From assembly GCA_021817255.1 (NCBI GenBank), contig JAKAVO010000010.1, positions 1 to 60,443 of the forward strand: a stretch of DNA of 60,443 nt, given 5' to 3'. This document shows positions 1 to 60,443 of this stretch, in pieces. This DNA comes from Thermoplasmata archaeon (GTDB taxonomy: Archaea; Thermoplasmatota; Thermoplasmata; Thermoplasmatales; Thermoplasmataceae). The translations under genes and the position numbers were made by a program. Each line of letters starts with the position of its first letter. Positions within the stretch are counted from its first letter, which is position 1. The notes under the pieces are model-generated. The model worked only from the letters and a program-made list of their open reading frames with translations, did not search any database and was not told the DNA's origin.

Positions 1-740
1 GTATCATCCCAGAAAGGTGGTTTAAACGCATAACCTCCACCCTGTATCCTGTGCCTTGTAGTCACGACTTTTTTCCCAGCCAGGTAGGGTGCAGATTCAG
101 GTTCCACGACAAAGCACTTCACATTTTTATTGTGATTTTTCAGGGCCCGCGAAGTTCCTACAAAAGTTCCGCCGGAACCGGCATAAGCAACAAAAGCATC
201 TATATGCCCTCCCATTTGCAGCCATATTTCCTGCCCGGTCGTCTCCTCGTGGGCTTTTGCCCCATCCGGGTTGTTAAACTGATCCGGCCTGTAAGCATTA
301 AGTTCTCTGGCAAGCTCCTTTGTCTTTTCCTCAACAAGATCAAGATCTTTGCCTGATACATAGCCCGATTTTCCACCAGGAGCCTGTGGAACAAGAACTA
401 CACGGGCACCGAGAGCAGATAGCATTCTTCTTCTCTCCACAGAATTGCCTTCTGACATGACAGCCACGAAATTGTATCCTTTCACTGCACAAACTATGGC
501 GAGCCCTGTTCCCATGTTGCCACTGGTTCTTTCAATTACCGTATCTCCCTGTTTGATCTTTCCCATTTTTTCCGCTTCATCTATGAACTTAAGGGCAACA
601 CGATCTTTTATGCTAAGCCCCGGATTGAAATATTCTAATTTTGCATAGATGTTTATTCCGCTGCCTCTGGAGATATTTGAAAGCTTTACAAGTGGGGTGT
701 TGCCTATGGCCCCTAAAACATTGTCTGAAAGTTCATTCAT
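1..740 (-). CDS. Cysteine synthase-type PLP enzyme, 3' end cut by window edge
   Basis: The protein belongs to the fold-type II PLP enzymes of the cysteine synthase/O-phosphoserine sulfhydrylase group, which make cysteine from an activated serine and sulfide. About 246 residues are visible and the C-terminus lies outside the window. Seen: GNTPLV (13-18), the Schiff-base lysine K45 in NPGLSIKDR, the substrate loop TSGN (72-75), a GSGGT phosphate-binding loop near 185, and HRIQGGGYAF near the cut end, matching the usual C-terminal pattern. The ATG at 740 lies 25 nt downstream of a TATA box, so the mRNA is probably leaderless. Whether the acceptor is O-acetylserine, O-phosphoserine or homocysteine (cystathionine synthase) cannot be told. 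Confidence 0.85.
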   Translation of the reverse strand, partial: MNELSDNVLGAIGNTPLVKLSNISRGSGINIYAKLEYFNPGLSIKDRVALKFIDEAEKMGKIKQGDTVIERTSGNMGTGLAIVCAVKGYNFVAVMSEGNSVERRRMLSALGARVVLVPQAPGGKSGYVSGKDLDLVEEKTKELARELNAYRPDQFNNPDGAKAHEETTGQEIWLQMGGHIDAFVAYAGSGGTFVGTSRALKNHNKNVKCFVVEPESAPYLAGKKVVTTRHRIQGGGYAFKPPFWDD

Positions 741-760
741 GTTTAAAGAAATAAGTGAAA

Positions 761-770
761 ATTATAAAAG
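761..770 (-). promoter_or_regulatory. TATA box of the cysteine synthase-type gene
   Basis: On the minus strand the sequence reads CTTTTATAAT, centred about 25 nt upstream of the ATG at 740. This is the spacing expected for an archaeal promoter giving a leaderless transcript. Confidence 0.5.
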
Positions 771-1008
771 GTTATGCCGATCACAAGCCCGAGATGAAAA
801 TAAAAACGCACCTGGAAAGCCTCTAAGTGATATCACATCCAATTGACAACTATCCGGAACCCCAGTTTCGATATCTTTTTCATGCAATCATAAATTAATC
901 ACCCTATTTATGAGGTTTAATTATTTTTGAAGAAAAAGATCCGGTAATCATTCATAAAAGAATAAGTATCGTTTAGATTAGAATTACTATTTAATACGAA
1001 GTAAACTA

Positions 1009-1016
1009 ATTTATAG
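1009..1016 (+). promoter_or_regulatory. TATA box of the heme-oxygenase-like gene
   Basis: ATTTATAG centred near 1013 lies 24 nt before the ATG at 1037, which supports that start and a leaderless mRNA. Confidence 0.5.
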
Positions 1017-1036
1017 CAAATCTCTATTCTATTTAC

Positions 1037-1936
1037 ATGGTAAGTTGCCCAGTTTGTTATGAGGGATTTAGCCATGGGGACTTCAAGAGACTTTCGCACC
1101 ATTTTACGAAGGAAACCGAAATAAGCGATTTTGAACATGTATCCTGGTTGAATAGAAACATTTCAAAATACAAAATTTCAGAGGATGGACTGGAAAAGAA
1201 AATTTCAGAGTTCTATTCACTGGATGGAATGAACATTAAAAAATGGATAATAACCCGTTTCATAGAAAGTTTTAGGGGAGAAAATCCACATCCATTCATT
1301 CTCAACATGCAAAAATATGATCAGAACCTGTTAAAGGGATATGCAGTTGAGCATCACCATTTCCTTAAACAGTGGATAAAGTCATGCGCATACGTTATAG
1401 CAAAGAGCGATTATGATGATATACACAATTATGAAATGGAAAATATAATGACCGAAATGCAGGGCACAGACAGAAAACATCCATCCCACCACGAACTTCT
1501 TTTGAGGCTTGGCGAGTCGCTGGGGCTTGGCAGAAATGAAATAATAAACAGCAAACCGCTTCCGGCGACTGAAAATGCGATACGGACCTGGGAATATATT
1601 GCTGAAAAGAAGTCATGGCTCGAGATAATGGCTGCAATGCATTCGCTGGAACTTGTCGCCAACAGGGATCTGGGCAGGTTTGGGGCTAAATATCCATATT
1701 TCAGCCCGGAATTCCTGAAAGATAAAAATGTAAGCCAGGAAGTGAAAGATTTTCTCAGGGAAGGATATGAAGCGGACATTTCTCATTCTTACATTGCCCT
1801 TGATCTTATAGATAAATATAAAACAGATTCGAACGTTGAAGATATTCAGACTGCCTATCTGGTTTCCTCCAGGGTATTTAGCTCCTATCTGGAAGCAAGA
1901 ATTGAAAGAGGTGAGATGTATAAAAACAAACAATGA
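1037..1936 (+). CDS. Zinc finger-heme-oxygenase-like (TenA/PqqC/CADD-type) protein
   Basis: 299 residues. The N-terminus carries a short C2H2-like finger (C4, C7, H21/H22). The rest is helical and resembles the heme-oxygenase-like fold of TenA, PqqC and CADD proteins. Candidate metal ligands are E105-H106-H107-H108, E204 in a MHSLE segment, and D247 with H250 in a DxxH arrangement, which recalls the diiron members of the fold (inference). Family members oxidise or cleave cofactors and amino acids; the substrate here is unknown. The gene overlaps the next one by 26 nt, so the two are probably translated together. No residue shows with certainty that it binds heme, iron or nothing. Confidence 0.6.
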   Translation: MVSCPVCYEGFSHGDFKRLSHHFTKETEISDFEHVSWLNRNISKYKISEDGLEKKISEFYSLDGMNIKKWIITRFIESFRGENPHPFILNMQKYDQNLLKGYAVEHHHFLKQWIKSCAYVIAKSDYDDIHNYEMENIMTEMQGTDRKHPSHHELLLRLGESLGLGRNEIINSKPLPATENAIRTWEYIAEKKSWLEIMAAMHSLELVANRDLGRFGAKYPYFSPEFLKDKNVSQEVKDFLREGYEADISHSYIALDLIDKYKTDSNVEDIQTAYLVSSRVFSSYLEARIERGEMYKNKQ

Positions 1937-2213
1937 AAAGGGCTGCGCATTATGCGATGCAACATGGGGCGAGTACTACAGGGAAATAGAAGGGGAAAAC
2001 ATGTTTTTCTGCTGCAATATATGTGCAGATATATTTGAAAATATGGTGAATGAGGTGAAAAAGCGAACCGGATGGGAGAAGATTGGCTACATTCAGCTTA
2101 TCGGAAACTACAGCAAAGGAAGGGAATGCAAAGCAACTTCCGGAAATGAAAGCTATAACTATTATTTCAGGACCTATGGGGATGGAAGGATGATGGCATT
2201 TCAGGACAGATAA
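1911..2213 (+). CDS. Ta0938-family small zinc-binding protein
   Basis: About 100 residues with a four-cysteine zinc site: C12xxC15 and C35xxC38 with aromatic residues between (WGEYY, MFFCC). The C-terminal half (GYIQLIGNYSKGRECK, YYFRTYGDGRMMAF) matches my memory of Ta0938, a structurally characterised Thermoplasma protein of unknown function. No ATG fits. A GTG at 1911 is the most likely start, with a TTG at 1902 as alternative; both lie inside the preceding gene, whose own stop is at 1936. The overlap suggests a shared function with the heme-oxygenase-like protein. Function is not known. Confidence 0.65.
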   Translation: MRCIKTNNEKGCALCDATWGEYYREIEGENMFFCCNICADIFENMVNEVKKRTGWEKIGYIQLIGNYSKGRECKATSGNESYNYYFRTYGDGRMMAFQDR

Positions 2214-2256
2214 CTAATCTCTGGTTACTGCTTAAACGGTTCGCAATGGTGAATTC

Positions 2257-2865
2257 TCAGCATGCACCGGGAGTTATAACATCGTTGAACAGGGAAACAT
2301 AGGCTGAATTGACCTTTGCTGTTACTGTGCTGAAATTACCTGGGTTTGGTTCATATCCCTTGTAATTTGTGTTTGTCTGCTTGTCCCAGTCAGAAACCTG
2401 TTTGCTGTCATATTTTATGCAATAGTCCTTTGCACCGGTGACGGTGGCAATTACTGCAGAATACCCAGATGGCGGGAATGATTCACTAAAACCTCCTTCT
2501 ATCATGGACCACTGCTGATTTGGGGAAAGCGTGAAAAGAAAGCAAACTATTCTTTTCTTATCAGGAAACTCTGCAACACACAGAGGTGCCGAGTTGCTGC
2601 TAACTGCCTGATCCTGGAGGGGCAGCGCACTTATGGCAAACTTCTCGTTAAAGCCGGAATTGTTAATATATACCGGCCAGAAAGCATTCCCGAAATAATA
2701 GGAATTCCTCAGCAACAGGAAGGATTGCACTGAACTGGTATTGTTTTTAAAAGTCCATTCAACTGTGCCATTGCGCACATCGTGCCATGACCAGCTAACC
2801 GAAACCTCGGAAAGAGTCTCAGGAATTCTCTTTTCCAGTATTATTCCACCAACCACGTCTGTCAT
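2257..2865 (-). CDS. Hypothetical protein, beta-rich
   Basis: 202 residues that I do not recognise. The composition (Ser, Thr, Asn, Val, aromatic residues; SWSWHDVRNGTVEWTF near 24-39) suggests a beta-sandwich. There is no clear signal peptide or membrane segment, and the cysteines show no metal-site spacing. A TATA-like AAATATAG about 24 nt upstream of the ATG at 2865 supports the start and a monocistronic transcript. The neighbouring sulfur genes have the same orientation but lie upstream with a 68-nt gap, so linkage is uncertain. Confidence 0.6.
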   Translation of the reverse strand: MTDVVGGIILEKRIPETLSEVSVSWSWHDVRNGTVEWTFKNNTSSVQSFLLLRNSYYFGNAFWPVYINNSGFNEKFAISALPLQDQAVSSNSAPLCVAEFPDKKRIVCFLFTLSPNQQWSMIEGGFSESFPPSGYSAVIATVTGAKDYCIKYDSKQVSDWDKQTNTNYKGYEPNPGNFSTVTAKVNSAYVSLFNDVITPGAC

Positions 2866-2933
2866 GATTATCTTAAGGGCGTAAAACTATATTTGGCTTT
2901 GGGTACATTTGGAAAACAGGTTAAAATTTTTGC

Positions 2934-3542
2934 TCAATCAACTGTAGGAAATGATTTCAGAATCCACTGTGACATTCCACCCTTTACAGTGCAGGCGTTA
3001 AAGCCATATTCTGACAATATCTTAGCTGCTTCCCTGCTTCTATTGCCATGGGCGCAAATGACTGCGTACTTTTTCCCAATGTTCATTTTCAAGAGTGCAT
3101 TGTCTATTTCGCTTAAGGGAATATTCAGTGAACCCTCAATAAAACCGGATTTCAGTTCTTCCCTTTCCCTTACGTCTATTATTTCAAATTCTTGAAAGCT
3201 GTGCATTAAAGTGCCAACATCTATGGAATTGATTCTTGCAACGGGCAAACCCATTTCAGCCCACTTCCCAATGCCCTCACAGAACATGAAACTTACAGGT
3301 ATGCCATACTCAGTGGCAAGCCTCTCAGCATATTCGCCTATAGCCCTGAACGAGGCAAAAATTGCAACATTGCTATGATTCTTCCCAACAAGCCTTTCCA
3401 GTATTTCTTCCCATGGTTCAGATGATAATGGATGGCTTATTGCGCCTTCCGGAAATCCTATTTCAAGGTATGGCGCAGGATCAACATCTATAAGCACTGT
3501 TCCCGGGTTTTCCAGTTCAGCCCTTATTTTTCCTGCTTCCAT
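2934..3542 (-). CDS. Tandem rhodanese-domain sulfurtransferase
   Basis: 202 residues with two rhodanese-like domains. The C-terminal domain (about 105-202) has the start DVREREEL, the nucleophile C163 in CAHGNRS, and KGGMSQW, so it should carry a cysteine persulfide. The N-terminal domain (about 1-100) keeps the fold pattern LIDVDPAPYLEIGF but has IFASFRA where the active-site cysteine would be, so it is probably inactive. The ATG overlaps the stop of the upstream metallo-hydrolase (TGATG), showing translational coupling. The likely role is passing sulfane sulfur to or from that dioxygenase. Confidence 0.85.
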   Translation of the reverse strand: MEAGKIRAELENPGTVLIDVDPAPYLEIGFPEGAISHPLSSEPWEEILERLVGKNHSNVAIFASFRAIGEYAERLATEYGIPVSFMFCEGIGKWAEMGLPVARINSIDVGTLMHSFQEFEIIDVREREELKSGFIEGSLNIPLSEIDNALLKMNIGKKYAVICAHGNRSREAAKILSEYGFNACTVKGGMSQWILKSFPTVD

Positions 3543-4321
3543 CAGCCCACCTCTGAAATTTTATAATATGCACTTTCACTGAGGTTCCAGTTTCTTATTT
3601 CCCTGGCATTGGGAGGTGGAGGTTTCAGCGTTTTCAAGATCAGGCTGGAAAATTCTTCGAAAGACTTAGCCTGCAAAAATTTGTTGTGCCTCTTTTCATA
3701 TCCTATTGTGGAACTGAATTTAGGGCTAAGAAAAAGTCCACCGCACGATGATGAACCAGTATGGGCCGGGAAAATCTCCACGTAATCATGCAGGCTTAGA
3801 AATTTATTGAATAGAGTATCATACTGGCCTTTTATTGCTTCCATGATCATTTTTTCGTCTTCATAAACAAGGTCTGGCCTTCCCACATCACCAACAAACA
3901 GCGAGTCTCCAGTGAACACACACCATGCTTCTTCTCCTCTCGAGCCGTCAATAACTTTTAGCGCTATATTATCCGGAGTGTGGCCGGCAGCCAGTAAAAT
4001 TTCAACCTTCAGGTTTCCCATGGCAATAACCTGATTATCCTTCAGTTTGTTGAATTCAAAATTGTTTGGGGCATTTTCACCCATAGACACTCTAACTCCA
4101 AGTTCATTGCACAGCGCTTTTGCTGCAGAGTAATGGTCTGCATGGACATGAGTATCCACAACGTGCTCAATGTACAATCTCTCCTTTGCAGCACGAATCA
4201 CATAATTCTTGTATCCCAAAGAATAGAGGGGGTCAACCACCATTGCCTTGCCTGTAATTTCATCTCCAATTATGTAGGAAGAACAAGAATTTGCCTGATC
4301 AAAAATTGGAATAAGTTTCAT
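3542..4321 (-). CDS. ETHE1-like persulfide dioxygenase (MBL fold)
   Basis: 259 residues of the metallo-beta-lactamase fold. HVHADH (58-63) supplies the metal site; LAAGHTPDN, FTGDSLFVGDVGRPDL and FPAHTGSSSCGG follow in the usual order. The GDVGRPDL segment is typical of ETHE1-type persulfide dioxygenases, which oxidise glutathione or protein persulfide to sulfite, rather than of glyoxalase II. The downstream gene, overlapping by 1 nt, encodes a rhodanese, a pairing known from bacterial sulfide-detoxification enzymes. The thiol carrier in an archaeon is unknown. Initiation at the ATG at 4321 is supported by a TATA-like TTTTTTAATG about 26 nt upstream. Confidence 0.85.
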   Translation of the reverse strand: MKLIPIFDQANSCSSYIIGDEITGKAMVVDPLYSLGYKNYVIRAAKERLYIEHVVDTHVHADHYSAAKALCNELGVRVSMGENAPNNFEFNKLKDNQVIAMGNLKVEILLAAGHTPDNIALKVIDGSRGEEAWCVFTGDSLFVGDVGRPDLVYEDEKMIMEAIKGQYDTLFNKFLSLHDYVEIFPAHTGSSSCGGLFLSPKFSSTIGYEKRHNKFLQAKSFEEFSSLILKTLKPPPPNAREIRNWNLSESAYYKISEVG

Positions 4322-4628
4322 TTCTGACTGAAATAAAAGTTCATTAAAAAACTTGCCGTATTCCCATTTGCGACAAAAGAAGTTAATGGATTGGCATTAG
4401 AAAATTCACTCCATTTCAGCAATAATTCAAATTTATCCCGCCAATCTGGAGAAACTGTTTATTTTCCATATCAACATTTCAATGCCGCCAATACTATTAA
4501 TTTATTTCTGCTGAATATGGATTCCCACTCTTTATTGATCAACTTGCACCATATATGGATGCCGTTGCTGGTTGAACCATAATAATTAATATACTTTCTC
4601 CGGTTTTCTTATCTGGAAGTGTGGCCAT
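4322..4628. other. AT-rich intergenic stretch, no gene seen
   Basis: Beyond the promoter of the dioxygenase at its left end I see no coding pattern or RNA gene. One open frame of 63 codons at 4391-4582 has the composition of random AT-rich DNA. A 10-bp palindrome, CCATATATGG, occurs near 4551. Confidence 0.4.
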
Positions 4629-5023
4629 TTGGAAAATAACGACATCACACACCTGTCAGGCGAGGATCTGAAAGCAAAGGTGGCAGAATGGAAGAAAAGA
4701 AATCAGGAAGCCAGAACAGAACTGGAAAAACTGGGAAAAGACCTGGAAAGAATATTGGGCATGCAGAAGGAAGCAAAAGCAATATTGCTCAGAATGAACG
4801 AATAAAAATTCTCAGGGAACTGGCATCTCTTAACGCAACGCATTCAGCAATCCATCTCGAAATGGTGGAAACTGAAAAATCCATCGTGATCGAATTGTTC
4901 CACCTTTCAGGATATCTTGCCGAGATAAGGAATACCAGGAATCATCCTGATATTGAAGGGCTGGAAGAGGAATTTTCAATATTTTTTGAAAAATATCTCC
5001 AGAAGGGATTGAGAATAGAATAA
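4629..5023 (+). pseudogene. Coiled-coil protein gene split by a -1 frameshift
   Basis: Frame A runs from a TTG at 4629 to TAA at 4803-4805 (58 residues) and gives a regular heptad-like helix (LKAKVAEWKKRNQEAR, LERILGMQKEAKAILLRMNE). From about 4800 the adjacent frame continues the same character (RIKILRELASLNATHSAIHL) to a stop at 5021-5023, but has no good start there. Its open stretch before 4800, from an ATG at 4688, is Lys/Gly/Ser-rich and looks non-coding. Joining them with one -1 shift near 4798-4806 gives a sensible protein of about 131 residues with a long helix and an acidic tail. It may be a mutation, a sequence error or two coupled small genes. Function unknown. Confidence 0.5.
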
Positions 5024-5149
5024 AGAAGGAGATTATCACAGGAATAGATTAAATGATCCATCGATCTGCACTGTAATATTTTCAACTATGCAGGTTCTCC
5101 GCAATTATTCACACTGGCAATTTTATATTTCCCGGTAATGGGCTTAAAT

Positions 5150-5545
5150 ATGTTTAAAGCATGCAATTCTACGAACAACGATCAAAAATATAACATGTCC
5201 ACAGTAACTGACCATATGGCAAACGAAAGGACTTACCTTGCATGGGTAAGAACGGGAATTGCAGTGATGGCACTGGGATTTGTGGTTGCAAAATTTGGCA
5301 TAATAATCAAGGAACTGGTGCCCAACTCTTCAAATGTTTCTTCTCCGTTCTCGGCTTCCATAGGCATAGTTCTTGTTCTTTCAGGAGGATTTATGCAGGT
5401 AATGGCGCTGAGAAGCTTCATCAGGAACAAAGGAAGCATAGAATCCGGAACTTTTAAGCCATCGTCTTCTGCAGTGGTGGTATCAGGAATCCTCATACTC
5501 ATGATAGCTGTTCTTTTAATCGCCTATATGGTCTTAACTCTCTGA
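5150..5545 (+). CDS. DUF202 (YidH-like) membrane protein
   Basis: 131 residues. The DUF202 signature MANERTYLAWVRTGIAV sits at the first membrane helix; three helices follow in total (about 35-55, 66-88, 108-130). DUF202 proteins are small membrane proteins without an established function. I take the ATG at 5150 because the TATA-like TTTTATATTT near 5123 is about 26 nt upstream; an ATG at 5138 would add four residues. It converges on the permease-like gene with a 1-nt gap. Confidence 0.8.
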   Translation: MFKACNSTNNDQKYNMSTVTDHMANERTYLAWVRTGIAVMALGFVVAKFGIIIKELVPNSSNVSSPFSASIGIVLVLSGGFMQVMALRSFIRNKGSIESGTFKPSSSAVVVSGILILMIAVLLIAYMVLTL

Positions 5546-5546
5546 T

Positions 5547-7121
5547 TCAATATCTGTAATACCTCTTTATTGACACATAGAAAGTTGCAATTGAAATTCC
5601 AACTATGGAAGAAACAAATATGAATGGCGAAAGATCGAATATGGATAAGTGGTTTAACATTATCACTCCAGTTGCAGGCGTTCTCAGAAAATAGCTATTG
5701 AGTTCCTCAACATTTAAGACAGGAATCAGCCCTTCTACAACGTTATATGTCCTCAGGCTTTGAAGCACAGGCAGGTAAAGATCACTGTTAAAGCCAAAAA
5801 ATGAGATGGTAAGAGCCAGCCCAAGCGTACTGTAGAGAGATGAAATTACGGGATATACAGCGACCAGAAATATGGTAAGCATGGTCTTGGGAGTGGGTTT
5901 GCCGATGAAATATACACCAACGAGCAGGTACAGTGATGCAAAAACCAGAAATGCGGCAAGGCTGAAAATATAGAGGTAAATAAAGGCCAGAATGGATATG
6001 GAATCATGTAGAATTGAATAGGCCAGGATATCCGTTGCAACAAATGCGACCCCTTCAAACATGGACATAGCAATGATGGAAGAATAGAACTCATTTGCAA
6101 TTACGTACCATCTCTTTCTGGGCATTGACAAATAATATCTGTAAACTGAAGCGTTGAAGATTGGCACGAAGAGCATCAACACCATGATTAGGGCAACCAG
6201 AAGAGTCAGTTCCGAGGCCAGGCCCCCAAACCCGGTGTTTAAGAAACCTGAAAAAAAGGAATTTGAAGAGACACTGCTTGCAAACGTTGTGCCGATAGGA
6301 GTCCCATTTACAAAGAAAGTTATGTTCTGCGCTTCGTTCATTGCAAGAAGAGCCTGTTCACTTGAATTTAAGGCATAAAGCCTGTTAAAAGAATAATTGC
6401 CAAGGAAAATCATTGGGCCGACAGAGTTATTGTTTTGTGGGTTGTAAGTGTGGTAGGAGAGGTTATAACTCTGGTTTGCAGACCCGTATGCAATGAAAAC
6501 AGAGGAAAGGCCATAATATCCAAGTTTGGGAGATGGCAAAAATGCTATATGGAAATTGCCTTGAGATGATTTAGTGTGGAAATTTACCATTGGGAAACTG
6601 TTGAAACGAAACATTGAATCTTTCTGGCACTGGATAAGCTGATTTCTGGAATTTAGCACTGAGTAATTCATGACAAAATAATTTATAATTGCATTTTCTT
6701 TATTTCTGAACACTGGCGCCATGTGGTTCATTACGATTGTGGAATTCAATGTAAGAATACCCGAGCCATTTGTAGTTCGCGAGAAATATAAATTGGTCTG
6801 GTACATTTGATCTGTAAGCAAATTCCTGTCAACAGCCGAAACATTCAATCTCAATGAAAAGTTGCCAGCGGCATTGAGCTTGTTGTCTAGAAGGTAATAA
6901 AACTCGGGGGAAGACGAACTGTTTGCGGGATTTATGGGATATGATGATCCACTGGAAAATGGCATGCTGAGCCAAAATTGATTCGAATCACTGGTTGGAA
7001 TTTGTGTGTTCTCTATAACAATTGCAGGAAAGATGAGAACACATGCAAGGGCCAAAGCTATAATAATTTTAGGCCTCATTTTTGAACGGACAGTGCTTAA
7101 AATATCCCTAAATATATTCAT
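5547..7121 (-). CDS. Permease-like membrane protein with large outer domain (ABC-2-like)
   Basis: 524 residues: one membrane helix near 18-36, a Ser/Asn-rich domain of about 260 residues (40-300) that is probably outside the cell, then about six helices (from about 304). The C-terminal half has the look of ABC-2-type permeases, including YLSMPRKRWYVIANEF before a helix pair. No ATPase gene is adjacent, so it either pairs with a distant ATPase or has another role. Many NxS/T sites in the outer domain would allow N-glycosylation. The start at 7121 is backed by a TATA-like TTTTTATATTT about 26 nt upstream. The assignment is by topology only. Confidence 0.5.
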   Translation of the reverse strand: MNIFRDILSTVRSKMRPKIIIALALACVLIFPAIVIENTQIPTSDSNQFWLSMPFSSGSSYPINPANSSSSPEFYYLLDNKLNAAGNFSLRLNVSAVDRNLLTDQMYQTNLYFSRTTNGSGILTLNSTIVMNHMAPVFRNKENAIINYFVMNYSVLNSRNQLIQCQKDSMFRFNSFPMVNFHTKSSQGNFHIAFLPSPKLGYYGLSSVFIAYGSANQSYNLSYHTYNPQNNNSVGPMIFLGNYSFNRLYALNSSEQALLAMNEAQNITFFVNGTPIGTTFASSVSSNSFFSGFLNTGFGGLASELTLLVALIMVLMLFVPIFNASVYRYYLSMPRKRWYVIANEFYSSIIAMSMFEGVAFVATDILAYSILHDSISILAFIYLYIFSLAAFLVFASLYLLVGVYFIGKPTPKTMLTIFLVAVYPVISSLYSTLGLALTISFFGFNSDLYLPVLQSLRTYNVVEGLIPVLNVEELNSYFLRTPATGVIMLNHLSIFDLSPFIFVSSIVGISIATFYVSIKRYYRY

Positions 7122-7190
7122 CGCAGGTTAAATGAATACTGAGAAAATATAAAAAATTAACGCAATTCTAACTAACTGATGCAATTGTGC

Positions 7191-7505
7191 TTATTCAGGC
7201 CTGTTTATGCTTCTCTCTGAATCAAATCCCTCTGGATAACGTTTTCTCAATTTGGAAATATTTCTGTCTGCGATTTCAGAGGGGGCAACTCCCAGAACCC
7301 TGGCACCCTCAAAGATATACCACAACACATCTCCCAGTTCGTCAATAAGTTTCTCCCTATCCATTTCATGCCCCTGAAACAGATGCTTTTTCACCAGATC
7401 TGCAAACTCTCCCGATTCTCCTGTAAGCCCCAGGGCAACCATAATTATATCAGAACCATTTGGGGAAGTTCTTTCCTGCTTTCTGGCGTATTCTTCAAAC
7501 TCCAT
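7191..7505 (-). CDS. MazG-like nucleotide pyrophosphohydrolase
   Basis: 104 residues covering one MazG domain. The metal-binding pattern of this all-alpha NTP-PPase family is present: GLTGESGEFADLVKK (about 28-42) and ELGDVLWYIFEGA (about 56-68). Such enzymes hydrolyse (d)NTPs to NMP and PPi and are regarded as house-cleaning enzymes; the preferred nucleotide cannot be read from the sequence. The gene stands alone, with a TATA-like element in the AT-rich upstream region. Confidence 0.85.
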   Translation of the reverse strand: MEFEEYARKQERTSPNGSDIIMVALGLTGESGEFADLVKKHLFQGHEMDREKLIDELGDVLWYIFEGARVLGVAPSEIADRNISKLRKRYPEGFDSERSINRPE

Positions 7506-7657
7506 GCCATTAAATAATTTTACTCTATAATAATCTTGTTAAAATAAATATTGTTGATGCGTGAGTTAAAGTGAAATTGTAAACATAGTTTGAAGGATAT
7601 AAATAGGTACTGTCACACAATGGAAAATCATTTTAACCATTAATTCAATAACCAATT

Positions 7658-8413
7658 ATGACAGGAGAAGTTGATCCCTCAAGGAGAGGTTTTCTTAAGG
7701 CTGTAGTAGGTCTGTCTGCTGTTGCTGCAGTTGGCGGGCTTGGCAAAGGAGTGGTTCAAAACCTTATTACACCTTCCGTTGGTCTTACAAGTTTTCCCGA
7801 GACATTACTTTACTGGAATGATCCAAGTTTACCAAGCAGTGCACCAGTACCTCTAAAGGCCAGCCAGTTTGAGGCTGAGTCTCCAAGCGTTTGGATTTAC
7901 TATTATCCACTTTCAGATGAGCCCAATTTTATAATACGGTTTAAAGAATCAGTGCCACCAACAAAAGTGACCATTGATGCAACAGGAGTTTCTTATCCAT
8001 TTACCGGTGGCGTCGGGCCTGGAAACTCTATAGTTTCATACAGTGCGATCTGCCAGCACCTGGGCTGCATTCCCCCGGTTATCCACTATTATCCGCCAAG
8101 CCAGGAAAGCACTTTGCCGTCAAATGTTGTCAGCGTTCTTAAAACATATAACCAGACAAAGCCAACCCACGGAGTTGTACACTGCAATTGCCATGGAAGC
8201 ACTTACGATCCATTTAGGGGGGCAGGAATTATTACTCATCCGACACAAAGCCCATTGCCTTTCGTGACCTTGAAATATGACCCTCTTACAGACAACCTTT
8301 ATGCAAAAAAGTTAACAGGGCCAGTAGTATTTGGGCATCCATCGGACCTTACAGGCGGCAATGCAATAAGCAATCTGGGGAAAACGACAGTTACAAAACT
8401 TGCCGCCAGCTAA
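7658..8413 (+). CDS. Rieske iron-sulfur protein (Tat-anchored)
   Basis: 251 residues. A twin-arginine motif (RRGFLK, R9-R10) precedes a hydrophobic anchor (about 14-36), so the folded protein should be exported and tethered to the outer membrane face. The 2Fe-2S site is complete: C132-Q-H134-L-G-C137 and C176-N-C178-H179-G-S, giving two Cys and two His ligands plus the disulfide pair C137/C178. It should take electrons from quinol at the cytochrome b encoded 10 nt downstream and pass them to a copper protein or oxidase. Two TATA-like boxes lie upstream (near 7592 and 7634); the second would give a leaderless start. Confidence 0.92.
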   Translation: MTGEVDPSRRGFLKAVVGLSAVAAVGGLGKGVVQNLITPSVGLTSFPETLLYWNDPSLPSSAPVPLKASQFEAESPSVWIYYYPLSDEPNFIIRFKESVPPTKVTIDATGVSYPFTGGVGPGNSIVSYSAICQHLGCIPPVIHYYPPSQESTLPSNVVSVLKTYNQTKPTHGVVHCNCHGSTYDPFRGAGIITHPTQSPLPFVTLKYDPLTDNLYAKKLTGPVVFGHPSDLTGGNAISNLGKTTVTKLAAS

Positions 8414-8423
8414 AGGTGAATCT

Positions 8424-10103
8424 ATGAGCTTGAATGATATAAGAAAGAACTTTAGTATAAAAAATGTACTGGGTGAAGACCCACTGAAGATAGATGAACT
8501 GCCACTCGCAACTGTGCCTGATTATATGAGGAAGAAGGGTGGTTTCTGGTACTGGACTGGGGCATTGATCTCAATGGCGTTTGTGTACCAGGTTGTGACA
8601 GGGTTAATATTGCTTCTCTATTATAACCCGGCAAATGCATACGTGTGCACGGAATATATATTGAGAAATGTCCCTTACGGGGAAATTTTCCTGACAACAC
8701 ATCTTTATGGCGCTTATGCTATGGTCGTCCTTGTATATCTGCACATGTTCAGGAATTATTTTAACGGTGCATATAAGAGGCCAAGAGAACTTCAATGGGT
8801 CACCGGCATTATCCTCCTGGCATTAACTATAGGAGTGGGATACTTTGGGTATTCCATGACAGGAGATGTCCTGTCAGCAGACGCAACTGATGTGGGAAGA
8901 GGAATTGCCCTTTCTGTGCCCATAGTTGGAAAGATGTCAGAAGAGATAGTTTTTGGAAATGGAACAGCCACTTCATTATTCATCAGAATGCTGGGGCTTC
9001 ACATAATCCTGGCTGCCCTAATTGGAGCCCTGTTCGGTTTCCACTTTTATCTTGCTGAAGCAAATGGAATGATGCCTTCACAGAGATTAGCCAATTACAA
9101 AGCACCGGCAGTTGACAAAGATAAGCCGGAATACAAGAAGTGGTTTCCATACAATATGATGTTTATGATGCAATTAGGCGCTTTTATGTTTGCCATACTC
9201 ATATTCTTGCCTTCAGCAGTAGATGCTCTGAGAGCAATACACATGGCAGTACCTGCGCTCTTCGATCCTTTTCCACAGGTTTCATCCACATCTCCACTCG
9301 CACCCTACGTGCCTCCATATCCGCCATGGTTCCTTTTATTCGTTTATAAAGCAATAGACTTTACGTTTTTCAATCAGTTCGGCGCATATTCGTCTCTTGC
9401 CGCGTCAACTGTATTTGGTGGCATCCCGCTGATTTACTTCCTGCTTGTGCCATTTATAGACAGGTCAAACAATCTGCACCCACTGTCAAGGCCAATTTTT
9501 ACTGCATTTGGCGTTCTGTCAATCATCTACCTTATACTTCTGTCACTCTGGGGAGTACTCGCCCCAGGCATACCCATAGGCAATGAAGTAGTTGGAATGG
9601 TTCTCCTGCCTCCATTTTTCATTGTGATGGGATTTTTCCTCCTCTTTGGAAGGCTTTACAAAAAAGGGGCATTCAAAACATCCCTGGCAAAGCTGACCGG
9701 ATCTTTCATCATCTTCGTTATTCTTCTTTCGCTTGCAGTTTTCGAACTTGCAATGGAATTGGGAAACATGATGCACGGCGTTTCCCTTTCAAACACCCTA
9801 ACTGTTGGTGCATATGGTGCAGCGACGGCATTTGCAGCATTTGGAACAATGAAATCGTCAAACTATGCACATCTTTCAATGCAACAGCCAAAAGAGGTCA
9901 AAGGAATTGAGATCAGCCAGAAGTCGGTAAACGTAATAGCTTCTCTCCTGTTCATAATCTCTGCAGAGATTCTATGGCTGATGATACAGGCCAATCCTAC
10001 AAACCTCGTACAGGAAGCTGGTTTTGGGCTTGGACTGGGAGCGCTTCTGTTCATATTGGGTATTGGAATCAGACTCTACAGGTTGGCATACTACAATGAG
10101 TAA
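8424..10103 (+). CDS. Cytochrome b of a bc1-like (Rieske/cyt b) complex
   Basis: 559 residues, with N- and C-terminal cytochrome b parts in one chain and 11-12 membrane helices. The two heme pairs are visible with the usual 14-residue spacing: H93/H107 and H193/H207. The quinol-site motif that is PEWY in most cytochromes b reads PPWF here, so the Glu is replaced by Pro. The extra C-terminal helices (about 370-559) exceed mitochondrial cytochrome b. The start is the ATG at 8424 with AGGTGA 8 nt before it, directly after the Rieske stop. No cytochrome c1 gene is present. The complex should oxidise quinol and feed a terminal oxidase. Confidence 0.92.
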   Translation: MSLNDIRKNFSIKNVLGEDPLKIDELPLATVPDYMRKKGGFWYWTGALISMAFVYQVVTGLILLLYYNPANAYVCTEYILRNVPYGEIFLTTHLYGAYAMVVLVYLHMFRNYFNGAYKRPRELQWVTGIILLALTIGVGYFGYSMTGDVLSADATDVGRGIALSVPIVGKMSEEIVFGNGTATSLFIRMLGLHIILAALIGALFGFHFYLAEANGMMPSQRLANYKAPAVDKDKPEYKKWFPYNMMFMMQLGAFMFAILIFLPSAVDALRAIHMAVPALFDPFPQVSSTSPLAPYVPPYPPWFLLFVYKAIDFTFFNQFGAYSSLAASTVFGGIPLIYFLLVPFIDRSNNLHPLSRPIFTAFGVLSIIYLILLSLWGVLAPGIPIGNEVVGMVLLPPFFIVMGFFLLFGRLYKKGAFKTSLAKLTGSFIIFVILLSLAVFELAMELGNMMHGVSLSNTLTVGAYGAATAFAAFGTMKSSNYAHLSMQQPKEVKGIEISQKSVNVIASLLFIISAEILWLMIQANPTNLVQEAGFGLGLGALLFILGIGIRLYRLAYYNE

Positions 10104-10761
10104 TGCGCCAAAAGTTGCAGGTTTCAAGGAAATAAGCTTCTGGCAGGAAGATGGAATAGGAGTGGTTACAATCCTTTCAGATGAAACGGGGAAAGTAACA
10201 ATTTCATTTTTTGAGGAATTTCTCAAGGCGATATCTCTGGCAATTACAGATGAAAAAGTGAAAACTGTTGCAATAACCGGTTCCAATGATTGTTTCTTAA
10301 CCGGTTTAAGGAACTTTGGGCAGGATCAGACAATAAGGTACCTTGATATGATCACAACTGTAGCATCTTTTCTTGCAATGCTTGACAAACCTGTGTTCTC
10401 GCTTGTGAATGGAGAGTGCACTGACCTGGGGGTTGAGTTGGCCCTTCTTACAGATGTCTGCATAGCAGCAGATGGAGCCAGGTTCAACATTAGCGAAAAT
10501 TATTCTCCTGTAATGGGGCTTAGCAGAACCATCTCGAAATTTCCATATTTTATGAATGGAGATGCTGAAGTGGGAAAAAATTGTGATGTGATCTTTCCCA
10601 AGGATACATTTCTTGACAGGTCTAATGACTTCATACTGGCAAATATAAGAAGTTATATGGGAATGGCCCGCAGGGAAAGGCTTGGAGATATTAATGGGAT
10701 ACTATCCAAAGAAAGGTCTGCTTTTCTCTCAAAATTTCTGAGGGGAGAAGCTAAAATCTAA
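10096..10761 (+). CDS. Enoyl-CoA hydratase/isomerase-fold protein, probably non-canonical
   Basis: 221 residues of the crotonase fold, shorter than the usual 255-265. VNGECTDLGVELALLTD (about 113-129) matches the second oxyanion-loop region. The first loop reads SNDCFLTGLRNFG, where the usual A-G-A-D segment is missing, and the acidic catalytic residues of hydratases are not evident. The C-terminus is short. The ATG at 10096 overlaps the cytochrome b stop (ATGAGTAA), so it is coupled to the respiratory operon. It may bind a CoA ester or serve as an assembly or structural factor; catalytic hydratase activity is doubtful. Confidence 0.7.
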   Translation: MSNAPKVAGFKEISFWQEDGIGVVTILSDETGKVTISFFEEFLKAISLAITDEKVKTVAITGSNDCFLTGLRNFGQDQTIRYLDMITTVASFLAMLDKPVFSLVNGECTDLGVELALLTDVCIAADGARFNISENYSPVMGLSRTISKFPYFMNGDAEVGKNCDVIFPKDTFLDRSNDFILANIRSYMGMARRERLGDINGILSKERSAFLSKFLRGEAKI

Positions 10762-10955
10762 ATTTAAAGCGGCACCTTTCTAGTATGATCCGCCCGAAAA
10801 AATAAATTTGCAGAACATCAGCAATCTCTTCCTTTGAGTTTTATCTTGCAATCTTCGCATTCAAATGGATATAAACACAATCTATTACAGCAATAATTTA
10901 TGCAAGGCCAATACTGGCAAATTCAATCAACCAGCAACTTCTTTAACAAAAAAAC

Positions 10956-11681
10956 TCATAGCAAAAATGGCAGTGTGAAAAGTACAGCCACGACAGATGA
11001 AGCAAGATTAACCTGGCCCTTTGTCATCTCGCCTTTATTTTCGAATAATGCTCCAAGGAGAGAATCTACATTGCTCCCAAGAAAACCTGCAACCAGTATA
11101 ATTGCAAATGGCTCCACCCAGTTTACTGCTCCGGAGAGAATGACATAAGACAAGGCAATAGTGAGCGAACCAAACAGGGCTGCAAAGGTTCCCTGTACTG
11201 AAACACCTCCATTTATTCCTGTTTCCACCCGTTTCAATGTTGTGATAAGATATGTCTTTTCATAAAGAACTCCGATTTCTGAGCCTAATGTGTCAGAAGT
11301 GATTGCAGCGAAAGCAGCGGCAAACATAACAAAAAATGGAACATTATAAGGGATTATATAATTGAAAATTGCAATAACCACACCTATCGCGCCTCCATAT
11401 GCAACATTAGAAATCCTTCTTTCTCCCCTTGTCCCTTCCTGTTGCCTGCGCTTCAGTTTCTCCTCAAATTTATATTTAGTTGCAAGGTGTGAAACGAATG
11501 CAAAGATAATCAGCAGTATCAACCAGTTCAGGTTTCCTGTAAAAGAAACTATTGCTCCAATGATAACTGCGCCTATGGCGCCTTTAATATCAAAAAGTTT
11601 AAATATTTGAGATAGAATAAATAGTATTGCCAGTATAATAATTACTTCAATTGTGTAATAAAAATTAAATGCCAAAAGCAT
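10956..11681 (-). CDS. DUF92 family membrane protein (VTE6/TMEM19-like)
   Basis: 241 residues with about six membrane helices. The conserved DUF92 segments are present: AAITSDTLGSEIG in the middle and GFLGSNVDSLLGALFE near the C-terminus; both acidic pieces probably lie at a polar active site. A plant homologue, VTE6, is a phytyl-phosphate kinase, so a prenyl-phosphate kinase role is possible, but archaeal members are untested. The gene follows pdxS by 3 nt and must be cotranscribed with it. Confidence 0.85.
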   Translation of the reverse strand: MLLAFNFYYTIEVIIILAILFILSQIFKLFDIKGAIGAVIIGAIVSFTGNLNWLILLIIFAFVSHLATKYKFEEKLKRRQQEGTRGERRISNVAYGGAIGVVIAIFNYIIPYNVPFFVMFAAAFAAITSDTLGSEIGVLYEKTYLITTLKRVETGINGGVSVQGTFAALFGSLTIALSYVILSGAVNWVEPFAIILVAGFLGSNVDSLLGALFENKGEMTKGQVNLASSVVAVLFTLPFLL

Positions 11682-11684
11682 TAC

Positions 11685-12695
11685 TTAAATTCCTCTTTCG
11701 GCCAACCTCTGATCCTTTGGGATATCATTAATGTCTTTTCCTTCCATTGAAGAAAGGCCCGTTGAAACATTTCCTATCAGCCTGTAGTCTTCATAATTCT
11801 CCACAGCTTCAACTATGGCCCTGGCCATTTTGATTGGGTCGGGGGATTTGAATATTCCACTTCCAACGAAAACACCATCGACCCCAAGCTTCATCATCCA
11901 GGCGCCATCAGCAGGAGTTGCCACACCGCCTGCTGCAAAGTTGACAACAGGCAATCTGCCAAGTTTTTTAATATCTTTTATCACACCGAGGACCTCTTCC
12001 TGTATCTGTTTCATGCTCATTCCATAATAAACGTCATTTGTGTCAATTTTTGCTTCTTTTTGAAAAAGGTTTGGCATAACATCCCTTCTTAACCTGAGAT
12101 AACTGTCGGTAACATTCTCGGCGACCTTTACCATATCATTGTTATTCATGCCCCTTATTAGGTTTACACCCTCATTAACCATCCTTATATGCCTCACGGC
12201 TTCCACAATATTGCCTGTTCCCGCTTCCCCCTTTGTCCTTACCATGGCAGCTCCTTCAAAAACCCTTCTTATTGCCTCTGCAACATTTCTCGCGCCACAC
12301 ACTGTTGGAACTTTCAGTTGTTTCTTGTTCAGATGGAAGAAAGGATCAGAGGGGGTCAGGACTTCACTTTCGTCCAGCATGTCCACTCCAAGTGCTTCCA
12401 GAGTCATGGCTTCTGATACGTGGCCGATTCTGACTTTGGCCATGACAGGAATAGATACAACATCAATAATTTCCCTTATCTTTGCAGGGTCAGCCATTCT
12501 GACGACTCCGCCTTGCGCCCTAATATCAGCCGGGACCTTCTCGAGTGCCATTACAGCAACTGCACCCGCGGTTTCCGCAACTCTGGCCTGTTCAGCGTTA
12601 GTGACATCCATTATCACTCCCCCTTTTGTCATTTTTGCAAAACCAGCCTTCAAAAGCTCTTCCCCAAATCTTAAATCCTGAATATTAAGCGCCAT
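11685..12695 (-). CDS. pdxS: Pyridoxal 5'-phosphate synthase lyase subunit PdxS
   Basis: 336 residues. PdxS forms PLP from ribose 5-phosphate, glyceraldehyde 3-phosphate and ammonia supplied by PdxT. The family is unmistakable: [17 protein letters not shown] (about 25-41), [26 protein letters not shown] with the first Schiff-base lysine, ICGARN-type segment [10 protein letters not shown], and the phosphate-binding [19 protein letters not shown] near the C-terminus. It is longer than bacterial PdxS (about 294) through a middle insertion (about 195-225), as in some archaea. PdxT is not in the window. DUF92 follows in the same operon. Confidence 0.96.
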
Positions 12696-12768
12696 CTTCT
12701 ACCACCTGACGATTTTAAAAGTATATAAAAGGTTTGTCTAAATAAAGGATATATATTGTAGCGAATCG

Positions 12769-13377
12769 TTAGAAATGAATGCCCTCCATAATGAAAAATG
12801 ATAATATAAAATATGCTCCAAAGGCCAGCAAAACAGTTACGCTGAATGCATTAACAATAAGGCTGACTTTATCCTGGTATTTCGCATGGGATTTATATAT
12901 AATCAGGCTTAAGAAATAAATATACACCATTATTCCAATGTAGAAAAAATAGAATGGGGTTATTCCATACGATTCCACTATGCTTAATCCTGCAGTGAGC
13001 CACCATCCTATCTGCATGGGATTAAGAAGCCCGGTGGTCAGTCCCTTAAAATAACTGTAATCGGAAACTATTTTTGTGGCGTTGTTTCTTTCCCGGTGAA
13101 GAAATTCCAGAAGTATGTCCAGTGCCAGGTAGATGAAATAAAATCCACCCAGAATGAATATTATGGGATCGTAGGTTTTGAGGTTTACATAACTCTTCAA
13201 TAAGAGCAACAGTGACAATAGTATTATGTCTGCTGTCATGGCACCCATTCCAACCAGAAATCCAGATTTAATATCAACGAGGGACTTCCTCATTATTACA
13301 GTCATCACTGGGCCTGGTGGGGCAGCCATCGTGACGCCCAATACAAATCCTATCACAATCACATAGACACTGATCAA
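12769..13377 (-). CDS. LysE-family amino-acid exporter-like protein
   Basis: About 202 residues and six membrane helices, with the family's N-terminal pattern VLGVTMAAPPGPV followed by MRKSLVDIKSGFLVGMGAMTAD. LysE/RhtB proteins export amino acids; the substrate is unknown. I choose the TTG at 13377 because a TATA box (TATTTAATATA, near 13405) lies about 25 nt upstream and the resulting N-terminus fits the family. A longer frame from a TTG at 13449 would add 24 polar residues and is less likely. The gene is divergent from the MBL hydrolase gene. Confidence 0.75.
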   Translation of the reverse strand: MISVYVIVIGFVLGVTMAAPPGPVMTVIMRKSLVDIKSGFLVGMGAMTADIILLSLLLLLKSYVNLKTYDPIIFILGGFYFIYLALDILLEFLHRERNNATKIVSDYSYFKGLTTGLLNPMQIGWWLTAGLSIVESYGITPFYFFYIGIMVYIYFLSLIIYKSHAKYQDKVSLIVNAFSVTVLLAFGAYFILSFFIMEGIHF

Positions 13378-13523
13378 GTCGTACCGGTTATTGAAGTCTA
13401 TATTAAATACATGGCTATTGCAATAGGGAAATGCACGGTAGATGCTCAAATTCGGTCACTGATGCTATATTAAATGGCCGATTCAAAGTGAAAGCTTTTA
13501 AGAAAACATTTGATTTGCAAAAT

Positions 13524-14213
13524 ATGTCTGAAAAATTGAAATTAAGATGGAACGGGCATGCCTGCTTTGAGATATCAGGATCCAGGACTATTATAGTTGA
13601 CCCTTTTCTGGAAGGCAATCCCAAGGCAACAAGGAAAAAAGAAGACGTCAGGGCAGATATTGTTGTTGTAACACATGGGCATGAAGATCACGTGGGCGAC
13701 GCACTTTATATTGCGAAAAAGAACAATGCCCCAATAGTTACCATGGTTGAGTTGGCATGGCTCCTGAAGGAAAAGGACAACTCACTTGAAATACACGATA
13801 TAAATTACAGTGGTTCTGTTTCTATAGGGAAGGTTAAAATTACTGCTGTGCCGGCATACCATTCATCATCATATGGTGGAAAATATGCAGGAAACCCTGG
13901 TGGAATGATTATTGAAATGGATGGAAGGGTATTATACCACGCAGGCGACACAGGCATATTTATGGATATGGAACTCATTGGCAGGATGTACCATCCGGAA
14001 GTCGCAATGCTGCCAATTGGCGGGCATTATACAATGTCTCCAAAAGAGGCGGCAATGGCTGTTGGGATGATCAAGCCCCAGTTAGCTATACCAATGCATT
14101 TCAGCACATTCCCGCCAATAGAGCAGAATCCTGAGGAGTTTAAAAAAGAAGTTGAAGCAAATTCAGCGGGCAAAGTGAAAATTATGTCAATAGACCAAAC
14201 CATTGAGGTTTGA
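13524..14213 (+). CDS. UPF0173-type MBL-fold metal-dependent hydrolase
   Basis: 229 residues. The start motif LRWNGHACFEI and the metal motif THGHEDHVGD (about 52-61), then AYHSSSYGG, YHAGDTGIF, LPIGGHYTMSPKEAA and PMHFSTFPPIEQNP define the UPF0173 family (YtkL-like), widespread hydrolases without an assigned substrate. The ATG at 13524 has a TATA-like CTTTTAAG about 25 nt upstream and gives the family's normal N-terminus; an upstream in-frame ATG at 13431 would add 31 atypical residues. Confidence 0.88.
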   Translation: MSEKLKLRWNGHACFEISGSRTIIVDPFLEGNPKATRKKEDVRADIVVVTHGHEDHVGDALYIAKKNNAPIVTMVELAWLLKEKDNSLEIHDINYSGSVSIGKVKITAVPAYHSSSYGGKYAGNPGGMIIEMDGRVLYHAGDTGIFMDMELIGRMYHPEVAMLPIGGHYTMSPKEAAMAVGMIKPQLAIPMHFSTFPPIEQNPEEFKKEVEANSAGKVKIMSIDQTIEV

Positions 14214-14238
14214 TTCTTCTTTTTACATTTTTTATAAT

Positions 14239-15501
14239 CTAGATATGTTCATCCAGGCGGAACTGCCTGGTCCCTTTTATATTCTTCAGTGGTTCCAGTT
14301 CCTGGTCTTCAAGAATGAAGTGTTTTATGTCATTCTCTCTTCCTGTTATCTTGATATATCTCGTTCTCCCATATCGTCCGAGGCTTTTCACTGTTGTGTT
14401 GATCATTCCAAGATCTTCCAGTTCCGATATATAATCGCTCACCCTCCTTGAAGTGAGCGGTTGAATTCCTATTTCTCTGCACAAATCCGCATACAGCCCT
14501 GAAACTTCGCCTGTGGTTGCAGAATTTGGGTGCCGTTCCCCGGACAGGATCACTGAAAATAAAACTAATTTTGAGTGGGTTGGCTGTGTCTTAACAGTCT
14601 CTCTTATAATATCCACCTCAAGGGTGTCTCTTGCATTGTAAACGTGGTTGACACTGACCTTGTTTGAATTATCCCGCATTGCCATCTCAATCGATATTCT
14701 CATCAGGTCTATTGCTTTCCTTGCATCTCCATGCTCTCTTGCCCCAATTGCTGCACACAGTGAAATAGCTGCCTCGTCATAACTTTGTGGGCTCAGGACA
14801 TTTGCGACTCTTGGGTATAAAATGTCTTTGAGTTCTTCAGCATTATATGGTGTAAACATAATAGACTCCCTGCTCATCCTGCTTTTAATTCTTGGATCAA
14901 GTTTTTCGTAGAATGATGAGTCATTTGTAATTCCGATAATGGAACCTCTTGAACCTGTATCCTCAACCATGAGCTTCAGAATAACATATAGCGAATCATC
15001 TCCGTTCTTTTCCACAAGCTTGTCGATTTCATCCAAAACCAGGATAATCGTTCTTTCAATGGATTTTATCTGGTCCGCGAGTTCACTGTAAATCCTGTCA
15101 AGTGTCCAGCCTGATGTGGGAATATTCGAAACTCCGGGTATGCACTTTGACAAATTTACAAGAATGGAATATGGTGAATCATATGTCTGGCAGTTTACAT
15201 AACATGTTGTGACCTTGTCGCCTATCTTTTCTTCCAGCATTCCAGTTACATATTTTGCGACAGAAGTCTTTCCAGTTCCCGTTTTTCCGTATAATAACAG
15301 ATTGGTTGCTGAAAACCCCTTAATCAGCCCACTGAGAGAAGCCACCATTGTATTGATCTGGTTCTCACGGTGTGGAAAATCCTCTGGTTGATGAATAACA
15401 GAAAGTATGGACAAATCGCCTATTAAAGCAATGCTTTGAGTTTCATATTTGTCAAAAGGGTTCATCAGTTTACCGTAATCCCTTATAGTATAGCCTACCA
15501 T
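14239..15501 (-). CDS. cdc6: Orc1/Cdc6 replication initiator
   Basis: 420 residues. The AAA+ domain has Walker A GKTGTGKTS (about 70-78), Walker B ILVLDEIDKL (about 158-167) and the sensor/arginine region ITNDSSFYEKLDPRIKSR; a winged-helix DNA-binding domain follows from about 320 (TGEVSGLYADLCREIG, LTSRRVSDYISELEDLGMI). It binds origin boxes and loads MCM. Archaeal initiator genes often lie next to the origin they serve, so the flanking intergenic DNA deserves a look. A 32-bp region with an inverted repeat lies just upstream. It converges on the MBL hydrolase gene. Confidence 0.95.
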   Translation of the reverse strand: MVGYTIRDYGKLMNPFDKYETQSIALIGDLSILSVIHQPEDFPHRENQINTMVASLSGLIKGFSATNLLLYGKTGTGKTSVAKYVTGMLEEKIGDKVTTCYVNCQTYDSPYSILVNLSKCIPGVSNIPTSGWTLDRIYSELADQIKSIERTIILVLDEIDKLVEKNGDDSLYVILKLMVEDTGSRGSIIGITNDSSFYEKLDPRIKSRMSRESIMFTPYNAEELKDILYPRVANVLSPQSYDEAAISLCAAIGAREHGDARKAIDLMRISIEMAMRDNSNKVSVNHVYNARDTLEVDIIRETVKTQPTHSKLVLFSVILSGERHPNSATTGEVSGLYADLCREIGIQPLTSRRVSDYISELEDLGMINTTVKSLGRYGRTRYIKITGRENDIKHFILEDQELEPLKNIKGTRQFRLDEHI

Positions 15502-15519
15502 AAAAGCATTTTTAATTCC

Positions 15520-15551
15520 AAACTGTTAACATATCTGATCACAAACAGTTT
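15520..15551. promoter_or_regulatory. 8-bp inverted repeat upstream of cdc6
   Basis: AAACTGTT (15520-15527) and AACAGTTT (15544-15551) form a perfect 8-bp inverted repeat with a 16-nt spacer, filling the gap between the folC stop and the cdc6 start. It could be an operator, an initiator-binding site or a folC terminator hairpin, though no T-run follows. Confidence 0.4.
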
Positions 15552-16831
15552 TACTTTCTGTAAGGTGTCATTTCTTCCCCAAGAAACCTGCTTATTGCAC
15601 CAACAAGGTACATGGATCCTGTCACAACTACAAAATCAGATGTGTTTATGGCTTCTTTATAAGCTTCAATAGGATCATGAATAACCCTGACATTTTTGAA
15701 AGTCTTTTCAGCCATTGAACGCAACAATTCTGGATCAATTTTTCTGTCAGGTTCTTCAGGTGTGGTGAGAATAATGCTGTCTGCACATTCTGAAATATTA
15801 TGAAGGTAGGAAAAATGATCCTTTTCTGAGAGCATTCCCACAACAAGAAGTGGTTTTTTATGGTATATGTCCCTTATTGATCTGGAAAGGGTCTGGGCTG
15901 CCGAGGGATTGTGGCTTGAGTCAAGCATTACAATTGGGTTTGTCTTTACCACATCCATTCTTCCAGGCCATCTTGCACTGGACAATCCCTTCTCAACGTC
16001 TTTCCTGCTTATGTTTTCATCAATGTTCTCCAGTGCTGTAATAGAAGTTCTTGCATTTTCCACCTGGAAATTTCCAATCAGTTTAAGATCAATCTTATAC
16101 TCTTCTGTTGGTGTTGTTATCCATATTTTCGATCCATTATCCTTAACCTTCACTCCTGAAATTTTCGTATATTCTGAACTGCTGAAATATTTGCTGTTTC
16201 TCAGTTCAGCTATTCTTTTCAGTTCCTTTACCGGTTCGGGCTTGTCCTCACCAGTTATTATTGGAATTCCCTGCTTTATTATTCCTCCCTTTTCCCTTGC
16301 AATTTCCTGGAGAGTTGTTCCGAGCCTGTCTGTATGTTCATAGCTTATTCTTGTTATTACGGAAGCGATCGGCGTGATAACATTGGTTGCATCGAGCCTG
16401 CCGCCCAGCCCCACTTCCATAGAAGCATAATCAGCTTTCTCGTCGTTGAAGAACTGAAATGCCATTTCGGTCGTCAGTTCAAAAAAAGTTGGAATCCTTC
16501 CACTTTTCTGCCTTTCTTTTATATAACTCCTGTATACATCAATATAATGTTCTATCTCACTATCGCTTATTGTCCGATCCTGAAAGAATATTCTTTCATT
16601 GAAATCTATCAGGTGCGGTGAAGTATACAAGCCGGTTTTTCCCTTCAGCCTTAAAACATTGAATATCATATTGGAAACGGATCCCTTTCCATTGGACCCT
16701 GTTATGTGGACACTCTTGTATCCTGTGTGTGGCGTTCCGAATTTTAAATCCAGCTCTTTCATCACCGAAAGGTCATATTTGATCCCTTCCCGTTTCAGTT
16801 TGTATATAAATTGCAGATTTTCGTCCTTCAA
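15551..16831 (-). CDS. folC: Folylpolyglutamate/dihydrofolate synthase (Mur ligase fold)
   Basis: 426 residues. GYKSVHITGSNGKGSVSNMI (about 36-55) is the FolC P-loop; YTSPHLIDFNERI, SMEVGLGGRLDATN, ISYEHTDRLGTTLQEIAREKGGI and MLDSSHNPSAA follow in the order of the family. The enzyme adds glutamate residues (gamma-linked in known FolC) to a reduced pterin cofactor. The gene starts with TTG at 16831, about 25 nt after a TATA box (TATATATAG near 16856). It lies 49 nt upstream of cdc6 on the same strand and may be cotranscribed with it. Confidence 0.92.
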   Translation of the reverse strand: MKDENLQFIYKLKREGIKYDLSVMKELDLKFGTPHTGYKSVHITGSNGKGSVSNMIFNVLRLKGKTGLYTSPHLIDFNERIFFQDRTISDSEIEHYIDVYRSYIKERQKSGRIPTFFELTTEMAFQFFNDEKADYASMEVGLGGRLDATNVITPIASVITRISYEHTDRLGTTLQEIAREKGGIIKQGIPIITGEDKPEPVKELKRIAELRNSKYFSSSEYTKISGVKVKDNGSKIWITTPTEEYKIDLKLIGNFQVENARTSITALENIDENISRKDVEKGLSSARWPGRMDVVKTNPIVMLDSSHNPSAAQTLSRSIRDIYHKKPLLVVGMLSEKDHFSYLHNISECADSIILTTPEEPDRKIDPELLRSMAEKTFKNVRVIHDPIEAYKEAINTSDFVVVTGSMYLVGAISRFLGEEMTPYRK

Positions 16832-16939
16832 GCGATTGGTAAAGCTTATCCTATATATATTGGTTGCAATAATTTAAGTCCTTTATGGGTGAAAATCTCT
16901 CTCCACAATAAGAAAGAATATATGTAATATGTAATCTCC

Positions 16940-17659
16940 ATGAACATGCCAACTATACACAGATATCTTGAGGATGCATACAGGGTAGAAGGGGAAGGAA
17001 AAGTAACCTTCAACGAGTTCACTGACATAATTGTTGATGACAGCATACTTTTTCCAACTTCATATGGCCAGCCAAATGACAAGGGAAAAATAGTCATTGA
17101 TGGAAAGGATTTTGAAATAATCGATGTCTGGGATGACGGGGACGGAATCCACCTGATCTCACATGATACATATCCCCATGACAGCAGGGGAAAGACCATT
17201 AAGCAGGTAGTTGACTGGCAAATAAGGTACAATCACATGAAATTCAGAACTGCACTGAGGGTTCTTGCTGGCGTGGCTTATAATAAATATTCTGCACCCC
17301 ACAGGATGAACCAGACTTATGAGGATTATGCATGGATCGACCTGGAAATTCCTGGTATTTCAGAGGAAATTGTCAACAGTCTGGAAGCAGAAACCAATGA
17401 GATCCTGAAAAGCGGGTTTGAGCCGGTTTTTGAAACCATATCCAGGGAAGATTTCATGAAAAACGAAGTCCTTATGGGATCAATAAAGGGCAAAGTTCCA
17501 GACATTCCAGAGATCAGGATTGTTAAAATTCAGGGACTGCCGGACCAGATGGAAATGGGAACACTTGTTAAAAATTCCAGTGAGGCGGGACAAATTAAAC
17601 TCAAGACAAACCTCATTAAGGGGAAGGTCGGAACAAGGGTCAACCTTACTCTTCAATAA
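16940..17659 (+). CDS. AlaX-like tRNA-editing-fold protein lacking the zinc ligands
   Basis: 239 residues with the architecture of AlaX, the stand-alone editing domain that hydrolyses mischarged Ser- or Gly-tRNA(Ala). Matches include FPTSYGQPNDKG (about 38-49), VVDWQIRYNHM (about 90-100) and, near the C-terminus, GTLVKNSSEAGQIKL. In active AlaX the zinc is held by HTAxH and CxGTH. Here these read R103-TAL-R107 and E205-MGT-L209, so all four ligands are replaced. Either the protein has lost hydrolysis or uses another mechanism. The ATG at 16940 (or 16946) follows an AT-rich promoter region divergent from folC. Confidence 0.75.
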   Translation: MNMPTIHRYLEDAYRVEGEGKVTFNEFTDIIVDDSILFPTSYGQPNDKGKIVIDGKDFEIIDVWDDGDGIHLISHDTYPHDSRGKTIKQVVDWQIRYNHMKFRTALRVLAGVAYNKYSAPHRMNQTYEDYAWIDLEIPGISEEIVNSLEAETNEILKSGFEPVFETISREDFMKNEVLMGSIKGKVPDIPEIRIVKIQGLPDQMEMGTLVKNSSEAGQIKLKTNLIKGKVGTRVNLTLQ

Positions 17660-17679
17660 TTTTCCTACATTTCTTTAAA

Positions 17680-17687
17680 TTTTTTTT
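17680..17687 (+). terminator. Oligo-T terminator after the AlaX-like gene
   Basis: Eight consecutive T residues 21 nt after the stop codon, typical of archaeal intrinsic termination. Confidence 0.45.
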
Positions 17688-17724
17688 GCGGATATGTTTA
17701 TTACCAAATGAACAATCTTGAGAT

Positions 17725-18846
17725 ATGGATGCCAGGAGGGCAATAAACACACTTGAGATTCTCATTGCCATGGCTATTGCAATACTCACCGTTTTAGCTT
17801 CAATATTCCTTTATATCGACTTTCTGTCAAAGGGAGAACCTCATTTTACACAAATTGCAATTGATTCACTCTTCTTTATAATCTACAGTGCCAGGGTAAC
17901 ATTTCTGATCAGCACAGTTTTTCTTGTTTTAATTGCAGCAATCAGCCTTGCATATTATGCCAGGTCAAGTGATCCCGAACCTTCAGGGAAAGGCACCTAT
18001 TCAAGAATTCCAATTGCACAGGGGTTTCTTTTTCTTTTCCTGATTCTTTCCCTCCTGTCATCTACCACACCATCAATACCTGGCTTTAACAAATTGGTCG
18101 GCATTTATGGGCTTGCTGCATATTACGAAGAGACTGTGATGGTTTTTTCAATTATGGTAAGTGTTCTTCTAACAGCTATGCTTCCGCTGTTCCATAAAAA
18201 CACAGATAAACCACCACTCTCAGCACTTCTGGCAGGGGCAGAGGACAAGAATGTATACAACTATTTTTATGCATTTATACCAGCCGCGCTGGCGACCGGA
18301 TTCTTCTATCTGTTCTATGGCCTGTCCGGATATGATTCAATGTTCTTTGTTCTTATCTTTTTGATTCTTTTCATCTTTGGCAAAAGATATGGCCTTATTC
18401 CCTCTCTGTTATTAATTACAATAACATTTGGCTCAAGTTCCATAGGGCTCATCCTGAAGCCTGTAACTGGAATTGTTTACCCGGCACTCGTGCTTATCTT
18501 TGCATTTACGGGTTTCATTTCCAGCCTTTTCTTCAACACCAGATCTACATCGGATGAAAGCAGCCCAAAAGAGGATGGCAGTGGACAGGGCAATTTTGGA
18601 AATCCAGCAACTTCTCATGAAACCAGGCGAAAGAACTTCAAGGATGACAGAAACAAGCTTGTTGACTCAAGAACCCTGAAGGACCAGCTTTTCATCAGGG
18701 GAGTATGCCCACACTGTGATTCTGTGGAATTTTATATCAAGGGCAATGGAGACCTTGAATGCAAAAAATGCAAGAGCATATGGAACGGCAATGAAACTGA
18801 ATATCAATCATTCAAGGTTGGCAGAAACAAGAACTACAGGGTCTGA
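17725..18846 (+). CDS. Polytopic membrane protein with C-terminal zinc ribbon
   Basis: 373 residues: about eight membrane helices (about 10-270), a polar linker (about 275-325), then a cytoplasmic zinc ribbon with CPHC and CKKC pairs (about 333-336 and 352-355). I do not recognise a family. Linking a membrane domain to a ribbon suggests a sensor or scaffold, but that is inference. The 3' end overlaps the convergent MFS gene by 39 nt, so the two transcripts would be antisense to each other at their ends. Confidence 0.65.
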   Translation: MDARRAINTLEILIAMAIAILTVLASIFLYIDFLSKGEPHFTQIAIDSLFFIIYSARVTFLISTVFLVLIAAISLAYYARSSDPEPSGKGTYSRIPIAQGFLFLFLILSLLSSTTPSIPGFNKLVGIYGLAAYYEETVMVFSIMVSVLLTAMLPLFHKNTDKPPLSALLAGAEDKNVYNYFYAFIPAALATGFFYLFYGLSGYDSMFFVLIFLILFIFGKRYGLIPSLLLITITFGSSSIGLILKPVTGIVYPALVLIFAFTGFISSLFFNTRSTSDESSPKEDGSGQGNFGNPATSHETRRKNFKDDRNKLVDSRTLKDQLFIRGVCPHCDSVEFYIKGNGDLECKKCKSIWNGNETEYQSFKVGRNKNYRV

Positions 18847-19929
18847 ACTCTTTGACAGCATCATAAAGATCGCAAACAATATAGCCGGGATAAACACAAT
18901 AAGGGAAAGCTTCAGGCTTACAAAATAGGCCAGCACTCCACCCACAAATGCTCCGGATACAAATCCAAATGAAAAGAAGCTCTCATAAAAGAATACTCCA
19001 TCTCTCGGACTTCCTGTTTTATTTATGTAGCTGAGGATCTTTGAGAAACCCATGCTGCTTCCAAATCCTGAGACAGAAAGTGCTATTATCAGTAAAGGAA
19101 CATTGAATCCGAATAAGAGGATGACTGGAAATGCAGACAAAATGCTCGACAGAATGGTGAATTTTTTCTGTTCTGAGATTCCGGAAAAAGTAGCCACTAC
19201 AGATCCTGCAGCAAACATCACCCAGTAAATTGTGAGAAGTATGCCAATCAGGAAATATGAATAGTTTCCTGTTCTTATAATTGGAACCAAAACAAAGATT
19301 ATAAATCCCATGCCAACACCGGAGAATGACATGGGAACTATCATCATGTAGCTGAGTTTCATCTTGGCTTTTCTTTTAGGCCTCTCCTTTCTGTCAAGTG
19401 GCTGCAGGATTAAACCTATGATGGATACAACCAGGACCAGCAAATAAACGGAATAAAAACCGACATACTGTAACATGGCGCCTGAAAACAGGGGAAAAAG
19501 CCCTGTGGGAATTGCCCACGCTGCTGAATATTTCTCCGCCATGCCATCCTTTTCCAGCAGCCCTGTTTCTATTTCTGCAGAAATCCACCACATGCTCTGA
19601 AAGAACCCGGTAAAGATGATGATCAACAAATATGCGCCTGAATTGTCCAGGCCCAGCAATAATAGTACTGAAGCAATTATCATAACAATGAAAGGAATCC
19701 TCAGTGCCATGTTCAGGTGATGTTTCCTGGATTTTCTATACAGGTATGAAATAAGAATAAATGGAAGCGAAGAAGACGTTCCTATTGCGCCAATCTGGAA
19801 GAAATTGTAGTGAAGTGAAACAAGCCTTAGTGGGAAAGTGAAGCTCAGCCAGAACCACCCCATTGAGAAAAGTATTGTCGATATGGGAAAAAAGTAAGGT
19901 TCTTCAATGTCGAAAGAAATGTGGCGCAT
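18808..19929 (-). CDS. MFS transporter
   Basis: 373 residues with about 11-12 membrane helices. The second half is introduced by a basic cytoplasmic loop (LDRKERPKRKAKMKLS, about 178-193). The usual RxxxR MFS loop between helices 2 and 3 is only loosely kept (YLYRKSRKHH). Substrate unknown. The ATG at 19929 has AGGTAAA just before it and a TATA-like ATATAAATC further upstream. It overlaps the preceding convergent gene by 39 nt. Confidence 0.8.
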   Translation of the reverse strand: MRHISFDIEEPYFFPISTILFSMGWFWLSFTFPLRLVSLHYNFFQIGAIGTSSSLPFILISYLYRKSRKHHLNMALRIPFIVMIIASVLLLLGLDNSGAYLLIIIFTGFFQSMWWISAEIETGLLEKDGMAEKYSAAWAIPTGLFPLFSGAMLQYVGFYSVYLLVLVVSIIGLILQPLDRKERPKRKAKMKLSYMMIVPMSFSGVGMGFIIFVLVPIIRTGNYSYFLIGILLTIYWVMFAAGSVVATFSGISEQKKFTILSSILSAFPVILLFGFNVPLLIIALSVSGFGSSMGFSKILSYINKTGSPRDGVFFYESFFSFGFVSGAFVGGVLAYFVSLKLSLIVFIPAILFAIFMMLSKSSDPVVLVSANLE

Positions 19930-20087
19930 TTTACCTATGATGGCTTATTGATTTATATTCATTCGTGAAAAAAAGAGTTGCCTGTACTTATTTTATTGTT
20001 AAGTAGAATAAGGCAATAACAGATGGCATAAAACCGAAAAGGATTCAATTAATTTTTATACACCTTAGTATTTACAGATAGATTACA

Positions 20088-20618
20088 ATGGTAACAAAAC
20101 CAGCCAGAATGTACACTAAAATATCAGGCCCCGCCTATACAAGAAGAGATTTTATGGGAGGAGTTCCGTATCCAAAAATAACCACATTTACACACGGAAA
20201 CCAGAAAAGAGATTTCCCAATTGAATTCAGAATGATAGCTGAGGAAAGTTGCCAGATCAGGCACAGCGCCCTTGAAGCGGCAAGAATTTCCATAAACAGA
20301 AAAGTGAGTGAATCGCTTGGCCTGGACAATTATTATTTCCAGATTAGGCCATACCCGCATCATGTTATAAGAGAACACAAAATGGCAACTGGAGCAGGGG
20401 CAGACAGGATTTCAAGTGGAATGAGGAATGCTTTCGGAAAACCGGTAGGCACAGCAGCAAGGGTTCATGCAAATGATATCATAATGGTAGCAAAAGTAAC
20501 TCCTGAGGGAGCCAAACAGATGAAAGAAGCCCTTCACAAAGCATCAATCAAACTTCCAACACCATGCAGAATAGAAATCACCAAAGGAAAGGATATTGCA
20601 GGCAGAATAGGCATTTAA
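20088..20618 (+). CDS. rpl10e: Ribosomal protein L10e (uL16 family)
   Basis: 176 residues. Archaeal L10e/L16 is a 50S protein near the A-site tRNA elbow. Family features are clear: KPARMYTKISGPAYTRRDFM at the N-terminus, PYPHHVIREHKMATGAGADR in the middle (the loop that reaches the peptidyl-transferase region), and GMRNAFGKPVGTAARV. A TATA-like TTTTTATACA lies about 29 nt upstream of the ATG, and T6 follows the stop, so it appears monocistronic. Confidence 0.96.
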   Translation: MVTKPARMYTKISGPAYTRRDFMGGVPYPKITTFTHGNQKRDFPIEFRMIAEESCQIRHSALEAARISINRKVSESLGLDNYYFQIRPYPHHVIREHKMATGAGADRISSGMRNAFGKPVGTAARVHANDIIMVAKVTPEGAKQMKEALHKASIKLPTPCRIEITKGKDIAGRIGI

Positions 20619-20634
20619 AGCCTCATTAATCTTA

Positions 20635-20640
20635 TTTTTT
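20635..20640 (+). terminator. Oligo-T terminator after L10e
   Basis: Six T residues 17 nt after the L10e stop codon, in an AT-rich context; a likely archaeal termination signal. Confidence 0.4.
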
Positions 20641-20696
20641 CGAACCATATAAATCACATGGTAAACACTTATTAGCAGGACATTTATAAGCGACAG

Positions 20697-21242
20697 ATGA
20701 AGGTTTGCCCAAACTGCAGTTCAGTAGTTGGAAATAATACTGATATTTGCAGCCATTGCGGATATCAGTTATCAAACGATCTGGGCATTGACTTAAACCA
20801 AACTGTGGGAAATGCAGGGATACAGGGGAGCAAATACTGCAGAAACTGTGGTTCAGAGAATCCGTCCAATACTACGGTATGCTTCAATTGTGGAAATTCA
20901 GCATTTTCTGCAAACCCACGGCAAATAGAAAAACCCGCAGGTGTTGTTATTCTGGCGTTCCTAGGAATTTTAGGCTCTTTAATGGATCTGTTTATTGGTT
21001 ACATATTGCTAGCCGTCCCGATTGTAGGACTCTTTTTTATAACTGCGGGATCACTATTTCTGATTTCGTCAATTTCTCTTTTTACCGGAAAGAACTGGGC
21101 CAGGATACTTGTTATGGTATTTTCAGTTATAATGTTGATAAGCGTGCCAATAGGAACAATACTGGGCATAATATCCCTATATTATTTCACCAGGCCACAC
21201 GTTAAACGGTATTTTCAAAGAGGGAATCTGCATCCACTATAA
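20697..21242 (+). CDS. Double zinc-ribbon membrane protein
   Basis: 181 residues. Two zinc ribbons occupy the N-terminus: CPNC (4-7) with CSHC (18-21), and CRNC (48-51) with CFNC (62-65). About three to four membrane helices follow (about 80-168), and the tail is basic (RPHVKRYFQRG). Such zinc-ribbon/membrane proteins are common in archaea and mostly uncharacterised. The ribbons should lie in the cytoplasm and bind a protein or nucleic acid partner (inference). Confidence 0.75.
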   Translation: MKVCPNCSSVVGNNTDICSHCGYQLSNDLGIDLNQTVGNAGIQGSKYCRNCGSENPSNTTVCFNCGNSAFSANPRQIEKPAGVVILAFLGILGSLMDLFIGYILLAVPIVGLFFITAGSLFLISSISLFTGKNWARILVMVFSVIMLISVPIGTILGIISLYYFTRPHVKRYFQRGNLHPL

Positions 21243-21304
21243 GAAAATCTTTAAGCAGGTTGGCAAATTTCAAAGACTGTTAAATAGGATATTTGAGTTT
21301 GCTC

Positions 21305-22210
21305 TCAAAACTTTTTCCGGGTCTCCCTGCTTCCAATGAAATCCTGTATTAGCCTTGCCGCAAGCATGGAAGTATTTCCATTATCAAAGTCAGGTGTAAA
21401 TTCCACCACATCAAACCCCTGAATCTTCATGGCAAGCTTTCTTATGAGATATCTCACTTCCACGTCCCTGAGGCCAAATGGCTCAGGTGTTCCGACTCCA
21501 GGCGCCTGCGATGGATCAATTCCATCCATGTCTATTGAGAAGTAAACGCTTTCCTTCAGTTTTCCATTGATTTCGTTCAGGCACTTCTCCATGCTTTTTT
21601 CCTTAATTTCATCAGCCGAGACAAATCTCACTTTTTTATAATCGGGATCTGTAAATTCCTCACGTGAAGTTGATCTTGTCCCAAAGGAAAAAATTCTGCC
21701 TTCCCCCAGCACATCCAAAGCCCTGTGGGTAACGCAGGCATGGTTGTTCTTGTTTCCCATGTATGAATCTCTGAAATCAGAATGCGCATCTATAATTACC
21801 ATGCTTGAGTTCCTGAAACTCCTTATAGATCCGCCTGTAATTGAATGTTCTCCACCTATCATTATGGGTATCTTGCCATCCTTTGCAATAATTGAAGTTA
21901 CTTCATCAACCAGGTCTACTGTCTCAGAGGCATCCTCATTCACCTGGATGTCTCCTATGTCACAAATAGGCAATTCTGAGAATTCAACTTCATAGTTCAC
22001 ATCAAACGACTCTAAATTATCGTATGCCCTCCTAACTTCTGCCGGCCCCCTTGAAGAACCTCTCCTAAAAGATGATGTATAATCAAATGGAACACCAAAT
22101 ATTACATATCTGGCGTCTTCATAATCAAAAGTGGCATCTGCAATTTTCTTGAGTGATGCTAAGGTGCTAAGTTCTGCAGCATGATCCTTCTGGTTCCCAT
22201 TGCTTCCCAA
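21305..22210 (-). CDS. speB: Agmatinase/arginase-family ureohydrolase
   Basis: 301 residues. The binuclear manganese site is complete: [11 protein letters not shown] (H about 122), DAHSDFRD (about 140-147) and [20 protein letters not shown]. The Asp-Ala-His-x-Asp and Ser-x-Asp-x-Asp motifs are those of agmatinases, which make putrescine and urea from agmatine; guanidinobutyrase or arginase activity cannot be excluded. The start is a TTG at 22210 inside the aIF5A gene, overlapping it by 52 nt, with no later start available. Translation is therefore coupled to aIF5A. Confidence 0.88.
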
Positions 22211-22557
22211 TATGATACCTCGGTTCCTGCCTTGACTCTATCTATCTGATCCGGTTCCAGTGGAAGCACAAAGGTTTCGTATGTCTCACTATCCATCAGT
22301 TGAGCTTCATTGTTTGCTACACTGAGCACCTGTGCATTCTTCTTCTCTATTATTGGCACCTTCACCTTATGCTTAACAGGGAAAACAACACTCTTCTTTT
22401 GGCTGTCAAAAATTCCAATAGCAACAATTCGTGCCTTTGCCTCACCATGTTTCCCCGGTTTTGAAAGGTTAATTTCCATTATTTTGCATGGTGTTTCATC
22501 AACCATCATGTATCTTCCAACTTTCAATTCTCTAACTTCTGCTTCCTGCCATCCCAT
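22159..22557 (-). CDS. eif5a: Translation factor aIF5A
   Basis: 132 residues. The hypusine loop is [12 protein letters not shown] with the modified lysine at K36. The N-terminal SH3-like domain (to about 70) and C-terminal OB domain ([14 protein letters not shown] near the end) are both present. aIF5A helps ribosomes over difficult peptide-bond formation and needs (deoxy)hypusine derived from spermidine. The agmatinase gene that overlaps its 3' end makes a polyamine precursor, a sensible functional pairing. Confidence 0.95.
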
Positions 22558-22668
22558 TAAATCACATCCTTCAAATTTAACATCTGGTCATAATTGATCC
22601 AGACACAATACTTTTTTAACCTGATATATAATGTAACTATATAATAAATACGTGTTATATCAGGAAAC

Positions 22669-23805
22669 ATGAATGGACTAAAGCCTCTAGGAAAGATAAA
22701 CGGGCTCATAGTTTTATTTTTATTTCTGGTACTCATTCTCCCTGTAATATTCATCTTTTCATTTGATCTCAATGCCTATTTCATCCCAAAGCCTGAATTA
22801 AACAGGTTTTATGTATACTCTTTTCTTTACTCCATCCTAGGAATATTGGCTTCTGCCATAATTGGCAGGATATTCAGGAAGGATCAAAAAAGCAGTTTGC
22901 CATCAGTGCTGAGGCTGATTATTGGAATATTGTGGGTAGTTGACGGAATACTTCAATTCCAGCCCGAGATGCCCTATGGCTTTCTTTCATTTGTAATTGG
23001 GCCTTCTATTCAGTCAATCAACAATTTGAGTGTGGAAAATTTCCTCATGATTGGATATAACCTGTGGCTCATCCATCCATTCCAGTTTGATGCCTTAAGT
23101 GGGGCTTTACAAATATTCATAGGGTTCTCATACCTCATAAACGATAAAAAGAATGCACTAAAGTACATCAGCATTTTTTCGATCATATGGAGCCTGGTGA
23201 TATGGGTATTTGGAGAGGGTTTTGGCGGCATACCTGAAAGTGGCGTTTCATTGTTGAAAGGATTTCCAGGTTCTGCACTGATTTATATTCTGCTTTCCAT
23301 TCCATTCATATCACCCAAATTCGAGAATGCCAAATGTCTAAGGAATTTCTTTTTGCATTTCATATCAGCAATTTTTATCATTGGGGCATTTCTTCAGCTT
23401 ATACCCGGAAATACATTCTGGTCAAGAGGGCAGATTTCATTTGACATATTTATGAATATCCAGCAACAGGGAGAGAATCCAGTGGTTTACTTCATTTTAA
23501 ACCATGCCTATGTTTATTTCATATACAGGGAAGATTATCTCAACGTTTTCATGTTCCTGTTGATGTTTGCTATTGGAATTATGGTTCTTCTAAACATTAG
23601 AGGCGGGTTAATACTTGCCATGATATTCACGGGGATAACATGGGTTCTCTTCCAGGACATGGGAATATTCATAAACCCGGCTACAGATCCAAATACTGGC
23701 CTTCCATTATTGATGATGATAGCAGTTCTGCTGATCCTTGAAAGATCGGCTGATGGCAAATCTCATAATAATACCCTGCAGGGCAATAATGTTTTATCCA
23801 CATAG
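22669..23805 (+). CDS. Polytopic membrane protein of unknown function
   Basis: 378 residues with about nine to ten membrane helices spread over the whole length. The sequence GILWVVDGILQFQPEMPYGF (about 88-107) precedes a long outer loop, followed by segments such as SVIWVFGEGFGGI-like VIWVFGEGFGG. I know no function. The start at 22669 has a TATA box, CTATATAATAAATAC, about 28 nt upstream. It ends 45 nt before tRNA-Pro and so marks the left border of the accessory region. Confidence 0.65.
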   Translation: MNGLKPLGKINGLIVLFLFLVLILPVIFIFSFDLNAYFIPKPELNRFYVYSFLYSILGILASAIIGRIFRKDQKSSLPSVLRLIIGILWVVDGILQFQPEMPYGFLSFVIGPSIQSINNLSVENFLMIGYNLWLIHPFQFDALSGALQIFIGFSYLINDKKNALKYISIFSIIWSLVIWVFGEGFGGIPESGVSLLKGFPGSALIYILLSIPFISPKFENAKCLRNFFLHFISAIFIIGAFLQLIPGNTFWSRGQISFDIFMNIQQQGENPVVYFILNHAYVYFIYREDYLNVFMFLLMFAIGIMVLLNIRGGLILAMIFTGITWVLFQDMGIFINPATDPNTGLPLLMMIAVLLILERSADGKSHNNTLQGNNVLST

Positions 23806-23850
23806 GAAGATCAGATTAAATATAAACAAGATATACACAAAAACAGTAGT

Positions 23851-23923
23851 GGGTTTGTGGGGTAGCCTGGTATCCTTCCAGCTTCGGGAGTTGGAGACCC
23901 CGGTCCAAATCCGGGCAGACCCA
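23851..23923 (+). tRNA. tRNA-Pro (CGG)
   Basis: A 73-nt cloverleaf. The acceptor GGGTTTG pairs with CAGACCC (one G-T); the anticodon stem CCAGC/GTTGG closes the loop TTCGGGA, giving anticodon CGG; the T arm is CCCGG-TCCAAAT-CCGGG; the discriminator is A. No CCA is encoded and there is no intron. The last 18 bases before the discriminator are repeated 1.5 kb downstream, marking this gene as an integration site. Confidence 0.95.
23905..23922 (+). repeat. attL-like repeat at the tRNA-Pro 3' end
   Basis: The 18 bases CCAAATCCGGGCAGACCC, covering the T-loop to the acceptor 3' strand, are identical to 25422-25439 in the same orientation. This is the classic core of an archaeal integrase-type attachment site. 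Confidence 0.8.
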
Positions 23924-24106
23924 TTCCTCTGGGAGAGACCGTTTTGAGCTGTACACGAATGATAAACAAGGGTTTTATTATTGTTAAGAAAATAGAGGTA
24001 TTTTGAATGGATACTGACAGAATGACCCGTGTTCCATTCAAGAGATTATTTCTGCGAATAATTACAATTATCCCCGGCCAAATCTGGGATTTGTTTAATC
24101 TTTTGA

Positions 24107-24340
24107 GAGAATACGGACAGTAGCCACGATATTCCCGGTCACATTCCGGTCAAGCCTAAATATGATTCCAATTCAATCAGACCTCCTTTCGGAATTGTTA
24201 CTGAAACATATGAAATTAAGAAGAGTGAAGCGGAACAGGCAACGTTAGGAAGGTCTACATATATGGAAAAGAGAAGAGCTATAGAACCATACCTTACGTA
24301 TTTTCCACCAATGTCTTTCCCTTTTCTGGTTCCCTACTGA
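24107..24340 (+). pseudogene. Decayed open frame, possibly a transposase relic
   Basis: A 77-codon frame without a start codon. It reads like protein (HDIPGHIPVKPKYDSNSI, then TYEIKKSEAEQATLGRST and YMEKRRAIEPYL) and ends at TGA 24338-24340. The Y-x-x-K-R-R-x-I-E pattern recalls the C-terminal part of DDE transposases, but this is a weak match. The rest of 23924-24671 (about 750 nt) shows only broken short frames on both strands and no RNA gene beyond tRNA-Pro. Confidence 0.25.
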
Positions 24341-24671
24341 AATATTCCAAAAGAGGTGAGGGTTCAAAAACAGTTATCGCAAGATCAAAAAATCTCTCGA
24401 GAAGACCACTTCAATAAGGTTATAGTGCCAGGCTGTTCTCTTTTCACGGCGTAATCCTTCTGTTATACCATCTAGATTCTCCTGAACCCGAAGTGTAGAT
24501 CAAGAATAATTGCGGATGTTCCCGGGACATTCATACCCAGATTTCAAGAGGAAAACTGGGGTCACAAGAGGTGATTTTTGAATTTTTAATCTACAGCGAA
24601 AACATGGAACTTTCCTGCACTTAAAATTTCAGATGACCAATCTTTATTAGCATGTATTACATGTTATACCT

Positions 24672-24947
24672 ATGGCTGGACCGAATAAGAGTGCCAATAA
24701 TGACGTGCTTGTCGTGAGAAAAATAAACAAGGAAATCTATAAGCAATTCAGGCAGAAAGCAATGGAGGAGAACAAGAACGTTGGGGAAGCGCTGAATCAG
24801 GCTATGAATTATTGGCTAGCGAAGGAAAGAGAACATGAAAGACCTGACATCAAGAAAATGTTGAAACTTAATGGATTAGTGAAGACCAGCGGTAAGGTTA
24901 GCTGGAGTGTGAATGTAGATGAGATACTTTATGGTGACCTTTATTGA
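24672..24947 (+). CDS. VapB-like antitoxin
   Basis: 91 residues. The N-terminal half (VLVVRKINKEIYKQFRQKAMEE-type pattern, about 13-35, then NVGEALNQAMNYWLAKE) resembles a ribbon-helix-helix antitoxin that binds its own promoter; the C-terminal part should wrap the toxin. Its TGA overlaps the toxin's TTG start (TTGA). A TATA-like TTTATTAG lies about 30 nt before the ATG. Keeping an intact pair inside an otherwise decayed element fits the stabilising role of such modules. Confidence 0.75.
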   Translation: MAGPNKSANNDVLVVRKINKEIYKQFRQKAMEENKNVGEALNQAMNYWLAKEREHERPDIKKMLKLNGLVKTSGKVSWSVNVDEILYGDLY

Positions 24948-25348
24948 TATTTCTGGATACAAGTGTCCTCGTTGCTTATATTGTTAACAAAGACAGTAAT
25001 CACGAGAAAGCCGTTCGGTTGATAGATGACATTATCGCTGGCAAGTATGGATCCACTGTTACGTCTGATTATGTGTTCGACGAAACCGTGACGGTCGTTT
25101 TAGTCAGAACTAAGTCTTTGGAAAGTGCAATCACATCAGGACAGCTCATAAAAGAATCCATGGACATTCTCTCTGTCAACGACATTGTCTTTGAAAACGC
25201 ATGGAAGCTTTTCAAGAATCAGGAATCTGCAAGATTCAGTTTCACCGATTGTACTATACTTGCACTAATCTCAGCAAACCATATTGAAAATCTTGCCACG
25301 TTTGACAAGGAATTAGGAGGAGCTAATTTCTATCAAACAATCAGATGA
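24944..25348 (+). CDS. VapC-like PIN-domain toxin
   Basis: 134 residues of a PIN ribonuclease. The acidic metal-binding residues are visible: D5 in FLDTSVLVAY, E42-region SDYVFDETVTV, and D102-region RFSFTDCTILAL; LATFDKELGG ends the fold. VapC toxins cut RNAs such as tRNA or rRNA loops; the target here is unknown. The TTG start overlaps the antitoxin stop, and the order antitoxin-toxin is the normal one. Confidence 0.85.
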   Translation: MIFLDTSVLVAYIVNKDSNHEKAVRLIDDIIAGKYGSTVTSDYVFDETVTVVLVRTKSLESAITSGQLIKESMDILSVNDIVFENAWKLFKNQESARFSFTDCTILALISANHIENLATFDKELGGANFYQTIR

Positions 25349-25421
25349 AAAACTACTCGGATGCCAATCATCAGGAACGTCCCCATTTAATACTGCAATT
25401 CGGATTCGATTAATAAATTAA

Positions 25422-25439
25422 CCAAATCCGGGCAGACCC
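25422..25439 (+). repeat. attR-like copy of the tRNA-Pro 3' end
   Basis: Exact 18-base copy of the tRNA-Pro 3' segment (23905-23922). No upstream tRNA arms accompany it, so it is not a second tRNA. TTTTT follows directly. Confidence 0.8.
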
Positions 25440-25572
25440 TTTTTCTCCGAGTTTAAAGAAATAATCAAACATCCTTTTTTCACATAATAGTTAACTTATG
25501 GAACATTAACCCTTTTTTTCTCAAGAATCTATTCCATTCAATCTTGATCGACGCTTAAATCTTTGCCGGTTA

Positions 25573-26001
25573 TTATCTAATGAAAGGGTTTCTGATATCC
25601 AAACCTGGGAGCCTTGCAAAATCGGCCTCATTTTCAGTCATAATTAGAACTATGCCATTTTCCTTCATTGTCTCTGCAATAAGAGTATCAGGAAAAGGAG
25701 TTCTGAAGGTTCTTGAAACGTCTATAGCAGCCCTGACGGTGCGGTGGCTATAATCTACTTTCACCCAATTGGAGGATACGATGAATGACTCTACAATGAC
25801 TCTTGCTGACTCTGCTTCAACGCCAAGTTTACGAGTAAGTGCATTATACAGTTCAGCCAGTATCTGATTTGATATGATCCCCCTATGCTTCCCTTTAAAG
25901 ATGCCGCTGACAAGCGATTTGCATATTTCCCTCTTTTCTGGTTCGTTAAGATCATAGGCGTAACGGAGGACATTTGTATCGTAAAAGATTTTATCGTTCA
26001 T
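25573..26001 (-). CDS. PIN-domain (VapC-like) toxin, second system
   Basis: 142 residues. PIN-domain acidic residues are present: D8 in FYDTNVLRYAY, E50 in ILAELYNAL and D104 in FPDTLIAETM, with IMTENEADFARL as the last strand-helix. Translation begins at the ATG at 26001, overlapping the end of the antitoxin frame by 11 nt. The antitoxin frame itself is broken (see next entry), so this toxin may be unregulated, inactive, or controlled by another antitoxin. It lies just outside the att-flanked element. Confidence 0.85.
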   Translation of the reverse strand: MNDKIFYDTNVLRYAYDLNEPEKREICKSLVSGIFKGKHRGIISNQILAELYNALTRKLGVEAESARVIVESFIVSSNWVKVDYSHRTVRAAIDVSRTFRTPFPDTLIAETMKENGIVLIMTENEADFARLPGLDIRNPFIR

Positions 26002-26226
26002 AAAGTTCTTCCCTTTTGAAGTTCCATTTCTTCATAAGAATTCCCTCATCCAACAGCCTGAGATTCTCATTAAGAAGTTCCTGATCATCGCTCTTTAACC
26101 ATTCATCAAGTGCTTCATTGAATGCTTTCGCTAGAGAGCCCTTTTTATTTCCATATTTAATCTGGCTTTTTCTTTGAATCTTTTCTCAATAGAGTCATCT
26201 AAATTTACAATTAGTGTTTTCCTCAT
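25991..26226 (-). pseudogene. VapB-like antitoxin with a frameshift
   Basis: From the ATG at 26226 the frame reads MRKTLIVNLDDSIEKRFKEK and then meets TAG after 31 codons. Shifting by -1 at TTAAAT restores a typical antitoxin: KYGNKKGSLAKAFNEALDEW and so on to EELYER and a TAA that overlaps the toxin start. One A missing from a short A-run (about 26155-26160) explains it. A real mutation or a base-calling error are both possible. Confidence 0.7.
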
Positions 26227-26550
26227 GTTTTAAGAATATCTTAAAAGAGTTAAACATTTATGTTCTAAGCAAATGTAAAATCTATTTATGTCTAAATGGA
26301 AGCACCAAGTAATTGTTCAATTCTTGCTGAATTAATTAAATTTTTTGAATTTTCATATCTTCTGAAATCTGTCACTTTTTCGTTCTTATTGGTAGAATTA
26401 TCACTATAAACGAATAAAGGAAACGTGGAGTTTTATTTCATATCCCTGTGGATAAATCTCGCAATAATGATTGCTATCTGGAATTTGTATAGTTATTAAA
26501 CGTGGAAAAATAAGAATAAAATTTTTGTATTACGATGTCTTACGTTTTTA
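26227..26550. other. AT-rich gap, no gene seen
   Basis: I see no coding pattern, tRNA or repeat in these 324 nt. It should contain the promoters of the minus-strand antitoxin (around 26235-26255) and of the plus-strand gene at 26551. Confidence 0.4.
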
Positions 26551-26823
26551 ATGATGCGCAAGGGCAGGTCTCATGAAATTATTGTTTCAGAAAGCCAGGT
26601 GGAGGATATTGACAAAGTCGCAAAACTTTATGCCGAGCGGGAAATTGTCCGATGGCGTGTTCTGCCCTTCAGGAAAAAATCAATTCGAGTATATCTTAAG
26701 GATGGACGAAAAATAAGTGTTAATCCTATTATTCAATTCAAAGAAGGAGAGCCGATGAGGAAAGGTATCACCTTCACTTACTCACCTGAAAAAAATGAGA
26801 TACTGGAAGAGGTTCAGGAATAG
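26551..26823 (+). CDS. Small hypothetical protein in the accessory region
   Basis: 90 residues, basic in the first two thirds (WRVLPFRKKSIRVYLKDGRK, about 35-54) and probably alpha-beta. No family recognised. Two tandem ATGs (26551, 26554) can start it. It overlaps the convergent membrane-protein gene by 42 nt. Its place next to toxin genes makes a mobile origin plausible, but nothing in the sequence proves it. Confidence 0.5.
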   Translation: MMRKGRSHEIIVSESQVEDIDKVAKLYAEREIVRWRVLPFRKKSIRVYLKDGRKISVNPIIQFKEGEPMRKGITFTYSPEKNEILEEVQE

Positions 26824-27696
26824 CAAACCCGAAACAAATAACAACATTGTTGCAGCAACTAATATTACAGGTTTTCTTATTATGAGGGCATCGCTTTTAG
26901 ATATAAGTGAATAGGTAAGGATGAAAAGTGCAAGACCAAACAAACCTTCGATAGCTCCTGTAACGGTAAGTATTCCATTAATAAAAGAAAGGTAGATCAT
27001 GATTGGGCCTATAATCCCCCAAAGGAGGAGGGTGTAACCAACCGCACAGTTTACCGCCACATCAATGGGATCTGGTTTAATACTCACTAACAAAGGCATT
27101 GAACCAAAGATCGAATCCAATTCCTTCTCTGGTTCTATAGCATTTTCCCATACAAGTGTAAAATTCCCTTCTCCTTCTTTACCATGAAGTTTTGCTCCTT
27201 TGCTTTGAAAACTCTTTAAAAAAGATAAAGAAGATATTCCACCTACTCTAGGTTCTTCATCAGAAGATATAGAGAAAATACTAGTCTTCGCTATCCAAGG
27301 ATAAAAGTCAAACGCCAATAATAGGATCCGATACAGCGCGAGCGTGGACAATGAGTTTAGGGGGCGAAATTTCTGTGATGCCGAGTATATGAGTGTAATA
27401 TCCTCTCTCTTACCTACTGAAATGGGGGATCCTTCGGGAAGAACAACTCTAATTAACCCCGTTGAACTCGATTCTAGAATCTCCTTTCCGATTTCTTCAT
27501 TTCTTAAGAAAGAAAGTTTTCTACCGTCAGATGATGTAATAACAAGATCTGTTCTAATGTTTTCTATTGGAATGTCAACGGTCTTGAAAGGGCTTTCACT
27601 ATCATTTATAATTGTATAAGTATCTGAGGCTTTAATGATAATCCCTCCCGAACTCACCTTGGTTATGTTTAGATGAAGATATCTTCGATCAATCAT
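26782..27696 (-). CDS. Hypothetical membrane protein in the accessory region
   Basis: 304 residues. The N-terminal 205 or so form a soluble, beta-rich part; one weakly hydrophobic stretch (TLALYRILLLAFDFYPWI, about 117-134) lies in it. The C-terminus has three to four membrane helices (about 212-302: AVGYTLLLWGIIGPIMIYLSF; then TGAIEGLFGLALFILTYSLI; then VILVAATMLLFVSGLLFLNL). No family recognised. Start ATG at 27696 is tentative. The 3' end overlaps the convergent small gene. Confidence 0.55.
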   Translation of the reverse strand: MIDRRYLHLNITKVSSGGIIIKASDTYTIINDSESPFKTVDIPIENIRTDLVITSSDGRKLSFLRNEEIGKEILESSSTGLIRVVLPEGSPISVGKREDITLIYSASQKFRPLNSLSTLALYRILLLAFDFYPWIAKTSIFSISSDEEPRVGGISSLSFLKSFQSKGAKLHGKEGEGNFTLVWENAIEPEKELDSIFGSMPLLVSIKPDPIDVAVNCAVGYTLLLWGIIGPIMIYLSFINGILTVTGAIEGLFGLALFILTYSLISKSDALIIRKPVILVAATMLLFVSGLLFLNLFQYLIFFR

Positions 27697-28038
27697 GTCT
27701 CTTGCAATCCTACGATAATTACTTTTCCCATTACTTTAAACTATCTTATGATTTCGATCAAACACAGATATGGGATACATAGATTTGGATAAATGTGCAC
27801 AAAAGCCGGGACCATTATCAGAACCACAAATAATAATTGTTCGACACTCATTGTATTCCAATTCTATTACATTCTTAACTGGAAAATATGAAATCAAGAA
27901 GCCCGAAGGATCATAAAACTAATGGTTTTTGGTTTCGCATATATTGCCACACATTTCCCCGCAGATTCTAACCTATACGGAAACTTCATTATTTGCAGAT
28001 TTTGCAAATATTAATGATCTGTGGTTCAATATGCAGGA
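27697..28038. other. Gap with one short open frame
   Basis: The only open frame of note is 49 codons at 27770-27916 (+). Part of it (YSNSITFLTGKYEIKKPEG) resembles the decayed frame at 24107-24340 (YDSNSI and TYEIKKSE), hinting at shared relics. No RNA gene is seen. Confidence 0.3.
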
Positions 28039-28371
28039 ATGAGAGTAGCAGTGGCAGTGCGTGATGATAATATAAGTGGCCCCGGCGAAGCGGCAGAGAT
28101 TAGAATATACAACATTCAACAAGGCTATGAGCTTGAGGAGTCATACAGCAATCCGGCTCTAACAGCCCCATCGGCAAAAGGAATAATGATGTTGAAATCT
28201 ATTGTGGATCGTGGAGTCACTTCTGCAATTATATCAGGAATAGGGGCTCATGCATTCAGTTACGGTTCAGGAAGAATAAAACTCTATGCAGGGGAAAACC
28301 TGCCTATTGGGAATGCTCTCAAAAGATTTGCAGAAGGAGCACTTAAGGAAATCACTGGGCCAAGCCATTAA
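28039..28371 (+). CDS. NifX/NifB-like (dinitrogenase FeMo-cofactor) domain protein
   Basis: 110 residues starting MRVAVAVRDD, then IRIYNIQQGYELEES, LKSIVDRGVTSAIISGIGAHAF and IKLYAGENLPIGNALKRFAEG, the order of the NifX/NifB C-terminal-like domain. Stand-alone archaeal members have no established role; binding of an iron-sulfur cluster precursor is a possibility. I prefer the ATG at 28039, with a TATA-like AAATATTAA about 30 nt upstream; a GTG at 28021 would add six residues. Confidence 0.75.
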   Translation: MRVAVAVRDDNISGPGEAAEIRIYNIQQGYELEESYSNPALTAPSAKGIMMLKSIVDRGVTSAIISGIGAHAFSYGSGRIKLYAGENLPIGNALKRFAEGALKEITGPSH

Positions 28372-28475
28372 GCAGAATCCAATCATTCAGCGTCAGCATA
28401 GTTGTAAAGCGACATAACACAAATTGGCACATTCAAAATTAATAAATTACTTATGCCAAAAGCAATTTAGCCGGC

Positions 28476-30242
28476 ATGGATCCCAGCGAAGCCTATAATG
28501 TCGAATATATGTCAGAACCGCTCATTCATCAGGATGTTGTTTATTTCACAAAAAAATGGATAGAGAAGAGTGAATATAAAACTTCAATATTCAAATTCAG
28601 AAATGGAAAAGCCGAAAGAGTTACTTATGGTGGAAAGGAGAGTTCTCCAATAATTTCTGAAAGCAGTTTTTATTATGTCAAGACAGAAGAAAAAACTGCC
28701 CACTTCATGAGAATAAAGGAAAATTCAGAACCAGTTGAACTATTTTCCCTTCCAAAGATCAGCAAAGTGGTAAGATACCAGGAAGGTTTTCTGGTAATCG
28801 GCTCAGAAGAAGAAAAGAGTGATCTCCCATTGGTGGCTGGAAGGCTGAATTACCGTTTCGATACAAGAGGGCTGATCAGGGAGAGAAAAAACCTTTATTT
28901 TTTTAGTGATAAATTAAGCAAAGTGATTTCCGGGGATTATGACGTATCAGATGTTATTGCACATGATAGGAAAGCAGTGGCTGTGATCTCATTTAAGGGC
29001 AATGACACAGGGTTGGCCAATCTCTATAACGTGGATATAGAGAAGTGCCAGATTGATAAAATAAACGATGATGAAATCTCTTCTGTTGCCTTTAACGAAA
29101 AAGGTGAATTAATCTATATAGGGCACAGGGAAGGGCTCATTCCCTGGGCAACTAATTACATCTATCTTCCCGGGCATGAGCCAGTATTGCTGGGAAAACA
29201 CACAGGCAACGGCACTTCTATCTCAGATCAGTTCCAGGGCTCAGAGGAAAATATAATAGTTGATAACGGCACTGTTTATGCTACCGGTGAAACGGGAGGG
29301 GCATCATCGATATATGCAATAAAGAATGGGAAGGCAGAAGTGGTGGTGAATGGAAAAGCCACCATCCAGTGCTTTGACGTTAAGGATAACAAAATAGCTT
29401 ACGTTTACAGTTCACAGAAAAAACCGTCAATTCTTGCATATGATGGCAAAGAGTATGATCCAAACATAAAAATTTCCGGAGTAAGTGGGGAGAACCTGAA
29501 AGCAGGCAAGGTTGAAGGCTGGTGCATGGTTGGGAAGCCGGACAATCCTAATCTTGTATTTGTTCATGGTGGCCCCCATGCTGCCTATGGCGAGTCATAC
29601 ATGATCGAATTTCAGTATTTTCTGGGAAATGGGTATAACGTGCTGTTCTGCAATCCAAGAGGCAGTTCATGTTACGGGTCAGAGTTTTCATCTGCCTGCG
29701 TTGGGGACTGGGGAGAGGGCCCTGCTCAGGACATATTTGATTTCATAGAAGCAGCAAAGAAGAAATACAACCTTAAGGGAGACTTTGGAATAACCGGTGG
29801 TTCTTACGGCGGGTATATGACAAACTGGATGATCACGCACTCAGGCTTCTTCAAGGCAGGAATCAGCGAGAGGTGCGTTTCAAATCTTGTAAGCATGTGT
29901 GGAACAAGTGATATTGGTTTCTGGTTCAATGCCATTTATATGAATATAGAAGACCCGTGGGTTCCGGAATCAATGGTTAATTTAATGGATCAGTCTCCAA
30001 TATTCAGCATAAAAAAGGCAAAAACTCCAACCATGTTCATCCACGGGGAAAATGACTACCGCTGCCCTATCGAACAATCAGAGCAGATGTTTGTGGGGTT
30101 AAAAATGAATGGTGTGGAAACAGAACTTGTAAGGTACCAGGGAGACAGCCACGAACATGCAAGAGCGGGAAAACCACCTAACATGATTGACAGGTTAAAC
30201 AGAAAGAAAGAGTGGTTTGATCGATACCTTAAGGTTCACTGA
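28476..30242 (+). CDS. S9-family serine peptidase (acylaminoacyl-peptidase type)
   Basis: 588 residues: an N-terminal beta-propeller (about 1-340) and a C-terminal alpha/beta-hydrolase (about 345-588). Catalytic triad: Ser in GGSYGGYMTNW (about 445), Asp in GENDYRCPIEQ and His in DSHEHARAG. VHGGPHAAYGESY forms the oxyanion region. S9 enzymes trim short peptides or N-acylated peptides in the cytoplasm. TATA-like AATAAATTA lies 26 nt before the ATG. It overlaps the convergent peroxiredoxin gene by 7 nt. Confidence 0.93.
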   Translation: MDPSEAYNVEYMSEPLIHQDVVYFTKKWIEKSEYKTSIFKFRNGKAERVTYGGKESSPIISESSFYYVKTEEKTAHFMRIKENSEPVELFSLPKISKVVRYQEGFLVIGSEEEKSDLPLVAGRLNYRFDTRGLIRERKNLYFFSDKLSKVISGDYDVSDVIAHDRKAVAVISFKGNDTGLANLYNVDIEKCQIDKINDDEISSVAFNEKGELIYIGHREGLIPWATNYIYLPGHEPVLLGKHTGNGTSISDQFQGSEENIIVDNGTVYATGETGGASSIYAIKNGKAEVVVNGKATIQCFDVKDNKIAYVYSSQKKPSILAYDGKEYDPNIKISGVSGENLKAGKVEGWCMVGKPDNPNLVFVHGGPHAAYGESYMIEFQYFLGNGYNVLFCNPRGSSCYGSEFSSACVGDWGEGPAQDIFDFIEAAKKKYNLKGDFGITGGSYGGYMTNWMITHSGFFKAGISERCVSNLVSMCGTSDIGFWFNAIYMNIEDPWVPESMVNLMDQSPIFSIKKAKTPTMFIHGENDYRCPIEQSEQMFVGLKMNGVETELVRYQGDSHEHARAGKPPNMIDRLNRKKEWFDRYLKVH

Positions 30243-30700
30243 GTTTCCCTTTCTTTTTGAGGCTTTGAAAAGATCTCCTTTGCGATCTTTACGTGGTTTG
30301 TGGCATTCATCTGGGAATTGTAAATATTGGCAATTTTTCCATCGATTATCACAAATGAGATTCGTGGCGGAATAAATCTTCCCCTGGCGCCGTATAATTC
30401 CCTTATCTTCTGCCCCGGGTCACTGATCAATGTGAATGGCAATCTTCTGTGCTCCTTGAATTTTCTATGGGACTCAGGAGAATCAGAACTTACGCCTATC
30501 ACCTTTGCGTTCATTTTTTCAAAATCATCCCATTCATCCCTGAAGGCACAAGCTTCAGCAGTACAGCCTGGCGTTTCGTCTTTTGGATAAAAATATAAAA
30601 CCGCGTTTCCTTTTCCAGCCATTTCGGAAAACCTCACATTTTCCCCGGTGTCAGATATTCCTTCAAAATCAGGTGCGATGTCGCCGATCTTTAATTCCAT
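30236..30700 (-). CDS. bcp: Peroxiredoxin Q/Bcp
   Basis: 154 residues. The peroxidatic cysteine C46 and the resolving C51 lie in DETPGCTAEACAFRDEW, the 5-residue spacing of the PrxQ/Bcp class; VIGVSSDSPESHRKF and SFVIIDGKI complete the thioredoxin fold. It reduces hydrogen peroxide and organic peroxides using a thioredoxin-like donor that is not in this window. Confidence 0.93.
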   Translation of the reverse strand: MELKIGDIAPDFEGISDTGENVRFSEMAGKGNAVLYFYPKDETPGCTAEACAFRDEWDDFEKMNAKVIGVSSDSPESHRKFKEHRRLPFTLISDPGQKIRELYGARGRFIPPRISFVIIDGKIANIYNSQMNATNHVKIAKEIFSKPQKERETQ

Positions 30701-30893
30701 AATAAAGAATATTCTATATCTATTAAAACCTATTCTAAAGTATTTTTTCTATATCTATGCTCTCTTTAGCATAAAGCCATCGGACTCTTTTTTCATTCAA
30801 CAATATTATGTTGCATAAACAAAATATCCAATGGATTGCCCATCTATTTAGCTCCTGCAAAATTGAATTAAAATAATTTTTTTTAGGATGAGG

Positions 30894-32288
30894 TTATGAT
30901 ACAGAATGCCCCTTTCTCGGGTTTTCCTTTTTCCTGTCTATCCTTATTTTATCAAGGTTCTTCTTTGCATGCAGGATGTCATCCACAAATATGTCCACCA
31001 TGTCAGCGGTGAAATTTTCCCTGATGACCACCCTCATAATTGTGGTATCCTCTGCATTCGGGGGAAGTGAATAAGCAGGAACAATCCAGCCACGCTCCCT
31101 GATCTTGTAAGACAGCTCAAATGCCCTTGAACTGTCCACGTTTTTCAATTTAAACGTCACAACGGGAATATGATTGGCTCCATTTATAACTTCGAATTCT
31201 CCGCTTTTTTCCAGCCTCTTTGCAAGATAGTTTGCATTGTTCATCATCTTTCTTACTATATCCCCGTATCCCTTTTTCCCAAGCCTCAAAATGTTGTAGT
31301 ACTGGGCAACGATCATCGAACTGCCTTCAGAGAAATTGAGAGTATAGGTGGGCATTTCATCGCCTAAGTAATTTACATAAAATTTCAATTCTTCAGGAAG
31401 CATGTTCTTGTTCCTGAATATTAACCATCCCAGGCCAGGGTAAACAAGGCCAAATTTATGCCCGGAAGTGTTGATGGATTTTACCTGTTCGAGCCTGAAA
31501 TCCCATTTAAAGTCCGGTTCATAGAAGGGCGTGATATAACCTGCGCTCGCAGCATCCACGTGAATTGGTATATCAATGCCCTTTTCCCTCTTAAAACCCA
31601 GAAGCATGCTGTTGATTTCCTCTACCGGATCAAACTCGCCCGTAAAAGTTGTCCCAAGAACCACTCCCACTGCAATTGTATTATCATCTATTTTTTCTTT
31701 TACATCCTCCGCTTTAATGGTAAAATGGTCCTTTGCAATAGGAACAATTCTCGGTTCCACATCAAAATACCTTGCAAATTTATCCCATGAGACATGCGTA
31801 TCGCCACCAAATACGATATTTGGCTTATCCACACCTTTGCCTTCCTTAATCCTCCTCTGTTTCCAGTTCCACTTATGTGCAAGCAATCCCAGCATTATCG
31901 CTTCTGAAGAACCAATGGTGGAAGTTCCAATAAAATCATCACTGTCCGGGACATTGTAAAGATTGGCCATTATATTCACAATTCTCTCCTCTATAACTTT
32001 TACCTGCGGGTATTCAAAATGGTCAATGAAATTCTTGTGCAGGTTTTCCATAATGAGTTTATCAGCTTCCGGTTCCATCCACGTGGTCACAAAGGTAGCA
32101 AGGTTAAGATCGGGGTTTCCATCAAGGTTCAATTCATCATGTATCAACTGGTATGCAGACCTTGGCTCCATTTTTCCATCAGGAAATTTATATTTTGGCA
32201 CATCATTTTCAAGGAATCTGCTGTGATCTTTTCCATATTTCATCTGGTGCTCAGCTTTGCTTTCACTTTTTATTTTATTTGATACCAT
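30894..32288 (-). CDS. gadB: Glutamate decarboxylase (PLP group II)
   Basis: 464 residues, the family length. ERIVNIMANLYNVP, GTSTIGSSEAIMLG, HVDAASAGY (the Asp that contacts the pyridine nitrogen) and the Schiff-base lysine in NTSGHKFGLVYPGLGW are all present. The enzyme turns glutamate into GABA and uses up a proton, so it can help pH balance in an acidophile, although archaeal homologues may decarboxylate other amino acids. No glutamate/GABA antiporter is next to it. GGTGAAATA precedes the ATG at 32288. Confidence 0.9.
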   Translation of the reverse strand: MVSNKIKSESKAEHQMKYGKDHSRFLENDVPKYKFPDGKMEPRSAYQLIHDELNLDGNPDLNLATFVTTWMEPEADKLIMENLHKNFIDHFEYPQVKVIEERIVNIMANLYNVPDSDDFIGTSTIGSSEAIMLGLLAHKWNWKQRRIKEGKGVDKPNIVFGGDTHVSWDKFARYFDVEPRIVPIAKDHFTIKAEDVKEKIDDNTIAVGVVLGTTFTGEFDPVEEINSMLLGFKREKGIDIPIHVDAASAGYITPFYEPDFKWDFRLEQVKSINTSGHKFGLVYPGLGWLIFRNKNMLPEELKFYVNYLGDEMPTYTLNFSEGSSMIVAQYYNILRLGKKGYGDIVRKMMNNANYLAKRLEKSGEFEVINGANHIPVVTFKLKNVDSSRAFELSYKIRERGWIVPAYSLPPNAEDTTIMRVVIRENFTADMVDIFVDDILHAKKNLDKIRIDRKKENPRKGHSVS

Positions 32289-32451
32289 TATTTCACCATT
32301 TTTAATGTATGTAATATATGAATCATTTTACTTAATAATTGCCTTAAAAGTGGTTGGAACAGGTGGAGAGGAATGCAGCAGCTGAAAAATGCCCAATTGA
32401 CTGCTGCATACTAAATCCAAAAAAATGCGTAATTTTTCTTATGCTTAAAAT

Positions 32452-32796
32452 TCAGTGCACCGCGCCAATTTTCTGGTTTATCCTTGAATAGAGCTTTTCC
32501 ATTGATTCTCTTTTTCCAGGGTCCTGGATTTTATCAATGTCAGTTTTGCCAGGTTCTGCCGCTATTCTTGCATCCTCAACCATGCCTTTCTTCAGGTAAG
32601 CCGATGCAAGGACGAGGCTGGAGGAAACAAATTCATACGCTAATGAACTGTCCTTCTCAAAATCCGCCCTTCTTTTTAAATTGTCTCTTTCCAGAATTTT
32701 CAGCATATGCGGTTCAACATCATCGTTTTCAGATTCAAGGTTGATAACAGCACTCTTATGTTTTCTTCCAAATGGATTTCTGATTTTGATACTCAT
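32452..32796 (-). CDS. Hypothetical small alpha-helical protein
   Basis: 114 residues. After a basic N-terminus (IRNPFGRKHKS) it is helical, with a stretch resembling a tetratricopeptide-like helix pair (LAYEFVSSSLVLASAYLKKGMVEDARIA). No family recognised. I prefer the ATG at 32796; a TTG at 32805 would add three residues. It is transcribed alone between gadB and marR. Confidence 0.55.
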   Translation of the reverse strand: MSIKIRNPFGRKHKSAVINLESENDDVEPHMLKILERDNLKRRADFEKDSSLAYEFVSSSLVLASAYLKKGMVEDARIAAEPGKTDIDKIQDPGKRESMEKLYSRINQKIGAVH

Positions 32797-32897
32797 GGCA
32801 GCCAAATAACCATATATCGATAATACATAAACATGATCAGATGGGATTATCTATCAGGAATAATATTGGGCTTCTGTGGATATAGGTGTTCAACAAT

Positions 32898-33353
32898 TCA
32901 TTTTTCTATATCAGGAAAGTCAGCCACTTCCACGTTCGCTTTTAATCCTTTCAGCAATTTCACCGTGGAATTTATGGTTTCATCATCCATGTGTTTAATG
33001 CAGTTTTCAATATATTTCATGTGAATCGCCTTTGCATGCTCGAAGGTTTTCCTTCCTTCACCTGTTATATACAGCTCTATCACTCTTCTGTCATCCTTGC
33101 TTCTTCTTCGTTCCACAAGTTTTTTCTCTTCCATGGAATCTATAAGGCCTGTTATCCATCCCTGGGTTACCATTATCTGGTTTGCCATCTGCACCATGGG
33201 CATGCTTTCACATTCTGTAAGGTGCCTGAGGATGGAATATTCAGTGCTTCCAAGATTTATCCGTTCGAGGTTCTTTTCAACGCCTCTTTTCCAGACTTTC
33301 CACGTTTCAATCAGAGCTCTCCAAACTTCTACCGGTTCTTTCTTTTCACTCAT
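32898..33353 (-). CDS. MarR-family transcriptional regulator
   Basis: 151 residues with a winged helix: EYSILRHLTECESMPMVQ, then the recognition helix VTQGWITGLIDSMEEKKLVERRRS and the wing DDRRVIELYITGEG (about 91-104). MarR dimers usually repress an exporter and release DNA on ligand binding. Its ATG overlaps the stop of the DHA2 exporter gene (ATGA), so the two form one operon, and a palindrome before the exporter is a candidate binding site. Confidence 0.9.
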   Translation of the reverse strand: MSEKKEPVEVWRALIETWKVWKRGVEKNLERINLGSTEYSILRHLTECESMPMVQMANQIMVTQGWITGLIDSMEEKKLVERRRSKDDRRVIELYITGEGRKTFEHAKAIHMKYIENCIKHMDDETINSTVKLLKGLKANVEVADFPDIEK

Positions 33354-35125
33354 TTCTTTATGGCCTCCTTTTCGCTTAATCTCCCTTTGAGGGGAGCAGG
33401 GTTGTTTTTATTCACTTTTTTACTGGGAATTTCGGTTTCTGGCTCATTGTGTGCCTTCCCTCCAGGATGGTAATATTTCTTCCCTCTTAATAAAGATAAA
33501 ATAGTTGCTGCAATGGAAAGTGCAGCACCAATGTAGAATGAATCCCTGAGGGAGTTCATCATAGCTGGGGCAAGGGCAAGTGGAAACCAGGTATTGCTTT
33601 CAAGCAATGCAATTGTGCTGCTGCTTAGCTGTGATGTGGCTGACGCAGGCATGGATGCGAGTATTGTGCCCATTGGGTTATAGCCTAAAAATGCCGAAAA
33701 TATGGCTGCAGTGGGCGGAGTATTGTCCAGTGGGCCGGATAGCACTGTCGCATGTGCTGAGGCGAGTGCTGTGTTAAAGTAGTGTGGAAGGTTAGCTGAC
33801 AATGCAAGTATGACTATTGTGAAAAATATTCCCATGCTTGCCGTCTGGGCAACATTTCTCACAGTAGCAACCATTCCCGACGATATTCCCCTGTTCTCTG
33901 CCGATACTGAGTTCATTATTGCTGCTGTGTTTGGTGCAACGAACATGCCGCTTCCAAATCCAAGCATATATATTGTGGCTCCGAAGGGAAGATATGAGAA
34001 ATTATATGAAAAGAATGTCAAGATTATAAAAGATAGTGAAACTATTGACATTCCTATTGTTGCAATGCCCCTGGCTCCGTACTTATCTGAAAGGGCGCCG
34101 CCTAGCGGCCCCATCGTGAGAAACCCAAGAGTCATTGGTATCATGTATATGCCTGCCCAGAAAGGAGTGGAAGAGTAAGAGTAGCCGTGAAGTGGCAGCC
34201 AAACTCCCTGAAGCAATATTATAAGCATAAACATCAGCCCTCCCCTTCCAAGGGCACCGAGAAAAGAAGCCAGATTGCCAAAGGCAAAGGCCCTGATCCT
34301 GAACAGTGATATTTTGAACATGGGTTGTTTGGCTCTCATCTCCACAAATGGGAAGGCAATCAGCAAGGCTGTTCCAAACAAGAGCCCTCCTATTACCCAT
34401 GGATTTGCCCAGCCCATCACGTCTGTGCCGTAGGGAAGAAGTCCGTAGGTCAGGGCAAGCAAAAAAATCGTAATTCCACCGCCAAAGATGATGTTTCCAA
34501 AATAGTCTATTTTCTGGGTAATGTCCCTGGTGGAGTTGTCTTTGAGCTTGAGCAGGGACCAGACACTGCCAAACAAACCCACAGGAATGCTTACAAGAAA
34601 TACATATCGCCAGTTAAAAACAGACAGGACGCCTCCAAGAATAAGCCCTATAAAGGATCCTCCGAGTGCTGCAACCTGGTTTAGGCCAAGTGCTTTCCCC
34701 CTCTCCCTGAGTGGAAAAGCGTCAGTTAGTATTGCAGTGCTGTTTGCAAACAGGAAAGCTGCACCAAGCCCCTGAACCAGCCTGAAAGCTATTAATTCCA
34801 GCGCTCCCAGATCCCCTTTATTGGGAGTTATGAAGAGCAGTACAGAGCCAATGGTAAAAATGACAAAGCCCCAGTTAAACAGCCTCGTTCTTCCAAATAT
34901 ATCTGAAAACCTGCCTATAGTCAGCAATATCACGGCTGTAATTATATTGTAACCCATGATGAGCCAGATAAGATACAGAAAGGTTCCTGGTGCGAACGGA
35001 TTGACATCAATTCCATTTTTTCCAAGTATTGCCGGCAATGAAATAAGAATGATTGTGCCGTTAATGGCCGCCATCAGAACACCAAGAGTTGTGTTTGACA
35101 GTGCAACCCATTTATATTTCACCAT
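33350..35125 (-). CDS. DHA2-type (EmrB/QacA) MFS multidrug exporter
   Basis: 591 residues and about 14 membrane helices. TLGVLMAAINGTIILISLPAI (helix 1, with the D/N position of motif D1), then the motif A loop GRFSDIFGRTRLF, RLVQGLGAAFLFANSTAIL and LGLNQVAALGGSFIGLILGG (motif C region) define the DHA2 family of proton-driven drug exporters. The ATG at 35125 lies about 25 nt after TTATAG; a longer open frame upstream is not protein-like. It is cotranscribed with the downstream MarR regulator. Confidence 0.92.
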   Translation of the reverse strand: MVKYKWVALSNTTLGVLMAAINGTIILISLPAILGKNGIDVNPFAPGTFLYLIWLIMGYNIITAVILLTIGRFSDIFGRTRLFNWGFVIFTIGSVLLFITPNKGDLGALELIAFRLVQGLGAAFLFANSTAILTDAFPLRERGKALGLNQVAALGGSFIGLILGGVLSVFNWRYVFLVSIPVGLFGSVWSLLKLKDNSTRDITQKIDYFGNIIFGGGITIFLLALTYGLLPYGTDVMGWANPWVIGGLLFGTALLIAFPFVEMRAKQPMFKISLFRIRAFAFGNLASFLGALGRGGLMFMLIILLQGVWLPLHGYSYSSTPFWAGIYMIPMTLGFLTMGPLGGALSDKYGARGIATIGMSIVSLSFIILTFFSYNFSYLPFGATIYMLGFGSGMFVAPNTAAIMNSVSAENRGISSGMVATVRNVAQTASMGIFFTIVILALSANLPHYFNTALASAHATVLSGPLDNTPPTAAIFSAFLGYNPMGTILASMPASATSQLSSSTIALLESNTWFPLALAPAMMNSLRDSFYIGAALSIAATILSLLRGKKYYHPGGKAHNEPETEIPSKKVNKNNPAPLKGRLSEKEAIKK

Positions 35126-35133
35126 GATAGTCA

Positions 35134-35149
35134 AGTAATGAATATTACT
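35134..35149. promoter_or_regulatory. Palindrome in the exporter promoter (candidate MarR operator)
   Basis: AGTAAT-GAAT-ATTACT is a perfect 6-4-6 inverted repeat lying between the TATA box and the exporter's ATG, where a bound repressor would block transcription start. Confidence 0.5.
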
Positions 35150-35244
35150 ATAAGTTAAGAACTTTTTGAAGAAATCAATTTGAAGTGCTTTACATACGTG
35201 AAAAAGAGAAAAATGTTGTATATGTTTTACCCATAACTTGAAAC

Positions 35245-35808
35245 ATGGTGAACGAAGCAAAAACAATAAGAATAGCAGGATTTGGGGGCAGTTTCAGAAA
35301 AGGCTCATACAACGGAAAATTGCTTCTGGAGTGCCAGAGGCTGATGCCAAAAGGATCATTTCTTGATATAGCCAGCATTTCATCGATTCCACTGTACAAC
35401 CAGGATCTTGATGATGAACAGCCACAGGCGGTTAAAGATTTCAAGGAACAGATAAGGAAAGCAGATGGCTTTCTCATTTCCACGCCAGAATATGGTTTTT
35501 CAATTCCAGGATATCTTAAAAATGCACTGGATTATGCATCACGGCCAACATCAGAAAACCCGTTCACAGGAAAAGTCGGAGCAATAGTGAGTGCATCACT
35601 GAGCATGCTCGGTGGTTCAAGGGCACAGTATCACCTGCGTCAGGTACTGGGCCACATGGATGCGAGAGTTATAAACAGGCCGGAGGTGTTCATAAGCTTT
35701 GCAAACAAAAAATTCGATGAACAGGGGCATATAAATGATGAAATGGCAATAGGGCTAATCAGGCAGCTTCTGGAAAAATTAGTGGTTGAAGTTAGAAATC
35801 AAGCCTGA
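35245..35808 (+). CDS. NADPH-dependent FMN reductase (flavodoxin-like fold)
   Basis: 187 residues. GFGGSFRKGSYNGKLL (about 11-26) binds FMN phosphate, and STPEYGFSIPGYLKNALDY (about 77-95) contacts the isoalloxazine; SMLGGSRAQYHLRQVL follows. This is the family of chromate/azo/quinone reductases (YieF/ArsH-like). It is divergent from the MarR-linked exporter and could share the same regulatory region, which would link reduction and export of the same toxic compounds (inference). Confidence 0.9.
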   Translation: MVNEAKTIRIAGFGGSFRKGSYNGKLLLECQRLMPKGSFLDIASISSIPLYNQDLDDEQPQAVKDFKEQIRKADGFLISTPEYGFSIPGYLKNALDYASRPTSENPFTGKVGAIVSASLSMLGGSRAQYHLRQVLGHMDARVINRPEVFISFANKKFDEQGHINDEMAIGLIRQLLEKLVVEVRNQA

Positions 35809-35825
35809 ACTTAAAGTTCATTGAA

Positions 35826-36197
35826 TTACATTTCAATTTTATCTATGGAATTCTGGTCAAAGGCAAGATAATCCTTTATCGCAATAAAATCCAGCGATGG
35901 CCTGAGATATCTCCATACAACATCCTTCTTCTCATTTCCATTTATGGCAAGGGAATAGTAATCTGCAGTTCCTTTATAGGGGCAAGTGTATTTCTTCGGA
36001 GATTCCTTGAAAAATTTGAGCTTTGCATCCCTGACTGGAACGTAAACAGTATCATCATGCCCCTGTTCACTTATCATTAATGCATCATCAGTCTCAGCAA
36101 TAACCTCTCCTTCAGAAGCAACTTTAATGTGCTTGTCAATGCCACTGACCGTAATTTTATGGCCGTTCTTATTGTAGTCTATCAGCACTTTGTTCAT
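35826..36197 (-). CDS. DUF427 family protein
   Basis: 123 residues. The family signature CPYKGTADYYSL (about 72-83) and VPVRDAKLKFF are present. DUF427 proteins are small beta-rich proteins without an established role. It is convergent with the flavin reductase gene, 17 nt apart. Confidence 0.85.
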   Translation of the reverse strand: MNKVLIDYNKNGHKITVSGIDKHIKVASEGEVIAETDDALMISEQGHDDTVYVPVRDAKLKFFKESPKKYTCPYKGTADYYSLAINGNEKKDVVWRYLRPSLDFIAIKDYLAFDQNSIDKIEM

Positions 36198-36243
36198 ATT
36201 GCTTCATGGATAACATAGAAAATAAATCTTTTCCACTTTAAAA

Positions 36244-37092
36244 TCAGGTCATTGAAATGAGCAACGCACCCAGCACTGACAATAGGATTCCCGTTATCTT
36301 CATTGGTGTCATTCTGTCCTTGAAGTAGATAAAGCCGGTAATCGCAAGAATTGCTGGCAACAGAGCAACAATTGCACCGGAAATTATGAATATTTTTAAC
36401 TGTATAGTGTATGAATAAAGCACATTTCCCATTCCGTCCAGCAATCCCGCCGCCAGGACAAATAATATTGCAGATCTATTGATTTTTTCCCTGTGCCCAG
36501 GGCGTTTCAAAAATGCGGTTACCAGGAGAACAAAAAGAAAACCGAACAGCCTTCCCATAAACAGGGGCAGCGCACTAAAATTGACCAGAAGTATGGATTC
36601 AGACAAAGGAAGATAGTAGATTCCCCATATGACGTTTGCAATACCTGCCATTATGAGAAATTTCCTCTTTGCCGGAGCATTCTGGATTGTTACAAGCATT
36701 GCTCCAAGGATAACGAATAAAATAGCAATATATTCATAATTGTTCAGAGATTCTTTCAAAAAGAATATGCCTATTGTTATTACCACAATTTGCTGAATAT
36801 TTAATGTTACACCAGCTGTTGACAGAGATTCCACTCCCAGGCCGCGATAAAACAGCAAATAACCCGACCCGAGAAGAGCCCCTGAAATTGCGCCAAGGAT
36901 GATCACATATGGACTGAAACTGAACCCCCCATCAAAAAACACAAAGATAAAAATCGGCAATAAGCCCATACCTATTGCTGAAATGGAAATCGCGTCAGGG
37001 CTTATCGATTTAAGGCTTTTCTTGATAAAGGAATTGGAACCGGTCCAGAGCAAAATCACGATAAGTGGCAGAGAGAAAGCTGAAAAGTCCAT
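36244..37092 (-). CDS. EamA/DMT-family transporter
   Basis: 282 residues with ten predicted membrane helices in two EamA repeats (about 5-130 and 145-282). LRGLGVESLSTAGVTLN-like YRGLGVESLSTAGVTLN and the final GFIYFKDRMTPMKITGILLS are typical of drug/metabolite transporters. Substrate unknown. Stands alone upstream of DUF427 with a 46-nt gap. Confidence 0.85.
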   Translation of the reverse strand: MDFSAFSLPLIVILLWTGSNSFIKKSLKSISPDAISISAIGMGLLPIFIFVFFDGGFSFSPYVIILGAISGALLGSGYLLFYRGLGVESLSTAGVTLNIQQIVVITIGIFFLKESLNNYEYIAILFVILGAMLVTIQNAPAKRKFLIMAGIANVIWGIYYLPLSESILLVNFSALPLFMGRLFGFLFVLLVTAFLKRPGHREKINRSAILFVLAAGLLDGMGNVLYSYTIQLKIFIISGAIVALLPAILAITGFIYFKDRMTPMKITGILLSVLGALLISMT

Positions 37093-37191
37093 TTACCTCA
37101 TGCACCAGACTGAGAGTGAGGCTGAGGTAGGTTAAAAACTTATTTAGCATTGTTCTCATAGGGAATATAAATTAGAAAAGAGGTTATTGAT

Positions 37192-37962
37192 ATCGCATTC
37201 AGGATTTACTCATGGAATGTTAACGGGATAAGGGCTTCAATAGACCATGGCCTCGTTGAATTCATAGAAACAAACAAACCTGATATTTTATGCCTTCAGG
37301 AAACAAAGGTGGCTGGCGATAAGCTGCCTCTTGACCTCACCTCTGCAGGATATAGGTTATTTTTAAATGAGGCTGAGAAGAAAGGTTACAGCGGAACTAT
37401 GACTATGACGCGGGAAGAACCAATAAGGGTGATAAAGGGGATAGGAAGTGAAGTTTTTGACAGGGAAGGGAGAGTGTTGACATTGGAATTCCAGAACTTC
37501 TTTGCCGTCAACACTTATTTCCCAAACTCAAGGAGAGGGCTGGAAAGGCTGGACTACAAAATTGAGTTTGATGCACAATTTCAGAGATGGGCAAAGGAGC
37601 TTGAGAGAAAAAAGCCACTGATCATCTGTGGAGACTTCAATGTTGCCCACAGGGAGATCGATATTGCGAGGCCGGCTGAAAACAGAAATAACGCTGGGTT
37701 TACCATGGAAGAAAGAACGTGGATGGACAATTTCCTGAATGATGGATTCATCGACAGCTTCAGGCTTCTCCACGAAAAAGAGGTTAAATATTCCTGGTGG
37801 TCTTATATGAGAAATGCCCGGGAAAAAAATATAGGATGGAGAATTGATTATTTTGTGCTTTCAAAATCCCTGAAAGAGAAGATACTCTCTGCAGATATTA
37901 TGGTAAATGTCATGGGGTCTGATCATGCACCCCTTTCCCTGTTTGTGGATCTTGTTGAGTAG
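37192..37962 (+). CDS. xthA: Exonuclease III-family AP endonuclease, without an ordinary start codon
   Basis: The protein cuts DNA at abasic sites. Motifs: SWNVNGIRAS (N-terminus), LCLQETKV (metal Glu), CGDFNVAHREIDIARP, and SDHAPLSL at the end. The conserved beginning FRIYSWNVNG lies before any ATG, GTG or TTG in this frame: from the stop at 37168-37170 to 37204 only ATT (37171, 37186) and ATC (37192) could serve. A TATA box (AATATAAATT, about 37164-37173) would put the RNA start at about 37191-37196. The first usual start, a GTG at 37309, would remove the first two motifs. The length from 37192 (256) is normal for the family. It overlaps the convergent MFS gene by 53 nt. Confidence 0.85.
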   Translation: MAFRIYSWNVNGIRASIDHGLVEFIETNKPDILCLQETKVAGDKLPLDLTSAGYRLFLNEAEKKGYSGTMTMTREEPIRVIKGIGSEVFDREGRVLTLEFQNFFAVNTYFPNSRRGLERLDYKIEFDAQFQRWAKELERKKPLIICGDFNVAHREIDIARPAENRNNAGFTMEERTWMDNFLNDGFIDSFRLLHEKEVKYSWWSYMRNAREKNIGWRIDYFVLSKSLKEKILSADIMVNVMGSDHAPLSLFVDLVE

Positions 37963-39136
37963 ATGCAGATAATGATTCACTTTTCAGGCCATCCACTATC
38001 TTCTTGACAGGCAAAGCTGATGCAATTCCGAGGATGATTACAGCAATGCCGGCATACTGGATGATCAGCGGGAAATATATAAAGGAGGCAAGGACAGACC
38101 AGATAAACGCCATCAACGGCGTGCTCCCGAGAAAGAATAGCCCGGAAACGGCACCAATTCTCCCAAGCAGGTCACTCGGTATGATCTTCAGGAACATTGT
38201 TCCTATTGCCACATTGACTGTAGCTTCGAAAATTCCCATGGGAAGGGTGATAAAGATCAACAAATCCGAATTTCTGTTAAATCCAAGAATGAATGTAAAC
38301 AGTCCCAGGATGGCTATCCCGGCTATCATTGAAAAAGTGCTGCTCAGTTTCACATTGTATTTTACAGAAGCTGCCGATCCTATCAGCAACCCTATGGGTT
38401 GGCCAACCAGAAGCAGCGTGTACTGTGTTGAAGTCCCATTAAGAACCTTATCCACCAGGCCGGCTGCAAAAACATCTATGCTGATAAATAGCCCATTCAA
38501 TGCAAGCCCAAGCAGAAGCAGTGGCAGAATCCTGATAAGAAATTTTCCAATTCTGCCCTTTCCGGGCTGCATCTTCCCTTTTTTTGTTTCAGCAGAGATA
38601 GGCATACTGAAGAGTATTGACACTGCTGAAAATAATATTATAATTGCAAAGAAGAAATTGAAACCTATCAAAATTGACAGGCCGCCTGATGCAAAACCAA
38701 TCACATCAGAAATCCCCCTGGTGAAGGAAAGATGGGAGTTTGTTTTTCCAAGTTCCTCTTCAGGGACAGTGTCTTTCATTATGGTACCAAGAATGTCACC
38801 CGTATATGCGGAAAACATGGAGCCGGCGAATGTGATTGCATAAAGGAAGATCAGGGTTCTCGAAAATAAAAGTACGGAATACGTTGCAAGAAGCAAGATG
38901 CTGATTATGAAAAACACCCTTGATCTCCTAAATTTGTCCAGTATGATTCCTCCGGGGGCTAAAATTGCAAGGTAGCCGAGCAGGGAGAATGTGGGAATAA
39001 GGCCATCGTAAAACACTGACTTTGTTTGAACATATATTTCCCACAGGACAAAAGTGGTAAAGAGCAAAAATACCACTCTCATCATGGTTTTGGCAATAAG
39101 GAATCTTGTAAAATTCCAGTTCCTGGAGATGTTCAT
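37910..39136 (-). CDS. MFS transporter
   Basis: 408 residues, about 12 membrane helices. PGGIILDKFRRSRVFF is the motif A loop after helix 2; VSLL-type middle loop is ETKKGKMQPGKGRIGK. Resembles drug- or macrolide-efflux MFS proteins; the substrate is unknown. The ATG at 39136 fits a TATA box (TTTATATG near 39166), and an inverted repeat lies between them, pointing to repression by the divergently encoded HTH protein. An ATG at 39157 would place the repeat inside the coding region. Confidence 0.85.
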   Translation of the reverse strand: MNISRNWNFTRFLIAKTMMRVVFLLFTTFVLWEIYVQTKSVFYDGLIPTFSLLGYLAILAPGGIILDKFRRSRVFFIISILLLATYSVLLFSRTLIFLYAITFAGSMFSAYTGDILGTIMKDTVPEEELGKTNSHLSFTRGISDVIGFASGGLSILIGFNFFFAIIILFSAVSILFSMPISAETKKGKMQPGKGRIGKFLIRILPLLLLGLALNGLFISIDVFAAGLVDKVLNGTSTQYTLLLVGQPIGLLIGSAASVKYNVKLSSTFSMIAGIAILGLFTFILGFNRNSDLLIFITLPMGIFEATVNVAIGTMFLKIIPSDLLGRIGAVSGLFFLGSTPLMAFIWSVLASFIYFPLIIQYAGIAVIILGIASALPVKKIVDGLKSESLSASTQQDPQTGKGVHDQTP

Positions 39137-39138
39137 AG

Positions 39139-39160
39139 TGTATGTAATCACAATCATACA
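39139..39160. promoter_or_regulatory. Inverted repeat in the MFS promoter (candidate operator)
   Basis: TGTATG and CATACA, separated by 10 nt, sit between the TATA box and start of the MFS gene. Related ATACAT elements recur on the side of the divergent HTH gene (39175-39198), whose own TATA box (ATTTATAA) is 25 nt before its GTG. Confidence 0.45.
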
Positions 39161-39209
39161 TATAAATCTACTTACACATACATTTATAATTATACATTAA
39201 TGACCAATT

Positions 39210-39824
39210 GTGGAAAACAAATATGAAAAGTTGAATAGAATTTATTCAAATCCCACAAATCTCATGATTATTTACCTTCTGCTGGAAAATGAATCCCTTA
39301 CAGTAACAGATATGTCCAAAAACCTCAATATGACAAGGGCAAATCTATATCGAACCGTTAAAAACCTCGTCGATGAGAACATCCTCCTGGAGGGCAAAAC
39401 GGTGGTTGAAAAGAATTATGTTAAAAAATATTATTCATTAAACCTGGAATTTTTCAGTTCCATAAAAGCAGCCGAGCAGCTTGATTATATAGAAAAATTG
39501 GACAGTGAGCCTTTTGCAGAAATGTTATCCTCATTCTTCACATCCCAGTCTGCTTTTCTGAACCTGCAGGCTCAGAAAATCAATAGCATGGGCAGGGAGT
39601 CCAGGAAACAGCTAAAAGAGAAGTTAACGGGGGATAACTTCTTATTTTCATTTTCATCTCTTGAGAACGCTTCATTTGAAAAGTATTTAAAGAGAATGAA
39701 AGAAGTCGTAGCCCAGATGGAAAAAGAAGATGATGAACTCAATCAGAGAGATATGAAAATAGGGGATAACATATTGCTGATACTTGCCATGCCTGTCATA
39801 AGAATGGGAGACATTGGGAAATAG
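39210..39824 (+). CDS. HTH transcriptional regulator (ArsR-like winged helix)
   Basis: 204 residues. The N-terminal winged helix (about 12-80) has the helix-turn-helix LTVTDMSKNLNMTRANLYRT; the remainder is helical and should sense a ligand or form a dimer. It starts with GTG at 39210, 25 nt after a TATA box. It is divergent from an MFS exporter gene with repeats between them, the usual arrangement of a local repressor and its target. Confidence 0.8.
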   Translation: MENKYEKLNRIYSNPTNLMIIYLLLENESLTVTDMSKNLNMTRANLYRTVKNLVDENILLEGKTVVEKNYVKKYYSLNLEFFSSIKAAEQLDYIEKLDSEPFAEMLSSFFTSQSAFLNLQAQKINSMGRESRKQLKEKLTGDNFLFSFSSLENASFEKYLKRMKEVVAQMEKEDDELNQRDMKIGDNILLILAMPVIRMGDIGK

Positions 39825-39849
39825 TTCATGCAACATTGGAAACAGATCG

Positions 39850-41031
39850 TCAGTGTGATTTTTCATCGGAATTCCATTTTTCAGATAGTGGTTCCCTTGG
39901 CAGTTCTTCTATTTCCCTCCCCGCATCTGTATCATTCATCCCAAGCTCGCCAATCTGGTTCATTTTTTTCAGGGAAGGAAGGACTCTGCTCTCACTGAAT
40001 GAAATCAGGGAGTTGTAGTCTCTTACAAGGGAATTCAGGTTCCTGCCAATCTTGTCCAGCCTCTCATACATTCCGCCCATTCTTTCATTTATCTGCCCTG
40101 CTATTTTTATAAGCTCCCCTGAGTTTTTTAGCATTGATTCTTCCTTCCAGGACAGATGGATCACCTTTAGCAGGGCGAAAAAAGTAAGGGGTGTGGCAAT
40201 GACAATCTGATTGGATATAGCGTAATCCACAATATGCGGATCCGCACCAATTGCCCCGTTTAGCATGCTTTCATGGGGAAGGAACATTACCGTAAATTGA
40301 AAGGACCCGGGTATTTTAACATTGTACTGCTTGGATCCCAGGCTTTTTATCTGTTTCTTAAGATCTTCGGCGAATTCCTTCAGTTTTTCTCCTTTTTTAT
40401 CTGTATCTTTCTCCTCATAAGATTCAATGAATTTTTTATAAGGGGCTTTTGAATCAACCACCACTTCCTTGGATCCGGGAAGATGGATTACCATATCAGG
40501 CCTTTCACCTCCAGTGATCTGGACCTGTTGATCATAGTCAATGTGTTCAGCCATGCCGGCATTTTCCACTATTTTCATCAGGGTTAATTCCCCCCATTGC
40601 CCTCTTAACTGGGAATTTTTCAGCATCTCATTCAGGGACACAGTTTCTTCCCTTATTCTTGCTGTTGTATTCTCAATTGTGTCAAGAAACTTTCTGATGT
40701 TGCCATAATCCTCTCTCCGAAGATTCTCAATGTTTAACAGCTGCTCCCTGTATTCTCCCAGTTGTTCCCTGAGAGGAGAGATAATTGAATTGATCTCTGC
40801 TTTCTTTTCATCAAATATTGATGCCGTGTTGCTGGACACGGTTTTAAGAACTCCTTCTGTTATTTTCAGGTTCTGTTCTGATGCCTCCTTCAGCACATCA
40901 ATGGAGATAGACTTGATCACGTCCCTGTCAATGGATTTTTCCGGTTTCTTGCTGAAGAAATAATAAGCTAATAATAATGAGGGAAGGAAACCTGCAAATA
41001 ATCCTTCAAGAAAGGCCACAAGCAAACCCAT
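39850..41031 (-). CDS. rmuC: RmuC-family DNA recombination protein
   Basis: 393 residues: an N-terminal membrane helix (about 5-24), a coiled coil (about 30-130), and the RmuC nuclease-like domain from about 145 (LRGQWGELTLMKIVENAGM, RPDMVIHLPGSKEVVVDSKAPYKKF-type core, FLPHESMLNGAI). RmuC limits DNA inversion/recombination in bacteria and contains a PD-(D/E)xK-like core, seen here as D-x12-VVDSKAP. The ATG at 41031 is 26 nt after AATTTAAA; an upstream ATG at 41052 would add seven residues. Confidence 0.9.
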   Translation of the reverse strand: MGLLVAFLEGLFAGFLPSLLLAYYFFSKKPEKSIDRDVIKSISIDVLKEASEQNLKITEGVLKTVSSNTASIFDEKKAEINSIISPLREQLGEYREQLLNIENLRREDYGNIRKFLDTIENTTARIREETVSLNEMLKNSQLRGQWGELTLMKIVENAGMAEHIDYDQQVQITGGERPDMVIHLPGSKEVVVDSKAPYKKFIESYEEKDTDKKGEKLKEFAEDLKKQIKSLGSKQYNVKIPGSFQFTVMFLPHESMLNGAIGADPHIVDYAISNQIVIATPLTFFALLKVIHLSWKEESMLKNSGELIKIAGQINERMGGMYERLDKIGRNLNSLVRDYNSLISFSESRVLPSLKKMNQIGELGMNDTDAGREIEELPREPLSEKWNSDEKSH

Positions 41032-41169
41032 AGTATGACATGTGTATGACATTTAAATTATTATCTATCAATTTTGCTAACCACGACTGACTGAAATGCT
41101 ATTTTGAACTCTTTGAAACCTTAACATATCGGGGTATTACTATTTATTTTAACTTTTCATATTGAGATT

Positions 41170-42279
41170 ATGGGTGAAGACTATATACCAGACCTCTTAT
41201 TCCTCGAACTTACCAAGGCATGTGACTATAAATGCCTACATTGCAGGGCTTCGTCGATAACAGAGATCGCCCCGGATGAAATGAAAGGCTTTGAATTCAA
41301 GCAATTGCTGGAAAGCATTCCAACATCAATGGACAGAGTGCCCCATTTAATATTTACCGGGGGAAACCCCCTGATGCACCCTGATTTCTCTGGCATAATG
41401 CAGAAAGCATCCGAATTGAAAATGAGTTTTTCAGTCAGCCCATCTGCAGGAGATTTTCTGACAGTAGATCAGATCTTTCTTATGGAAGAACTGGGCTTAA
41501 GTTCTATTTCACTGTCAATTGACGGAATTCCTTCCACCCATGATTACATACGAAACAGGAAAGGCTCATTCAAGAAGACAGTTGAACTTGCAAGCATGCT
41601 AAAGTCAGAAGGAGTGAATACCCAGGTAAACACCACCATCATGAAAAGGAATATCCTGGACCTGCCATTTCTGTACCATACAATAAGAGAAATGGACATT
41701 CAGGTATGGGAACTGTTCTTTCTCATCAAGACGGGAAGGGGTGTTTCAGAGGAGCCAGTATCATCGGCAGAAATGGAAGATATACTGAAATATCTCTACA
41801 TGCTAAAAATTGCAGGGTGCAAGATCAGAACTGTAGAGGCTCCTGAAATAAGCAGAATAGAAGTCGAGGCAATCAGAAATGGATTTATTGAGGGCGGCCC
41901 ATTGCTCAAGGAACTTGTAAAAGAAACCAGGAAACTGACAGGGATAGATTTGCATGGAATCGATATACCAGATCATTATAACGCAAGAAGAAGAACAAAA
42001 ACGCTTTTCGTATCTTCAACAGGCGAAGTTTCAGTTTCAGGGCTATTCAACCTGTCCATTGGCAATGTCAGGGAAAGAAGCCTTGGCGAGATAATTAGAA
42101 CAAGCCAGGTTTTGAAGGATATAAGTGACCCGAGGAAACTTAAAGGAAAGTGTGGAACCTGTGAATACAATGGGATCTGTGGAGGGTCAAGAGGGAGAGC
42201 CTATGTGGAAGAGGGTGATTTCCTTGAGTCTGACCCTGCATGCATTTATCCGCAGGAAAAAGTATACAGCAAGATCTGA
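41170..42279 (+). CDS. Radical SAM/SPASM-domain protein
   Basis: 369 residues. The radical SAM cluster motif CDYKCLHC (about 16-23) follows LFLELTKA; FTGGNPLMHPDF is the SAM-binding GGE-like motif, and SISLSIDG follows. The C-terminal SPASM-like half (CGTCEYNGICGGSRGRAY, then a Cys in ESDPAC) should bind a further Fe-S cluster. Relatives include heme d1/AhbC-type and peptide-modifying enzymes. No small precursor peptide gene is seen alongside, so a cofactor role is as likely. The gene stands alone; ATG at 41170. Confidence 0.88.
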   Translation: MGEDYIPDLLFLELTKACDYKCLHCRASSITEIAPDEMKGFEFKQLLESIPTSMDRVPHLIFTGGNPLMHPDFSGIMQKASELKMSFSVSPSAGDFLTVDQIFLMEELGLSSISLSIDGIPSTHDYIRNRKGSFKKTVELASMLKSEGVNTQVNTTIMKRNILDLPFLYHTIREMDIQVWELFFLIKTGRGVSEEPVSSAEMEDILKYLYMLKIAGCKIRTVEAPEISRIEVEAIRNGFIEGGPLLKELVKETRKLTGIDLHGIDIPDHYNARRRTKTLFVSSTGEVSVSGLFNLSIGNVRERSLGEIIRTSQVLKDISDPRKLKGKCGTCEYNGICGGSRGRAYVEEGDFLESDPACIYPQEKVYSKI

Positions 42280-42367
42280 TTTTGCCCGGGAAAATTAATT
42301 CTGATTTAAACCTTGATCTTTATTCAATCAGGGTTATATTCTTCACTGATATGTGGTTTAGAGTTAA

Positions 42368-43600
42368 TTGCCTGACCCACGGGATGAAACAGTAAGCCTC
42401 TTCAGAAGAAATGGCATTGCAGTCGTTGCTTCAAACCAGTTCATAAGAGTATTTGCCAGATCCCAGATGTGGATATTTCTTCCCCTGTACCTGCTTGTGT
42501 CCAGGCATGTTCCATATTTGGTAATTGGAGTGGTAATATTCCTGATGGCAATTTCATCATTGCCCCTTACTCTCGTTGCAGGGAACTTTATTGACAGGAA
42601 GGGTGCGAGATCAGTGATTATTTATGCCAACATCCTGCTGGGCTTGTTGCTCCTCTCCCTTACAATTCTAATCTTCGAAAATAGCAGCCTGTTTCTCATC
42701 TACATGGTCCTGGTCTTGAGCGAGCCATTGATGAACATAATAGGTGCAGCGGATAATGTCATAATAACAGACAGTTCATCAGTCTCTGAAAGAAACTCTG
42801 CCTTCAGCTTTGTCAGAATACTCCAGAACCTTGGGTTTTCACTGGGCCCTGCAGTGGGTGGATTCATAGCAGGAATTGGCTATGGCTATATTTTCCTATT
42901 GACAACAGTTTTCTCATTTTCAGAATTGTTTGTCTATGTAAAATTCCTGAAGGAGCAGAAGAGGGGCAGTCCCGGTGCAAAGGAAGAGATTGCGGGCACA
43001 AAGCCGGATATACTTAAAGCTTTCAAGGACAAGCCATTCTTTATTGTTGCAATTCTAATTTCCCTGTTCTACTTGATTTTGGGTCAGTGGGGAACAACAC
43101 TGACATTTTTCTGGAAGGGATTTGACAATATGACTTATTTCGACATAGGTTTGCTTTATTCTGTAAACGGGGTCGTTGTCACGGTTGGCCAGCTGCCACT
43201 AAACAGGCTGTTGAAAAAGCTGGAGGACATTGCAAGAATCAATCTTGGGTACGTTGTATACCTCATTTCATTTTCTCTCCTGCCTTTCTTCAGGGGGTTT
43301 GTATTCCTTGTGCTGGATACAGTATTGATTACCATTGGGGAAAATATTGTATCTCCGTCCATAAATACAGTAATAAGCAGAATTGCACCTACAAATAAGA
43401 GAGGTCAGTATTTCACGTCATTTCAGGTGCTTACAGGAATGATAACCCCAATAGCGCCTGTTCTGGGAACTTTTTTCCTGACAATATTCTCTGCGGATAT
43501 AGGCCTGATCTGGTATCCGTTTACCATTATAGGGGTGGCATTTTTCCTGTCTTTCATTCCACTGTGGAGAAAAGTCAACATGAGCGAGCACAACAACTAA
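42368..43600 (+). CDS. MFS transporter
   Basis: 410 residues with about 12 membrane helices. Motif A-like GNFIDRKGARSVI after helix 2, and SFVRILQNLGFSLGPAVGGFIAG in helices 4-5, are typical of drug-resistance MFS carriers. The start is a TTG at 42368; no ATG is available before helix 1. It follows the radical SAM gene by 88 nt and may share its transcript. The stop overlaps the convergent MFS gene by 4 nt. Confidence 0.85.
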   Translation: MPDPRDETVSLFRRNGIAVVASNQFIRVFARSQMWIFLPLYLLVSRHVPYLVIGVVIFLMAISSLPLTLVAGNFIDRKGARSVIIYANILLGLLLLSLTILIFENSSLFLIYMVLVLSEPLMNIIGAADNVIITDSSSVSERNSAFSFVRILQNLGFSLGPAVGGFIAGIGYGYIFLLTTVFSFSELFVYVKFLKEQKRGSPGAKEEIAGTKPDILKAFKDKPFFIVAILISLFYLILGQWGTTLTFFWKGFDNMTYFDIGLLYSVNGVVVTVGQLPLNRLLKKLEDIARINLGYVVYLISFSLLPFFRGFVFLVLDTVLITIGENIVSPSINTVISRIAPTNKRGQYFTSFQVLTGMITPIAPVLGTFFLTIFSADIGLIWYPFTIIGVAFFLSFIPLWRKVNMSEHNN

Positions 43601-44685
43601 CCCTTCTGCCTCATAACAGATATCCCCATCGGAAGAAATATCAGGGCAATCGCGCCAAGAATTACCCATGAAAGAAAAGCGTTCAGTGAAAAAAGATAGC
43701 CGAACAGGAAAGTAATTGCTGATCCGGTGGCAATCTGCATTGCATTCATTATTGAAATGCCCAGGGCAACAAACTGCCTTTCTGTTTCTATCCTCACCAC
43801 ATATGCATATTCAATTGAAAATATTATCACGCTTATGCTCCCGCCCAGTATTGCTGTCAGAAACAGGTAATATGGGAGCCCAAAGAACTGAAACGCAAGG
43901 ATGGCAGATATAAAAATAACCAGCGAAGGGAGAACAACGGAACCCTTTTTGCGTGAGAAATATGCAAAGAGGATCATCCCTGCAACTCCTGCAAAGAGTG
44001 ACAGTGATCCTATAAACCCGGCAACTGGGCCGCTGAAACCCAGTTTCTCTGCAAATGGCTGAAGATATTCCTCAAATGTAAAATTTAATCCCCAGTATCC
44101 GGCAAGGGACATCGAAAGAAGCAGCAGGGGTTTTGATGTCAGCCTCATGTAGACATTTTTCCTGAACTCCTTCTTTTTTGCGATTCTCGAACTCATATCC
44201 GGTATAAGCATGAAGGCAGCGAGAGTAAGCAGAACCGTCACCAGCCCTCCGATTGCAAGGAGGTTCTGCCATGATGCAAATTGGAGAAAATATGCAAATC
44301 CAACCACACCAAAACCACCGCCAACTGCAAAGGCTGTATTGAATGCAGCTATGTTCCTTTTAACGTTTCCCTCATCTATATCATTCAGCACTGATATGCC
44401 GGAAGAGAAGAAAAAAGCAGAACCAAGCCCCACCATAAACCTTGTTGAAAGAAAAACAGTAAAGTTTGGCGAGATGACGGAAGCCATTGCTGCCACTGAC
44501 ATGATTGCTATTCCTGTGAGGGCTGTGTTCTTGGATCCAATCCTTGAAGCAACAAGCCCTGAAGGAATCTGGAATAATCCTGTCCCTATGAGAAATGCAG
44601 ATAATATAAGGCCTGAGAGTGAAGAACCAACATTGTAGGACGAGGTTATATCAAACAGCATCGGCGATACATTGTACCAGTTCAT
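43597..44685 (-). CDS. MFS transporter, start codon uncertain
   Basis: 362 residues from the first ATG (44685), about 11-12 helices, with VASRIGSKNTAL as motif A and STRFMVGLGSAFFFSSGISVL in helix 4. The same frame upstream encodes NSIILLLILRALYS, which together with the ATG region makes a complete first helix, so the ATG lies inside helix 1. Upstream, in the same frame, comes the TGA that ends the asparagine-synthase-like gene (44755-44757); between them only CTG (44748) or ATT/ATC could start. The gene probably extends to about 44748. Confidence 0.8.
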   Translation of the reverse strand: MNWYNVSPMLFDITSSYNVGSSLSGLILSAFLIGTGLFQIPSGLVASRIGSKNTALTGIAIMSVAAMASVISPNFTVFLSTRFMVGLGSAFFFSSGISVLNDIDEGNVKRNIAAFNTAFAVGGGFGVVGFAYFLQFASWQNLLAIGGLVTVLLTLAAFMLIPDMSSRIAKKKEFRKNVYMRLTSKPLLLLSMSLAGYWGLNFTFEEYLQPFAEKLGFSGPVAGFIGSLSLFAGVAGMILFAYFSRKKGSVVLPSLVIFISAILAFQFFGLPYYLFLTAILGGSISVIIFSIEYAYVVRIETERQFVALGISIMNAMQIATGSAITFLFGYLFSLNAFLSWVILGAIALIFLPMGISVMRQKG

Positions 44686-44754
44686 GGAATAGAGTGCCCT
44701 GAGTATAAGAAGAAGAATGATACTGTTCCTGCCGCTTAATTTTAACAGATCTGT

Positions 44755-45495
44755 TCACCACTGTTTGAGGCCAAGCTTTTCCTGGATCTTTTTAATTCCT
44801 GAGCCATACTGGGCGGCCTTTTTGTTTCTTAAAAATATTTTTTCAGGCAGCCCTTCCATTTTGCCTGCCTCTCTCAGTATTATCTTGTTTTTTTCCAATG
44901 ATGCATGAATATTTCTATGCAAACCGGAAAAGTATTCCGGTATCCCATTTTGCATATACGGCGCAATGAGAGTTTTGCCAAAATAATCCGCAATTTTTCT
45001 CTCTCTTGGCAGGGTAACACTGTTGAGCTTGGTTAAACTCTTCAGATTATTCTCCTCCCTCCCGTCGGAAAACTTTGCATAACCGTAGAATATCTCGTCA
45101 GCCCCCTGCCCTGTCACGAGAGAATCTTCCCTTATATTGGATAGAAGCAGTGCAAGCACGGTTTCGAATCCCAGATCGAGGAAAGGAATTTGAGGATCTA
45201 TTTTTTTTACTATGTTGGAAGCTTCCAGAATATCATCTTCATTAACTGTTATTTTATTCAGCGCGGTTCCAAGAAATCTGCACAGGGCATCCGCATAGGC
45301 AAAGTCCTGGGAACCTTCTGTTCCAATGCTGTATGCATGGTTTCGCTTTCCAATTGCAATATAGAGAAGAGAGCTGTCAATGCCGCCAGAAAGGGCAAAC
45401 GCTGAATCACGCACTGCCTCTCCCTGTTCTTTCAGCATCCGAACCAGCAGATTCGGCAACCTCTCTGAATCCATGCTCTCCGATATCATAATCAA
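44755..45495 (-). CDS. Asparagine synthase-like ATP-pyrophosphatase domain protein
   Basis: 246 residues equal to the C-terminal synthetase half of AsnB. FALSGGIDSSLLYIA (about 32-46) is the PPi loop, TGQGADEIFYGYAKF (about 128-142) the second AsnB motif, and FLDLGFETVLAL lies between. The N-terminal glutaminase domain is absent, so it must use free ammonia, another amidotransferase or a different amine acceptor. It precedes an MFS gene in the same frame and strand, suggesting cotranscription. The archaeal asparagine synthetase encoded 1.8 kb away may make this one redundant for asparagine. Confidence 0.8.
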   Translation of the reverse strand: MIMISESMDSERLPNLLVRMLKEQGEAVRDSAFALSGGIDSSLLYIAIGKRNHAYSIGTEGSQDFAYADALCRFLGTALNKITVNEDDILEASNIVKKIDPQIPFLDLGFETVLALLLSNIREDSLVTGQGADEIFYGYAKFSDGREENNLKSLTKLNSVTLPRERKIADYFGKTLIAPYMQNGIPEYFSGLHRNIHASLEKNKIILREAGKMEGLPEKIFLRNKKAAQYGSGIKKIQEKLGLKQW

Positions 45496-45521
45496 TAAAT
45501 AACCTTAAGGATTAACCATTG

Positions 45522-47309
45522 GTGGATTATATCCCGGACACATCTGTCATAGTGGATGGTAGATTTACAAAATTCATTGGGAAGATCAAGGAGGATTCAA
45601 GAGTAATTTTAAGCGAAGCACTGCTTGCTGAAGTGGAGCATCAGGCAAACCAAAGCAGATCTGTAGGTTTTGCCGCTCTCGATGAACTGAAGAAGATAAA
45701 GGAAATTTGCGGAAAAAAGAAAATCAGTGTTGAATTCTTTGGAAAACGCCCCACACAGTGGCAGAAGGCAAATGGGCACAACGGGGAGATTGACGAAATC
45801 ATCCGATCAGAGGCAATGGACCTGAACGGCATCCTGGTTACCGGCGACATAGTGCAGAAGAATATTGCTGTCCTTAAAGGGATTCAGTGCCAGTATCTGG
45901 AACCGGACGACAAAATTTCAGTTAAGCTTGAAGAACTCTTTGATCCGCAAACGATTTCAGTCCATATAAAGGCGGATACTTATGTTAAGATTAAACGGGG
46001 TGTCCCCGGAAGCGTTGACACCATACGGACGGATCACTTTCTATCGGGTTCGGAAGTTGATGCACTGATAAACAATCTTATAAAAAGGGCAGGAAATGAA
46101 AAGGACTCTTTTGTGGAAATGGATATGGCAGGGGCAACCGTAATCCAGTTAAATACATACAGGATTGTGATAGCCAGGCCGCCATTCTCAAGCACTGCCG
46201 AAATCACTGCCGTAAGGCCTGTAACAAAGAAAGAACTGGAATATTACGAGCTTCCGGAAAGGATTATGGAACACATAACATCAGGTTCAGCAGGAATACT
46301 CGTTGCAGGAAGCCCGGGAGCCGGAAAAAGCACATTTGTCCAGGCACTGGCAGATCATCTCAACAATGAGGGAATGATCGTCAAAACAATGGAGAAGCCA
46401 AGGGATCTTCAGGTGGACAAGGAGATTACCCAGTATACTTCCCTGGAAGGTTCAATGGAAAAGACAGGAGATGTCCTCTTGCTTGTAAGAAATGATTATA
46501 CTGTTTTTGACGAGATGAGGGTAACATCTGATTTCAAGGTATTCTCAGACCTCAGGATGGCTGGAGTTGGAATGATTGGCGTTGTGCACTCTACGAAACC
46601 TATTGATGCATTGCACAGGTTCATTGGCCGTATTGAGCTGGGACTTATACCCCAGGTAATAGACACTATACTGTTCGTGAAGGATGGGAGAATTGCAAAA
46701 TACCTTGCTATTTCGCACACTGTAAAGGTTCCCTATGGAATGGTCCAGGAGGATCTCTCGAGGCCTGTGATTCAGGTGAAAGATGCTTTATCCAGAGAGG
46801 AACTGTATGAAATTTACTCGTTTGGGGAACAGATTGTAGTTGTGCCCATAGAAGAAAGTGATGGTTTGCCCCAGGTGGATGAAGCAAAGAGTGAAATGGT
46901 GAGGAAAAGAATTTCTGATTACTTAGGTTATGATCAGGTAGGAGTAACACAAAAGGGGAAGAGGAAATACAGAGTCTCCATCCCTGAATCACTTCGCCCT
47001 AAACTTCTGGGAAGGAAAGGGTCAAACATAAGCGAGCTTGAAAAAAGCCTGGGAGTCTCAATTGATGTCATTTCAGAAGAAGACAGGGAGAGGAGGAACG
47101 TATCAATAGAAGTGAAAAACAGGATTATCTATCTGCACTGCAACGACAAAAACAGCCTTGTAGGCATATACCTGGATGACATAATGGCAATTCAGGGGAG
47201 AACCTCCAGCAAGGGAATAATAAGGATCAAGGTGGACAGCGAAGCTGGCATAAACATTGAAAAGGCCCTGAAATCCGGCAGGGCAATCACTTATGCTGTT
47301 CAGCAGTAA
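45522..47309 (+). CDS. PIN-PilT ATPase-KH protein (PINA-like)
   Basis: 595 residues in three parts: a PIN domain (about 1-140, start VDYIPDTSVIVDGR with the acidic metal-binding residues), a PilT/VirB11-type RecA ATPase (Walker A GSPGAGKSTF at about 263-272, VFDEMRVTSDFKVFSDLRMAG, GVVHSTKPIDALHRF), and a KH domain (about 480-560, LLGRKGSNISELEKSLG). Sulfolobus PINA, of this layout, is a Holliday-junction ATPase working with Hjc and Hjm. Starts at GTG 45522 or the adjoining TTG 45519, about 25 nt after CAATAAATAA. Divergent from the AsnB-like gene. Confidence 0.88.
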   Translation: MDYIPDTSVIVDGRFTKFIGKIKEDSRVILSEALLAEVEHQANQSRSVGFAALDELKKIKEICGKKKISVEFFGKRPTQWQKANGHNGEIDEIIRSEAMDLNGILVTGDIVQKNIAVLKGIQCQYLEPDDKISVKLEELFDPQTISVHIKADTYVKIKRGVPGSVDTIRTDHFLSGSEVDALINNLIKRAGNEKDSFVEMDMAGATVIQLNTYRIVIARPPFSSTAEITAVRPVTKKELEYYELPERIMEHITSGSAGILVAGSPGAGKSTFVQALADHLNNEGMIVKTMEKPRDLQVDKEITQYTSLEGSMEKTGDVLLLVRNDYTVFDEMRVTSDFKVFSDLRMAGVGMIGVVHSTKPIDALHRFIGRIELGLIPQVIDTILFVKDGRIAKYLAISHTVKVPYGMVQEDLSRPVIQVKDALSREELYEIYSFGEQIVVVPIEESDGLPQVDEAKSEMVRKRISDYLGYDQVGVTQKGKRKYRVSIPESLRPKLLGRKGSNISELEKSLGVSIDVISEEDRERRNVSIEVKNRIIYLHCNDKNSLVGIYLDDIMAIQGRTSSKGIIRIKVDSEAGINIEKALKSGRAITYAVQQ

Positions 47310-47335
47310 ATCAGCTAAAAAGATTCTGAAAAAAT

Positions 47336-48268
47336 TCAGATAGAGAACTTTCCAGGTGTTTTTGGGAAAGGATGCGTCTCTTCTATCCGTTCAAAGCCAC
47401 ATATATACCTGATAAGCCTCTCAATTCCGATTCCAAAGCCAGATGAAAGGCGGAGCCCCCCTTCGGCATAATCCAGGAACCATTTGAATTGTTCGAATGT
47501 TTGCCCCTTTGCAAGTATTCGTTCTTTGATTCTCTCTATTTCATATTCTCTTTCTCCACCGGATATTGCCTCGTTGAACCCCTCGGGGTACATTAGATCC
47601 ATATCCCGCAGTATTCCCTTTTCATCATCCTTTTCCCGGTCGTAGAATTCCCGTTCCTTCAGCGGTATATCAATTATCCAGAATGGTTCCTTTTCCAGTT
47701 CCGAAAGTGTTTGTTCAAAATCTTTTCCATATTTTTCCTTTGCTTCAGTGTATTTGTAAACTTTAAACGGTGTTTTAGGAACATGCAGCTCTCTGCCAAG
47801 AATTTTCAGTTTGCCCGGCATCTTCTCAGTCACTTCTTTTATCGCACCTGATACTAATTTTTCTCCAATCTTCATGGCATCTTCCCTTGTTGAGTCCAGC
47901 ATTTCAAGGTCCAGTTGTGTGAATTCTAGCAGGTGCCTTCCGCTCTTGGCCTTATCCGCTGTCTCCAGCCTTACGTTGGGTGAAAATGTGTATACCTTTG
48001 GTATTGCCTGCACGATCATCTGCTTATGGAAAATCATGCTTTTTGTTAATGAATACCGTGTGCCCTCATAATCGAATGTAGGATCATAAACTGGATGGTT
48101 GAGCGGGTCGGTCACGGAAGAAAAGATTACTGGCGGTATTTCTATAAAACCTTCCTTAACCAGGATATCGGACATCTTCCTCCTTATTAGCGTGTTTACT
48201 TCCAAAGCGATTTTCAATCTTTCACTTTTCAGGTGTTCTTTCAGTTCGTATGTAACAGTTTCCTGCAT
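47336..48268 (-). CDS. Archaeal asparagine synthetase (AsnRS-like, AS-AR type)
   Basis: 310 residues with the class II aminoacyl-tRNA-synthetase catalytic core but no anticodon-binding domain. FIEIPPVIFSSVTDPL begins the core, VYTFSPNVRLETADK contains motif 2 (R of R-x-E), EFTQLDLEM follows and GFGIGIERLIRYICG is motif 3. This is the layout of the Pyrococcus enzyme that amidates aspartate with ammonia and is a paralogue of AspRS/AsnRS. The divergent Lrp/AsnC gene 130 nt away recalls bacterial AsnC control of asnA. Confidence 0.88.
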   Translation of the reverse strand: MQETVTYELKEHLKSERLKIALEVNTLIRRKMSDILVKEGFIEIPPVIFSSVTDPLNHPVYDPTFDYEGTRYSLTKSMIFHKQMIVQAIPKVYTFSPNVRLETADKAKSGRHLLEFTQLDLEMLDSTREDAMKIGEKLVSGAIKEVTEKMPGKLKILGRELHVPKTPFKVYKYTEAKEKYGKDFEQTLSELEKEPFWIIDIPLKEREFYDREKDDEKGILRDMDLMYPEGFNEAISGGEREYEIERIKERILAKGQTFEQFKWFLDYAEGGLRLSSGFGIGIERLIRYICGFERIEETHPFPKTPGKFSI

Positions 48269-48398
48269 AGTATTGAAATTACTATGACCTATTTATCATT
48301 ATGTCGCTAAACTTTGACATATTGTTATAATACGAATTGAATAAGATTTTTTATTAGACATTTTGAAAGTTTAAATACCATTAAGCAATTCCATGATA

Positions 48399-48830
48399 AT
48401 GGATGACAAGGATAGAACTATACTTGAGTATCTGATGGAGAAGGGCAGAGACAAAATTGCTGACATCTCCAGAAACCTGGATATCCCAAGGATCACTATA
48501 TACGAGCGTATGCAGAATATGATCTCGCTTGGTGTTATAAGAGGGTTCACCGCTATCCCGGATTATTCCCAGATTGACCTGGGAGCAATGGCATACGTAT
48601 TTCTGGCATTTGATCCTAAGGGAAATATTGAACAGAGGGAAATGGCCAAAATGATTGGGGATTTTCATCAGGTATATGAAGTAAGCATTGTTGCAGGCGA
48701 ATGGGATCTCCTGCTGAAAGTCAGAGGCAAATCAATAGAGGAAATAGGGGATTTTGTTCTTGACAAGCTCAGGGCAGTTCCTGGTGTTGAAAGAACTGAA
48801 ACAATAGCTGTTTTTTCCTCGGTAAAATAA
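48399..48830 (+). CDS. Lrp/AsnC-family transcriptional regulator
   Basis: 143 residues. The N-terminal helix-turn-helix (DRTILEYLMEKGRDKIADIS, IPRITIYERMQNMISLGVIRG) is followed by the RAM ligand-binding domain (YEVSIVAGEWDLLLKVRG, VERTETIAVFSS). I prefer the ATG at 48399, about 27 nt after the TATA box GTTTAAATA; an ATG at 48393 would add two residues. The neighbouring divergent asparagine synthetase gene is the likely target. Confidence 0.9.
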   Translation: MDDKDRTILEYLMEKGRDKIADISRNLDIPRITIYERMQNMISLGVIRGFTAIPDYSQIDLGAMAYVFLAFDPKGNIEQREMAKMIGDFHQVYEVSIVAGEWDLLLKVRGKSIEEIGDFVLDKLRAVPGVERTETIAVFSSVK

Positions 48831-48837
48831 TTTTTTT
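48831..48837 (+). terminator. Oligo-T terminator after the Lrp/AsnC gene
   Basis: Seven T residues start directly after the stop codon. Confidence 0.45.
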
Positions 48838-48955
48838 GAGCCTTTGGAATATTCAATTTAAAATTTATAACACTTCAAATTGATTGAAAATTTCAGGTTC
48901 TTTATAAAAATAAAGACAATACTCCTAAATATTCCAGAATAATGGGTATTGTCTA

Positions 48956-50128
48956 ATGGATAATGTGAAAATTGTAACGATATCTTCAGCAATAAGAGGA
49001 TTGGGATATTCCTCGGTCTGGATTTACAGTTCAATTTATATGACAAAATTTCTTGGGCTTTCACCATTTTTTGCTTCTCTTGTGTTCATGGCAGGAGGCA
49101 TATTTTCATCTTTCGCCCAATATGGTGGCGGAAGAATCGGGGACAGCATAGGACACAGGAAAGTGTTTACATTATTTCTTTCAGCAGCTTTTCTTATGAG
49201 CCTGTTGCTGGCGATGAGCAAAGTTGTAAATGGCTCACCTGTGATATTTCCTATATTCTTTGGATCAATAATGATTTTAAACGCTTTCCAGTCCCCATCT
49301 TCCAATGCACTTATTTCGAGGTCCAGTTCTGTACAGCTGAAGGGTTTTTCAATAATGAGGGTTGGCAATAATCTTGGCTGGGGATTTGGGCCAGCTATAG
49401 GTGGATTCATTTTATCATATTATGGATTTCATGGCATTTTTTACTTTTTTGCACTAACTGCCCTGTTATCATTTGCAATCTCCCTGAGAGTGAAAGATAT
49501 CCCGGAAAGCACAGAAAAGAAACGGCTGAAATTCAATACAAGCAATTTTGCCCTCATTGTGATATCTCTGGCAGCGTTCCTCATTTTCATGGTTCAGGCA
49601 CAGGAAACCATTTCCCTTTCATTATATTCTAATGGAATCTTTTCAGGGAGGTACTATGAAATTGGAATCATATACATGATAAATGGCATTGCAGTGGCAT
49701 TCACCCAGCCATTCTTTTATAGAATTTCCAGGAAGATAGGAGAATTTCAGGCCCTGATAATTGGGGGTTTGATATACACTATAGGATTTGCTTCATATGG
49801 GCTGGATTCAAATCTCCTTCAAATGATTATATCCACTGCAGTTTTCACTATGGGAGAAAATCTATCTTTTCCAAATGGCTATTCAATTGTTGCGAGCATT
49901 TCCAGAAGGGAACGGGTCGGAACAAATATTGGAATTTATAATGCATTTTGCTCGGCAGGGCGTGCATTTGGGCCATTGCTGGGAGGAGCGTTCCTGCCCA
50001 TAATATCAAGCCATGTCTTATTCTGGATATATGTAACCTTTCCGGGTTTTATAGCCACAATTCTCCTCATAGTTTTTTACAGAACAATAAAAAGTTACAA
50101 AGAAAAATTCAACTCCACCACATTATAA
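48956..50128 (+). CDS. MFS transporter
   Basis: 390 residues with about 12 membrane helices; GGGRIGDSIGHRKVFTLF is motif A and MRVGNNLGWGFGPAIGGFIL a motif C-like helix. It resembles the MFS protein at 42368-43600 in length and motif layout, so the two may be paralogues. Substrate unknown. ATG at 48956 in an AT-rich region. Confidence 0.87.
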   Translation: MDNVKIVTISSAIRGLGYSSVWIYSSIYMTKFLGLSPFFASLVFMAGGIFSSFAQYGGGRIGDSIGHRKVFTLFLSAAFLMSLLLAMSKVVNGSPVIFPIFFGSIMILNAFQSPSSNALISRSSSVQLKGFSIMRVGNNLGWGFGPAIGGFILSYYGFHGIFYFFALTALLSFAISLRVKDIPESTEKKRLKFNTSNFALIVISLAAFLIFMVQAQETISLSLYSNGIFSGRYYEIGIIYMINGIAVAFTQPFFYRISRKIGEFQALIIGGLIYTIGFASYGLDSNLLQMIISTAVFTMGENLSFPNGYSIVASISRRERVGTNIGIYNAFCSAGRAFGPLLGGAFLPIISSHVLFWIYVTFPGFIATILLIVFYRTIKSYKEKFNSTTL

Positions 50129-50188
50129 AAAATATTTATAAAGATTCCATTTTTGAAATGATGATATAGTCATTCGGCATATTCCGCT

Positions 50189-50812
50189 ATGTACATACCG
50201 GGGGAATTCAAACAGGAGGATATCGAAGCGATTGGCAGTTTTCTTCAGAAAAACAGCTTTGGAATCCTCCTGACTCCAGATGGGGACGATATTTACAATT
50301 CTCAGATTCCATTTATTATTAAGAGGGAATCAACAACATTTACCCTATATGGACATCTAGCAAGAAATAATGAACAGTGGAAAGTTTCAGAGAATAAGAA
50401 GGCAACTGTCCTGTTTCCCGGAACTCATCATTACATCTCTCCCATATGGTATACTGTAGAATCATCTGTTCCAACATGGGATTATGAGATAGTGAAATTG
50501 AAAGGAACATTTGAAATACTAAACAGAAAAGAAACAGCTGAATTGCTAATAGAATTAAGTGAGGAATTTGATCCAGCCTGGGCCGCCCTTAAAAAGGAAA
50601 ATGAAAAATATTACCAGAAAATGGTCGAAGAGATAGTCGGCTTCAGGATCAAAGCTGATCAGGTTCAAGCCAAATGGAAAATGAGCCAAAACAGGCCAAT
50701 ATCAGACGTAAAGAAAGTAATTGACAATTTAAAGAAAATCAATTCTCCCCAGGCTAATGAGACTGCCAGGGAAATAGAAGAATCCAATGCGTCAAGATTA
50801 AAGAAGGAATGA
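50189..50812 (+). CDS. PaiB-like FMN-binding split-barrel protein
   Basis: 207 residues. MYIPGEFKQEDIEAI, then GHLARNNEQWK (FMN-binding HLARxNPQW), HYISPIWY, VPTWDYEIVKLKG and, at the end, KMSQNRPISD follow the PaiB family order. PaiB homologues bind flavin; the Bacillus protein was named as a negative regulator of sporulation and protease genes, which says little about the archaeal role. It is 60 nt after an MFS gene and could share its transcript. Confidence 0.87.
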   Translation: MYIPGEFKQEDIEAIGSFLQKNSFGILLTPDGDDIYNSQIPFIIKRESTTFTLYGHLARNNEQWKVSENKKATVLFPGTHHYISPIWYTVESSVPTWDYEIVKLKGTFEILNRKETAELLIELSEEFDPAWAALKKENEKYYQKMVEEIVGFRIKADQVQAKWKMSQNRPISDVKKVIDNLKKINSPQANETAREIEESNASRLKKE

Positions 50813-50978
50813 TTTGATTCCCTAACAGCATATCGCTATATAGGCAACTATGTGTCATACTGGCAGAACAGATCCAGAAAACCATGAAACAAGAATAATT
50901 CTGTGAACGATATATTATAAAACTCAATTTGTGAGCTTATCAGAAAATATGGCAATTGGAATTAAATCAAGTTAGATA

Positions 50979-51067
50979 TGCCGGGATCGGGGATCGAACC
51001 CGAGACCTCCGGATTTCTCAGAAAAATTCTTATGAGTCCGGCGCTCCACCTACTAAGCCACCCCGGC
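50979..51067 (-). tRNA. tRNA-Met (CAT, elongator) with a 16-nt intron
   Basis: Mature length 73 nt after removing 51015-51030. The acceptor GCCGGGG pairs with TCCCGGC, D stem GCTT/GAGC, anticodon stem CCGGA/TCCGG, loop CTCATAA with anticodon CAT, T stem CTCGG/CCGAT with loop GTTCGAT read through the usual alignment; discriminator A, no CCA. The intron follows position 37, the standard archaeal place, and its ends can form a bulge-helix-bulge for the splicing endonuclease. The acceptor and anticodon stem fit elongator Met rather than tRNA-Ile2 (CAU). Confidence 0.92.
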
Positions 51068-51084
51068 GCAAATAATGGGTTAAT

Positions 51085-51729
51085 TTATTGAGCCGGGACT
51101 TCTTCTGCCGCTGGCTCCTCAGGTACTGAAAAGTTATACTTCTCCCCGGTGCCAGTTAATTCCGACTTTCTAAATTCCAGTTTCTTGAGCGGATAGATAT
51201 CCTTTATTCCTGTCAGTATCTCAGAAACAGACTCATCTTCAATTACAAACCTGACAAATTCAAAGTAATCCATGTTTTTTACCTTTTCTTCCACCATATT
51301 GGTAATTGCATTTCTTAATTCAACACTTTTAGCTGAAGTTAGTTTATTTTCTGTTACAGCTACAACCTTGAGGACGAATTCATACCCATCAGTTGTTTTT
51401 ACTGTCTTCACTATGTCTATTCGTTCCTTCCTTCTTCTTACCATTCTTCTGACGTAATCGTCATTGACAGAATGGCCAACAAATATTGTGCTGCATTTTG
51501 TGCCTACGCAATCCAAAACCTTGAATTCCAACTTTGCATTTGATTTTTTAAAATTTCCAGAAAAGTCCGATATAGGAATCTCAACTATCCTGCCTTTTAT
51601 GCTTTCAGGTGCAGTTCCAACCGTCATAGCGATTTCCTTGCCCCCAAGCTGGCTTGGTGCCATAATTCTAAACCACTTTTTCTCTTTCCACTTATCTTTC
51701 GTTCGTTTATTTGATCTTTCCCCGGCCAT
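51085..51729 (-). CDS. rps3ae: Ribosomal protein eS1 (S3Ae)
   Basis: 214 residues. DKWKEKKWFRIMAPSQLGGK near the N-terminus, GRIVEIPISDFSGNF and VRRMVRRRKERIDI are hallmarks of archaeal/eukaryal S1e, a protein of the 30S platform. GAGGG precedes the ATG at 51729. The C-terminal tail is acidic (EEPAAEEVP). It precedes tRNA-Met on the same strand by 17 nt, so the two may be cotranscribed. Confidence 0.95.
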   Translation of the reverse strand: MAGERSNKRTKDKWKEKKWFRIMAPSQLGGKEIAMTVGTAPESIKGRIVEIPISDFSGNFKKSNAKLEFKVLDCVGTKCSTIFVGHSVNDDYVRRMVRRRKERIDIVKTVKTTDGYEFVLKVVAVTENKLTSAKSVELRNAITNMVEEKVKNMDYFEFVRFVIEDESVSEILTGIKDIYPLKKLEFRKSELTGTGEKYNFSVPEEPAAEEVPAQ

Positions 51730-51948
51730 TTAATCCCTCTAAAGGTTTACTCTAAACTGAACGAAATAATAACAGTGAAATTAAATGTTTCGATTAATTA
51801 GGCTCCCACTTTAAGCCATGTGGCACCAGAAAATCTATATGGATGCAGAAAGATGCCTGAACACTATATTATTCTGAAACTTATTATAGCTTTCCCGTCT
51901 GCTCTTAAAACAGGCAAACTTATACAATTGGAAAACCTATTATAACCA

Positions 51949-51957
51949 TTATAAATT
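51949..51957 (+). promoter_or_regulatory. TATA box of the EF-1A operon
   Basis: TTATAAATT is near-consensus and would give an RNA start near 51980, hence a leader of about 45 nt with the ribosome-binding site AGGTGA at 52016-52021. A second box-like TTTAATAAAT lies at 51971-51980. The other DNA between eS1 and EF-1A (51730-51940) holds the eS1 promoter and nothing else that I recognise. Confidence 0.5.
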
Positions 51958-52025
51958 ACCGTACGAAGAGTTTAATAAATAAAATCCTCTAACGGGATAA
52001 CTCAAATAAGCAAAAAGGTGAATAA

Positions 52026-53300
52026 ATGGCAGGACAAAAACCACACATAAATTTGGTAACGATAGGGCATGTTGATCATGGAAAGTCGACTTTAGTAGGA
52101 AGACTGTTGTTCGAGCACGGTGAGATTCCACAGCATATAATCGATGATTACAAGAAACAGGCCGACGAAAAGGGTAAGGCAACGTTCGAATTCGCATGGG
52201 TAATGGATAGATACAAAGAAGAAAGAGAGAGAGGAGTAACTATTGATCTATCACATCGAAAATTTGAAACAGACAAGTATTACTTTACAATTATAGATGC
52301 ACCCGGGCATAGGGACTTTGTAAAGAATATGATAACAGGCACAAGCCAGGCTGATGCAGCAATGCTTGTAATATCTGCAAGGGAAGGGGAAGGAATTATG
52401 GCTCAAACAAGAGAACACGCTTTCCTCGCAAAAACACTTGGTGTACAGCAAATCATAGTAGTGGCAAACAAAATGGACTCTGTCCAGCCTCCTTACAGTG
52501 AAAAAAGATTTACTGAAGTCAAAGCTGAAATTGAGAAATTCATGGCATCCGTGGGGTACAGGAACTTCCCAATTATACCAATCAGTGGATACAAGGGAGA
52601 CAACATAACAAAGAAGTCCGAGAATATGAAGTGGTACAGTGGGCAAACTCTGTTGGAAGCCTTAGAAACACTTAAGGTACCAGAAAAACCAACAAACAAA
52701 CCACTCAGGCTGCCAGTTCAGGATGTATATTCAATCACAGGCATTGGAACAGTGCCCGTTGGAAGAGTTGAAACTGGAGTCATAAAGCCAGGTGACAAAG
52801 TTATATTTATGCCTGCAAACAAGCAGGGTGAAGTAAAATCAGTCGAAATGCATCACGAGTCATTGCCGTCTGCTGAACCTGGAGATAATGTAGGTTTTAA
52901 CGTAAGGGGAATTGCGAAAAATGATGTAAAGAGAGGAGATGTTTGTGGACCGGTTAATGCACCTCCAACAGTTGCAAAGTCATTCACTGCCCAAATTGTA
53001 GTGCTTAACCATCCCAGTGTAATTGCTGTCGGATACAAGCCAGTATTTCACGTACATACAACACAGGTAGCATGCAGATTTGAAGAACTTGTCAAAACCA
53101 TCAACCCCAAGGATGGAACTACAAAGGAGAACAACCCTCAATTCTTGAAGACAGGAGACATAGCAGTGGTAAAAGTTGTACCAGACAAACCTCTTGTAAT
53201 AGAAAAGGTTGCGGAATTCCCACAGCTTGGTAGATTTGCAATTAGGGATATGGGACAAACTGTCGCTGCTGGTCTTTGCCAAGAAGTAGAAACAAAGTAA
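52026..53300 (+). CDS. tuf: Translation elongation factor EF-1A
   Basis: 424 residues. The GTPase motifs are G1 GHVDHGKST (about 14-22), G2 in [17 protein letters not shown]3 [12 protein letters not shown], and G4 NKMDS; domains II and III follow ([25 protein letters not shown]). It delivers aminoacyl-tRNA to the ribosome. AGGTGA stands at the right distance from the ATG, and the gene heads an operon with S10 and EF-2. Confidence 0.97.
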
Positions 53301-53310
53301 AGTGAAGATA

Positions 53311-53625
53311 ATGGTATCATATAGAGCTAGGATTTCACTGAGCGGAACAGATCACAGGATTGTAGATGAAGTGTGCAAGGAGATTAAGGGAATAGCCCAG
53401 AGAACAGGAGTCGACATACATGGGCCAGTCCCTTTGCCCACAAAGAGATTAACAGTTCCTGTAAGAAAGAGCCCTGATGGGGAAGGTTCTCCAACATGGG
53501 ACAGATGGGAAATGAGGGTTCATAAAAGGCTCATCGATATAGACGGAGACGAAAGAACCCTTAAGCAGGTAATGAAGATTTCGATACCTGACGGAGTACA
53601 AATAGAAATTCAAATGAAAAATTAA
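53311..53625 (+). CDS. rps10: Ribosomal protein uS10
   Basis: 104 residues. [19 protein letters not shown], then [20 protein letters not shown] and [16 protein letters not shown] are the archaeal/eukaryal S10 (S20e) signatures. I prefer the ATG at 53311; a GTG at 53302 would begin one codon after the EF-1A stop and add three residues. S10 directly after EF-1A is a common archaeal arrangement. Confidence 0.95.
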
Positions 53626-53654
53626 TTTTTTCTAAAATTTTAAGAGGGATTTTT

Positions 53655-55856
53655 ATGGGACGAAAAGAAGATAATATTGCCAAAGCTTCAACACTTGTTA
53701 ACAAGGCAGAAAGCATAAGAAATATTGACATAGCCGCTCACATTGATCACGGTAAGACAACACTCAGCGATAATCTAATAGCTGGCGCTGGAATGATGAG
53801 CGAGGAACTTGCCGGAAAGCAGTTAATGCTTGACTATGATGAGCAGGAACAGGCCAGAGGAATAACAATTAACGCTGCAAACGCTTCAATGGTCCATCAG
53901 GTTGACGACAAGGATTATTTGATAAACTTAATTGATACCCCAGGGCACGTTGACTTTGGTGGAGATGTAACCAGGGCAATGAGGGCTGTAGATGGATGTA
54001 TTATAGTTGTGGATTCAGTAGAGGGCGTTATGCCCCAGACTGAGACAGTAATTAGGCAGGCCCTGAGGGAATATGTTAAGCCAACCATGTTTATAAACAA
54101 GGTTGACAGGCTGATAAATGAATTAAAACTCAATTCTGAAGAAATGCAGAAGAAATTTATTAAAATCATAAACGATGTTAATAAACTCATTGTCAAATAC
54201 GCACCGGAGAAGTTTAAAAAAGACTGGGAATTAAGCGTGCAGGATGGAAAGGTATCATTTGGCTCTGCATACAACAACTGGGCCATATCTGTACCTGCAA
54301 TGAAAGTTTTCAAGGTTAATTTTAACGATATTGTAACATTAGTTAGGGAAGGAAAACAGAAGGAACTTGCAAAAAGAGCTCCTTTGCATAAAATTATATT
54401 AAACATGGTTGTGCATCATCTCCCTGATCCCAAACAGGCACAGACTTACAGAATTCCAAATGTCTGGCATGGAGATCTGGAATCACAGGTGGGGAAGTCA
54501 ATGATGGTCTGCGATACAAAAGGGCCATTAGCTATGATGATAACCAAGATTATTGTCGATCCACATGCAGGAGAGATCGCTGTTGGAAGAGTTTTCAGCG
54601 GCAATCTTACCAAGGGGCAGGAACTTTATATCAGCAGTGCATCGGGAAAGTTTAAAATTCAAACGATTGCAATGATGGTAGGCCCGGATAGGATCCAGGT
54701 TGATTCAATACCTGCAGGCAACATCGCTGCAGTCATTGGTTTGAAGAGTGCAATTGCAGGATCCACAGTATCAGCAGTCGCTGACATGGAACCATTTGAA
54801 CCTATGACTCATTACACAGATCCAGTTGTAACTCTTGCAATTGAGGCAAAGCACACATCAGATTTGCCGAAGTTGATAGATGTGCTGAAGACTGTATCAA
54901 AGGCAGATCCGTCAATACAGGTCAACATTAACCAGGAGACAGGTGAACATCTTATTTCAGGCATGGGGGAACTGCATCTTGAAGTCACGCTTTACAGAAT
55001 AAAGAATGATTATAAAATAGAAGTGACTACATCGGACCCAATCGTTGTGTACAGGGAAACAGTTGAAAGGACAGGAGGCCCATTTGAAGGAAAATCACCC
55101 AACAAACATAATAAATTCTATTTCAAGGTTGAACCTCTTGAAGAAAGCGTAGTTCAACTGATCAAAGATGGCGTACTTCCACAGGGTTCAAAATTCAAGG
55201 ATAAAAGAGCGACAATAGAACAGTTGCAGAATGCCGGAATTGAAAGAGATGCTGCAAGAGGCATTACATCAGTCATGGGCGAAAACGTAATGTTTGATGT
55301 TACAAAAGGAATTCAGTACCTCGATGAAACCATGGAACTTCTTCTTGAATCATTCAAGGAAGTGATTGACAGGGGACCGCTGGCAAATGAAGGAATGACA
55401 CACATTAAAGCTTCACTTGTTGATGCCAAACTTCACGAAGATAGCATTCACAGGGGTCCAGCCCAGGTTATTCCTGCCGGAAGAAACTCACTATATGGGG
55501 CAGTCTGCCAGGCCAGAAGGGTACTAATGGAACCCATACAGAAAGTCTACATCAATGTTCCACAGGATATTATGGGTTCAGTTACAAACGAAATCCAGCA
55601 AAGAAGGGGAGTAGTTGACGAAATGAACATAGAGGGAGACGATATAGTAATTGTTGCAAGAGTCCCTGTTTCAGGCATGTTCGGATTTGCATCTGCAATC
55701 AGAAGCGCTACAGGAGGCAAAGTATTGTGGAGTTCAGAGAACTCAGGATATCAGAAAGTGCCACCGGAAATACAGAAAGATGTGGTTGCAAAGATTAGGA
55801 CAAGAAAGGGGCTGAAACCAGAGCCATACAACGAAGATTACTATTCATCCCTATAA
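53655..55856 (+). CDS. fusA: Translation elongation factor EF-2
   Basis: 733 residues. G1 AHIDHGKTT (about 28-36), G3 DTPGHVDFGGD, G4 NKVDR; domain IV contains the diphthamide site, H599 in DSIHRGPAQVIPAGR. EF-2 drives ribosomal translocation, and its diphthamide is made from histidine by the Dph enzymes (not in the window). The gene is 29 nt after S10 and has AGAGGG 9 nt before its ATG. T7 after the stop ends the operon. Confidence 0.97.
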   Translation: MGRKEDNIAKASTLVNKAESIRNIDIAAHIDHGKTTLSDNLIAGAGMMSEELAGKQLMLDYDEQEQARGITINAANASMVHQVDDKDYLINLIDTPGHVDFGGDVTRAMRAVDGCIIVVDSVEGVMPQTETVIRQALREYVKPTMFINKVDRLINELKLNSEEMQKKFIKIINDVNKLIVKYAPEKFKKDWELSVQDGKVSFGSAYNNWAISVPAMKVFKVNFNDIVTLVREGKQKELAKRAPLHKIILNMVVHHLPDPKQAQTYRIPNVWHGDLESQVGKSMMVCDTKGPLAMMITKIIVDPHAGEIAVGRVFSGNLTKGQELYISSASGKFKIQTIAMMVGPDRIQVDSIPAGNIAAVIGLKSAIAGSTVSAVADMEPFEPMTHYTDPVVTLAIEAKHTSDLPKLIDVLKTVSKADPSIQVNINQETGEHLISGMGELHLEVTLYRIKNDYKIEVTTSDPIVVYRETVERTGGPFEGKSPNKHNKFYFKVEPLEESVVQLIKDGVLPQGSKFKDKRATIEQLQNAGIERDAARGITSVMGENVMFDVTKGIQYLDETMELLLESFKEVIDRGPLANEGMTHIKASLVDAKLHEDSIHRGPAQVIPAGRNSLYGAVCQARRVLMEPIQKVYINVPQDIMGSVTNEIQQRRGVVDEMNIEGDDIVIVARVPVSGMFGFASAIRSATGGKVLWSSENSGYQKVPPEIQKDVVAKIRTRKGLKPEPYNEDYYSSL

Positions 55857-55863
55857 TTTTTTT
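55857..55863 (+). terminator. Oligo-T terminator after EF-2
   Basis: Seven T residues beginning immediately after the stop codon, followed by a further T5 tract near 55871-55875. Confidence 0.45.
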
Positions 55864-55898
55864 ATATAAATTTTTAAAATTACTAACAATACGCTGAC

Positions 55899-56918
55899 AT
55901 GGTATTAACAAAGGTTTTTTGCTTTAAATGCGGTTCTCCAAGAGAAGAATTTGAACTTTTATGCAATACGTGCAATTCCCCATTCATCATCAGAGTTTCC
56001 GGGCCATATGAAAAGAAAACCCAGGACAATTTTGACTATATCGAAAAACCACTTTTCCCAATGGATTTAAGGACACCTTTAATTAAAACTGATCTCTTTA
56101 GTGCGAAACTTGAATATTTCAATCCCACACTTTCATACAAGGACAGGGGAATGAACACACTTTTCTCATTCTTGAGGGAGAAGAAATATATCACAAAGGG
56201 TGAGCAAGTAAGTGAAGATTCCTCAGGCAATGCAGGAGCTTCGTTTGCACTGTTTTCTAAAATGCTTGATCTCAAACCTACAGTTTTCGCATCAAAATCA
56301 GCAAACGCGAACAAACTGAAGCAGATTGAAAGCTATGGTTCAAAAATCAAGAAAATAGAAGGATCACGAAAAGATGTTGAAGACAGCGCCAGAAACAGTG
56401 GAATGAAGTACCTGGGGCACCAGTACTGGCCTGAATTCTACGATGGATTCAGGGCAATCTCCTATGAAATCTTTGAACAGATGGAAAAACTTCCTGACAA
56501 TATTTTGATTCCCTTTTCCACCGGGACCCTATACCTGGGCATATTTGAAGGGTTCTCGCATCTTCTCCAGAATGGATTGATAGAATCCATGCCTGCACTA
56601 TGGGCATTGCAGCCAGAGAGGGCCAGCGGGATGTACAATATGTTGAATAACATAGCCAGGGAACCTTCAAGCTCCATAGCAGATGCATTGACAGGCGTGC
56701 TCCCGCTCAGGCATACACTGCTAAGCTCCATAATAAAGACATATGGCAGGTGTGAAACTTTAACTGAAGATGAAATTATTCAGGGCAAAAAGGATCTGGC
56801 AAAAGTGGGGATTGATTGTGAGTATAGCTCAGCAATAACATATTCTGCGCTTAGAAAATTTAATCTGAATAAAAACTCTCTTTTGATACTGACCGGGCAT
56901 GGGATTAAAAATATTTAG
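55899..56918 (+). CDS. Threonine synthase-like PLP enzyme with an N-terminal zinc ribbon
   Basis: 339 residues. A small zinc ribbon (CFKC 8-11, CNTC 25-28) precedes the fold-type II PLP core: TPLIKTDLFSAKLEYFNPT, Schiff-base Lys in SYKDRGM (about 85), and EDSSGNAGASFALF for substrate binding; STGTLYLGIF is the phosphate loop (GTG-type). Threonine synthases convert phosphohomoserine to threonine; the protein is shorter than most (about 350-400), so a related beta-eliminase is possible. It follows EF-2 but has its own leader region. Confidence 0.8.
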   Translation: MVLTKVFCFKCGSPREEFELLCNTCNSPFIIRVSGPYEKKTQDNFDYIEKPLFPMDLRTPLIKTDLFSAKLEYFNPTLSYKDRGMNTLFSFLREKKYITKGEQVSEDSSGNAGASFALFSKMLDLKPTVFASKSANANKLKQIESYGSKIKKIEGSRKDVEDSARNSGMKYLGHQYWPEFYDGFRAISYEIFEQMEKLPDNILIPFSTGTLYLGIFEGFSHLLQNGLIESMPALWALQPERASGMYNMLNNIAREPSSSIADALTGVLPLRHTLLSSIIKTYGRCETLTEDEIIQGKKDLAKVGIDCEYSSAITYSALRKFNLNKNSLLILTGHGIKNI

Positions 56919-57364
56919 TCAATCTTTGGATCTTTCCTGTCACATATTTCTTTTCCATTCAATACCAGTGAGTAAGTTACCTTTACTCCACCCCTTCTGG
57001 CCAGAATTGTCACACTGCAGTATTTTTCAAGTGACAGATTAATTGCCCTCAGTGCCTGTTCTTCTGATATGTCTGAATCAATAGAGTAAGTAAAGTTCGC
57101 ACTTTTTAGTACCCTTGGCTCTTCCTCCTCCCTCTCTGCATCCACCTTCACGCTGAAAGATTTTATCTCCTTTCTCATCCTTGATATTATGAGCAAAACA
57201 TCATACGATGAACACCCAGACATTGCAAAAAGCATTGTCTCAGTTGGAGTATAAACATTTGGGTTGTTGGTAATAGGATCCCTGAGATATACTGTTTCCA
57301 TCTCTTCAGAATCGCTCTTGAGCCCTACATTTTTTTCATAATGAAATGATATAGAATAGGTCAC
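56915..57364 (-). CDS. OsmC-family protein
   Basis: 149 residues. OsmC/Ohr proteins reduce peroxides with two cysteines. Here they are the Cys in MSGCSSYDVLLI (about 51) and the Cys in EKYCSVTILAR (about 113), the expected spacing. The start is a GTG that overlaps the DUF1641 stop (GTGA). Cotranscription with SQR-like and DUF1641 genes points to sulfane-sulfur or peroxide handling; many OsmC-like proteins of such operons are untested. Confidence 0.85.
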   Translation of the reverse strand: MTYSISFHYEKNVGLKSDSEEMETVYLRDPITNNPNVYTPTETMLFAMSGCSSYDVLLIISRMRKEIKSFSVKVDAEREEEEPRVLKSANFTYSIDSDISEEQALRAINLSLEKYCSVTILARRGGVKVTYSLVLNGKEICDRKDPKID

Positions 57365-57834
57365 TCTGTGTCAACCTTTTTTAAAAGTGATCCAAGGGTC
57401 TTAAGGGCATTCAGGACAGCACTCAATCCAGCTGCAATTTCAGGATCCTTTAACATTCCCATAAGCCTCAGTATAGAAAAATTCTCAGGCTGCTTAGCAC
57501 CCTCTATCATTGACAGAAGGACATCTTCGCTATTATACAGCAGCAAATTCAGGGCAGATTGTGAAGTCTTTCCTGAAACAGAAGCCATAACAGCAAGAAG
57601 GCTGTTCATCATGGAAATGCTGCCAAGATGAAGTTCTCTCTTATCCAGGAGTGATGTGTACGCTTTTGTATTTCCCGGCATATTTTCAGTCAGTATTTTT
57701 TCAAGCACTTCAATGTTCCCCGAATCCTTGAATATTTTGACAAGATTCAAGACACCAAGAAGAGCCTGGTCGTCTCCTATTAATTCTGACAGTGCAATTT
57801 CCACCTGATCTTTTTCATTTTTTTCACTTTCCAT
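57361..57834 (-). CDS. DUF1641 family protein
   Basis: 157 residues, mostly helical; LLGVLNLVKIFKDSGNIEVLEKIL and the C-terminal LRLMGMLKDPEIAAGLSAVLNALKTLG fit DUF1641, a family regularly found beside SQR-like flavoproteins in sulfur-metabolising microbes. Its biochemical role is not known; binding to the flavoprotein or the membrane is a reasonable guess. The ATG at 57834 has GAGGTG 8 nt before it; a GTG at 57843 would add three residues. Confidence 0.8.
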   Translation of the reverse strand: MESEKNEKDQVEIALSELIGDDQALLGVLNLVKIFKDSGNIEVLEKILTENMPGNTKAYTSLLDKRELHLGSISMMNSLLAVMASVSGKTSQSALNLLLYNSEDVLLSMIEGAKQPENFSILRLMGMLKDPEIAAGLSAVLNALKTLGSLLKKVDTE

Positions 57835-57844
57835 TTTTAACACC

Positions 57845-58990
57845 TCACAAAAATCCCTGCGAATAACTGCCGAAGAACGAATGATACGAGTACAGTTTCA
57901 GCAAATAATCGGTCTTGCTTGGCTTTCCTTCGCTATATTCCCCATCGTTTTCAATGACAATATTTGTAGCCCTCTCATCTTCTGTTATAAGGTAGTCGAT
58001 GTATACCGCTCCCTTATAGTCTTCAGGGTCTGGATACCCACTTATGTGGTGTGCAATTTTCGCTGTGATATAGTCCAGTTCCACATGGTTAATGTTCCAG
58101 TAATTGGACGTAAATAACGGTTCCATAGACGATATAAAAACCTCTGGATAATTCTTCACATTGAGGTTTTTGAAATTCATCTCTATTGGTGAGCTGTCAG
58201 TTCTTGGAAAACCCGCATTCAATAGGTAATCCTTCATCCTGGAAGGTGAGAATATAATAGGAATATCATATTTCACTGCGCTACCATCTTTGGACTGAAG
58301 TTCCTTGTTTTTTACATTCAACTGTTCCAGCTTGAAGCCATATGTTGTCTTTACCCCCTTGTTTTGAAGGGCATTATCGATCCTTGCATGGAACTGCTTA
58401 TTTTCAATTATGACTTTGGATGAGTTCAAATATGTAATTTTCACATCTTTATATATAGGATTTCGGCTGAAATGGTTTGCAAGCAATATTGCAAGGTTAG
58501 CTCCAACAATAGGGCTTCTCGAATGTGTCCCATCCTGGTAGATGACAATCTCTCCCCTCTTAATATTTAGAAGATCTTCCCTCAGCCTGAGGGAATCCTG
58601 AACAGTATCAAGCGTTCTGGCATCTTCTGAAAATCCCGATATGGATGTTGGATCTCCTTCCACCGGATTTGTTACAAGGAGGTAGTCATACCTTACAACT
58701 TTTCCATTCCTTGTGTTTAAGCTTTTATCTTTCAGGTTGAGAGAAACAACCTCATCCTGAATATACTCCATGTTTGTATGCAGAACAGAGTTGATGCTTC
58801 TCCTCAACAGGTGGTGATCAACCAGTGATGATGGAATAAATATATTGGCATCATCAAATTCAACGTTTGGCTGCCTGCCTATGATTATAATCTCAATCTC
58901 TTTCTTATTTGTACGATTCGCCAGCTTATTTGCAGCCATAATGGCCGACTCCTTGTCACCAAGAATCACAACCCTATCAGGAACTTTCAT
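57845..58990 (-). CDS. SQR-like flavoprotein homologue lacking all cysteines
   Basis: 381 residues, similar in layout to sulfide:quinone oxidoreductases (two-dinucleotide-binding-domain family): a first strand VVILGDKESA (about 7-16), YDYLLVTNP (about 100-108), IPIIFSPSRM and a C-terminal region without the usual amphipathic helices. There is not one cysteine in the whole chain, while true SQRs need two or three. The FAD motif GxGxxG reads GDKESA, keeping only the first Gly. It therefore cannot work like a classical SQR and may not bind FAD. AGGTGA precedes the ATG. It heads an operon with DUF1641 and OsmC. Confidence 0.7.
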   Translation of the reverse strand: MKVPDRVVILGDKESAIMAANKLANRTNKKEIEIIIIGRQPNVEFDDANIFIPSSLVDHHLLRRSINSVLHTNMEYIQDEVVSLNLKDKSLNTRNGKVVRYDYLLVTNPVEGDPTSISGFSEDARTLDTVQDSLRLREDLLNIKRGEIVIYQDGTHSRSPIVGANLAILLANHFSRNPIYKDVKITYLNSSKVIIENKQFHARIDNALQNKGVKTTYGFKLEQLNVKNKELQSKDGSAVKYDIPIIFSPSRMKDYLLNAGFPRTDSSPIEMNFKNLNVKNYPEVFISSMEPLFTSNYWNINHVELDYITAKIAHHISGYPDPEDYKGAVYIDYLITEDERATNIVIENDGEYSEGKPSKTDYLLKLYSYHSFFGSYSQGFL

Positions 58991-59200
58991 TTTATCACCT
59001 ATATTATAAATCTTATTTACCGTTAGAAATAATTTCTTTGTATTATAATTTTTAGAATATCTTGCTATAATTGTAAGACAGAGGATAGAGAAAGGTCAAA
59101 CTCCATGATGCTGCCCAAATAAAATTTCTTTTGAACATTTTAATTCAATCGCACCGGGTTTAAGAGCTTGGGAGTATTTTAATAGTTAGAAACAGATCAA

Positions 59201-59908
59201 ATGTGGATGATAATAACAGTAAACTTGCATGGAAACATTGGAGAAGAAGCTCAGGCAACAATAATGCCACAGCTGGATAAGGCACTCAAAAATAAAAAAA
59301 TCAGGGGAGTGATTATAGACATAAACTCCGGGGGAGGAAGTGCGAGCGCATCGGAGCTCATTTATGACGCTGTGAAGAGATTTGGGGCAAAAAAGCCCGT
59401 AATTTCAATTATCACAGGAGTAGCCGCTTCCGGAGCCTACATGGTAGCATGTGGCTCTCGAAAAATATATTCAATAAATACAGGAATAATAGGTTCAGTC
59501 GGCGTAATCTCAATGTCACCCGACCTGACCGGCCTCATGGATAAAATTGGCGTCAAAGTAAATGTTGTAGGCATGGGAAAAGACAAAGCATTGATGAACC
59601 CCTTCCAGAAGTCCACTGAAGATGATATTCTGAAACAGGGCGAAATTCTTGCTGAAGCATATAATTTCTTTATAGGCATTGTCAAGGAGAAGAGGCATCT
59701 GACAGAAGAGCAGGCCATTGAAATCGGTTCCAGTGGAATTTATGCGGCAAGAAAGGCAATGGAGCTAAATCTTGTAGACCGCGTCGACAGTTATGGTGCA
59801 ATTATAGAAATGGCAAAGAATGATATTGGGGATCATTCTGAACCAATGGCCGTGAGAAGGAAGCTTCCTTTTTTATTGAGGTTGGCAATGAAGTTTCTAG
59901 GGCAATGA
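59201..59908 (+). CDS. sppA: SppA-like serine protease (S49)
   Basis: 235 residues, the size of short archaeal/Bacillus-type SppA. The catalytic dyad is likely S77 (VAASGAYMVACGS) and K129 (GMGKDKALMNPF), 52 residues apart as in Bacillus SppA. DINSGGGSASASE forms the oxyanion region. There is no clear N-terminal membrane helix. Such peptidases degrade cleaved signal peptides or small membrane proteins. The ATG at 59201 (or 59207) follows a TATA-like TATTTTAATAG at about 25 nt. Confidence 0.87.
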   Translation: MWMIITVNLHGNIGEEAQATIMPQLDKALKNKKIRGVIIDINSGGGSASASELIYDAVKRFGAKKPVISIITGVAASGAYMVACGSRKIYSINTGIIGSVGVISMSPDLTGLMDKIGVKVNVVGMGKDKALMNPFQKSTEDDILKQGEILAEAYNFFIGIVKEKRHLTEEQAIEIGSSGIYAARKAMELNLVDRVDSYGAIIEMAKNDIGDHSEPMAVRRKLPFLLRLAMKFLGQ

Positions 59909-59977
59909 AGTGATGAGGGTTATCAAAAAGTGGTAAAAAATCAATAAAGGCTATTTACCAAGAATAATTAAAACCAT

Positions 59978-60443
59978 ATGAATCCCCAGGAAAGGCGTTC
60001 GTTTGCAAAATCAATACTATCCGTCATAATTGCGGTAATAGCAGTCTATCTGTTTGAGTATTTTTACACAGCAATTGCAACATTCTTGAATATACCTGCA
60101 AATGACAAGGTTTTCGTACAGGACGCTTTTGTGGCTTTAATTATTGCAATAGTCGCTTTTGTGGTGCTCAGGGTTATCAAAAAGCTCTTGGATCAACTTA
60201 CAATAAAAAGCAATGGCGAACGAAACCTGAATGGCATTTACATAATTCTAAGAATCATAATCTACGCGGCAGCCATAACGACATTCCTCATATACGCCGG
60301 TGTAAACCTAACTGGAGCACTTGTTGGCGGTGCAATTGGTGGAGTGGTTATCGGTTTCGCAGTGCAGTCAGTTGTTTCCAGTTTACTTTCCGGGCTCCTG
60401 GTAACTGCCGGGGGATTCCTGAAACCCGAAGAATTCATTTCTA
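59978..60443 (+). CDS. MscS-family mechanosensitive channel, 3' end cut by window edge
   Basis: About 155 N-terminal residues are visible: membrane helices near 10-32, 45-65 and 82-103, then the pore-lining helix of MscS (GGVVIGFAVQSVVSS, LLSGLLVTAGGFLKPEEFI) at about 119-155. The cytoplasmic beta and alpha-beta domains lie beyond the window. MscS channels open under membrane tension to release solutes. The ATG at 59978 is 69 nt after the sppA stop, so both may lie on one transcript. Confidence 0.9.
   Translation, partial: MNPQERRSFAKSILSVIIAVIAVYLFEYFYTAIATFLNIPANDKVFVQDAFVALIIAIVAFVVLRVIKKLLDQLTIKSNGERNLNGIYIILRIIIYAAAITTFLIYAGVNLTGALVGGAIGGVVIGFAVQSVVSSLLSGLLVTAGGFLKPEEFIS

Follow-up and report, generated by a model that had tools for sequence, protein, structure and literature searches.

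In integrons, an integrase is known to assemble arrays of cassettes, and the islands found at archaeal tRNA genes are usually treated as single or decayed elements. Islands of the pNOB8 type, which carry an intact integrase, resemble the locus described here in that their core repeat equals the tRNA 3' end, the tRNA is regenerated, empty sites occur in relatives and a tyrosine integrase stands beside the tRNA in relatives; the present element differs from them in its 1.5-kb size, the lack of an integrase, a single arm, one toxin-antitoxin pair, and arrays held by relatives. The nearest published parallel that we found is provided by the ssrA islands of Dehalococcoides, which lie in tandem with repeats of the 3' end of ssrA at their boundaries; 15 of the 31 islands lack an integration module and 16 have one, and their recombinases are of the serine type (PMC3146451). 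These islands and other cis-mobilizable elements share with the Thermoplasmatales loci the tandem segments, the repeats of the 3' end of a tRNA-like gene and the frequent absence of an integrase, but the segments described here are mostly 0.7-4 kb long, have an arm motif added to each site and are rich in toxin-antitoxin genes. Archaeal integrons use IntI and attC (PMC9668308), and the string "Thermoplasm" is absent from the paper's main text. Integrons and CALINs are similar in that small cassettes without an integrase, each closed by a recombination site, form arrays, and in having toxin-antitoxin cargo and a tyrosine recombinase, whereas here the integrase is not IntI, the site is a tRNA core plus a palindrome-like arm rather than attC, and the anchor is a tRNA gene. 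Islands of Cuniculiplasma and of acidophilic archaea, from the same order, lie near tRNA genes and hold many vapBC and relE or other toxin-antitoxin loci; in the passages searched of the two sources (PMC5155288, PMC12302457) they are described as the output of compositional predictors and not as att-bounded cassettes or as sharing a common site. No description of a cassette system of the present kind was found in the literature searched, subscription papers being mostly outside that search.

The DNA analysed here (the window) is a stretch of 60,443 nucleotides from a Thermoplasmata archaeon. The features on which the argument turns are as follows.

23850..23924, plus strand: tRNA-Pro (CGG), the integration target, called by ARAGORN, with upstream neighbours kept genus-wide.
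23905..23922, plus strand: attL, the left copy of the att core, within the tRNA gene (exact 18-bp repeat).
23924..24671, no strand: left part of the element, with no recognisable gene or left-arm motif.
24672..24947, plus strand: vapB antitoxin gene (91 aa), an open reading frame conserved upstream of vapC in homologues.
24944..25348, plus strand: vapC toxin gene for a PIN-domain RNase of 134 aa (Pfam PF01850, E=7e-16).
25404..25421, minus strand: right-arm motif TTAATTTATTAATCGAAT, abutting the core and matching exactly the tRNA-Ala/integrase motif of relatives.
25422..25439, plus strand: attR, the right copy of the att core (exact repeat).
25573..26001, minus strand: native PIN/VapC gene (Pfam PIN) just outside the element, which marks the empty site in relatives.

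We consider it likely that the segment behind tRNA-Pro is a non-autonomous, integrase-less cassette, one of a class of small Thermoplasmatales cassettes with a common site that are moved in trans by a tyrosine integrase. The 18 bases that precede the discriminator of tRNA-Pro(CGG), CCAAATCCGGGCAGACCC (23905-23922), recur exactly at 25422-25439, and TTTTT follows the second copy directly (25440-25444), so that both of these readings in the earlier note hold; at up to 3 mismatches the window contains 2 matches to the 18-mer, against 0.04 expected by chance. The two copies differ at base 19, where the tRNA has its discriminator A and the right copy is followed by T. Within its own assembly the exact 18-mer occurs in two places only, both bounding the element; a third near-copy with 1 mismatch lies on contig C42, in the other tRNA-Pro of the assembly, and outside the assembly the exact core is found only in tRNA genes of relatives. 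The register of attL, from the T-loop to the acceptor end, is that of the cores at tRNA-Ala elements. Sites are thus present at both ends of the roughly 1.5-kb element and an integrase is absent: tblastn with three integrases gave no meaningful match inside it, and no integrase fragment was found at either end. SSV-type integration, in which the att site splits the integrase, was rejected on the latter ground and because the integrases of relatives are intact.

Comparison with relatives supports the claim that the DNA was integrated at tRNA-Pro. The genes upstream of the tRNA (agmatinase-like, eIF5A-like and a membrane protein, named by reading of the open reading frames) keep their order across the genus. 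The native PIN gene begins 134 bp after the right core copy in the window and 130 bp after tRNA-Pro in G004, a different species of the same genus whose intergenic DNA cannot be aligned base by base with the window; by these matching distances G004 has an empty site. A homologue of the native PIN gene stands 549 bp behind tRNA-Pro in G002. Conservation of the core copy and the intervening DNA in all relatives, which the earlier note had named as refuting integration, was not seen. The same tRNA is a repeated target, since integrases or distinct elements follow it in several relatives: an integrase gene lies directly behind it in G010, G003 and G011 (for G011 this reading relies on the beginning of the frame, at a contig end), and in G021, from another genus, the place is taken by a separate 1.40-kb element with a core copy, a different VapBC and no integrase. 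The right end of the G010 integrase element at tRNA-Pro was looked for and not found.

These occupants also feed the main rival explanation, namely that the window element is the right end of an ordinary integrase-bearing tRNA-Pro element from which integrase and left arm were deleted, leaving VapBC and attR. In addition to the three integrase genes directly behind the tRNA, a broken integrase gene follows tRNA-Pro in G017 with a core copy 3.64 kb away, G013 and G022 keep the integrase-type left motif at tRNA-Pro while the integrase is absent there, and the window element has a degenerate look over its left 0.75 kb, where no notable reading frame occurs and nothing related turned up in the loci compared. 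We nevertheless hold such decay to be unlikely. A left arm that starts a few bases from the tRNA end would have to be lost without harm to the tRNA, and the sequence most similar to the left-arm motif in that part of the element departs from it at 4 of 10 positions, which is the random level; further objections arise from the solo elements and arrays treated below.

Two side observations concern the native genes at this locus. In the window (25573-26230, minus strand) the antitoxin frame upstream of the native VapC is split between two reading frames, while its homologues are intact in G002, G004 and L191, so the native toxin looks orphaned unless there is an assembly error. In L191 (1170-5128), behind the same tRNA-Pro, several toxin-antitoxin modules are stacked without recognisable core copies, comprising a Panacea/ParE-like pair, a lone VapB, a further pair of small genes and a VapBC of the window type.

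The site at the right end of the element ties it to the tRNA-Ala elements of the order. The 18 bp immediately left of the right core copy, inside the element (25404-25421), read ATTCGATTAATAAATTAA and had been overlooked in the earlier note; their reverse complement is the motif that, in many relatives, separates tRNA-Ala from the integrase gene. A search of 25 genomes with this motif gave exact matches, those inspected standing beside tRNA-Ala and the one in the window at tRNA-Pro. Complete tRNA-Ala elements carry the left arm at one end and at the other an inverted right arm, GTATTCGCTTAAAACATTAA, and then the tRNA core. The right end of the window element has the same layout, arm and then core in the same register, according to the formula ATTCG-n-TTAA-nnnn-TTAA followed by the 18-bp core identical to the tRNA-Pro 3' end, although its arm is closer to the left-arm consensus of tRNA-Ala than to the right-arm consensus of the arrays. 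Together with the first core bases the arm forms a near palindrome, GGATTCGATTAA-TAAA-TTAACCAAATCC, as may be expected of paired recombinase half-sites. Of 117 genomes of the order, 52 contain the right-arm-plus-core pattern with at most 1 mismatch and none contains the reversed control pattern, and the window site fits the extended site pattern exactly. That the copy at 25422 came from chance or from partial duplication of the tRNA, with no recombination involved, is therefore extremely improbable: the window holds one such copy only, as that origin would allow, but against it stand the low expectation for a match at 3 mismatches, the arm motif that abuts the copy, the empty site and the silent control.

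As a separate observation, two types of motif adjoin tRNA-Pro in relatives, ATAAGCGAATACC-like in L033, L036 and L038 and AACTATGTTAAAACAGTTTC-like in L039, L042, L043 and L045. Each type is seen beside an integrase gene, which suggests that two integrase groups use tRNA-Pro.

The cargo of the element is one complete toxin-antitoxin pair, and the earlier description of the enclosed 1.5 kb as devoid of an integrase was borne out by tblastn, as was that of the pair by the Pfam PIN match. VapC has sequence relatives in the PDB in VapC AF_1683 and VapC20, and its acidic residues D5, E47, D102 and D121 are conserved in homologues; VapB, for which searches gave no convincing family, is encoded by the small gene just upstream of and overlapping vapC, the architecture of a type II VapBC. 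Compared with L191, the dN/dS of VapC is 0.10 (NG86) or 0.18 (YN00) and that of VapB 0.30 (NG86), and on these ratios we regard vapBC as being under purifying selection. The pair would be expected to favour the keeping of the cassette. In G004 and L195 homologues of the pair follow tRNA-Val, at about 50 bp and about 1.7 kb respectively; in L191 the window-type pair is at the same tRNA-Pro but beyond the native antitoxin gene, in the other order, and no att core remains around it. If insertion always takes place at the tRNA end, the two lineages would differ in which pair, window-type or native, came first. No homologue of VapC was found in viral contigs, and none of the window cassette in plasmids. 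Members of the Micrarchaeota live with Thermoplasmatales, and a VapC homologue with 48% identity to the window toxin is present in a Micrarchaeota MAG (L197, 1334-1735).

The window element is one of four integrase-less elements that sit directly at a tRNA with core and right arm and without a left arm:

The window element, at tRNA-Pro.
G021, at tRNA-Pro.
G000:C26, at tRNA-Cys.
G002:C13, at tRNA-Ala.

The tRNA-Cys element belongs to the same genome as the window (G000:C26 70469-73170, equal to L127 4469-7170); it is about 2.6 kb long and shares the arm-core site with the window element, and what reads as a RelE-like pair lies towards its right end. The cassette directly at tRNA-Ala (L126, 4794-7999) measures 3.2 kb and contains a long frame of no recognised family (~670 codons between stops) and a second gene on the opposite strand.

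Matches to the site are often strung in a single orientation across the genomes of relatives. Eight sites between 1.7307 and 1.7635 Mb follow a 19-kb integrase element at tRNA-Ala in G010, and strings of seven and six sites occur in G084 and G082, respectively. We cut 45 segments between neighbouring sites in 21 array regions (median 1.96 kb). None of the 45 has a tblastn match to the integrase, and none has the left arm in its first 45 bp, whereas the left arm is perfect in all eight of the tRNA-Ala integrase elements tested. Whole segments recur across genera with their ends at sites and with different neighbours. A 1965-bp family is found in G019, G066, G084 and G088 at 86-89% identity over the full length; a 711-bp VapBC family is found in G019, G084 and G094/G099, and also in G082, where it is fused to other DNA; and a 748-bp segment is shared by G011 and G103 at 91% identity, its right site being degenerate in G011. 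Homology over 300 bp or more was seen in 44 pairs, of which 19 begin no more than 12 bp from a site on both sides, a count that takes in three near-identical G094/G099 pairs. A Pfam toxin (PIN or ParE) is encoded by 7 of the 10 smallest distinct segments below 1.1 kb, a set that omits a 388-bp fragment, and the cargo of larger segments includes Fic, restriction-modification and transport genes. The tRNA-Ala array site was absent from viral contigs.

G094 and G099, which are labelled as different genera, have three cassettes in common at 98-100% identity, and a 10.2-kb stretch of their loci L184 and L185 is also 99.85% identical. This may reflect very recent transfer or a binning error, and because of the latter the two genomes were counted as one.

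On the decay reading, the same loss of a left arm with retention of the right arm is needed in the three other solo elements and in the 45 array segments, and random loss does not predict that whole segments recur between genera with their ends at sites. Of the two origins that the earlier note had offered, remnant or satellite, the satellite accordingly fits better: the class has neither integrase nor left arm, yet its segments recur whole. Another explanation would make the window segment a cis-mobilizable element that moves only by accretion, once a full element has inserted beside it, the two leaving jointly, and not in trans; the att sites at both ends and the lack of an integrase agree with that class. 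This is how the tandem integrase-less islands of Dehalococcoides have been read (PMC3146451), and it suits both the G010 array behind its 19-kb element and the 711-bp VapBC cassette of G019, which a 17.5-kb integrase element at tRNA-Ala immediately precedes. We find it improbable, however, given that all four solo cassettes stand directly at a tRNA with no full element and that single cassettes recur beside different neighbours. Mobility of the window cassette in trans, the reading we prefer, is inferred from such comparisons of sequence; the recurrence of whole segments between arrays is seen for the class, whereas the window cassette is known from one copy with intact sites, no second having been found.

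The candidate recombinase is the integrase family encoded behind the tRNA genes of relatives, where the genes are intact and not split. In 17 of these proteins R152, K196, Y270-x-x-R273, H300 and Y308 (numbering of the first sequence) are invariant. Pfam gave no convincing match and NCBIfam XerA_Arch a weak one below the cut-off, while PHROGs labels the proteins as integrase, and a predicted model (pLDDT 81) has XerA, the integron integrase, Cre and lambda Int among its best structural matches. No integrase of this family was found in the assembly of the window, which is 78% complete. A tyrosine integrase of this family, from a resident or visiting element, would join the two cores and free the cassette as a single-site circle, which could then be inserted in trans into the 3' end of a tRNA gene or into another core; because the core restores the end of the tRNA, that gene would survive the insertion. 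An integron cassette proper, with an attC recognised by IntI, was rejected as a description of the window segment, its site being a tRNA core with an arm and the integrases resembling XerA_Arch only weakly.

More broadly, and as a tentative proposal that we regard as possible rather than probable, Thermoplasmatales may have an integron-like system at tRNA genes, in which single-armed cassettes of ~0.7-4 kb, in many cases with toxin-antitoxin or defence genes, are taken up, put in order and set free by tyrosine integrases, and of which the window element would be a one-cassette array at tRNA-Pro. The shared site with its strict grammar, present in 52 of the 117 genomes, supplies a concrete reason for the gathering of toxin-antitoxin pairs beside tRNA genes and offers a testable recombination system in a group with a cultured organism. 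It also allows the exchange of cassettes among genera of acidophilic archaea to be followed by sequence.

Follow-up and report, generated by a model that had tools for sequence, protein, structure and literature searches.

Closest described systems and the three-gene operon

The described systems closest to this locus are the type III sulfide:quinone oxidoreductases (SQRs; NCBIfam NF049943), the DUF1641 subunit ForE/YjgD of the Bacillus subtilis formate dehydrogenase ForCE (PDB 8rqz), and the YhfA-type OsmC proteins (PRK10738; PDB 1ml8). SQRs that carry both catalytic cysteines (two-Cys SQRs) are encoded elsewhere in the family in DsrE-TusA-SQR-DUF1641 operons, which bears out, for this family, the view taken in a preliminary description of this DNA that DUF1641 is a true SQR neighbor. 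The formate dehydrogenase ForCE depends on ForE for its coupling to menaquinone (PMC8808070), a function shown for ForE only. The SQR fold also occurs in ATPTT1 of the Tetrahymena mitochondrial ATP synthase (PDB 6ynv), which holds NAD instead of FAD (PMC7583250). A limited literature search for DUF1641 with SQR or OsmC found nothing. To our knowledge, no link of YhfA to SQR-like or DUF1641 genes has been described.

The stretch of DNA analyzed here (the window; 60,443 nucleotides) belongs to the acid-loving archaea related to Cuniculiplasma and encodes an SQR-like protein, a DUF1641 protein, and an OsmC protein in series (Table 1). Since only ~1 bp separates the SQR-like gene from the GTG start of the DUF1641 gene, which in turn overlaps the OsmC gene by 4 bp, the three are arranged as an operon. 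The preliminary description had placed this operon at 57361-58990; the SQR-like and DUF1641 genes do lie within that interval, but the OsmC gene falls outside it. The products matched Pfam Pyr_redox_2 (1.5e-6), PF07849 (DUF1641; 1.2e-7, 31.9 bits against a cut-off of 21), and PF02566 (OsmC; 1.2e-13, 51.7 bits against a cut-off of 27.5), respectively.

Table 1 Genes and motif positions of the SQR-like locus in the window.
Feature	Position	Strand	Description
SQR-like pseudoenzyme (very probable)	57845..58990	minus	381 aa, no Cys
DUF1641 protein	57361..57843	minus	160 aa from GTG at 57843; 157 aa from alternative ATG at 57834
OsmC/YhfA-like protein	56915..57364	minus	149 aa; both conserved Cys present
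First FAD motif, residues 11-16	58943..58960	minus	GDKESA; GDGAAG in two-Cys relatives
Second FAD motif, residues 107-109	58664..58672	minus	TNP; ATG in relatives
First catalytic Cys site	58514..58516	minus	Ser159
KNKE hairpin, residues 227-230	58301..58312	minus	near-invariant in group, variable in two-Cys SQRs
Third FAD motif, residues 288-289	58124..58129	minus	SM; GD in relatives
Second catalytic Cys site	57995..57997	minus	Asp332

Each product resembles its described counterpart yet departs from it in a specific way. The SQR-like protein shares with type III SQRs its fold, length, full-length alignment, DUF1641 neighbor, and conserved C-terminal end, but it lacks both catalytic cysteines and the FAD motifs, and its gene adjoins OsmC rather than DsrE-TusA. 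NF049943 was its nearest NCBIfam model (1.9e-35, 122.5 bits versus a cut-off of 525), though this cut-off does not separate the groups, as two-Cys relatives (288-345 bits) also fall under it. The DUF1641 protein matched ForE/YjgD along its length but weakly (ForE1 was the top PDB match of its profile, E 0.012), and its partner here is an SQR-like protein instead of a molybdenum formate dehydrogenase; the predicted structure of DUF1641 alone was a poor model. The OsmC protein is nearest to YhfA, which it resembles over ~96 residues and in both conserved cysteines (present in 24/24 aligned copies), and differs in its linkage to SQR-like and DUF1641 genes. The OsmC linked to an SQR-like gene is usually the only one in a genome of this genus, and its cysteines are the only conserved ones left in the operon.

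Fold and loss of the catalytic and flavin motifs

An AF2 model of the SQR-like protein built from 14 sequences (pLDDT 82, pTM 0.82) was weak in loops 47-61 and 290-300 and in the last eight residues. Structural comparison (Foldseek, VIA-align) ranked SQRs first (Z 32, rmsd 3.0-3.6 Å over ~350 residues), confirming the SQR layout that had been proposed from the sequence, and the match to type II NADH dehydrogenases (NDH-2) was less close (Z ~28). We therefore rejected assignment to another flavoprotein family such as NDH-2 or flavocytochrome c, as the fold favors SQR. The two dinucleotide-binding domains and the C-terminal domain of the SQR fold are present; the catalytic cysteines and FAD motifs that complete an SQR are not. 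The C-terminal helix showed no strong amphipathic moment.

The preliminary description drew attention to a protein with no cysteine at all. That is true of the 381-residue protein, but the bare count carries little significance: at the cysteine frequency of the window (0.62%), 2.4 residues would be expected and none would occur with a probability of ~0.09, and cysteine is likewise missing from 12 of the 48 other window ORFs with at least 150 aa. Orthologues mostly contain one stray cysteine each, at non-homologous sites. With a chance of ~9%, the zero count was rejected as the finding, and the meaningful observation is positional: both catalytic cysteines and the FAD motifs are lost in 15/15 clade orthologues.

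In two-Cys relatives, the catalytic cysteines lie in the contexts CPPAPYE and ACTTVTG. All 15 clade members have lost both sites together with the ATG motif and the GD aspartate, and 13 of them also the second glycine of GxGxxG, the other two reading GDGESA; the first glycine (G11) is present throughout. The broken GxGxxG motif and the missing sulfide-oxidase cysteines noted previously are thus both real, and mapping cysteines and glycines across homologues showed that the loss is conserved in many species and extends to the ATG and GD motifs. Loss of catalysis is well supported. Absence of bound FAD is suggested by the same motifs, although motif loss alone is no proof of flavin loss. The protein might instead still bind a nucleotide, whether FAD in a modified fashion or, like ATPTT1 (6ynv was among the structural matches to our model), NAD, and function as a sensor of redox state or of nucleotides or as an NDH-2-like reductase free of cysteine. 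Retention of G11 in all members, a related group with FAD motifs but no catalytic cysteines (see below), and the NAD held in the SQR fold of ATPTT1 are consistent with this idea; against it stand the missing ATG motif and GD aspartate (15/15), the missing second glycine (13/15), and the poor prediction of loops 47-61 and 290-300, which homology would place facing the flavin, and we consider it unlikely.

Distribution, descent, and selection

A search of 61 genomes recovered orthologues at 80, 71, 55, 46-39, and ~30% identity. In a profile search of 77 genomes of the family, 15 matches exceeded 500 bits and the next scored 261 bits, a gap that is partly by construction because 12 of the 15 clade members were in the search profile. 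These members represent two genera of one Thermoplasmata family, the window's genus with 11 of its 12 genomes and a second genus with all four (15 of 16 in total), and named records among the relatives include Cuniculiplasma sp. and E-plasma. Every complete clade locus has the order SQR-like-DUF1641-OsmC. The sixteenth genome (G007; window's genus, assembly 86% complete) apparently lacks all three genes, its OsmC and DUF1641 being other copies. A second SQR-like copy with one in-frame TAG, a possible pseudogene, was seen in a sister-genus genome (G074:C49:47058-48185).

In a tree built by a quick method with SH-aLRT support only, the window's protein falls in a group of 29 rows, nearly all of which, where flanks are readable, share a chromosomal location, with EF-2/PALP on one side and RpoL on the other. 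A few members of this wider group (L058, L094, L095, L098) have no OsmC or an unlinked one, and a sign test of OsmC linkage against cysteine loss on the tree had only 3-5 independent pairs and hence no power. The KN(K/R)E hairpin is near-invariant across the group, L063 being the exception to its variability in two-Cys SQRs; on sequence grounds, it is a candidate partner interface.

The relatives of the clade preserve intermediate states. A sister two-Cys group keeps both catalytic cysteines and all FAD motifs, and a middle group (L043, L051, L054, L056, L084, L087) has neither cysteine at the catalytic sites but keeps the FAD motifs. Beside RpoL at L045:7409-10208, five genes encode DsrE, TusA, a two-Cys SQR, DUF1641, and OsmC; L045 lies among the two-Cys group in the tree, and its operon looks like the ancestral arrangement. 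L043 has kept TusA and lost the cysteines. From the L045 and L043 arrangements, the sulfur-transfer partners and cysteines appear to have been lost first and the flavin motifs later, while DUF1641 and OsmC stayed. Since some of the 29-row group (L085, L094, L095, L098) kept cysteines, the losses need not have been a single event. The SQR-like gene descends vertically from a two-Cys type III-like SQR; the proposed undescribed branch of the family is indeed conserved, and is better defined as a stepwise descendant of such an SQR. A different DUF1641-linked SQR-like clade (L067, L063, L090, L093, L101, L102) has only the first catalytic cysteine (CTPAPLE), with the second lost (GALM) and FAD motifs intact.

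The window's genome also encodes a two-Cys SQR (G000:C11, L062:6221-8119) with DsrE and TusA upstream and no DUF1641 nearby. The SQR-like protein could have a regulatory or structural function toward this active enzyme, as a hetero-oligomer or decoy, lending it the DUF1641 that the enzyme itself lacks in this genus. Such a role would suit the several two-Cys SQRs that have DsrE-TusA and no DUF1641 nearby (L062, L050, L069, L100) and the single DUF1641 of the window's genome, but completeness of that genome is 78%, a second SQR accompanied by a separate DUF1641 occurs elsewhere in the genus (L067, L063), and the OsmC linkage would go unexplained; we regard this role as rather improbable.

Close clade pairs had dN/dS of 0.05-0.10, like two-Cys SQRs and neighboring genes, and frames were full-length and without stops in 15/15 genomes. 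Such low ratios are not those of decay, and recent decay was rejected: the close homologues share the loss across species instead of retaining the cysteines. In the complete genome G010 (1,938,699 bases), which we take to be C. divulgatum S5, counting genes onward from KorAB (1334954-1337774), with no tRNA between, reaches the orthologue at 1348098 as the 14th. As KorAB is CSP5_1378-1379 in C. divulgatum S5 (PMC5155288), the orthologue should by gene counting be CSP5_1393, and this identification is probable. CSP5_1393 is reported from the C. divulgatum proteome as an expressed "sulfide:quinone oxidoreductase" (PMC7285479). That the gene is a decaying pseudogene without function is hardly credible, as the lost catalytic motifs and the apparent absence of the whole operon from G007 stand against low dN/dS, intact frames in 15/15 genomes, a near-invariant KNKE motif, and an orthologue probably detected in a proteome.

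Possible role of the SQR-like protein and its partners

Judged from sequence, the SQR-like protein is very probably a flavin-less and catalytically dead but selected subunit, i.e., an SQR pseudoenzyme. That it also serves as a scaffold for DUF1641 and OsmC/YhfA is the reading we favor, but a closer call, and we hold the whole statement with about as much belief as doubt. As a scaffold, the SQR-like protein would form a complex with the co-encoded DUF1641 and OsmC/YhfA thiol protein at the cytoplasmic face of the membrane, the retained SQR shell and C-terminus providing a docking platform. With no conserved cysteines left in the operon outside OsmC, thiol, peroxide, or persulfide chemistry of any kind would fall to that protein, which may be as likely a client of the SQR-like protein as DUF1641 is. 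In the manner of ForE in formate dehydrogenase, DUF1641 may contact the membrane or the quinone pool. That a complex forms and docks at the membrane is inferred, as is the direction in which any electrons or sulfur would flow. The most specific version, in which a former sulfide oxidase has become a flavin-less membrane receptor that couples OsmC/YhfA to the quinone pool via DUF1641, is improbable; if true, the thiol chemistry of SQR would be done in trans by OsmC, in a new quinone-linked persulfide or peroxide complex.

ATPTT1 is a precedent for repurposing of the SQR fold: like the SQR-like protein it has this fold, and it is a subunit of a larger membrane complex without FAD. It differs in being eukaryotic, in binding NAD with a cysteine kept near it, and in having unrelated partners. 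The locus described here would be a prokaryotic case, in which an SQR turned into a pseudoenzyme that is itself conserved and whose intermediate stages survive at a single chromosomal location. Two families that are poorly understood, DUF1641 and YhfA-type OsmC, would also be brought together in a complex amenable to testing. Cuniculiplasma genes of this type annotated as sulfide:quinone oxidoreductase (probably CSP5_1393) are no evidence for sulfide oxidation.

Elsewhere on the same contig (window 2934-4321), a rhodanese gene overlaps a metallo-beta-lactamase-fold gene whose product weakly resembles the sulfur transferase/dioxygenase Blh and glyoxalase II; this pair possibly functions in persulfide metabolism.
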